From an uncultured Lentisphaerota bacterium (GTDB taxonomy: Bacteria > Verrucomicrobiota > Lentisphaeria > Victivallales > GWF2-50-93): a DNA stretch of 38,394 nt. The translations under genes were made by a program, and so were the position numbers. Where the stretch lies: NCBI GenBank assembly GCA_903872565.1, contig CAIQLG010000279.1, positions 1 to 38,394 of the forward strand, read 5' to 3'. Position 1 is the first letter of the stretch. Each line of letters starts with the position of its first letter. The notes below the pieces were generated by a model. It made no database searches. It worked only from the letters and a program-made list of their open reading frames with translations, and had not been told where the DNA came from. Shown piece by piece: positions 1 through 38,394 of the stretch.

Positions 1-27
1 GAAAATAATGCATTCATAATTTTCAAA

Positions 28-141
28 ATGCCTTTTTTTATTTCCATTCCAATTCCATGCGTCTTTGCCTTTTCTTAACCCAAAACCAATAATCCACTAA
101 TCCGAAAATCCATCAATCCGTCATCCTGTGGGATGACTATG
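28..141 (+). repeat. Left arm of ~115-bp inverted repeat containing an octamer-phased (NNNNATCC) array and a GTCATCC-TGTG-GGATGAC hairpin
   Basis: Reverse complement of 2979-3093 with about 6 mismatches by eye; core aataatcc/actaatcc/gaaaatcc/atcaatcc/gtcatcc. Confidence 0.9.
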
Positions 142-199
142 TGGAAAATCAATACCAGGTCAGCCGTCCTGAGTGGCTTCCTCCTTGCTTCATCGCAAC

Positions 200-792
200 T
201 CAATACCCATCTTCCCTGTAGTTTACCGTGCCGTCAGGTTCTGTTGCCGGAATTGATGTCTTCATGTCGATCTGGCCAAACGAATCCCCAATCCGTATTG
301 GATTCCCATCACTATCCAAGATTCGATTTCCATATACTCAGGTTCATTGAAGCGCTCTCCTCCCTGGTAAGAAGCACGAGGATCTTTGACCGGGACGGGA
401 TCTACCGGCAATCCCCATAGAGCCTTGATGCTCGTTGGGTCATAGCCTGCATAGCTCATGTTTTGGAAGCTGAAGCTTTCCGAGTGCCACCGCATGGCTG
501 CCCGGATCATTTCGCAATAAGTTTTCGTACCGTCTTCATAGGGGCCATAGACCTTCGGATTAGGATTATAAACAGGATCAGCAGGCTCGGTGTATATTTT
601 TCCTGAAGCGCTGGGGCCCCATACGAAAGTCGAAGACGAACTGGTCCGCTTCGCCTTTTGCGTTGCCCACCTCTACGAAGATGCTCATCATCTGCTGTGC
701 CCGGCGTACGGGAGGGATCATTGACCCCAGAAAAGTGATCCGCATCTCACTTGGATCGAGCGGCGTGCTTGGGTCGAATCGGGGCAGATATC
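200..792 (-). pseudogene. MBL-fold metallo-hydrolase (GntH/AtsA-like) remnant with internal deletion and frame changes
   Basis: Minus strand reads FDPSTPLDPSEMRITFLGSMIPPVRRAQQMMSIFVEVGN..DQFVFDF, then after a frame change VWGPSASGKIYTEP..GTKTYCEMIRAAMRWHSESF, then a second frame change to ILDSDGNPIRIGDSFGQIDMKTSI..; the HxHxDH segment is absent. Confidence 0.55.
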
Positions 793-794
793 TG

Positions 795-852
795 AAGGTG
801 GAATTTTAAGAGATTATTATTCTCGGCGGATCAGGAATTCTGAATTTGCGGG
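795..852 (+). repeat. Dispersed ~58-bp repeat, copy A
   Basis: aggtggaattttaagagattattatt...ggatcaggaattctgaatttgcgg resembles 13862-13919. Confidence 0.7.
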
Positions 853-1415
853 GGTATCTTTTGCACACGGTGGCGATGCAGATATTTTGTATAGGCGCTG
901 GTATAGACAATACCGCCGAGAAGCATGCTGTAATTGAACACGGTGAAATACCATCCCTGGATTTCATGATGATTGTAGAAGTCCACAATGCTGGATGCCA
1001 GATTGAGCAGAAACACCAGTGACCAGACAGAAGTAGTCGTGTAACAGGCGCGCACAAATGCCGCAGTTTCCCAGATTTCCCGGGGTGCTTCATCACGGGC
1101 ATAATCCTCGGTGAAAGGTTTGCCAAACATCATTCCTAAGAATGCAGTGGAGAAGAGGGTGCTGTTGGCAAGGATTGCCAGATGACTGATGAACCACATG
1201 TTCTTGAGGCCGACAACAAGGATAATGGCCGCGCCGAAGAAAAGATAACCCGCCCAGAGCACAGCGCCGCGGTGAAGTCCGGTAAGTGCCATCACCACGA
1301 CAAGAACTGCGGCGACAATCAGAGCGATGTCCAGCCGCAGAAGTGAATGCCCGGACAGAACCAGGAACGCAATCCACGGAGCAAACGACAGCAATAATTT
1401 GACAATCTGTTTCAT
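831..1415 (-). CDS. Hypothetical multi-pass membrane protein
   Basis: 194-aa ORF with several hydrophobic segments. Confidence 0.65.
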   Translation of the reverse strand: MKQIVKLLLSFAPWIAFLVLSGHSLLRLDIALIVAAVLVVVMALTGLHRGAVLWAGYLFFGAAIILVVGLKNMWFISHLAILANSTLFSTAFLGMMFGKPFTEDYARDEAPREIWETAAFVRACYTTTSVWSLVFLLNLASSIVDFYNHHEIQGWYFTVFNYSMLLGGIVYTSAYTKYLHRHRVQKIPPQIQNS

Positions 1416-1517
1416 GTGACACTGATGAATTATGATTTTAATGTTTGCATATTAATAACCGGAGACGGAATGTAAATCAAGAGCGACAGAGCAAAAAAAC
1501 ACTGTTATATGGTTTTC

Positions 1518-1560
1518 AACTCAGGCGCCGGCAAGGGGCCTCCACGTCCGTGCCTGAGTT
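1518..1560. other. Intergenic stem (AACTCAGGC/GCCTGAGTT) enclosing a GC-rich loop
   Basis: Perfect 9-bp complementary ends in otherwise non-coding sequence. Confidence 0.35.
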
Positions 1561-1723
1561 CAGTACTCCAGTCGCTTTTGAACCCGCCAGAAACAAATGC
1601 CACAATATTTTCGTTGAGCATTTCAATAATCGTTTCTGTTTTTGCTAGTTTCCCTTGAAAAAATCATAATAAATATTATACTGCTTCTTTACCTTTAAAA
1701 GATAACACGGGTGTAGACTGTTT

Positions 1724-2419
1724 GTGGAGACAAAAAGAATAATATTGAATATTATCTATACGGCGATACTCATGCTGATTGCCGCTGGAATGATTTTCAC
1801 TATAATGAAAAACAAACCGGACAAGGCGAAGTCAGAGAATCTGACCAGCACTGAGATTGACAACTATTTCAACTCCTATGTTGAAAAAAGGAAAATAGTC
1901 CAGCAGCTGGTACTTGTCGAACAGAGGGTGAATGAAATTGAGGTAAGGGAATACTCGTTCAAGCTGAAGAACAAGTCTGTCAGCAACGCAGTGCTCGAGA
2001 TACGTGCTCCTGTGACCTACAACTACTATCTTGATTTCAAGGACGACTGGTCTTTCCTTTTTGTCAATGGAGTGCTTAGGATAGTGGCGCCAGAGATAAA
2101 AGTTAAGGAGCCCGCCATTGACACCCGTGCCATGAAAACAAACATCATGGGGGGGTATATGATCCTTGACGAGGCGGGCAAGATGGAGGAGTTCAAGACT
2201 GAATTCTATGACATCCTGAAGACCCGGGCCGCCAGTCCGGATTATATTGCGAACATCGTCGAAGATGCAAGGCTGAGCCTCGCAATTTTCATAGATACAT
2301 GGGTGAAGTCCGAACTTCGTGGTCTAAACAGCCAGCCAGTCAACAGTATACTGATAAAATTCAAGAACGAGGAGAAATTCCCACTCCTTGGATTTTCCGT
2401 CGCAACAGGAAAGCTTTAA
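1724..2419 (+). CDS. Hypothetical membrane-anchored protein
   Basis: 231-aa ORF, GTG start, N-terminal TM segment IIYTAILMLIAAGMIFTI. Confidence 0.65.
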   Translation: METKRIILNIIYTAILMLIAAGMIFTIMKNKPDKAKSENLTSTEIDNYFNSYVEKRKIVQQLVLVEQRVNEIEVREYSFKLKNKSVSNAVLEIRAPVTYNYYLDFKDDWSFLFVNGVLRIVAPEIKVKEPAIDTRAMKTNIMGGYMILDEAGKMEEFKTEFYDILKTRAASPDYIANIVEDARLSLAIFIDTWVKSELRGLNSQPVNSILIKFKNEEKFPLLGFSVATGKL

Positions 2420-2435
2420 ATTCCCAAGGTTTTTC

Positions 2436-2834
2436 ATGTCGAAACATAAAATTCTTGTAATTGACGATGACTATTCACTTCTTAGGCTCGTTCAGATAGT
2501 ACTTGGTAGAAGCGGATATGATGCTTCTGCCGTGCTCTCCCCGGAGGAGGGGAGGAACCAGATTCACAAGAAAGTCCCGTTTTCGGCCATCGTCCTTGAT
2601 CTTATGATGCCGAAGGAAAGCGGATTTGATTTTCTCAAATGGAAGGATGCCCAGGACGAGGCGATAAAAAGTCTGCCAGTCATAATAGTGACTGCTAAGA
2701 ATCTAAATCAGGAGGAAGTCGAGTTCCTGAATGCGCGCGCCAGAAAAATAATAACCAAGGGGATGAACTATGCCGAGAACGTGGCCAAGGAAGTCAAAGA
2801 CATCCTCACGGATACTGAAGAAAAACTTCCATAG
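2436..2834 (+). CDS. Single-domain response regulator (CheY-like receiver)
   Basis: MSKHKILVIDDDYSLLRLV...VLDLMMPKESG...PVIIVTAK; internal ATG at 2436 preferred over 2388. Confidence 0.85.
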   Translation: MSKHKILVIDDDYSLLRLVQIVLGRSGYDASAVLSPEEGRNQIHKKVPFSAIVLDLMMPKESGFDFLKWKDAQDEAIKSLPVIIVTAKNLNQEEVEFLNARARKIITKGMNYAENVAKEVKDILTDTEEKLP

Positions 2835-2978
2835 TTCAGGATTTTATCAGTATTTCAGGGAATTTTCACCTCCTTTAACGCTCTAAAGAAAAACTTTAAG
2901 GCTTTTGCTGCTTCACTTTTGTATTTTGACATGTCCTGTGTTATGGTAGGAGCCGTGGCTTGTTCTTGACCCACAAGC

Positions 2979-3093
2979 CATAGTCATCCCGCAGGATGAC
3001 GGATTGATGGATTTTTGGATTGGTGGATTATTGGTTTTGAGTTAAGAAAAGGCAAAGATGCATGGAATTAGAATGGAAATAAAAAAAGGCATT
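2979..3093 (-). repeat. Right arm of ~115-bp inverted repeat (GGATTNNN octamer array)
   Basis: Reverse complement of 28-141. Confidence 0.9.
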
Positions 3094-3100
3094 ATCTTTA

Positions 3101-3262
3101 GTGTCAGAGTGTAATCGTTATTTTTTTAGGAAAATAACTGTGTCAGGGTGTCAGAGAAAAAACTTTGACTCTTTGATACAATGACACATTGACACTACTG
3201 CCAGTCTTGATTTGCAACAATCCAGCAATCCATTTATCCAATAATCCATGGGACGATACTGT
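3101..3262. repeat. Octamer-phased element: GTGTCAG units, facing TTGACAC units, then a second NNNNATCC array
   Basis: gtgtcagggtgtcagag ... tttgactc/tttgatac/aatgacac/attgacac ... caacaatcc/agcaatcc/atttatcc/aataatcc/atgggacgata. Confidence 0.75.
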
Positions 3263-3292
3263 GACCAAGCATAACGAAAATTAGATGTATTA

Positions 3293-6200
3293 ATGAGAAC
3301 ATTTTGTGTAAATTGTGGAAAGACCGAGGACATCCGTAAGGATGCAAAGGGTAACAATGTCTGTGCGGGATGCGGCAGGCAAGTGGAAACGTCTTCCGCG
3401 AATCTCTCTGCTGGAACACTTATAAACGGATTCCTCCTGGAGAGTAAGATAGGGCAGGGGGGGATGGGAGTGGTCTACAAGGCCAAGCAGCTCAATCTTG
3501 AACGGTTTGTCGCACTCAAAATACTTTCCGATGAATTGGCCAAGGATGCCGACTTCGTCGAAAGATTCTTCAGAGAGGCGCGTGCAGCAGCAAGCCTTAG
3601 CCACCCAAACATAGTCCAGGTTTATGATGCCGGAAGCGCAGAAGGTGGGATATATTATTTTGCCATGGAACTGATAGAGGGGGAAACTCTTGAGACCAAA
3701 ATATTCCGGGACGGGGTCATCTCTCCGAAGGATGCACTGAACATATCGCTTAAAATAGCGCAGGCTCTCGAATATGCCTGGGACAAGCAGAAACTTTCGC
3801 ACGGGGACATAAAGCCGGAAAACATAATGTTGAACAGCAGTGGCGGTGTCAAGCTGGCTGATCTGGGACTCGCGAAAACGCAGCACGAAGACAAGGCATT
3901 GAAAGATGGCGGCATAATGGCAACTCCATTGTATGCTCCACCCGAACTCATAGCGGGGGACACCTACAGGATTGATTTCAAGTCTGACATGTATTCCTTC
4001 GGCGCGACCTTGTACAACATGCTTGCCGGCACCCCTCCTTTCAATGATCCCAGCACGGAAGTCGTCCTCAAGAAACACCTCAACGAAAGGCCGAAACCGC
4101 TCTCTGAATTCAACTTGGAACTCAATCCCGCGATCACTAAAATTGTTGACAGCCTGCTTATGAAAAATCCCGAGGACAGACCCTCATCCTGGAAGGAAGT
4201 CATCAAGTCCATCGAGAAGATCCATGATGTCGAGAAGAAGGTATTTCACAAGTCTCACGTGAACATATCTCCGAAGGATATTGAATTCATAAAGAAGCCT
4301 TCGACCGGACCTTACGTCATCAGAGAACCCGTCAGTCAGGGAGCAAAGGTTGTCAAGACTCTTGTCCTTCTGATTGTGTTCCTTTCCGTGTTACTCCTGG
4401 CACTCTACATGGCTAAATTGAACAAACCCCCTCAACATGGCAACTCTGCGGGAACTTCCAGCGCCTCATCCGCGATGGAAAAAGACTGGAAAAAGTTGAA
4501 AGCCAGAGTCGACTCTTATACCTCTCCGGTGCAGGGGGTTGACGAAATAGATGAATACAGGGTCAAAAACGACAAGAAACTCTCGGTTGAGCTTCAGACT
4601 GACATTATGAACAAGAGAAACGAACTTCTGAAAAGGAAGGAGATGAACAGTAGTCGAGAGCAGATGGTCAAGGATTTCCAATCAAAGGTGCAGTCACTCA
4701 AACAATCTCTCGGGAAGGATTTGTCGAAGGAAAAGGATGAGGATCTCAACAAGCTTGTCGTGACGATCGAAGGCGTTTTCGTTGGAATCAGCAAGAATCG
4801 CGGTATCCTGGTAGTTTCAGCGGCTGACAGCAAATATTTAACCAACAAGTCTCTTGAGATTTCACAGGTGCTTCAAAACAGGAAAAATGACAGCGACAGA
4901 CTTCTTGCGAAAAAAGCTCAAAAGGATGAGGAGGCCAGAAAAGAGGAGCAAAGGCTCATGAAAGAGGAGCAAAGTAAAAAAAGGGCTGAACTCCTGGCGC
5001 AGAACAGGCTTTTGGATCAATACTTTCTGATCCTTTCAGACATTTCAACATCCTCGGACTATAAACCTCTCGTCAAAAATCTTTCGGATTGGGCGGCAAA
5101 ACAAAATCTCCCTCCGGATTACAAGAAAAAGGTTCAGGCACTCGTGGACAACTGTCCTGCCGAGTACCCCACAGACATTTTCATCAGGAACAGTCGATTT
5201 TTCAGTCAGGATATCCCTCTGGCGTTCGAAGATGTCCCCTCGGACTACAAGTTCTGTGAGATTGACGAGAAAAAGGGATTTGTCTTTGAAAATCCGGGAG
5301 GCAAAGTTAAATGGTACATGGCTTGGAACAAGATATCTCCACGGAATTATATTGCATTGATAAAAGCGCTTATCTCAATTCCTGGAACATCCATTACTGA
5401 CAAGGACAAGAAAATGATCATGTCGTACTGCGTGTTGAGGGGGGTGGGCAGTACTGCCCTGGAAGTAATATCCTCGAAGCCGATGTCTCCTGATGATTTG
5501 AAGACATGGTCTGATATCACATCGGATGTCAAGAACATCGCAAAAGAGAAGGAGCTGATACAAAAGTTCTCATCCATGATGACTCTCAGGAGCGAAAACA
5601 AAAACGGGGAGGCGGCACAAGTCTTCCTGGAAATCATGAGTGGAACCGGCGGCACAGTTTTCGGAAAAAGATATGAGACGGAATTTAACCACCTCGCGAC
5701 CGAGTTGAAAAACTTCTCGCCAGCCCTCAACTCACTTAATTTCCTGTTGGAGAGTAAAAAACTGCTTGCTCAACAGAAATATTTGCTCGCCTTAGCCAAT
5801 GCTTCAACCGCAAAATCAAGGATTGGCAATTATCAGGCACTGCCGGATCAGGTCAGAAAAGATATTGACTTCTGTGTGGCTTCGGCGCTCGCCGGGATAT
5901 ATCCTACGCTTGCCATTAGCAATCTTAAGGATATGCCTCCCCCGTTTTCGATGTGGGAGACGGAGAATCCGGCGTTTCAGCTGGCTGCATATCAGAAGAT
6001 GAAAAACTCCGACAGCCTCAAAGATAATCCCAGGGTACTTTCCACTCTGGAAATGTCAGGATACATGTCGGCGGGATCTTGGGAGAACGCATTGGATCTC
6101 TTCGGCTCGGAGGCTTTGGATGTGGATTCAATAGCAAAACTGGAATCAAGGCTTGGCCCGTGGACCAGTTCATTCCTTTTCGCAGACGGTCTTTTGCTGC

Positions 6201-7237
6201 TGAGATACAAGGAGGACAAACCTGAATTAGCAAACGTGCTCGACCAGATATTCCAGTCAATTCATCTGTCCGGCAATAAATTCACAAACACGATCATGTC
6301 ATTGGAATATGCATTGATGCTCAGAGAATATGGCAGAATCCTTGGCGCGGGCTTGAATTTCTCGGACGACGAAAATTTCAGAATTCATCTTATGAGGCTT
6401 CTTGCGCATCTCAATATTTCAAGGGAACCTGTTTCCAGAGAGTTCTCAGAAGAACTCAGGAAGATGAAAGGGGAATTCGAGAAGGACAACTCTTTTGCCG
6501 TGGACATGGAGTTTGTTTCGATTATTGATTCTCTGAATAATGGGTTTAGGGAATTTTCAGATGATCAGATCTCAACCTTCAACTCAGACAAGATCAAATT
6601 CAAGTGTTTATGCTCGAGGATTCTTCTGACTGCTGTCGCAAAGAAATTTGCTGTAGCCGATGGAGTTGACCCCCTCCTGAAATTTTCTGGTGCCGTCCTC
6701 TCCGCAGCCCAGAAAAATATAGGAAACAATCTGGCGGCAAGGACATTGCACCTCCAGTGCACCGCCATAAAGATAGCCATTGCCCAGGATGCTCCGTCCA
6801 TGCTCGTGGAGGTCAACAGTTTTCTTGACAATCCCAGCATAGGAGCGATAAGCCTCTACCCCAAGTTCAAAATATTGCAGACTGCACTCATGATCGCTTC
6901 CGGCGAACTTCAAAAGAATGACGACACACTCCGCAACCTCAAAAACTTCATTGACGCTGCAGGAATGAGTTCCGGAGACGAAAAGAAAATTGTTGAAGCC
7001 ATAGGATCGGGCACATACGACAAGCTTTCCAGAGAATTTATGGATGCGGGAAAATGCGAGGATGCCGCGTGGGCCGCAATATGCGGCAGCCTTGCAAATA
7101 TGCGGGAAAGGGATAAAGCTAAGGCCTTGTTGGATGAACTACTTGGAAAAGACAGGACAATTGGGAAGAAAGTACCTCTTGAGTGGCACGAGATTCTACT
7201 CATGAAATCGATCAGTAAAAAAATATTCAAATTCTAA
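3293..7237 (+). CDS. Zinc-ribbon Ser/Thr protein kinase (PknB-like) with TM helix and long C-terminal region
   Basis: CVNCG..CAGCGR zinc ribbon; GQGGMGVVYKAK P-loop; VALKIL; HGDIKPENIML catalytic loop; LADLGLAK; TM VVKTLVLLIVFLSVLLLALYMA. Confidence 0.9.
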   Translation: MRTFCVNCGKTEDIRKDAKGNNVCAGCGRQVETSSANLSAGTLINGFLLESKIGQGGMGVVYKAKQLNLERFVALKILSDELAKDADFVERFFREARAAASLSHPNIVQVYDAGSAEGGIYYFAMELIEGETLETKIFRDGVISPKDALNISLKIAQALEYAWDKQKLSHGDIKPENIMLNSSGGVKLADLGLAKTQHEDKALKDGGIMATPLYAPPELIAGDTYRIDFKSDMYSFGATLYNMLAGTPPFNDPSTEVVLKKHLNERPKPLSEFNLELNPAITKIVDSLLMKNPEDRPSSWKEVIKSIEKIHDVEKKVFHKSHVNISPKDIEFIKKPSTGPYVIREPVSQGAKVVKTLVLLIVFLSVLLLALYMAKLNKPPQHGNSAGTSSASSAMEKDWKKLKARVDSYTSPVQGVDEIDEYRVKNDKKLSVELQTDIMNKRNELLKRKEMNSSREQMVKDFQSKVQSLKQSLGKDLSKEKDEDLNKLVVTIEGVFVGISKNRGILVVSAADSKYLTNKSLEISQVLQNRKNDSDRLLAKKAQKDEEARKEEQRLMKEEQSKKRAELLAQNRLLDQYFLILSDISTSSDYKPLVKNLSDWAAKQNLPPDYKKKVQALVDNCPAEYPTDIFIRNSRFFSQDIPLAFEDVPSDYKFCEIDEKKGFVFENPGGKVKWYMAWNKISPRNYIALIKALISIPGTSITDKDKKMIMSYCVLRGVGSTALEVISSKPMSPDDLKTWSDITSDVKNIAKEKELIQKFSSMMTLRSENKNGEAAQVFLEIMSGTGGTVFGKRYETEFNHLATELKNFSPALNSLNFLLESKKLLAQQKYLLALANASTAKSRIGNYQALPDQVRKDIDFCVASALAGIYPTLAISNLKDMPPPFSMWETENPAFQLAAYQKMKNSDSLKDNPRVLSTLEMSGYMSAGSWENALDLFGSEALDVDSIAKLESRLGPWTSSFLFADGLLLLRYKEDKPELANVLDQIFQSIHLSGNKFTNTIMSLEYALMLREYGRILGAGLNFSDDENFRIHLMRLLAHLNISREPVSREFSEELRKMKGEFEKDNSFAVDMEFVSIIDSLNNGFREFSDDQISTFNSDKIKFKCLCSRILLTAVAKKFAVADGVDPLLKFSGAVLSAAQKNIGNNLAARTLHLQCTAIKIAIAQDAPSMLVEVNSFLDNPSIGAISLYPKFKILQTALMIASGELQKNDDTLRNLKNFIDAAGMSSGDEKKIVEAIGSGTYDKLSREFMDAGKCEDAAWAAICGSLANMRERDKAKALLDELLGKDRTIGKKVPLEWHEILLMKSISKKIFKF

Positions 7238-7239
7238 AT

Positions 7240-8439
7240 ATGCGTAAAATACTCATTGTTGACGACGAACTTAGCATCATAGAGGTGCTGAAAAGACTTC
7301 TTGCAAAAGAGGGATATGTGCTCGTGACATCCCTCGACGGAAACGATGCACGAAACAAACTGAAGGAAGAGGTCTTTGATCTTATGATCACCGATGTCAG
7401 GCTGCCCGGCGTGGACGGGCTCACCCTTCTCAAGGAGGCAAGACAGCTCCAGTCGCATCTCGCTGTCATCATGATGACAGCCTATGCCGATGTGGACAAT
7501 GCAGTTCTTGCAATGAAGAACGGAGCCTTCGACTATATAACAAAGCCATTCAAGTTCGATGAGATACTCCTTACCGTCCAAAGAGCTCTTTCCTACGAGG
7601 AGGCTCTAGCGGAAAACGAGATGCTCAGATCACGGCTGACAACCAAGTTCCACTTTAATCTTATTGTCGGAGACAGCGACCCGATGGTGCAGGTCTACAG
7701 GATGATCGAAAAAGTCGCGAAGACGAACAGCACGGTCCTGATAACTGGAGAAAGCGGCACGGGAAAAGAGCTCGTAGCCAAAGGCATACACAACTCCAGC
7801 CCGAGGCATTCGCATCCTTTCATCACACTCAACTGCGCCGCAATGCCGGACGCCTTGCTGGAATCTGAGCTCTTCGGCTATGTAAAAGGAGCCTTCACTG
7901 GCGCCACACAAGACAGGAAGGGGCTTTTTGAGACAGCCGACAAGGGTACGCTTCTCTTGGACGAGATTAGCACGATGCCGGTGAACATGCAGAGCAAACT
8001 TCTTAGAGTTCTCCAGGAGAAGGAGATAAGAAGGGTAGGGGGGACTTCAAGCATTCCCGTGAATACAAGGATCATTGCCGCCACCAACGAGAATCTCGAA
8101 AAGAAAATCCGCGGAGGTAAGTTCAGGGAGGATCTCTACTACAGGCTAAGCGTCATCCCTCTCGAAATTCCCCCGCTCAGGAACAGGAGAGAGGATATAC
8201 CTCTGCTCGTCAGCCACTTCCTGGACCTCTTCAAAAAGGAGAATTCAAGGAGTGTGGACATATCCTCGCAGGTTGTGGAGTCCCTCAAGGAATATTCATG
8301 GCCAGGCAATGTCAGGGAACTGGAAAACATCTTGAAACGGCTCGCAACACTCTGCGAAAATAATATAATAAGAATCGAGGATCTGCCTCCTGCAATCATG
8401 AAAAAAAAGAAAGGTGTTAAACATGTCAAAAATTTCTAA
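7240..8439 (+). CDS. Sigma54-dependent NtrC-family response regulator lacking a C-terminal HTH
   Basis: Receiver domain plus AAA+ with GESGTGKE, GAFTGA and GTLLLDEI; ends just after the AAA+ lid (IEDLPPAIMKKKKGVKHVKNF). Confidence 0.92.
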   Translation: MRKILIVDDELSIIEVLKRLLAKEGYVLVTSLDGNDARNKLKEEVFDLMITDVRLPGVDGLTLLKEARQLQSHLAVIMMTAYADVDNAVLAMKNGAFDYITKPFKFDEILLTVQRALSYEEALAENEMLRSRLTTKFHFNLIVGDSDPMVQVYRMIEKVAKTNSTVLITGESGTGKELVAKGIHNSSPRHSHPFITLNCAAMPDALLESELFGYVKGAFTGATQDRKGLFETADKGTLLLDEISTMPVNMQSKLLRVLQEKEIRRVGGTSSIPVNTRIIAATNENLEKKIRGGKFREDLYYRLSVIPLEIPPLRNRREDIPLLVSHFLDLFKKENSRSVDISSQVVESLKEYSWPGNVRELENILKRLATLCENNIIRIEDLPPAIMKKKKGVKHVKNF

Positions 8440-8959
8440 ATGTCTCTCGCTGTGCCTCACATTCCTTCTTGCGGCTATTGCAATCTCCGCCTTCATTATG
8501 GGCTGCGAAACGATGGACAAATATTCATACAAGCCGGAATTCCAATTGACCGTAAACGAGATTGTGAAATACCCCAGGGCGTCTAGCATCGAAAAGGAGA
8601 TTTCCACAATTTCCGGAGAAAAAATATGGATTAATGTGAATCCATTATTACACTCAAGCGAGATTAAAAAAATTCAGATCTCCCCAATAGACAGGGAGGA
8701 GACGACCTTTGATCTCATCTTGACCCTTGACCATCATGGCAGGCTCATCTGGATGCAGTTGAGCAACCAGTACTCGAACAGCAGGCTTGCATTTGTAATT
8801 GACGGTATATGCTACAAGACTTTTACCCCTGAACAAATGATCATCAACAAGGATGATGAGCCGATCGTGAGAATAAAGGGCCCCCTGGATAAGACCATCG
8901 CGGAAAAACTTGCCGAATACTCAGAAAAAAACTACGGATTCTACCACAAGGAGAAATAA
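8423..8959 (+). CDS. Putative lipoprotein
   Basis: Signal sequence with a possible lipobox (MSKISKCLSLCLTFLLAAIAISAFIMGC); overlaps preceding CDS. Confidence 0.6.
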   Translation: MSKISKCLSLCLTFLLAAIAISAFIMGCETMDKYSYKPEFQLTVNEIVKYPRASSIEKEISTISGEKIWINVNPLLHSSEIKKIQISPIDREETTFDLILTLDHHGRLIWMQLSNQYSNSRLAFVIDGICYKTFTPEQMIINKDDEPIVRIKGPLDKTIAEKLAEYSEKNYGFYHKEK

Positions 8960-9002
8960 TGCCTCAGAAATGCGAGGAACAGCGACATGGAGCGGTGAAA
9001 TA

Positions 9003-11087
9003 ATGGTGAAGATAGAAGATCTTGTTCTTAGTGCAGCCGATAAAGAAGACCCCAAAATACTCGCAGAAATCATGAAGATTTTCAATTCTGGTGAAATCTC
9101 TGCTGAAACCATTAACGACTGCATCCTGACCATCGTGGAGAGCTGGGGAGATTCCATTGAAAAATCTTCCGCCAAGTCGGCTTTTGTGCTATCTCTTTCG
9201 TCACTTGAACTATACGACTCGCACTCTCTCAGAAATGCACTAGAGAAGGCGCTTAAAAAACTCCTGCCCCCTGATATCTCCTCCGTGACGGCCTCTAATA
9301 TCCTCCAGCTCAGGAATGACCGGAAATCCGACATGGGTGAAATCTTCCGTAACGCAGTCAATCTTGTAAATCTAAGGAGGGGGAAGTTCTGCTGCGCCGC
9401 CGACGGTGGTTTCTTCGGAGAACTGGAAGATATAGACACTTTCATAGGGACAATCTCTGTGAAAGATCGTCTCTCTGGGAAAAAACGCGGGATAGGACTT
9501 AAAGATGCGATAAGGAGTATGATTGTATTCAATGACGATTCCGCATTCAAGGATGATGCGGGTAATCTGTCTGCTGGCTTTGGCAAGTGGATGGAGACAC
9601 TCAATTCGTCGTCGGTCATTCCTGTGAATATTCAAACTGCCAGGGAAATAGCAAAACACTTTATATGCGGCAGACTTGTTAGGGGAGGGGACTTTCAGCA
9701 ATGGATGGAGGACTGCATAAAATTGTCTCCCAAGAATAATCCCACAGACATGGAAAGGTCAATTGCCTCGGCAAGAAATCTGGAGGAGCTAGCAAATATA
9801 ATTAAGGAATCATCGGAAACACTGGCACAGAAGCTTGACAGTCCGACAATAGTAGCATTGAAAAATATATTCTCAAAATGCGCTCCAGGCGGCACGAAGG
9901 GACAGGTCGCATATGCGAAATGCGCGGCGATCATCGCCAACGAATTGGACGATGAGAAAATCAGATATGTATTCAGCACCCTGGAAAATTCCGAGATTCT
10001 CCCGGAATCCCCGGAAAAAGTAAAATATGAACTATGGGAGTCGCTCTCCCCGGCACATATCAAGGGAATGTTAAGGATCGTCTCCGCAATAGCAGGGCAG
10101 CCATATCTCGCGGAATCAGTCCGCTTCATGCCCCTCAAGTCCATTTCTTTAATTCCATTGGAAATTGTAACTGCCCAAATTGAAAATATGATCCGCGACA
10201 AATCCGCACTCAGTTCAGATCTTGTTCTCTGGATATGGAAAAACAGAAAAAAAGTGTCTGCTTCCATGGAAAAAACGGTAAATTTCACAACTTGCATACA
10301 CTCAATTATGAAATCCCAGAATTCAGGAGCGTCAAGAGAACTGAAAGGGATCATGATTAAAGATAGTGCATTCCAGAATAAAATGCTCGAAAATTTGTCC
10401 GGACGAATACAGGAATTAATGGACCTGATGGCCGTGTGCGATGTTTTTTCAAACGAGGAGAAATCTTCTTTGCTTGTCAAGCTCGCAAGGGATTCGGATA
10501 ATCTCAAGGATTTTCTCAATTCCGCAAAGGGCAGGGAAGGGAGGCTCATGAAGAGCAACCGTGAACAGATCGAGGCAAAACGTCAGGATCTCATACCAGT
10601 CTCCCTCAAGTCTTTCAAGAACAAGATGACCGAGCTTGAAAGAATAATCAACAAGGATATGCCGGAAAACACTCAGGCCATAGCGCACGCACGAGGATAT
10701 GGAGATCTCAGAGAAAATGCCGAATATTCAGCCGCCAAGGAGCGCCAGAAATTCCTAATGAACCGGAGGGAAAGCCTCGAAAACGAGATAATGTCAGCGA
10801 AAATAACTCATTTCAATGAGGCTGTACCAGGCACCAAGGCAGTCATCGGCTCAACTGTAACAATTAAAATGAACGACGGAAGAGAAGAGAAATATCATAT
10901 CCTCGGAGCATGGGACAGTAACCCTGACAAGAAAATAATCTCATGCGGATCTGCTCTTGCAATTACGTTGATCGGACGGGAAAAGGGCACCACGGTTGAC
11001 CTGCCCAACGGAACGATGGCAGAAATCAAGGAGATTTCTCCTCTTCCTGCCGAAATCATAGAAGAGCTTTCAAATGTCCCGGACTAG
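9003..11087 (+). CDS. greA: GreA-like transcription elongation factor with ~530-aa N-terminal extension
   Basis: C-terminus has ARGYGDLRENAEYSAAKERQ..., GSTVTIKMNDGREEKYHILG, GKEKGTTVDLP-like GreA/B signatures; likely ATG at 9003. Confidence 0.8.
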   Translation: MVKIEDLVLSAADKEDPKILAEIMKIFNSGEISAETINDCILTIVESWGDSIEKSSAKSAFVLSLSSLELYDSHSLRNALEKALKKLLPPDISSVTASNILQLRNDRKSDMGEIFRNAVNLVNLRRGKFCCAADGGFFGELEDIDTFIGTISVKDRLSGKKRGIGLKDAIRSMIVFNDDSAFKDDAGNLSAGFGKWMETLNSSSVIPVNIQTAREIAKHFICGRLVRGGDFQQWMEDCIKLSPKNNPTDMERSIASARNLEELANIIKESSETLAQKLDSPTIVALKNIFSKCAPGGTKGQVAYAKCAAIIANELDDEKIRYVFSTLENSEILPESPEKVKYELWESLSPAHIKGMLRIVSAIAGQPYLAESVRFMPLKSISLIPLEIVTAQIENMIRDKSALSSDLVLWIWKNRKKVSASMEKTVNFTTCIHSIMKSQNSGASRELKGIMIKDSAFQNKMLENLSGRIQELMDLMAVCDVFSNEEKSSLLVKLARDSDNLKDFLNSAKGREGRLMKSNREQIEAKRQDLIPVSLKSFKNKMTELERIINKDMPENTQAIAHARGYGDLRENAEYSAAKERQKFLMNRRESLENEIMSAKITHFNEAVPGTKAVIGSTVTIKMNDGREEKYHILGAWDSNPDKKIISCGSALAITLIGREKGTTVDLPNGTMAEIKEISPLPAEIIEELSNVPD

Positions 11088-11901
11088 TGCCAACTATAGG
11101 CAAATCTTTTCATGGAACAAAATCTCAGGCTATGACTCCAGAAAAATTATAGGCGAGATTGCAGGCGGGATAAAAGTCACGGAATACTCTATTCCTTCCA
11201 ACGGTGCACCAGGGGGGGAGAACTCCCAGAACACCAAAATCCTATTTTTCTCTGACCTCCATTATGACTCTTCTCTTTTCGAAAATGGAACCTCCGATTC
11301 AATTAATGCTCTCGAACCTGATTTTATTGTCTTTGGCGGTGACCTTATCACATTTTCATGCCATTACCCTTCCGCAATCAAATTCATGCAGTCACTCAAG
11401 GCAAAAATAGCAAAAATCTCAGTGCTTGGTAACTGGGACTACAGAAAGAACAGAAAAATTATTCATTTCAACCAATTCGCCCATGACTATTCCAACGCAG
11501 GATTCAAACTGCTGTCTAACGACATTCTTCATTTCGCCAACATATCCTTCACCGATCCAGCTTATATTCTCAAGGCAGGCAACGATTCCATCATTGACAC
11601 AGAACACAGCTTCACAATCGTGGTATCGCACATAGCCGATCGAATCCTTGATCGGCTGCCAGAAGACATTCTTCCATATGCCCAACTCATCCTTTCTGGA
11701 CATACACACGGAGGACAGATCCGACTGCCATTTTTCGGAGCCTTGAAAACATCATCAAAATACTGGAAATTCTTCGAGTATGGTCATTATTTCAACAAAA
11801 AATACGGCACCTCCATGATCGTCACAAGTGGTATCGGTACAAACTGGATTCCAATCAGATGTTTCTGCGACCCCGAAGTCGTAATGATTAATATAACTTA
11901 A
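11074..11901 (+). CDS. Calcineurin-like metallophosphoesterase
   Basis: LFFSDLHYDSS, FGGDLITF, LGNWDY, SHIAD, LSGHTHGGQIRLP. Confidence 0.85.
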   Translation: MSRTSANYRQIFSWNKISGYDSRKIIGEIAGGIKVTEYSIPSNGAPGGENSQNTKILFFSDLHYDSSLFENGTSDSINALEPDFIVFGGDLITFSCHYPSAIKFMQSLKAKIAKISVLGNWDYRKNRKIIHFNQFAHDYSNAGFKLLSNDILHFANISFTDPAYILKAGNDSIIDTEHSFTIVVSHIADRILDRLPEDILPYAQLILSGHTHGGQIRLPFFGALKTSSKYWKFFEYGHYFNKKYGTSMIVTSGIGTNWIPIRCFCDPEVVMINIT

Positions 11902-12002
11902 TTGTACCAACAAGTTATTAACAGGCAGATTGATTGCAATTCATAACATTCTTATAATCAAAGACTAGATATTAATACCGGAGGCCAGTGCAGGCAGACG
12001 CG

Positions 12003-12030
12003 ACTTAACATAAGATATATTATGCGACGT
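12003..12030 (-). other. dif: Candidate chromosomal dif site (XerC/XerD)
   Basis: Minus strand ACGTCGCATAA-TATATC-TTATGTTAAGT versus E. coli dif GGTGCGCATAA-TGTATA-TTATGTTAAAT: 21/28 identical by eye, with 10/11 in the XerD arm. Confidence 0.78.
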
Positions 12031-12074
12031 TGAGCCGAGGTAGATAAGCCGATATTGTAAGTCGGCAGGATCGG

Positions 12075-12102
12075 GCTTAACATAAGATATATGATGTACC
12101 AT
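12075..12102 (-). other. Second dif-like site with conserved XerD arm and centre, degenerate XerC arm
   Basis: Minus strand ATGGTACATCA-TATATC-TTATGTTAAGC; 17 bp (cttaacataagatatat) identical to the first site. Confidence 0.6.
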
Positions 12103-12111
12103 AAAATGAAC

Positions 12112-12139
12112 TTGACATAAGTTTGCGGTGTGCTATTTT
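12112..12139 (+). promoter_or_regulatory. Putative sigma70-type promoter upstream of the TatD/EboC-like gene
   Basis: TTGACA - 16 bp - TATTTT, about 30 bp upstream of the start codon. Confidence 0.4.
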
Positions 12140-12169
12140 TATTATAAATATTAATTTTAGGAGTTTATA

Positions 12170-13006
12170 ATGAATATAATCGAACCACATATTCACATGT
12201 ATTCCAGGACAACCGATGATTATCAGAGAATGTATGATGCTGGAATTCGAGTATGCGTGGAGCCATCCTTCTGGCTAGGTGCCTCAAGAAGATATGTCGG
12301 AACTTTCTTTGACTATTTTTCCCTTATTCTTGATTTTGAGACAGTCAGGGCCAATAGATTTGGGATAGACCATTATGCGGCAATTTCAGTTAATCCGAAA
12401 GAAGCTGAAAACACTAAAATAGCGGCTGAAGTAATTGATGGTATGGGAGAATATCTCAAACATCCCAGATGCATCGCGATCGGCGAAATCGGCTTCAACA
12501 ATATAAGCGATCTTGAAGAAACAGTCTTCAGAAGACAGTTAGAGATGGCGGCAAAGGAAAACATGCTCGTGATAATTCATCTGCCACATTACGACAAGGT
12601 GAAAGGGATTAAACGCACTATAGACGTAATAAATTCCGTGGATATTCCGCATGAACATATAATAATAGACCACAACACTGAAGATTGTATTAAAATCGCA
12701 CGGAAAACTGGCTGTTATACCGGGATGACTGTATATCCGATATCAAAGCTGACCCCCGAAAGAGTTTCAAACATTATAAAGGAATGCGGACACGAGAGAA
12801 TGATCGTGAATGGTTCGGCGGACTGGGGAATTTCCGATCCTCTGAGCCTTGTAAAAGTATGCTCTTTCCTGAAAAATGATGGCCACGACGAGAAGACCAT
12901 AGAGTCTCTTCTTCATGATAATCCAAATAGATTCTATTCGCAATCCCCGCGGTGGAAGCCTGACTTCAACATTGCCCCGTTGGATCCACGGGAATTCCAG
13001 CGGTGA
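12170..13006 (+). CDS. TatD-family metal-dependent hydrolase, EboC-like
   Basis: EPHIHMYSRTTDDYQRMYDAGIRVCVEPSFWLG, GIDHYAAISVNPKEA, AIGEIGFN, VNGSADWGISDPL resemble EboC. Confidence 0.75.
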   Translation: MNIIEPHIHMYSRTTDDYQRMYDAGIRVCVEPSFWLGASRRYVGTFFDYFSLILDFETVRANRFGIDHYAAISVNPKEAENTKIAAEVIDGMGEYLKHPRCIAIGEIGFNNISDLEETVFRRQLEMAAKENMLVIIHLPHYDKVKGIKRTIDVINSVDIPHEHIIIDHNTEDCIKIARKTGCYTGMTVYPISKLTPERVSNIIKECGHERMIVNGSADWGISDPLSLVKVCSFLKNDGHDEKTIESLLHDNPNRFYSQSPRWKPDFNIAPLDPREFQR

Positions 13007-13133
13007 GAGGTGCTCGTCTCATAAGAGCAATGTCTCCAAAATGCGAATTTCGACATATTCCCCCTGCCCTTGATTTTTTAAAAAAAAGTGTTATTTTCCA
13101 GGTGAAATTCTAACATCATTCGGACAAAATATA

Positions 13134-13844
13134 ATGAACAAGAGACCTTTTACTTTCCTCGACAATGAGAAGATACTTGTCGCACCTTCAATTCTTGCTT
13201 CCGATTTCTCGAAACTCGGTGACGAAATTCGGCGCGTAGAAAATGCTGGAGCAGACATCATTCACGTTGACATTATGGATGGACATTTCGTCCCCAATCT
13301 CACAATCGGCCCTCCTGTTGTCGAGTCTGCCAGGAAAACAACCCCCCTCCCCTTTGATGTCCATCTCATGCTCACGAACCCATTCAACTTCGTGGAATCA
13401 TTCGCAAAGGCCGGCGCAGACAATATAACATTCCACATCGAATGTCTCGATGACATAGACAGGACGATCTGCGAAATTCGCAGATTCGGGTGCTCGGTAG
13501 GGCTTTCCGTCAAGCCCAAAACACCCGTCGAGAAGATATTCCCGTTCCTTGAAAAAATAGACCTTATCCTTATAATGACCGTCGAGCCAGGTTTTGGCGG
13601 TCAGAGCTTTATGTCCGACATGATGGGGAAGGTGTCAAATGCAAGGCAAGCCGTTGGAAATATCAAAAAACCAGTACACATAGAAGTTGACGGCGGCATA
13701 GATGAGAAAACTGTCATGACAGCTGTGGTGGCAGGCGCGAACATGATCGTAGCTGGAACTTCGGTCTTCAAAAATAAAAAAGGCGCGGACTACGCAATTG
13801 CCGCAATTCACTCCGCCCAGGAAGTCTTCAGAACATCATTCTGA
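13134..13844 (+). CDS. rpe: Ribulose-phosphate 3-epimerase
   Basis: VAPSILASDFSKLGDEI, IHVDIMDGHFVPNLTIGP, MTVEPGFGGQSF, EVDGGI. Confidence 0.95.
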   Translation: MNKRPFTFLDNEKILVAPSILASDFSKLGDEIRRVENAGADIIHVDIMDGHFVPNLTIGPPVVESARKTTPLPFDVHLMLTNPFNFVESFAKAGADNITFHIECLDDIDRTICEIRRFGCSVGLSVKPKTPVEKIFPFLEKIDLILIMTVEPGFGGQSFMSDMMGKVSNARQAVGNIKKPVHIEVDGGIDEKTVMTAVVAGANMIVAGTSVFKNKKGADYAIAAIHSAQEVFRTSF

Positions 13845-13861
13845 ATGAAAATTCCCCCCAG

Positions 13862-13919
13862 AGGTGGAATTTTAAGACATTATTATTTTAATGAGGATCA
13901 AGAACACTGAATTTTGCGG
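13862..13919 (+). repeat. Dispersed ~58-bp repeat, copy B
   Basis: aggtggaattttaagacattattatt...ggatcaagaacactgaattttgcgg resembles 795-852. Confidence 0.7.
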
Positions 13920-13937
13920 CTGTAAAATTCAAAAAAA

Positions 13938-13964
13938 AAGAGTCTCGGCTATGCCGAGACTCTT
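13938..13964 (-). terminator. Rho-independent terminator for the 13983-14264 gene
   Basis: Perfect stem AAGAGTCTCGGC-TAT-GCCGAGACTCTT; A-tract at 13931-13939 becomes a U-tract on the minus strand. Confidence 0.85.
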
Positions 13965-13982
13965 ATATTTCTAACACAAAAT

Positions 13983-14264
13983 TTATTTATCGGAATCTGT
14001 CTTCTTGGATTTCTTATCGTCTTTTTTCTTGGGAAGACTTTTTTCAAGATCCTTGATTTCCTTCTCAAGAGCGGCCTTTTTCTTTGCATCTTTTTCTTCT
14101 GCCAATGCGGCCTTCTTTTCATCTATCTTTGCCTGGATTTCTTCTGGGGTCAGGACGGACTTTTCGGTTTTCTTTGTGGTGTCCTTTGCTGCGTCTTTTA
14201 CAACTTCAGCGAAAGCTCCGACTGAAAACACCAGTGCGACCACGAGGACCAATAACTTTTTCAT
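13983..14264 (-). CDS. Small secreted Lys/Glu-rich protein
   Basis: MKKLLVLVVALVFSVGAFA signal peptide, aaggag RBS, charged body. Confidence 0.75.
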   Translation of the reverse strand: MKKLLVLVVALVFSVGAFAEVVKDAAKDTTKKTEKSVLTPEEIQAKIDEKKAALAEEKDAKKKAALEKEIKDLEKSLPKKKDDKKSKKTDSDK

Positions 14265-14439
14265 ACTTTCTTCACTCCTTGTTATGTTTATAAACTCCTT
14301 ACATACTCGCTCTGTAAGTTGCCGCTGAAAATACACCGGGATGTTTCATTGTCAAGTCTAACTTGTTGCAAATTAGCATATTTAGGCGTAAGTGGCTGAT
14401 AATTAAGATAATATTTATGAAAAAATTTATTGCAGATGT

Positions 14440-15531
14440 TCATTCCCTATGGAATGTGTGCTTGCGTAGCTCCTCGAGAAAGGCCCTTAAAAGGTCCTTT
14501 TCCTGAATTGTCCTGACAAGCCTTCCCTTGCTGAACAAGGCTCCCCTCTCCTTCCCACCCGCAATTCCGAGATCAGCATCCGAAGCCTCCCCGGGGCCAT
14601 TTACAACACAGCCCATGATCGCAATCTTCTTCAACCCGATGATGGCGCCTGAAGACTTGATTTTTTCTATTTCGGCCTCAATGCGACCGGCAAGCTTTAT
14701 CAGATCTATTTCGGTTCTCCCGCAAGTCGGGCAGGAGACAATTTCGGGAGCCCCAGCTCGAAGCCCAATGCTTTCGAGAATCATTATCCCCGTCTTCACC
14801 TCTTCGACCGGGTCGGCTGTGAGGCTCACCCTTATCGTGTCACCTATCCCGGAAGAAAGTATTGCCCCTATACCAACCGACGATTTTATTATTCCTCTTC
14901 GAAGTGTTCCAGCCTCGGTAATCCCAACATGCTGGGGATAATCAGAGACCTCCGCAAGCTTCCGGCATGCCATGACAGTCGTGGCGACATCAGATGACTT
15001 CAATGAAACTTTTATCTTTTCGACACCATGTTTTTCAAGCAGTCGGCATTGTTCAAGTGCCGATTTCACAAGAGCTTGCGCAATGCCTTCGGAGTCTTTA
15101 TTGATGTTTTTAAACTTTGCGTGAAGGCTTCCGGAATTGGCGCCCACACGTACACATATGCCAGCTTCCAGAATCGCCCTGGCAACAATGGCAACCTTTT
15201 TCGCATCACCAATATTGCCCGGGTTAATCCGTATGCCATGAACTCCGGCATCTATCGATCTGAGAGCAAGCCGGTAGTCAAAATGAATGTCGGCAATAAC
15301 TGGAATAGGGCTCCCTTCGGCAATCTCCCGCATACGATCGGACGCCTTCCTGTCCGGAACTGCAACGCGGACAATATCACAGCCGGCCTTTTGAAGTGCA
15401 AGTATCTGCGCAAGAGTCGAGTCAGGATCTCTCGTGTCCGTATTGGTCATGGACTGGACGGAAACCGGCGCTCCGCCTCCGACAGGGACGGAACCCACAT
15501 GTATCCTTTTTGTAATGTTTCTCGTATTCAT
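14440..15531 (-). CDS. ispG: 4-hydroxy-3-methylbut-2-en-1-yl diphosphate synthase
   Basis: VQSMTNTDTRD, SCPTCGR and GCVVNGPGEA; start at 15531 overlaps the upstream stop. Confidence 0.95.
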   Translation of the reverse strand: MNTRNITKRIHVGSVPVGGGAPVSVQSMTNTDTRDPDSTLAQILALQKAGCDIVRVAVPDRKASDRMREIAEGSPIPVIADIHFDYRLALRSIDAGVHGIRINPGNIGDAKKVAIVARAILEAGICVRVGANSGSLHAKFKNINKDSEGIAQALVKSALEQCRLLEKHGVEKIKVSLKSSDVATTVMACRKLAEVSDYPQHVGITEAGTLRRGIIKSSVGIGAILSSGIGDTIRVSLTADPVEEVKTGIMILESIGLRAGAPEIVSCPTCGRTEIDLIKLAGRIEAEIEKIKSSGAIIGLKKIAIMGCVVNGPGEASDADLGIAGGKERGALFSKGRLVRTIQEKDLLRAFLEELRKHTFHRE

Positions 15532-17180
15532 TTTTTCTTCAGTACAAGTTCCAGCGCACATGCTGGAAGATACCATTTGACTCCGTTGTATATCGTCTGC
15601 CCGTAATCGAAGGGAATCCTGCGGCCACTTTCGATTGCATAATTCCTGCTTGCAGGGAACTCTATTTTTTCGCCATTCTCGACAACCGTGAGGACAGGAT
15701 TTGGGCCATCTCCGTTATCAACTTTAAAGTCCGCTCCGGCTTTTTCAAGCTCATATAGGGCATCACGGAAAAGCTTAAGGCTTGTCTCCTTTAGGCTCAG
15801 CCCCAGGAGTTTCTGAATGGAAAAAGCTACGTCCGTGCTGTCAATCGTTCCTTCCGGTCTCCATCCCGGCGAATATGCGAAAAGGAGGACGTCTTCACCG
15901 ATGTGTCCGTTTGCCGTCCATCCGAGTTTAGCCCTTGAATTGATTATCGTGTTGAGAATGCCACAGGCCTTTCCATTGTTTTCCTTTAGGGAATCTTTCA
16001 TTTCCGCAATTTCATTTCCCGAAAGATCGCCGATGGAGTATTCTTCGGCGAATACTTTTTTAATTTTTTCGTTTTCCGGCATAGTGCTAAGACGATTGCA
16101 AACACCTGCGGCAGAAGATTTAGCCTTGACGAGAGGGGAGATGAAATCCTCCGGCCTTGTGCTGTCATAGTTCCCCGATATCGAAGCATTCCCGATTGTT
16201 ATTCCACCATTCCCGTGATCCGGAACAATGATTATAGCGGTGTCTCCGGATTTTTGTGCAAACTCCAGCGCCTTAGCCACGGCTTTGTCAAATGCGACAA
16301 TGTCGTTCACCAGCGCGACAGGATCGTGGGAATGTGCCGCATAATCTATCTTGCTCCCTTCAACCATCAGTAGAAAGCCTTTCTTGTTGGTGCTCAAGAG
16401 TTCGATCGCCTTTTCAGTCATCTCCGCGAGTGAGGGCTGCTTTGATCCATCTCTGTCAATCTCGAAGCTCATGTCCGCATCGGCAAAAACACACCAGAGT
16501 TTTTTAGCTGAAGAATTCTTCATCTCTCCGGGAGTTCTGACAAGCTTATATCCCTGCCCTGAAATTTCCGACAGGAGATCCTCCTTGTCCGCCCTCTTTT
16601 CCGCAAGTAAATAATTATATCCTCCTCCCATAATTACATCAAATCCCGAAAAAACCTGCTGTTCGCCTATTACCTCGAAGTTGTTCCTGTCGGGGTAATG
16701 TACACTGAAACCTGCAGGTGTCGCGTGCATAATTTCAACAGTGCAGACCATCCCGGTGGAAATGCCTTTCAGTCTCGCGGCCTCCATGACATTGCTTACA
16801 GGAATTTTGCCGCACCCCTTAGGGAGTCTCGCCCCGCCCGGCATGTCGGACACCTCAGGAAGAACGCCAAGGTATTTTGTGTGGGTCTTGAATCCTGTTG
16901 CATAAGCCGTGGCCGCTGCAGCCGAATCTGGAATCACGGAATCCGAAGAACAAGTCTTGACAATCCCACAGACAAGTTTGTCCATCGCAAGTGGTTTCGC
17001 ACCCTGGAACCACCGGGACAATGTATATCCGCCAGCACTCATACCATCTGGTATCATTATTATGACATTTTTTACTTCGGCAGACTTTTCCTGGGCATCC
17101 AGGATTAATGTCAGATGAAAAATTGCAAGGAACGGCAGAAGCAGAACTGCTAACTTTAATTTCGCAAATGTATTTCTCAT
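15528..17180 (-). CDS. Alkaline phosphatase (PhoA family), secreted
   Basis: Signal peptide; NVIIMIPDGMSAGG; PDSAAAATAYATGFKT catalytic Ser; VEGSKIDYAAHSHD; VPDHGNGG. Confidence 0.9.
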   Translation of the reverse strand: MRNTFAKLKLAVLLLPFLAIFHLTLILDAQEKSAEVKNVIIMIPDGMSAGGYTLSRWFQGAKPLAMDKLVCGIVKTCSSDSVIPDSAAAATAYATGFKTHTKYLGVLPEVSDMPGGARLPKGCGKIPVSNVMEAARLKGISTGMVCTVEIMHATPAGFSVHYPDRNNFEVIGEQQVFSGFDVIMGGGYNYLLAEKRADKEDLLSEISGQGYKLVRTPGEMKNSSAKKLWCVFADADMSFEIDRDGSKQPSLAEMTEKAIELLSTNKKGFLLMVEGSKIDYAAHSHDPVALVNDIVAFDKAVAKALEFAQKSGDTAIIIVPDHGNGGITIGNASISGNYDSTRPEDFISPLVKAKSSAAGVCNRLSTMPENEKIKKVFAEEYSIGDLSGNEIAEMKDSLKENNGKACGILNTIINSRAKLGWTANGHIGEDVLLFAYSPGWRPEGTIDSTDVAFSIQKLLGLSLKETSLKLFRDALYELEKAGADFKVDNGDGPNPVLTVVENGEKIEFPASRNYAIESGRRIPFDYGQTIYNGVKWYLPACALELVLKKK

Positions 17181-17905
17181 GAATGTCGTCCTTTGTGTTT
17201 TGCAAGAGTAATATAATCCATTATGCCTGACAAGTCGGTATTGTATGTGATTTTAGTGTTTTTCCCACGATATTCAAACATTTTGACGGCATGTCCCGCA
17301 TATTTCATCACGCCTGCATCGTCCGTTACGGCGAAGTTTTCCTCGAAAGCCTTTTCGTATGCATCAATAAGGAGTTGGCGCTTGAAAACCTGTGGAGTCT
17401 CGACAGCCCAGAGCCCTTCCCTGTTCACGTCCTCTAGGACAAAACCGTTTCCATCGGCCTTTTTGACCGTATCGGCCATTTTTTTCCCGACGACCGCACT
17501 GCCGTGTGCCTTGGCAAACTTATAGGAAGACAATATCAGGTCTTTCGTTATCAGAGGGCGGGCCGCATCTTGAACCGCCACAAATTTGAGTGTTTCCGGG
17601 AGCATCAGAAGTCCCAGATATACAGAGTTCATCCTGGTTTCACCCCCGTGTACGATTTTTATTGCTGACGCACCGGGATGCGCTGAAAGAGACTTTTTGA
17701 AATCATCCTCATAAAAGCAGGGAACGACAACAATTATGTTCTCGAGAGGGCAGACTTCCATAAATCTAATCACGGAACACATAAATACGGGAGTGTCACC
17801 AATATCTGCAAGGAGCTTGTTTCCGTTGTGTTTCGAAATGAATCTTTCGCCACTGCCACCTGCGGCAATCACCACTCCCATATCCTTAATTTTTATTGTG
17901 TCCAT
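17177..17905 (-). CDS. ispD: 2-C-methyl-D-erythritol 4-phosphate cytidylyltransferase
   Basis: GVVIAAGGSGERF, VAVQDAARPLI, VETPQVFKRQLL, TDDAGV. Confidence 0.92.
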   Translation of the reverse strand: MDTIKIKDMGVVIAAGGSGERFISKHNGNKLLADIGDTPVFMCSVIRFMEVCPLENIIVVVPCFYEDDFKKSLSAHPGASAIKIVHGGETRMNSVYLGLLMLPETLKFVAVQDAARPLITKDLILSSYKFAKAHGSAVVGKKMADTVKKADGNGFVLEDVNREGLWAVETPQVFKRQLLIDAYEKAFEENFAVTDDAGVMKYAGHAVKMFEYRGKNTKITYNTDLSGIMDYITLAKHKGRHS

Positions 17906-18125
17906 GAATTATCAATTCCTGCTAAACAATATTCCCTTGAATGCTTTAATTTAGGCTCCGAAAATTAGCATCTGTATGTGGATTCTTCAAGTAAAATACC
18001 TGTTAAGATATCATTTCAATGAATAATGCAGCAAAGTTGATTCTCTGGATTGTGATTCTGTTGCAATTCCGCCTTTTCAGAGTATCTTCAATCGTCCAAT
18101 TTCAAAACAACACAGGGGAAATTTT

Positions 18126-19850
18126 ATGAGGATGTCGAAACTTGTCGGAAGACGTATAAAAGAAGCACCGAAAGATGCAAAAACACAGTGTCACATATTT
18201 CTGATCCGCGGGGGGTACATACGGCCTGTCTCTGCGGGCATATATTCGATCCTGCCCGTCGGTCAAAAAATAATCGAAAAAATAGAGAATATCATCCGCG
18301 AGGAGATGAATGCCATTGACGGACAAGAAGTTACGATGCCGGTAGTACTCCCTGCGGAACTATGGGAGGAGTCCGGCAGATTCCACTCCGTCGGACAGGA
18401 GCTTCTCCGCTTCAAGGACAGGAACGACAAGAAAATGCTTCTCGCAATGACGCACGAGGAGGCCGTCGTGCATCTTGTCCGTACGGAAGTCAATAGCTAT
18501 AAACAACTTCCGATGATGGTCTATCAGATCCAGACTAAATATCGCGACGAGGCGCGCCCCCGCGCCGGGCTGATACGAGTGCGCGAGTTCACCATGAAGG
18601 ATGCCTATTCCTTCCACACATCACAGGAATGCCTCGACAAGTATTACATGAAGGCGCATAAGGCATATGAAAACATTTTCCGGCGCGTAGGCATGAAAAA
18701 CTGCATCTCGATCGAATCCGACCCTGGAATGATGGGAGGAAACATGTCCCACGAGTTTATGGCGATCGCGGACTGCGGCGAAGACACTATTTTCCTTTCT
18801 CCCTGTGGCGAATACAAAGCCAACAGGGATATTGCGAAATCCGCTGTCAAATTTGAAAAATCGCCCGAACTCCCTCTGGAAAAGGTGCATACACCAGGGA
18901 AGAAGACCATCGAGGAGGTCGCCGAATTCCTCGCGATGAAGCCTGAAAACACCGGGAAGGCTGTTTTCTACGTGGACGGCAAGGAAAATCTTATCTTTGC
19001 CATGATACGTGGCGATTTCGAGGTGAACGAGAACAAGCTAAAAAACCATCTCAGAATAAACGACTTGAATTTTGCGAACGATGCACAGATAAGAAAATCA
19101 GGCGCGGAACCCGGCTATGCGTCACCAATTTCACTCGACACGAAAAAAGTAAGAATAGTTGTTGACATGTCGGTTGCAGGATCGTCGAACCTTATCGTTG
19201 GCGCAAACGAGGCCGATTACCACCACAAGAATTTCAATCTCGGGCGCGACCTCCCCGGCGCGGAGGTCGCCGACATTGCCACAGTCCGGGAGGGAGACCC
19301 CTGCCCTGTCACGGGAAAACCGCTTCTCCTCAAGAGAGGAATAGAAGTCGGAAACATCTTTAAGCTAGGCACAAAATATTCATCCTCAATGAATTGCAAT
19401 TATCTTGACCAGAATGGAAAGTCCTTCCCGATGATAATGGGATGCTACGGCATCGGCGTCGGACGGACAATGGCCTCCGTCATCGAACAGTCCTGCGACA
19501 ACTATGGCCCGATATGGCCGATCACGATCTCGCCATACCAGGTGCATCTTTGCGCTCTCAACCCGAAGGAGGCGAATGTCTCCGAAGTGGCGGACAATAT
19601 TTACAGGACGCTCACGGATGCCGGCATAGAGGTCCTCTACGACGATCGTGGGGAAAAGGCCGGATTCATGTTCGCTGAAGCCGATCTGATCGGCATTCCC
19701 TTCAGAATAACCGCCGCCCCCAAATCTGTTGCCAACAATCAGGTCGAGTTCAAACGCCGGGGAGAAAAGGATATGACCATGCTCGATATTGCCTCTCTGC
19801 CGGAAACACTCTCGAAGATGATTGCGGAAGAAGTTCACAAATTTTCATGA
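18126..19850 (+). CDS. proS: Prolyl-tRNA synthetase
   Basis: MRMSKLVGRRIKEAPKDA, MTHEEAVVHLVRTEVNSYKQLP, QIQTKYRDEARPRAGLIRVREFTMKDAYSFH. Confidence 0.96.
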   Translation: MRMSKLVGRRIKEAPKDAKTQCHIFLIRGGYIRPVSAGIYSILPVGQKIIEKIENIIREEMNAIDGQEVTMPVVLPAELWEESGRFHSVGQELLRFKDRNDKKMLLAMTHEEAVVHLVRTEVNSYKQLPMMVYQIQTKYRDEARPRAGLIRVREFTMKDAYSFHTSQECLDKYYMKAHKAYENIFRRVGMKNCISIESDPGMMGGNMSHEFMAIADCGEDTIFLSPCGEYKANRDIAKSAVKFEKSPELPLEKVHTPGKKTIEEVAEFLAMKPENTGKAVFYVDGKENLIFAMIRGDFEVNENKLKNHLRINDLNFANDAQIRKSGAEPGYASPISLDTKKVRIVVDMSVAGSSNLIVGANEADYHHKNFNLGRDLPGAEVADIATVREGDPCPVTGKPLLLKRGIEVGNIFKLGTKYSSSMNCNYLDQNGKSFPMIMGCYGIGVGRTMASVIEQSCDNYGPIWPITISPYQVHLCALNPKEANVSEVADNIYRTLTDAGIEVLYDDRGEKAGFMFAEADLIGIPFRITAAPKSVANNQVEFKRRGEKDMTMLDIASLPETLSKMIAEEVHKFS

Positions 19851-19920
19851 ATTTTTCAATTTTCTCTAATATTTTCTGTTTTCAATCGTCATAATCAGTA
19901 ACGCGTCAAGTTATTGTTCT

Positions 19921-19981
19921 TGGAGGGACGCGCGCCGTCGCGTCCAACAGGTTGTGACCACGATGGAGCGTGACCCTCCAC
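19921..19981. repeat. Nested palindromic intergenic element
   Basis: tggagggacgcgcgccgtcgcgtcc ... gaccacgatggagcgtgaccctcca: inverted arms; the left arm also folds (GGACGCG..CGCGTCC). Confidence 0.7.
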
Positions 19982-20045
19982 CAACACGACTGGGGCATTA
20001 CAATAAAACAACAGGAACGCAAGTAATTTAAATAAGGGGGTAGAA

Positions 20046-23000
20046 ATGAAAAGAAATCTCGGGGCTCTATTGTCTTGGGCTATTATTGCACAGGGAATTT
20101 TCTGCGGTCTAAACGCGGTTTCGGGAGAAATCGGTTTTCTGGAGGACTACAGCCTCTCCAAAAACCGTGATGATGCATTGAAACAGCTCATTCCGGGCAC
20201 AGAGGACTATTTTTATTTCAAGTGCATACATCTGCAGTCCGAGGGAAAATTAGACCAGGTCGAAATCGAACTGAAGAAATGGATTGAGACTTACGGCTAC
20301 ACCAACAGAGTGAATCTCGTAAGGAACAGGCAGGCATTGCTGATGTATGCGAAAGATCCGGCCAAATCCCTGGACTATCTTAAAAATCTTCTCCAGCTCC
20401 AGTTCCGGCATCAGAAGGACGTCGTGGTAGAAAAGGCCGCTGAAAACTTCCCGTCCATCCTCGACCAGAATCTTATCAGTTTCGAGACACTTAGAAACAG
20501 GGCGATTACATACAACAAGGACACCGTGGCAGGATTCGAACTGGTCGGACTTGATTTTCTAGACGAAAAGGATCTTAAGGGTGCTGTCAGAAGGGATTTT
20601 CTCTCACGGTTGGACAGGCCGGACTATCCCGGACTTGCCGCGCTGGTGGTTGCAGACCTCAAGTTCAAGGACAGCCGCGGCTTCGGCTCACTCCCCATTC
20701 ACAACTTGCTGCTTGTCAATCAGCTTGACGAATGTCTCACGCTTATGCCGGAACTCAGAGACCAGTCCATGTTCGTCAATATATACATCACGAAACTGAA
20801 ACCCCGCGATGATGTGAACTTCATTCTTGAACCGGAAGAAGAAAATGCCTACCTGCAAAGACTTTGGGATTTCGCAAAAACACTTGCCCCCGTCAACAAC
20901 TCATTGAAATCCAACATCTTATATTATATGCTCAAGGCCGGGCAGAAAATGGGAGTCTATGACAAGTCACTATTCATGGAATACATAAAGCTACCCAGGC
21001 AGGTCTTCTACATAAACGAGAGCTACCTGAAAACATTCGCAAACAATCCTGCGTTTTTCGCACGGTCTGACTCCGATTTCGGGCAATTCATGCTTCTCGC
21101 ACCTGTCAACGACGACACGGTGCTTGTCAACGACTTCCTCCAGAATTTCTTCAAGGATGCGGAAAACTGGAACGAACTCACCAGGTATGTAAGAGACACT
21201 GTATTGAAGAAAAATTTTGCCGAAGCTAAAATTCTAAATGGGATCGGAGACCAGGAAAAATGGTATTCGATGCTCGCCCCCGCAGAATACCAGTCACTCA
21301 AGGAAAGAGTTGACATCGAGTTCTCCGCGCAAAACAAGGATTTTTTCAAGCCCGGCGAAGACGTTTCGCTTTCCCTTTTTATCAAGAATGTCGAGAGACT
21401 TTCCGTCAAGGTCTACAAGATAAATCTATTCAACTACTACAAGGAGAATATGGCCGAACCAGGAATAGAGATCAGCCTCGACGGCCTGGTTCCAAACGAA
21501 GAGGCCACACACGAATACAAGGAGATAAACCTCAGAAGGATCGAAAGGAAATTCGATTTTCCCTCACTCAAGGATCGCGGCGTATATGTCATCGAATTCA
21601 TCGGTAACGGGAAGGTCAGCAGAGCCGTTGTCAGAAAAGGCAAATTCAAATATTCCAGCAAGATAGATGCCACCGGACAGATTTTCACTATCTACGACGA
21701 GAAAGCCGAAAAGGTTGCTGATGCTTCCATCTGGATGGACGGTCATTTCTATCAGCCTGAAAAAGACGGCACCATAATCCTTCCGTTTACAAACAACCCC
21801 GCCGAACAGAAAATAATAATTTCATCAGGCGGATTCTCGTCCCTCGACAGTTTCCAGCACCAGCCTGAAAACTATTCACTCAAGGCAGGATTCTACGTTG
21901 ACAGGGAATCGCTCGTCAAGGGCAGAAACGCCAAGGTCTCCATACGTCCTGTCCTATACATCGGCAACATGCCCATCTCTCTCGCAGTCCTAGAAAACAT
22001 CAAACTCTCCATTTCCACCACCGATCTCGACGGAGTGGATACCACAAAGATTGTTGACAATTTTAAGCTCGACTCCGACAAGGACTCCATCCACACATTC
22101 AATGTCCCCGCAAACATCAAGAACATATCCTTCACACTCAAGGCTCAGACAAGATCCATGAGCAAAAGCAAGAATGTGGATCTGTCCACGGAAACTGCGA
22201 ATTTCGCAGTCAACGGCATAGACAGCACTGACAGGATCTCGGAGCTTCTTTTCGGCAAGGCTGACGGGAAATACAAATATACTCTGCTCGACAAGAGTGG
22301 CAGGCCGATGCCAGGGCGCCCGGTCACTGTCAGCCTCAAACACAAATACTTCACCGCTCCTGTCGTTGCCAGCCTTAAAACAGATGCGAATGGAGTTGTC
22401 CAGCTCGGAGAACTAAAGGAAATTGCCTATCTTAACAGCAGCTATTCGGAAGGCCAGACAAATGCGACAGCGCTTATCAGCGACATTGCCATGATTCCTG
22501 CGAACGTTTGTGTTTCGGAAGGCGATGCCGTCGCAATTCCATACATGGGATCGGCCAAGGCCCCCTCCCCCCGTGTTTTTTCACTTATTGAAACACGTGG
22601 CGGAACATTTGTAAAAGATTGGAGCGAAAAGATTTCCATCGCAAATGGCATTTTGAACATCAAAGGATTGCCGCAGGGAAATTACTCTCTTTCACTCAAA
22701 GAAGGCTTGGACATGGTTTCTATCAACGTCGAAAAAGGCAAAAAGGTCGGTGACATTGTTCTTTCCGATCTCAAAGCGGCAGAACTCTCCGAGATAAATC
22801 CGCTCCAGATAGAAAGCCTTGCCGTGGACAACGGGAAGCTCGTGATAAAAATCCTAAATGCCAGCGGCACCACTAGAATCCATGTATTTGCCGACATATA
22901 CAATTTCGGAACATCCTGGTCGCCTTTTGCGAAATTCGCAGACAGCACTCCATTCCCGGAACCCACCACCCAGAACTGGCCTCTATTCAAGGCAAGCTAT

Positions 23001-26000
23001 CAGTCCGGAAGAGCCATTGGCGACGAATTCGAGTACATCATAAGGAGAAGATACGCCAAGAAATTTACAGGAAATATGCTCGAACGCCCGGGTCTGATTT
23101 TAAATCCATTTGTTCTCCGTGACACAATAACTCAGGCTCCACCTGAGGCAAAGGCAAGAGAGGCTTTCGCAGCCGACAAGGCTCTCGGGGAACGCCAGGT
23201 TGCTTCTGCTGCTGTCATTATGACGACTAAGGCGGGGAGAAGAGCTGATGGACTGGCCAAAGGCAAAGCATTGTCAGCTAAAGATAGGAAACGTTATTTA
23301 ATTGAGCACGGTGAGGAAGATGTGGAATCTTTGCCTGCTACAGCTCCTGCAGCTTTTTCAAATCTCGATTTCCTCGCTAAGACATCACCAGTATTCTCAA
23401 ATCTTATTCCGGACAAGGATGGGAAAATCGAAATACCGATTGAGAAGCTTGGAGGAAGACAGGACATTGCCGTCATAGCACTCGACGACAGAAGCACAGT
23501 TCTCCGCTCAATCTCGATCCCGTCCGGCAAGGTCGAAATGGAGGATGTCCGCCTCGCAAAAAGCTTTGACATCCAGAAACATTTCGTCGAAACTAAAAAG
23601 ATCTCTGCACTTAAAAAAGGCGAAAAACTTACAATAAGCGACATATTGACAAGCAGTTACAATGTCTATGACAGTGTCGGGAAAATCTACGGTCTCTATA
23701 ACATATTGAACCCAAGCCCCAATCTCTCCGAATTCTCGTTCGTTACAAACTGGAGTTCGCTGGATGAAAAGACGAAGTCCGAGAAATATTCGAAATACGC
23801 CTGCCACGAGCTCAACTATTTCATCTACAGGAAAGACCGTCCATTCTTCGACAAGGTCATACTGCCATTCATCAGGAACAAGAAAGACAAGACCTTCCTT
23901 GACAAATGGTTCGCACGAGAAAACATCGAGGAATACCTGCAACCCGGATTATACAGGGACAGGCTGAACACACTGGAAAAAATTCTGCTTGCGGGAAGGC
24001 TCGAGAACCAGGATCCGACAAAACGTTTCATAATGGAACAGTTTGACATGATCCCGCCTAATCCTCAACGCTACAATTTCCTCTTCAGCACGGCGCTTAA
24101 GTCTGCCGCCCTAGAAGCAAATGTGAGTGATGTCGTTTCCGAAATTGGTGCAGTGCCACCAGCGCCAGCTGCAATTGTGGCGGAAGCCGATGAGGTTAGT
24201 GCCGGGTTTGCCGAAGCAAAACCCGCTGCCGCTCCCCCGCCTGCCATGAAAGCAATGGCGAAGCAAGAAAAGGCAAAGGCCAACAAGGCCGATGCAGTTG
24301 AACAGCTCCGCGCGAGGAGAGGCGAGATGGAGAAGACACAACAGTTATACAGGAAGCTCGACCAGACCAAGGAGCTTGCCGAAAACAACTATTACAAACT
24401 GCCGATAGAACAACAGACAAGTTCGCTTGTAAATGTGAACGCCTTCTGGAATGATTTCGCCACTAAAAATGCCGCTGACGATTTTCTGTCCACCAATATC
24501 GCGGAAGCGTCAGGCAACTTCACCGAAATAATGCTTGCGATGGCGAGCGAATCCGTTCCTTTTGTCCCGGAAAAATACAGGGAGGATCTGAATGGGCGAA
24601 CCCTCGTTATCACTGCGGAAAGTCCGCTGATTGTCTTCCACAAGGAGATTTCGGAGGCCGAGATCGCCAAGGAGAAAACCCCTCTCCTGGCGGGACAGAG
24701 ATACTTCCTCAACAGCGAAAGATTCACTTTCGAGGGCAACCGCCAGATTGACAAATATGTGAGCGAAGAATTCCTGGCGAACAATGTCTACGGATGCTGT
24801 ATCTTCGTCACAAACCCGACCTCCGCGCCAGTCGAACTCGATGTTCTTCTGCAGATTCCCCAGGGTGCATTGCCAGTCGCCGGTGGTTTCTATACGAAGT
24901 CTTTCCATTGGAATCTCCAGCCTTTCATGACTCAGAGGTTCGAATATTTCTTCTACTTTCCGGAAGTCGGAACCTTCGGCCACTATCCGGCACAGATTTC
25001 CATCAACGAGAAACTCGTCGCTTCCTGTGAAGCCAGCCAGATGAATGTCGTCAAGGAACTCAGCAAGAAGGACACTGAATCCTGGAACTACGTTTCGCAG
25101 AACGGGACAGACGATGAAGTGCTTGCATTCATCGCGAAGAACAATGTCAACAGGCTCGACCTCAACAAGATAGCATTCAGGATGAAGGACAAGGCATTTT
25201 TCGGAAAAGCATATGCTCAACTCGAGAAGATGCACGCATACAACGACGTAATATGGTCCTATGGTATCTGTCACAACTTTGTTCCTGCAATAAGAGAATA
25301 TCTCAAGAGGACACCTGTCGCCGACAACTGCGGGAAATACATAGTGAGCGAAATTCTCACCATCGACCCTGTAATCCGCAGGAACTACCAATTTCTGGAA
25401 TACAGTCCGTTCGTAAATGCGAGAACATGTCAGTTCGGCCAGAAACGAGCCATTTTCAATGACTCCATTTTAGCCCAGTACAACAATCTACTTGATGTCC
25501 TGAGCTTCAAGAAAGACATGGACAATGACGATCTGATGTCAGTCACATACTATATGCTTCTTCAGGACAGGGTCGAGGAGGCGATGAAATTCTTTACGCA
25601 GGCTGAACCGGCAAAAATCCAGACAAAGCTCCAGTATGACTACTTCATGGCATATATGGCGTTCTACAATCAGGACACCGCGAAGGCCACGGGAATAACC
25701 GCCAGATATGCGGAATACCCGGTAATCCGCTGGAGGAACAAGTTCCTGGAAATAAGCAACCAGCTAGCGGAGATAAAAGGCGAAAAAGGAAAGGTCGTTG
25801 ATCAGGACAGCAGGGAAGTGATGATGACGGATCTGGCATCCAAGGAGCCAGCGCTCGACTTCCAGATCGAAGGCGGGAAGATAAAGCTCAATTTCGCCAA
25901 TCTCTCCGAATGCCGCGTGAACTACTATTTCATGGACATCGAATTTCTCTTCTCGACCAGCCCATTCGCCAAGGACTATGGAAGGCAGTTCTCTTACATA

Positions 26001-26420
26001 TTTCCCAACAAGACCGATACACTTAAACTCCAGGACGGTGAAAAATCTCTGGTAATCGATATTCCTGCGGAACTTCTCTCCAAGAACGTGCTTGTTGAAA
26101 TAAATGGCAGCGGCAAGAATGTCACGAGAACATACTACGCCAACACGATGAATGTCAAGCTCGAGGAAAATTATGGACAGATAAAAGTTGCCGAGCAAGA
26201 AACGGGGAAAAACATTTCCGCCGCATACGTGAAGGTCTATGCCAGACTCCAGGGTGGAAATGTCATATTCTTCAAGGACGGATACACCGATCTCAGAGGC
26301 AGGTTCGACTATACTTCGCTCAACACGGACGAAATCACCCAGGTCGAGAAATTCTCGATACTTATAATGAGCGAAAAGAATGGCTCTGTCGTCAAGGAAG
26401 CAAATCCCCCGAAGAGATAA
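20046..26420 (+). CDS. Very large secreted protein, alpha-2-macroglobulin/MG-domain-like, with Ala/Pro/Lys-rich linkers
   Basis: 2124-aa ORF with signal peptide; N-terminal helical repeats, beta-sandwich-like segments (DVSLSLFIKNVERLSVKVYKI), linkers PPAPAAIVAEADEV.., KPAAAPPPAMKAMAKQEKAKANKADA. Confidence 0.6.
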   Translation: MKRNLGALLSWAIIAQGIFCGLNAVSGEIGFLEDYSLSKNRDDALKQLIPGTEDYFYFKCIHLQSEGKLDQVEIELKKWIETYGYTNRVNLVRNRQALLMYAKDPAKSLDYLKNLLQLQFRHQKDVVVEKAAENFPSILDQNLISFETLRNRAITYNKDTVAGFELVGLDFLDEKDLKGAVRRDFLSRLDRPDYPGLAALVVADLKFKDSRGFGSLPIHNLLLVNQLDECLTLMPELRDQSMFVNIYITKLKPRDDVNFILEPEEENAYLQRLWDFAKTLAPVNNSLKSNILYYMLKAGQKMGVYDKSLFMEYIKLPRQVFYINESYLKTFANNPAFFARSDSDFGQFMLLAPVNDDTVLVNDFLQNFFKDAENWNELTRYVRDTVLKKNFAEAKILNGIGDQEKWYSMLAPAEYQSLKERVDIEFSAQNKDFFKPGEDVSLSLFIKNVERLSVKVYKINLFNYYKENMAEPGIEISLDGLVPNEEATHEYKEINLRRIERKFDFPSLKDRGVYVIEFIGNGKVSRAVVRKGKFKYSSKIDATGQIFTIYDEKAEKVADASIWMDGHFYQPEKDGTIILPFTNNPAEQKIIISSGGFSSLDSFQHQPENYSLKAGFYVDRESLVKGRNAKVSIRPVLYIGNMPISLAVLENIKLSISTTDLDGVDTTKIVDNFKLDSDKDSIHTFNVPANIKNISFTLKAQTRSMSKSKNVDLSTETANFAVNGIDSTDRISELLFGKADGKYKYTLLDKSGRPMPGRPVTVSLKHKYFTAPVVASLKTDANGVVQLGELKEIAYLNSSYSEGQTNATALISDIAMIPANVCVSEGDAVAIPYMGSAKAPSPRVFSLIETRGGTFVKDWSEKISIANGILNIKGLPQGNYSLSLKEGLDMVSINVEKGKKVGDIVLSDLKAAELSEINPLQIESLAVDNGKLVIKILNASGTTRIHVFADIYNFGTSWSPFAKFADSTPFPEPTTQNWPLFKASYQSGRAIGDEFEYIIRRRYAKKFTGNMLERPGLILNPFVLRDTITQAPPEAKAREAFAADKALGERQVASAAVIMTTKAGRRADGLAKGKALSAKDRKRYLIEHGEEDVESLPATAPAAFSNLDFLAKTSPVFSNLIPDKDGKIEIPIEKLGGRQDIAVIALDDRSTVLRSISIPSGKVEMEDVRLAKSFDIQKHFVETKKISALKKGEKLTISDILTSSYNVYDSVGKIYGLYNILNPSPNLSEFSFVTNWSSLDEKTKSEKYSKYACHELNYFIYRKDRPFFDKVILPFIRNKKDKTFLDKWFARENIEEYLQPGLYRDRLNTLEKILLAGRLENQDPTKRFIMEQFDMIPPNPQRYNFLFSTALKSAALEANVSDVVSEIGAVPPAPAAIVAEADEVSAGFAEAKPAAAPPPAMKAMAKQEKAKANKADAVEQLRARRGEMEKTQQLYRKLDQTKELAENNYYKLPIEQQTSSLVNVNAFWNDFATKNAADDFLSTNIAEASGNFTEIMLAMASESVPFVPEKYREDLNGRTLVITAESPLIVFHKEISEAEIAKEKTPLLAGQRYFLNSERFTFEGNRQIDKYVSEEFLANNVYGCCIFVTNPTSAPVELDVLLQIPQGALPVAGGFYTKSFHWNLQPFMTQRFEYFFYFPEVGTFGHYPAQISINEKLVASCEASQMNVVKELSKKDTESWNYVSQNGTDDEVLAFIAKNNVNRLDLNKIAFRMKDKAFFGKAYAQLEKMHAYNDVIWSYGICHNFVPAIREYLKRTPVADNCGKYIVSEILTIDPVIRRNYQFLEYSPFVNARTCQFGQKRAIFNDSILAQYNNLLDVLSFKKDMDNDDLMSVTYYMLLQDRVEEAMKFFTQAEPAKIQTKLQYDYFMAYMAFYNQDTAKATGITARYAEYPVIRWRNKFLEISNQLAEIKGEKGKVVDQDSREVMMTDLASKEPALDFQIEGGKIKLNFANLSECRVNYYFMDIEFLFSTSPFAKDYGRQFSYIFPNKTDTLKLQDGEKSLVIDIPAELLSKNVLVEINGSGKNVTRTYYANTMNVKLEENYGQIKVAEQETGKNISAAYVKVYARLQGGNVIFFKDGYTDLRGRFDYTSLNTDEITQVEKFSILIMSEKNGSVVKEANPPKR

Positions 26421-26511
26421 TTCTGAGAGTTTTTCTTGATTTTTCCCGATGGCTGATTACCTTCAGTCTATATGAAAATCAAAAGTTCTATCAACAAATA
26501 GAAGCCGAGAT

Positions 26512-27394
26512 TTGTGTGCAGGTAACAAGGAACATATGCGGGAAATGAGCGAATTAGAATCAGTGACAAGAAAAAAAAGAATCGACACCAGGTTAAGATC
26601 TTCTTCATTGAACTGGAAAATAATTCATAATAACGACGTAGAAGACACATCATTTCTCGATGCGCATACCGTTGAAGAATATCCGACCGAAACAGGTCCG
26701 GCTGATTTTGCGCTTTTTGTCAGGGGTAAATTGTTGGGAATTATTGAAGCTAAAAAAATAGCTATTGGCGCGGAACCAGGCTTTGCCCTGAAATCAATAA
26801 AGATAAATTTACAATTATCGACTGTTTTGACGGCACACTTATTGAGTATTTTAAAAATGCGACTGACTTTGATGTCAATCTGCAAAAAGAGACAATACCA
26901 CTTCAGGAAATCATTGAAAGAATCTATGATAACAGAGATCGGGATTATAATACCAAGGTACTTATAAAACGATTGCGCCGCATTGAGACTAATGTGGGTG
27001 CAGAAGCTCGGGATAAACTTTCAAGATATATTCCAGACGGAGATCTGAAAGTCTATACGGATAAACTAAAAGAAAATCTTGATAGCAACTTTACCGAAAC
27101 CATGAAACTTTGATAAAGCACGCTTCAGATTATCACGAACCCATTCTCACAGCACGAGAACGAGTTGACTTTGCGCTGACTTCGATCATGGGAACAAAAA
27201 AGTTTACGGATGAGCAACAAACTTGGCTCGCCTATATTAAAGAGCATTTAATAGAAAACCTGGCCATTGCCGAGGAAGATTTTAAAACCATGCCGGTGTT
27301 TGAACGGCACGGCGGTATTGCTGTTGCCAAAAATGTCCTTGGTGCGGGGTTCAACAAATTGATAAACAAATTAAACGAAGCGCTTGCCGCATGA
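26512..27394 (+). pseudogene. hsdR: Type I restriction endonuclease subunit R, internally deleted and frameshifted
   Basis: N-term GPADFALFVRGKLLGIIEAKK; other frame KFTIIDCFDGTLIEYFKNATDFD..IERIYDNRDRDYNT; C-term ORF 27110-27394 (ARERVDFALTSIMGTKKFTDEQQTWLAYIKEHL). The motor region is missing. Confidence 0.85.
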
Positions 27395-27530
27395 TCAGTA
27401 AATGCCACTAAGATAAAAGGAAATACTGTTGGAGTTTTACACCATGTCGAATGGCATGGCACAGCTTTAGCGTGTACCTTTTTCCTTTCATTTTAGATGT
27501 AATTCGGCAACATTCGAAAAAGGAGAATAC

Positions 27531-28976
27531 ATGTCTGATGTTGTAAATAAACTCTGGGGCTTTTGTCATACTTTGCGCCATGACGGTATTGACTACGGCG
27601 ATTATATCGAGCAATTGACTTACTTGCTATTTTTAAAGATGGCCGATGAGCGTAAAATTGACTTGTCCTGTGTCGAATATGAGGAAAATAAGAAGAAGGT
27701 TAAAACCAATTGTTCATGGAAGCCGTTTACAGAAAAGTCAGGCACTGAACTATTGGATGTTTTTGCACAGATGATACATGCTCTGAGCAGGCAATCAGGT
27801 CTTCTTGGCGATATCTTCACTCAGGCAATGCCCCGCTTTACCAATCCGGTAAATCTTAAAAAAGTCATCAACATGATTGACGAGGTTGACTGGTCTTCCA
27901 TGGATGTGGATGTGAAAGGCGCAGCTTTTGAAGGGCTTCTGGAGAAATCGGCTGCGGAAGGCAAAAAGGGTGCGGGCCAATATTTTACCCCGAGAGTTCT
28001 TATCAGTTTCATTGTAAATGTAATGAAGCCGGACCCGAGAGTTGCGAAAGAGTACAAAATCTGCGACCCAGCCTGCGGGACTTCCGGATTTTTGATGGTT
28101 GCCTATGAATGGCTGATGGAGATTTCAAAGGGCGCATTGGAAAGAAAAGATGCGCTCCGCATAAAGAAACAAACCTATTACGGACAGTAGCTCGTTCCAC
28201 GTCCACGCAGACTTGCCCTCATGAATCTTTTTCTCCACGGACTTGAGCCGCATATTTACTTGGGCGACAGCATCTATGAACCAGACAGAAAGGAACGATA
28301 CGATTGCATCCTGACCAATCCTCCTTTTGGCACAAAGGGCGCAAATCAGGCGCCGGTACGGGATGACTTCACGGTTTCCACCAGCAATAAACAGCTCAAT
28401 TTCATCCAGCATGTTGTCACCATTCTCAAACCCGGTGGAAGGGCTGCCATGGTTCTGCCAGACAATGTGCTTTTTTCAGATGAGGCGGGCGACGTGTTCA
28501 AATACCTGATGGAGGACTGCAATCTTCACACCGTCCTGCGCCTGCCGAACGGAACCTTTACGCCCTACAGTCAGGGTGTTAAGGCAAATGTGATTTTCTT
28601 CCAGAAAGGTGTGACTACTGAAAACACCTGGATTTATGATAACCGGACAAATATTCCAGGCGTGACCAAGAAGGACCGCCCTCTTGCTCCACAGATGTTT
28701 GAAGAGTTTGAAAAGTGCTATGGCAATGATCCGAACGGACAGGCGAAACGAAAAGACTTGGGAGAAGAAGGCCGTTTCCGTAAGTTCAGCATCTCTCAAA
28801 TCAAAAGCCGCAACTACAATTTGGATATTGCCTGGCTGAAAGATGAAGGGCTGGAGGATCCCAACTCATTGCCAGAACCACAGGTGCTGGCCGGAGATGC
28901 GATTACCGAACTGAACGCCTGCGTGGATGAACTTCAGGAGATATTGACATTGATTGAGGCGGAGGAGGGAGTATGA
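27531..28976 (+). pseudogene. hsdM: Type I methyltransferase subunit M interrupted by one in-frame TAG
   Basis: 27531-28190 (GAGQYFTPRVLISF, DPACGTSGFLM, TYYGQ*) continues in the same frame as LVPRPRRLALMNLFLHGLEPHIYLGDSIYE..LTNPPFGTKG. Confidence 0.9.
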
Positions 28977-30094
28977 AGAAAAAGAATAGTGGACGAAGTA
29001 CAGTCGTCGGTAGGCAGTCGATGGTGGGTAGGGGGAAGCTGCAGACTGCGGATTGCAAACTGCGGACCGGGACGAATGATATGGTCTCTGCGAATCTCTA
29101 TGCTTCGATCAAGGAAGTTATTGATAAAGCGCGGGGCGCAGTTCATCGTGCTGTAAATAATGCTATGGTTGAAGCTTACTGGCATATCGGTAAGCTCATA
29201 GTTGAAGAAGAACTGCAAGGGCTGGAACGGGCCACCTACGGGAAAAAGCTTATTGAAGGTGTTTTCCTAAGACTGACTGCTGAATTTGGCAATGGATTCT
29301 CCTCGCAGAATTTATGGAATATGCGCCAGTTTTATCAGAAATTCTCCACAATGCGGAGAGAATTGTCATGGTCACATTACAAGGCGCTCTTGCGTGTAGA
29401 GAAAACCAATGCCTGTATCTGGTATATGAACGAAGCCGCCGAACAAAACTGGTCAGTCAGGGCGTTGGAAAGACAGATCAATTCCCTTTATTGTGAACGC
29501 CTTTTATTGAGCAAGAATAAAAAGCCTGTTCTTCGGGAAGCTGAAGAAAAGACTGCACTGCTACGGCAGGAGCCAGCAGAGTTTATGAAGGATCCTTATG
29601 TGCTTGAATTCCTGAATATCAAGGACAGGAGTAATTTCCGCGAGTCGGAATTGGAGCAGGCTATTATCGGGAAGATTCAGGAATGTCTGTTGGAACTTGG
29701 TAAGGGCTTCGCCTTTGTGGCCCGTCAGAAAAGAATATCCACCGAGAACAGTGAATTTTATATCGACCTGGTTTTCTACAATTACAACCTGAAATGTTTC
29801 GTGCTGATCGATTTGAAAACGGGGAAGCTCACCCATCAGGATGTGGGTCAGATGGACATGTATGTGCGCATGTTCGACAATTTGCAAAAAGGCAAAGACG
29901 ACAACCCGACCGTGGGACTGATTCTCTGTACTGAAAAAGACAAGGCTATCGTGAAATACTCGGTGTTAAACGAAAACAAACAGCTCTTTGCATCGAAATA
30001 TATGCTCTATTTGCCCACTGAAGATGAGCTGGCACATGAAATTGTACGGGAGAAAAGACTGATCGAAATGGAGATGGATGAAAATGGTACATGA
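28973..30094 (+). CDS. DUF1016/YhcG-like PDDEXK nuclease
   Basis: IGKLIVEEELQGLERATYGKKLIEGV, SSQNLWNMRQFYQKF, FAFVARQKRISTENSEFYIDLVFYNYNLKCFVLIDLKTGKL; likely start near 29081, with an upstream repeat-derived extension. Confidence 0.88.
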   Translation: MKKKNSGRSTVVGRQSMVGRGKLQTADCKLRTGTNDMVSANLYASIKEVIDKARGAVHRAVNNAMVEAYWHIGKLIVEEELQGLERATYGKKLIEGVFLRLTAEFGNGFSSQNLWNMRQFYQKFSTMRRELSWSHYKALLRVEKTNACIWYMNEAAEQNWSVRALERQINSLYCERLLLSKNKKPVLREAEEKTALLRQEPAEFMKDPYVLEFLNIKDRSNFRESELEQAIIGKIQECLLELGKGFAFVARQKRISTENSEFYIDLVFYNYNLKCFVLIDLKTGKLTHQDVGQMDMYVRMFDNLQKGKDDNPTVGLILCTEKDKAIVKYSVLNENKQLFASKYMLYLPTEDELAHEIVREKRLIEMEMDENGT

Positions 30095-30313
30095 GCATGA
30101 AATAGATATCTTTGAAGAAGGTGAACAGGAAATTGGATTTTTCTCGATCTTGATGATTGCGGAAGCAATCCTTGGAGTGCTAAACCCCCTGTTTCACTTT
30201 CGATGGCAGAATAATGAAAAAGCGGCACAGGGGCACCGCAGTCCAAGGTCAGGCCAAAGAGCCTGACAAATAATACAGTTCGGCAAAAGTCGGTTAGCAT
30301 CATGAAAATTCAC

Positions 30314-30334
30314 TTGTTCGGAATTCCCGAACAA
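30314..30334. other. Hairpin 1 with core TTCGGAATTCCCGAA
   Basis: TTGTTCGG-aattc-CCGAACAA. Confidence 0.55.
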
Positions 30335-30400
30335 CTGACATAGATGGAAAAGAAGGAATTGCTATAATGGGAAGAAGACAATTGATCAGAAAATCCATAA

Positions 30401-30425
30401 GAAAATTCGGAAATCCCGAATTTTC
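30401..30425. other. Hairpin 2 with core TTCGGAAATCCCGAA
   Basis: GAAAATTCGG-aaatc-CCGAATTTTC, perfect 10-bp stem. Confidence 0.6.
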
Positions 30426-30449
30426 TGTCAAACCAATTAAACTGATCAA

Positions 30450-30893
30450 TTTGAAAACAATGATATATTGATTGTAAAGGACGGAGCGACTACTGGTAAG
30501 ACATCCTTTGTTGATTTTAATTTTCCATATAAAAAAGCAGTGGTCAATGAGCATGTATTTGTATTGAAAACTTCGAAGTCTATCATTTCAAAACTAACAT
30601 TTTATTTTTTGTGGAGCGAGAGGGGTAAGGCAAATATACTTGCGAACTTTCAAGGTTCAGCCCAGGGTGGAATTAATAGACAATTTATAACAAATACCAT
30701 AATCCCGCTCCCACCTCTCAACGAACAAAAGCGCATTGTCGCCAAGCTGGATCAAATCATGCCTCGAATTGCTGCGGTTAAAGAGCGGCTGGATAAAATC
30801 CCGGCTATCGTCAAACGCTTCCGCCAGTCCGTTCTCACCGCCGCAGTTACCGGAAAGTTGACAGAGAAATGGCGGGCAGAGCATCCGCCGTGA
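30450..30893 (+). pseudogene. hsdS: Type I specificity subunit S, N-terminally truncated
   Basis: FENNDILIVKDGATTGKTSFV...PLPPLNEQKRIVAKLDQIMPRIAAVKERLDKIPAIVKRFRQSVLTAAVTGKLTEKWRAEHPP. Confidence 0.85.
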
Positions 30894-31060
30894 TAGTCGC
30901 GCATAACCACCCGAATGGAGATCTGGTACCAAGCAACGAAGATATTGCTATAACCAAAAGACTCAAAGAATCAGCCACAGTATTAGGCATAAGCCTATTG
31001 GACCATATAATATTCAATAATAAAGGATACTATTCCTTTGTTGAAAACAATGAATTGTAA
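30888..31060 (+). pseudogene. RadC (JAB/MPN) C-terminal fragment
   Basis: ASAVIVAHNHPNGDLVPSNEDIAITKRLKESATVLGISLLDHIIFNNKGYYSF; only the C-terminal part present. Confidence 0.85.
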
Positions 31061-31098
31061 AGACTCAGATAAAAATCTTATTCAAGGAAGATAAAACC

Positions 31099-31246
31099 AT
31101 GAAAATCATACAGCACATCGCGTTCAATTGTTCCAGGAGAAATGATTGACTGCTCCACGGTTGTAGAAGGACTGCGCGTATGCTTTTTCGATGATCCTGA
31201 AGGGAACAAGATCGAACTGATGCAGGGATACAAGGATCAGAAGTAA
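31099..31246 (+). pseudogene. VOC/glyoxalase-family protein remnant with internal deletion
   Basis: MKIIQHIAFNCSRRND* followed by ..VVEGLRVCFFDDPEGNKIELMQGYKDQK*. Confidence 0.65.
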
Positions 31247-31282
31247 ATATTCACTGAACGAACATAGTTCAGTGAATATTTA
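31244..31282. terminator. Strong hairpin between convergent genes, possible bidirectional terminator
   Basis: TAAATATTCACTGAAC-gaacata-GTTCAGTGAATATTTA, perfect 16-bp stem. Confidence 0.75.
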
Positions 31283-31319
31283 CCGGTGAACCGGCAACGG
31301 TCAACGAAACCGGGTTTCG

Positions 31320-32687
31320 TCATTTTCCGCAATACTTGTCGATTTCCCCGAGGAATGCCGATGATAGCGCTTCCGATTCGGCGAGAGTCGGAGCTTCGGC
31401 GGTGATTCTTATGATCGGCTCTGTGTTCGAAGCCCTTATCAGCACCCATCTGTCCGGCCAGTCTATTCTGACTCCATCCACTGTGATCGGATTCATGTAA
31501 CTGTACTTGTTCTTGATATGCCTCAGAATTTCGCGTGACTGTGCGGTGCCTGATGTCGTCGCCTTTTTTCTTGTGAAATAAAGCTCGGGAAGTTCGGAAA
31601 TAAGACTGGAGATGCTCTTGCCGCTCGTCTCCATAAGTTCGAGGATAAGAGCCATGCCGCTGAAGCTGTCCCTGCAAGGATGAACCGCAGGCCAGATTAT
31701 TCCGCCACTGCCCCCCTCCCCTCCGGCAACGGCATTTCTTGAAATCATTTCGGAAGTCACATTGATTTCGCCGATCTTGGAAAAGAAAAGATCGACTCCA
31801 GCTTTTTTTGCGATAAAATCTACCGCCTTCGTGGTGTCTAGGTTTACAACAACAGTCCCTTTTCTGCGGGCAAGGATATGCTGTATGGCGAGAGCAAGAG
31901 AATATTGTTCTCCGACACATTTTCCGGTGCTATCCATCACTGCGAGCCTGTCCGCGTCAGGATCCTGCGCAAATCCCACATCGCATTTGTTTTCCTGGAC
32001 AAGCTTTGACAGTTCCCCAAGATTCTCCTTCGATGGTTCTGGACTCCTGTGGAATGTCCCATCGGTTTCGGTGAAAATTGAATTGACTTCGCATCCGAGT
32101 TCCTGTAAAAATTCCGGAGCAAATGGAGCCCCTGCCCCGTTGCAGCAGTCGAGCGCGACCTTGAAATGTTTCTTTCTTATGAGATCAACGTCTATGTTTT
32201 TAAATATTCTCTCCTTGTGAAGACTGAAGCCGCCGTTGAAAAAATGAATTTCCCTGTATTCGGATTCCGTGACATATCCTCTTTCCTGCTGGTTGTAGAT
32301 GTCGAGTAGTTCCGAAGCTTCCGTATGATTCAAGAATATCCCGGATCTTCCGACAAATTTCAAGGCGTTCCATTCAATAGTGTTATGACTTGCGGAGATA
32401 ATGATGCCTCCATTTGCTCTGGACGAATGGACGGCGATCTGCAGGGTTGGAGTGGGAACCACCCCGAGGATTTCCGGACGGCAGCCTGTGGAAAGCAGGC
32501 CTGCGATGACAGCATTCTCGAACATTGAGCCTGTCATTCTCGTGTCCCTTCCGAGCAGGACTCTGCCGCCTCCGACATATTCCCCGAAAGCGGCTGCGAA
32601 ATTCGCAACAAGCCCGGGAGTGAGTGATTCCCCCACGATTCCCCTGACTCCGCTGACGCTTACTTTCAAGTTCACAGTTTTGCTCAT
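31320..32687 (-). CDS. Phosphohexomutase (phosphoglucosamine/phosphomannomutase family), catalytically intact
   Basis: SGVRGIVGESLTP, IISASHNTIEWN, DPDADRLAVMD, GEGGSGG, RASNTEPIIRI. Confidence 0.9.
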   Translation of the reverse strand: MSKTVNLKVSVSGVRGIVGESLTPGLVANFAAAFGEYVGGGRVLLGRDTRMTGSMFENAVIAGLLSTGCRPEILGVVPTPTLQIAVHSSRANGGIIISASHNTIEWNALKFVGRSGIFLNHTEASELLDIYNQQERGYVTESEYREIHFFNGGFSLHKERIFKNIDVDLIRKKHFKVALDCCNGAGAPFAPEFLQELGCEVNSIFTETDGTFHRSPEPSKENLGELSKLVQENKCDVGFAQDPDADRLAVMDSTGKCVGEQYSLALAIQHILARRKGTVVVNLDTTKAVDFIAKKAGVDLFFSKIGEINVTSEMISRNAVAGGEGGSGGIIWPAVHPCRDSFSGMALILELMETSGKSISSLISELPELYFTRKKATTSGTAQSREILRHIKNKYSYMNPITVDGVRIDWPDRWVLIRASNTEPIIRITAEAPTLAESEALSSAFLGEIDKYCGK

Positions 32688-34045
32688 GACACCACCAGCC
32701 TTTCCACCAAGGTGCTGACCTCGTTGGCCTTTTCTTCGGCGCCTTCCTTTGTCTTCCACTCGACGATCATTCTTATTATCGGCTCCGTCATAGCGGCCCT
32801 GAGATGTATCCATCCGTCCTTCCAGTCGAAGCGTAATCCGTCCTCTTCTGTGATGGCGGCATTGGAAAAATGGGATCGCATTTTCCGGATGAGAGTGTAT
32901 GCGTGTGCGGAGGGGCAGTTGACTTTTTTCTTTATTATATGGTATCTCGGAAGTGACTCCATAAGGCCAGCGGAGGAGGTTTTTCTAGCAGCCATAGCTT
33001 CGAGGATGATAATCATCGCGGCATAGCTGTCAAATCCCGGAGGTGCGCCAACCACCGCCACGCTGCCACTGCCATCGCCTGCGAGTTTCGCATCAGTTTC
33101 CAGCATCTTGTCAATGACAAACGCCTGGCCGACCTTGGTCTTGATCATTTCTCCGCCGTGTCTGGCAACAACCTCGTCGGCAGTTCTTGTGGAACACCAG
33201 TTAGTGATCACCCGGCAGCCTTTGCCAAGCCTTGAAAGAAGGTGATCCGCGACAAGTGGGAATGTGTATTCCTCGGAAAGAGTTTCGGCATCATCGGTGA
33301 CAATGGAAGTTCTGCTCATATCGCTGTTGAATACAAAGCCTGCATGCGCCTTCGTATATCTCATCATTGATCTTACCTGGACGGCACTTCTCGGGCGAGG
33401 TTCAGGATCGTGCGGAAGGACACCGGAAAAGGTGTCGTTTATCGAAAGCATTTCGACACCGAGCTTTTTCGCCATAAGTACTGCGGCGCGGGATCCGGAA
33501 CCGTTGCAGAAGTCAGCAACAATCTTGAACTTGCCAGCCTTAACCGCTTTTCTGTCAACAAGTTCAATAAGGCTGTCAATATATTTTTCCTGGATATTTT
33601 CTGACAGATGTTCATATTTCCCGATCGAGTTCCAGGGGTTGAGGGTGTAGCGGCCGCCGTGATAGACATCGAGGAACTCCTGTGTGCTGGAACTGTTGAG
33701 ATATGCACCCTTTTCATCGATGAGAACGATTGCGTTCCATTCCGCAGGATGGTGTCCCGCTCCGATCAGTACGCCACCGGCAGCTCCGCAATGCGGGACA
33801 AGGAACTGCAGCAGAGGCGCCGGGCATATTCCTGCATCGAGCACCTGGCATCCGCAGCTCATAAGTGCCGACACGGCAGAATGATGCAGCATTGGAGATG
33901 AGAATCGGCTGTCTCTTCCCACGACAATCTTCCCCCCTTCGAGGTAGGTTCCGAAGGCTGATGTGAATCCGATCGAAATCGCAGGGTCGAGTCCGGCTCC
34001 GATCCTGCCTCTCAAGCCTGCTGTTCCAATTCTTAAAAACTGCAT
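32684..34045 (-). CDS. Degenerate phosphohexomutase paralogue, predicted pseudoenzyme
   Basis: IGTAGLRGRIGAGL..; catalytic motif is GAGHHPAEWN (no Ser); metal loop is NSDMSR; phosphate loop RAAMTEPIIRM retained. Confidence 0.85.
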   Translation of the reverse strand: MQFLRIGTAGLRGRIGAGLDPAISIGFTSAFGTYLEGGKIVVGRDSRFSSPMLHHSAVSALMSCGCQVLDAGICPAPLLQFLVPHCGAAGGVLIGAGHHPAEWNAIVLIDEKGAYLNSSSTQEFLDVYHGGRYTLNPWNSIGKYEHLSENIQEKYIDSLIELVDRKAVKAGKFKIVADFCNGSGSRAAVLMAKKLGVEMLSINDTFSGVLPHDPEPRPRSAVQVRSMMRYTKAHAGFVFNSDMSRTSIVTDDAETLSEEYTFPLVADHLLSRLGKGCRVITNWCSTRTADEVVARHGGEMIKTKVGQAFVIDKMLETDAKLAGDGSGSVAVVGAPPGFDSYAAMIIILEAMAARKTSSAGLMESLPRYHIIKKKVNCPSAHAYTLIRKMRSHFSNAAITEEDGLRFDWKDGWIHLRAAMTEPIIRMIVEWKTKEGAEEKANEVSTLVERLVVS

Positions 34046-34265
34046 GATGGATTGTCCTTAGATAATCTGAGCGAAATATAATACTCATTACAGATAAATC
34101 AATCTTACACGTCAACGGATTGAAGGACATATAAAACGGAGATGAATTTAAATTGAAATAGAGTTGAAATTTGACAAGTTCGTCCAGAAAAAATTAACAT
34201 TCTCTTGAATCAGTTTCAAAACCGATTATTGTTGATTTTGAAATAAAATTTTGAGGAGTTATACA

Positions 34266-34874
34266 TTGGCTAACAAGAAACCGAAAAAGGAACTTAAACG
34301 GAAAGCAATTGAAGAAACCCTTTGGGATTCTGCCAATAAACTCAGAGGCAGTGTAGAACCTGCCGAATACAGGCATGTGGTTTTAGGGTTGATATTCCTG
34401 AAATTCGCAAGTGACAAATTTGAAGAACACCGCAAAGCAATGTTAGCCAAAGGTCAAGATAAATATATCGAGATGCCCGATTTCTACGGTCAGGAATACA
34501 CCAACACCACCTACAAACTGGCAAAGATGAACCTTGCCATTCGTGGTATTTCGGGCAATCCGGGCGAAAAAGCAGCCGATACCTTTAACGATGACCAGCA
34601 CAAAGATCTCAAAGCCGATTTTATTATAGCAAATCCGCCGTTTAACCAGAAAGACTGGTGCGGAGAAAACGAACTATTGACCGATCCCCGCTGGCGTGGT
34701 TACGAAGTACCGCCCAAAAGCAATGCCAACTATGGCTGGATTCTCAATATCGACTTTGACGAAAAAATGAAAAGTCTGCAAGGGGAATTTTCCGAACTAC
34801 TGAAAGCCGAAGCCGCTTCTAAAAAGGATTTACTAACCGTTTTCAAGGAATTAGGTTATGAAATCAAACTATAA
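34266..34874 (+). CDS. Compact HsdM derivative with two apparent in-frame internal deletions
   Basis: N-term [39 protein letters not shown]; jumps to [38 protein letters not shown]; then C-term [46 protein letters not shown] start after gaggag. Confidence 0.85.
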
Positions 34875-35841
34875 ACCGCCGTTTAGCATTAGCCCAAAGT
34901 CAATCAATCTGATTGCCGATATTTCGGCCCAAATTGAACGCTATGCCATTCGGATGGAGCAGGAGGATGGTCTGCTATTGCGCAAAATCAACCGGATAAA
35001 AACCATTCATGGCTCTTTGGCAATTGAAGGCAACACCCTGTCCGAAAGCTTGATTACCGACATTATCGAGGGTAAACCGGTGGTAGCGCCCTTGCGGGAA
35101 ATCCAGGAAGTAAAAAACGCCATTAAAACTTACGATGCCTTTTCGTCTTTAAATCCTTTCAGAGTTGATGATTTATTGAAGGCCCACGGTTTAATGATGG
35201 AAGCTCTGGTAGATGATGCTGGTCATTTCCGCAGAAGCGGGGTTGGTGTTTTTTCCGGCTCCAAGGCAGTTCATGTTGCTCCGCCTGCCGCTAATGTTCC
35301 ACATCTAATGAATGATTTGTTCGATTGGCTAAAAAAATCGGAGGATCATTTGCTGATTAAAAGTTGTGTTTTCCATTATGAGTTTGAATTCATACATCCA
35401 TTTATAGATGGCAACGGGCGATTGGGCAGACTCTGGCAGTCGCTGATATTGAGTAAGCTGCACCCTATATTTGCCCATTTACCTGTTGAAAACATTGTTT
35501 TTCAAAATCAGCAGCAATATTACGACGCCATAAGCCAAAGCACAAAAGCAACGGATTGTTGCCCGTTTATTGAATTTATGCTTGAAGAGATTCTTACGAC
35601 ACTGAAAAAACGGCAAGGCAAACCGTTGAAGGCGGAAAGTAATGACACTGCAAATGACACTGCAAATGACACTGTAAAATTAATTAAGGCGAATCAGAGA
35701 ATTACGATAGATGAGCTTGCGTTAAAATTAAACAAATCGCGCAGAACAATAACTCGGATTATCAAGAAGTTGCAGGAAGATGGTCTTGTTTCCAGAATGG
35801 GTTCCGATAAGACGGGACAATGGCAGGTAAAAGATGAGTAG
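34858..35841 (+). CDS. Fic-family protein with N-terminal inhibitory motif and C-terminal wHTH
   Basis: [12 protein letters not shown] Fic motif; SLAIEGN inhibitory motif; C-terminal [30 protein letters not shown]. Confidence 0.92.
35641..35676 (+). repeat. 12-bp tandem repeat x3 inside the fic gene
   Basis: aatgacactgca aatgacactgca aatgacactgta, encoding [12 protein letters not shown]. Confidence 0.95.
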
Positions 35842-36349
35842 AGAGAATTGTGAGCCAATTGGCGATTATATTCGAAAAGTAGAAGAAAGAAACACAGAAG
35901 ACAAAAAAGATAACCTTCTTGGCGTTTCTGTCTCCAAGGTATTTATGAAGTCTATTGCAAATACTGTTGGTCCCGATTTTATAATATACAGGCTCGTTAA
36001 AAGAAACCAATTTACTTATATACCCGACACATCAAGACGCGGTGATAAAATGCAAGCTCTTGTTGAACGTTACAATGACCGGGACGAAAATGACATTTTG
36101 AGAAGTGAAGTATATGAGGAAATGGCGGAGCAACTGACCAGCCTGATATGCGAAGTTCACAAAGAGTTTTCTGCTGGTGACGCACTGGGAATTGACTTTG
36201 AAGAAAAAGCATTTTACGACATCCTGAAAGAACTCTGCATAAGACATGACTTTACCTATCCCGAAGATAAATTAATTGAATTGGCTAAAGCTGTAAAAGA
36301 AGTTGAAATATTTGAACAAGCAGAGAATTTCAAGAAAAATCAGAAATGA
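35834..36349 (+). CDS. Chimeric HsdS(N-term)::HsdR(C-term) fusion ORF
   Basis: CEPIGDYIRKVEERNTEDKKDNLLGVSVSKVFMKSIANTVG..(HsdS-like) fused in frame to QALVERYNDRDENDILRSEVYEEMAEQLTSLI..FSAGDALGIDFEEKAFYDILKELC (HsdR C-term). Confidence 0.82.
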   Translation: MSRENCEPIGDYIRKVEERNTEDKKDNLLGVSVSKVFMKSIANTVGPDFIIYRLVKRNQFTYIPDTSRRGDKMQALVERYNDRDENDILRSEVYEEMAEQLTSLICEVHKEFSAGDALGIDFEEKAFYDILKELCIRHDFTYPEDKLIELAKAVKEVEIFEQAENFKKNQK

Positions 36350-36455
36350 AAGCGGGAAGAACGGAAAAGGATTTCTTGAAAATTTGATGGGGGTAGCGTA
36401 TCGTTATGGAAAGTTAACTAAACATTTACGATAGCAACTAAATGGAGGAATTGTA

Positions 36456-38330
36456 ATGAAAACGTGGAACATGAAATGGTGCGTGACGCTTGCAGCTGCG
36501 ATGGTAATTTGTTTCTGGCAGACCACGGCGTATGCGCAGATAACCGACAACAACTGGAGTGCGCTTGATCAGGGTTTTGACAACACGGTGAATGCCCTCG
36601 CGGCTAGCACAGACGGCACATTGTATGCTGGTGGCGTATTCGTCAACACCACCGGTGGGATTCTGTGTGATCGTGTCGCCAGTTGGAACGGATCTGTCTG
36701 GAGCAGTATCGGAGGAGGAATTACTGGCAGTGATCCAACCGCTGTAACCTCAATTGCGGTTGCTGCTGATGGTACATTGTACGTGGCTGGTATTTTTACA
36801 GCTGCCGGCGGAGTCCCGTGTAATAACATCGCACGCTGGGATGGGACAAGTTGGAGCGCCTTAAGTTCCGGAATCGACGGTCCCGTGTACTCGCTTGCGA
36901 TTAATAATGCCTCCGGGATATTGTACGCAGGAGGAGCTTTCCTATCTGCCGGCGGAGTTCCGTGCGATAACATCGCAAGCTGGGATGGAACAAACTGGAG
37001 CCCTATGGGCACAGGAATTAACGGCGCAGTTTACACACTAGCTATTGATCCTGCCTCCGGTGTCTTGTATGCGGGAGGTGAATTTATTGCTGCCGGCGGA
37101 GTTCCGTGCGACAACGTTGCGTCTTGGAATGGAACTAACTGGACAGCACTCGGGCCGGGAACGAATGGCTCTATCTCTGCACTTAAAATTGATGCTTATA
37201 GTGAATTGTATGCAGGAGGCGCCTTTACAACTGCCGGCGGAGTGGAGTGCAATCATGTCGCCCGTTGGGATGGGACAACCTGGAATGCACTGGGAGTGGG
37301 AACAGATGGCCCTGTATACTCTCTTACTATTGATAATGCCTCCGGGAATCTTTTTGCGGGAGGCCTTTTCGCAACCGCCGGCGGAGTCACATGCAATAAC
37401 ATCGCACGCTGGGAGCTGACGGGTTGGACAGCATTGGGTTCCGGGACTGATTCCAATGTCTCAGCCCTCAAAATCATCGGCACAAATTTGTATGTAGGCG
37501 GGGTTTTCTCATTAGCCGGCGGGAAGTCGGGAACTCTCAGCATCGCAAGATGCTCCTTGTCCAATCCGGTGACATTGGGGAAGATTTTTCAGCTCTTCCC
37601 GACCAATATCACTGGTTACACTATTGCGAATTTCGCAACAAAACCTTCGGTGAAAGCCACTTATACCGTTCCATTCTCGGATCCGCCGAAAACTGGAAGC
37701 ACCGGGATGAAGCTCATGAACAAGATCACAGGAGTGTCCCCAGCTCCCATCTATGCGGATTTCGAATGGACGAAAACTGTCAAGCTTGTTGACAGCAAAG
37801 AATGGCTTAAGACGGAAACTTGCGCACAGACATTAGCAAGGCTTTTCCCGCCGCGCGCAAAGATCACCTCGCTAAATTGCGAACTCGCCACGAAGATAAC
37901 TTTCACAAATGTGGCAGGAGAAAAAGTCAAGCTCACGGCGGCATCAACAATCAGTGTTGAGCTCATGCCACCGGTCATATACGAGGTGATGTTTACCGAT
38001 CCTCCCGGATTAGTCACCGCTGTTGCCGGCCCTAATACCAGGCTCGCAATATACGGAGCATATTTCGGCAAATCGGCTCCATCAGTGTGGCTGGAATATC
38101 TTGACGGGACCACTGTTAAAAAGCTCAAGTTGAAAGTGCAGAAACCATATGCCTTCGACGATTACAAGGGTGCGCATTTCAAGAGCTGCATGGACATTTA
38201 CGATGGTGACAGTCAGATCAATGTGACAACTCCGGAATGGCCGAGCGGCTGGAATCATTCGGTTCCCCACAACATTGTAATAGACAACAAAGTTGCAAGG
38301 GCTACAACTGCTTTCAACACGATGCCGTAA
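36456..38330 (+). CDS. Secreted protein with seven ~48-aa beta-propeller-like repeats and a C-terminal IPT/TIG-like region
   Basis: Signal peptide; repeated WxALGxGxxGxVxxLxIxxxxGxLYAGGxFxxAGGVxCNNIAxWDGT; RBS ggaggaattgtaatg. Confidence 0.8.
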   Translation: MKTWNMKWCVTLAAAMVICFWQTTAYAQITDNNWSALDQGFDNTVNALAASTDGTLYAGGVFVNTTGGILCDRVASWNGSVWSSIGGGITGSDPTAVTSIAVAADGTLYVAGIFTAAGGVPCNNIARWDGTSWSALSSGIDGPVYSLAINNASGILYAGGAFLSAGGVPCDNIASWDGTNWSPMGTGINGAVYTLAIDPASGVLYAGGEFIAAGGVPCDNVASWNGTNWTALGPGTNGSISALKIDAYSELYAGGAFTTAGGVECNHVARWDGTTWNALGVGTDGPVYSLTIDNASGNLFAGGLFATAGGVTCNNIARWELTGWTALGSGTDSNVSALKIIGTNLYVGGVFSLAGGKSGTLSIARCSLSNPVTLGKIFQLFPTNITGYTIANFATKPSVKATYTVPFSDPPKTGSTGMKLMNKITGVSPAPIYADFEWTKTVKLVDSKEWLKTETCAQTLARLFPPRAKITSLNCELATKITFTNVAGEKVKLTAASTISVELMPPVIYEVMFTDPPGLVTAVAGPNTRLAIYGAYFGKSAPSVWLEYLDGTTVKKLKLKVQKPYAFDDYKGAHFKSCMDIYDGDSQINVTTPEWPSGWNHSVPHNIVIDNKVARATTAFNTMP

Positions 38331-38353
38331 TGTCTGATTAATCTCGCTAAGCC

Positions 38354-38394
38354 TAGATAATCTCGGCGGAAGTCTTTCCGCACGAGATTATCTA
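38354..38394. terminator. Terminator-like hairpin downstream of the propeller gene
   Basis: TAGATAATCTCG-GCGGAA-gtct-TTCCGC-a-CGAGATTATCTA. Confidence 0.7.

Follow-up and report, generated by a model that had tools for sequence, protein, structure and literature searches.

A nested, MITE-like element with conserved words at 8-bp phase in Lentisphaerae genomes

The window analysed here, a stretch of 38,394 bp from a draft Lentisphaerae genome, contains a short element located between a response-regulator gene that ends at 2834 and a kinase gene that begins at 3293. Its exact bounds, read from the sequence, are 2979-3261; it is A+T-rich (63.6% vs. 53.9% for the window) and, lacking any ATG frame longer than 32 codons, is without coding capacity. 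All of the parts listed in an earlier, sequence-only reading are present (Table 1): the left-end hairpin, four units of GGATTNNT (3001-3032), GTGTCAG words (3100-3116 and 3139-3155), octamers of the opposite sense, four units of NNNNATCC, and a tail. The arms are nested inverted repeats, the order that this reading had proposed.

Table 1. Coordinates of the element, its parts and its surroundings within the window.
Feature	Position	Strand	Basis or remark
Left flank TGACCCACAAGC	2967..2978	.	sequence
Whole composite MITE	2979..3261	+	283 bp
Left terminal inverted repeat CATAGTCATCCC	2979..2990	+	ends set by 9-bp duplications at other copies
Left-end hairpin GTCATCC-CGCA-GGATGAC	2983..3000	+	pairs 5-22 to 11-16; almost invariant in 21 aligned copies
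Left phased array GGATTGAT GGATTTTT GGATTGGT GGATTATT GG	3001..3034	+	sequence, period-8 scan, copy comparison
Middle region, left half	3035..3099	+	poorly conserved among copies, about 60% identity
Inner palindromic repeat AGTGTCAG...TTGACACT, separate family nested in MITE	3100..3196	+	
Small stem GTTATTTT/AAAATAAC inside inner repeat	3117..3138	+	present too in stand-alone inner-repeat copies
Right words of inner repeat TTTGACTC TTTGATAC AATGACAC ATTGACAC	3164..3195	+	
Right phased array AACAATCC AGCAATCC ATTTATCC AATAATCC	3216..3247	+	inverse of left array
Right terminal inverted repeat GGGACGATACTG	3250..3261	+	shared ends of copies
Second copy, left half, at the contig's broken left edge	27..141	-	search of the window's own genome

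A 331-bp query returned 59 matches in the window's own genome, and the left-end signature, allowing up to three mismatches, was found at 59 places there, with none for the control; a related genome, G006, holds 65 left ends. In consensus, the element is bounded by terminal inverted repeats of ∼12 bp, CA(G/T/C)(A/T)GTCATCCC ... GGGACG(G/A)(C/T)A(G/C)TG, which in G006 take the form CAGAGTCATCCC and GGGACGGCAGTG, and which are imperfect in the window copy. The usual length is ∼207 bp; the window copy is longer because a second palindromic repeat family occupies its middle. Long open frames contain only 4 of 54 two-ended copies (vs. 81% of random placements), bearing out, along with the dozens of copies, the earlier description of a composite element that is dispersed and intergenic.

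Flanks of these 54 two-ended copies were compared at lengths from 4 to 13 bp, taking as expectation the matches obtained when flank pairs are shuffled among copies. A target-site duplication of 9 bp, matching at eight or more of nine positions, borders 21 copies (39%; 14 of them perfect), where 0.2 would be expected, and nothing comparable was seen at any other length in that range (8 bp: 2 vs. 0.2). Examples in the window's own genome include ACTTAATGT (contig C46), CTTGTTTTT (C386), TTTTTATTT (C11), and AAATGGAGC (C3); A+T makes up 79% of the duplicated sites. As 9-bp duplications at copy ends are a signature of transposition, the family is recognisable as a non-autonomous, MITE-type transposon, and the window element is very probably a nested MITE, one copy of this mobile family. 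The left flank of the window copy and the sequence to its right (TGACCAAGC, 3262-3270) differ at three bases and may be a decayed 9-bp duplication, a suggestive resemblance in the flanking letters.

The distribution of the MITE was examined in 61 genomes, sampled from the window's own genus up to its order; 6 of the 8 genomes of its taxonomic family carry the element, and the remaining 53 genomes of the order yielded none. Carriers include the Lentisphaerae MAGs GWF2_50_93, GWF2_49_21 (G005), GL140_5, and one labelled Victivallis vadensis. Single left-end copies were also observed in MAGs assigned to other phyla (L217, on a Geobacteraceae contig, and L227, on a Chloroflexi contig), both on short contigs that are perhaps misbinned. 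Within its own genome the MITE has multiplied recently. A hand tally from copy coordinates puts at least 41 of the contig ends in this draft (G000, 606 contigs) within MITE copies, the left edge of the window among them. The assembly breaks at these sites because recent copies are near-identical, and since contigs end inside the element, both the true copy number and the content of the gaps are hidden.

The AGTGTCAG...TTGACACT palindrome in the middle of the window copy also occurs in about seven other MITE copies, and the inner GTGTCAG palindrome exists outside the MITE as well, defining a separate repeat family. Where this inner part is absent (C46, C386), GGCATT is followed by a short neutral middle and then by the right arm. 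In contig C3, a 352-bp composite carries the inner insert together with two further hairpins, and the perfect 9-bp duplication that surrounds it (AAATGGAGC) indicates that the nested form is mobile as a whole. Stand-alone inner repeats have about 50 conserved bases preceding the palindrome; the inner repeat was seen in the window's own genome only, among 21 genomes. Might this inner repeat be a mobile promoter carried by the MITE, its outermost TTGACA serving as the -35 box of the next gene? For 10 of the 13 stand-alone copies, the distance from the end of the repeat to an open frame downstream is 24-76 bp, in a single orientation (on the other strand) and with TTGACA or CTGACA as last word; several, such as those ahead of pyrD-like and def-like genes, have a -10-like hexamer (TATGAT, TATAAC) 16-17 nt beyond TTGACA. 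However, the kinase strand of the window copy shows nothing that resembles a promoter, the repeat is confined to one genome, and no target duplication was seen around its stand-alone copies. We regard a promoter function as somewhat unlikely; it concerns the inner part alone and is compatible with a nested MITE.

Nesting extends to smaller hairpins. One of these, CGCCGTAG...GGCGG, is found in several copies (L129/L003, L079, L088, and others) within octamer 3 of either arm, at mirrored places, and in some copies on both arms; it also lies within inner repeat C282, and in G006 a different hairpin, TTCGCC...GGCGAA, interrupts the arms likewise. Cyanobacteria have very small mobile hairpin repeats inserted precisely into other repeats; their sequences are different, whereas the hairpins described here interrupt arm octamers. 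The CGCCGTAG...GGCGG hairpin was also noticed elsewhere, at sites flanked by CTCCA/TGGAG. In addition, one MITE copy in G006 (L374, C1:92613-93282) is itself interrupted by an element of ∼460 bp (ends GGGAACCTCTAAAAA / TTTTTAGAGGTTCCC), which adds another level of nesting.

Each MITE arm contains four words, TGGAT, recurring every 8 bp. Of the four arrays, three have an 8-bp self-match of 0.70-0.73 and one has 0.47. A scan of the 38-kb window for stretches of 36 bp with a period-8 match of ≥75% detected them inside the element only (21 of 28 matches vs. 16-18 in the control, a mononucleotide shuffle); no 36-bp stretch in the window attains 75% at any other period from 5 to 11. Genome-wide periodicity was judged by pattern counts with reversed controls. 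The excess of 8-bp periodicity across the genome on which the sequence-only reading had staked its case is present, since TGGATNNNTGGATNNNTGGATNNNTGG is frequent (83 occurrences in the window's own genome, 56 in G005, and 235 in G006) and its reversed control pattern is absent from all three genomes.

Conservation within the octamers, measured outside those that served to find copies, is sharply divided. Among 25 distinct full-length copies, the word letters (GGAT, plus T at position 8) show 97-98% pairwise identity, while the three spacer letters per octamer are 58-65% identical, similar to the middle region at 60% (permutation p 5e-5); the word is kept, and the spacers vary about as much as the neutral middle does. 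The phased word described earlier, conserved in part and free in part, is thus upheld, as is the remark that it is unlike an ordinary microsatellite. Uniform 8-bp tandem arrays are known elsewhere in the phylum (G091, G201, G213), and an octanucleotide satellite enlarged by slippage could resemble them. Such a satellite would have a homogeneous unit and ends that are not fixed, but units here differ at three positions with five staying fixed, and the arrays, of about four units each, are paired in inverse orientation, have fixed ends, and are accompanied by target duplications, making this origin hardly credible. Selection for mobility, acting on a recognised word, fits best. The four words per arm may form a recognition array for a transposase or an accessory protein, a model to which we give a little less than an even chance, and which would explain conserved word letters alongside unconserved spacers. 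Two further regularities were considered and discarded: a preserved word order between the arms (inverted words in direct order) is hinted at by one subfamily and is not general, and octamer numbers on the two arms show a correlation of only 0.2.

Not all word arrays reside in a MITE. G005 and G006 contain many without an inverted partner or recognisable termini, and those in G005 that lack termini are not predicted by a pure transposase-site model. Phased TGGATNNN arrays could instead exist independently, as sites read by a nucleoid or regulatory protein of the host, with the MITE having captured two of them as arms. Consistent with this, arrays of 3-5 words without inverted partner occur in G005, G006, and G003, many beginning 4-25 bp from a gene end, and direct arrays lie outside any MITE in the window's own genome (C38) and, as a long example, in G011, which belongs to another family of the order. 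On the other hand, solo arrays adjoin genes in both orientations, which leaves them without a consistent sense of RNA or strand; L291 and L294 are among several that can be recognised as halves of decayed MITEs, although others cannot; and as solo arrays were found by exact pattern, their conservation is not an independent finding. We consider independent host sites rather unlikely. More speculative still is a broader proposal, distinctly unlikely in our estimate, that the five-in-eight array is a selected DNA module of these Lentisphaerae: a protein would read one word per 8 bp, off the helical pitch, gene ends would be marked by solo arrays, and the same 8-bp register would underlie two or more unrelated families of palindromic repeats (with TGGAT and TGTCA words). 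As a separate observation, six solo (TGGATNNN)4 arrays in G005/G006 start 4-13 bp past the stop codons of unrelated genes (L260, L261, L263, L270, L274, L276).

The sequence-only reading had further suggested that a transcript of the element could fold into a single long stem. The strand does fold well (-106.7 kcal/mol vs. -69.7 for shuffles; z -7.7), but good folding is inherent in any inverted repeat. Word pairs are uninformative on pairing because they hardly vary. For the variable octamer letters in hairpin register, 140 of 288 pair, compared to 137.5 after octamer permutation, and the RNAalifold covariation term for an alignment of 21 copies is -0.04. Comparing copies for covariance, the check proposed for this stem, revealed coordinated changes on both arms at 2 of 12 variable pairs (position 5 of octamers 1 and 4), the others mostly not changing jointly; these two are too few, and too bound to subfamilies, to support the stem, and covarying base pairs throughout it, as expected of a structured RNA, are absent. 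With spacer letters almost devoid of covariation from arm to arm, the long RNA stem is unsupported. No Rfam family matches the element above gathering threshold, and a structured RNA or long RNA stem as the selected product is very improbable.

For a nested MITE, movement would be expected to depend on a DDE transposase acting in trans. Among matches to PF01609 and PF13808, the two families searched in these draft assemblies, no transposase gene with MITE ends was identified; DDE_Tnp_1 and ISAs1-type transposases were rejected as autonomous partners, as their termini do not match the MITE. End pairs 0.5-4 kb apart enclosed no transposase at the loci read. Long units between inverted word arrays, in G005 (C46, 3 kb) and G006 (C30, 2.4 kb), were also set aside, no transposase being recognised inside; the G005 unit contains host genes. 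In the window's own genome, a transposase of 437 codons whose N-terminal part weakly matches the ISAs1 type was encountered (L256, C491:711-2024), with no MITE-like inverted repeats around it.

REP and REPIN sequences resemble the elements described here in being small palindromic repeats that end in a hairpin and are dispersed between genes. Movement without target duplication is expected of them, and REPINs are not known for 9-bp duplications, which the present elements do make. By the features tested (short, non-coding, with inverted ends, a fixed 9-bp duplication, and dispersed intergenic copies), the family belongs among bacterial MITEs, represented by MITEAba12 (PMC6382973) and the Correia elements (reviewed in PMC10969869), which are similarly gene-less, 0.1-0.3 kb long, bounded by inverted ends, intergenic, and directed to A+T-rich targets. 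Even the fraction of copies with duplications is alike, MITEAba12 having 9-bp duplications in 40% of copies (PMC6382973) vs. 39% here. In contrast to MITEAba12 and Correia elements, the terminal sequence is unrelated, the search of PF01609 and PF13808 genes yielded no autonomous partner, the arms consist of a conserved word at 8-bp phase, and a second repeat family is nested inside the element. BrickBuilt of Porphyromonas gingivalis is likewise an always-intergenic MITE containing repeat units (PMC4596501), but these form one direct array of 23-nt units, whereas here 8-nt units with five fixed and three free letters form inverted arrays on both arms. The TAACTGA direct repeats of Beggiatoaceae are also short phased words, grouped in small arrays in intergenic DNA near genes (PMC4679880); in that case the period is 7, the whole word is repeated, arrays lie mostly just upstream of starts, and no terminal repeats or mobility mechanism are evident, in contrast to the period of 8, free letters, both orientations, and mostly transposon-borne arrays found here. 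The composite, for which the sequence-only reading could name no fitting family, can now be assigned a kind: its inverted ends, its 9-bp duplications, and its many copies are those of a MITE. The open-access literature yielded no description of a family with this set of features (subscription papers and ISfinder lay outside the search).

Lentisphaerae thereby gain a clearly delimited family of miniature transposons with recent activity, one that accounts for dozens of breaks in a draft genome, and whose arms keep a word at 8-bp phase while the letters between are free. If the word array is read by the transposase, the ends would be organised in a way unusual among bacterial elements; if it is read by a host protein, it would represent an undescribed DNA-binding system.

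Two other repeats were noted in the window. Three 12-bp repeats, AATGACACTGCA, lie at 35641-35678 in a gene for a Fic-like protein, where they encode a repeated NDTA, and 144-bp repeats at 36800-37143 belong to a long repeat-protein gene with a signal-like start.
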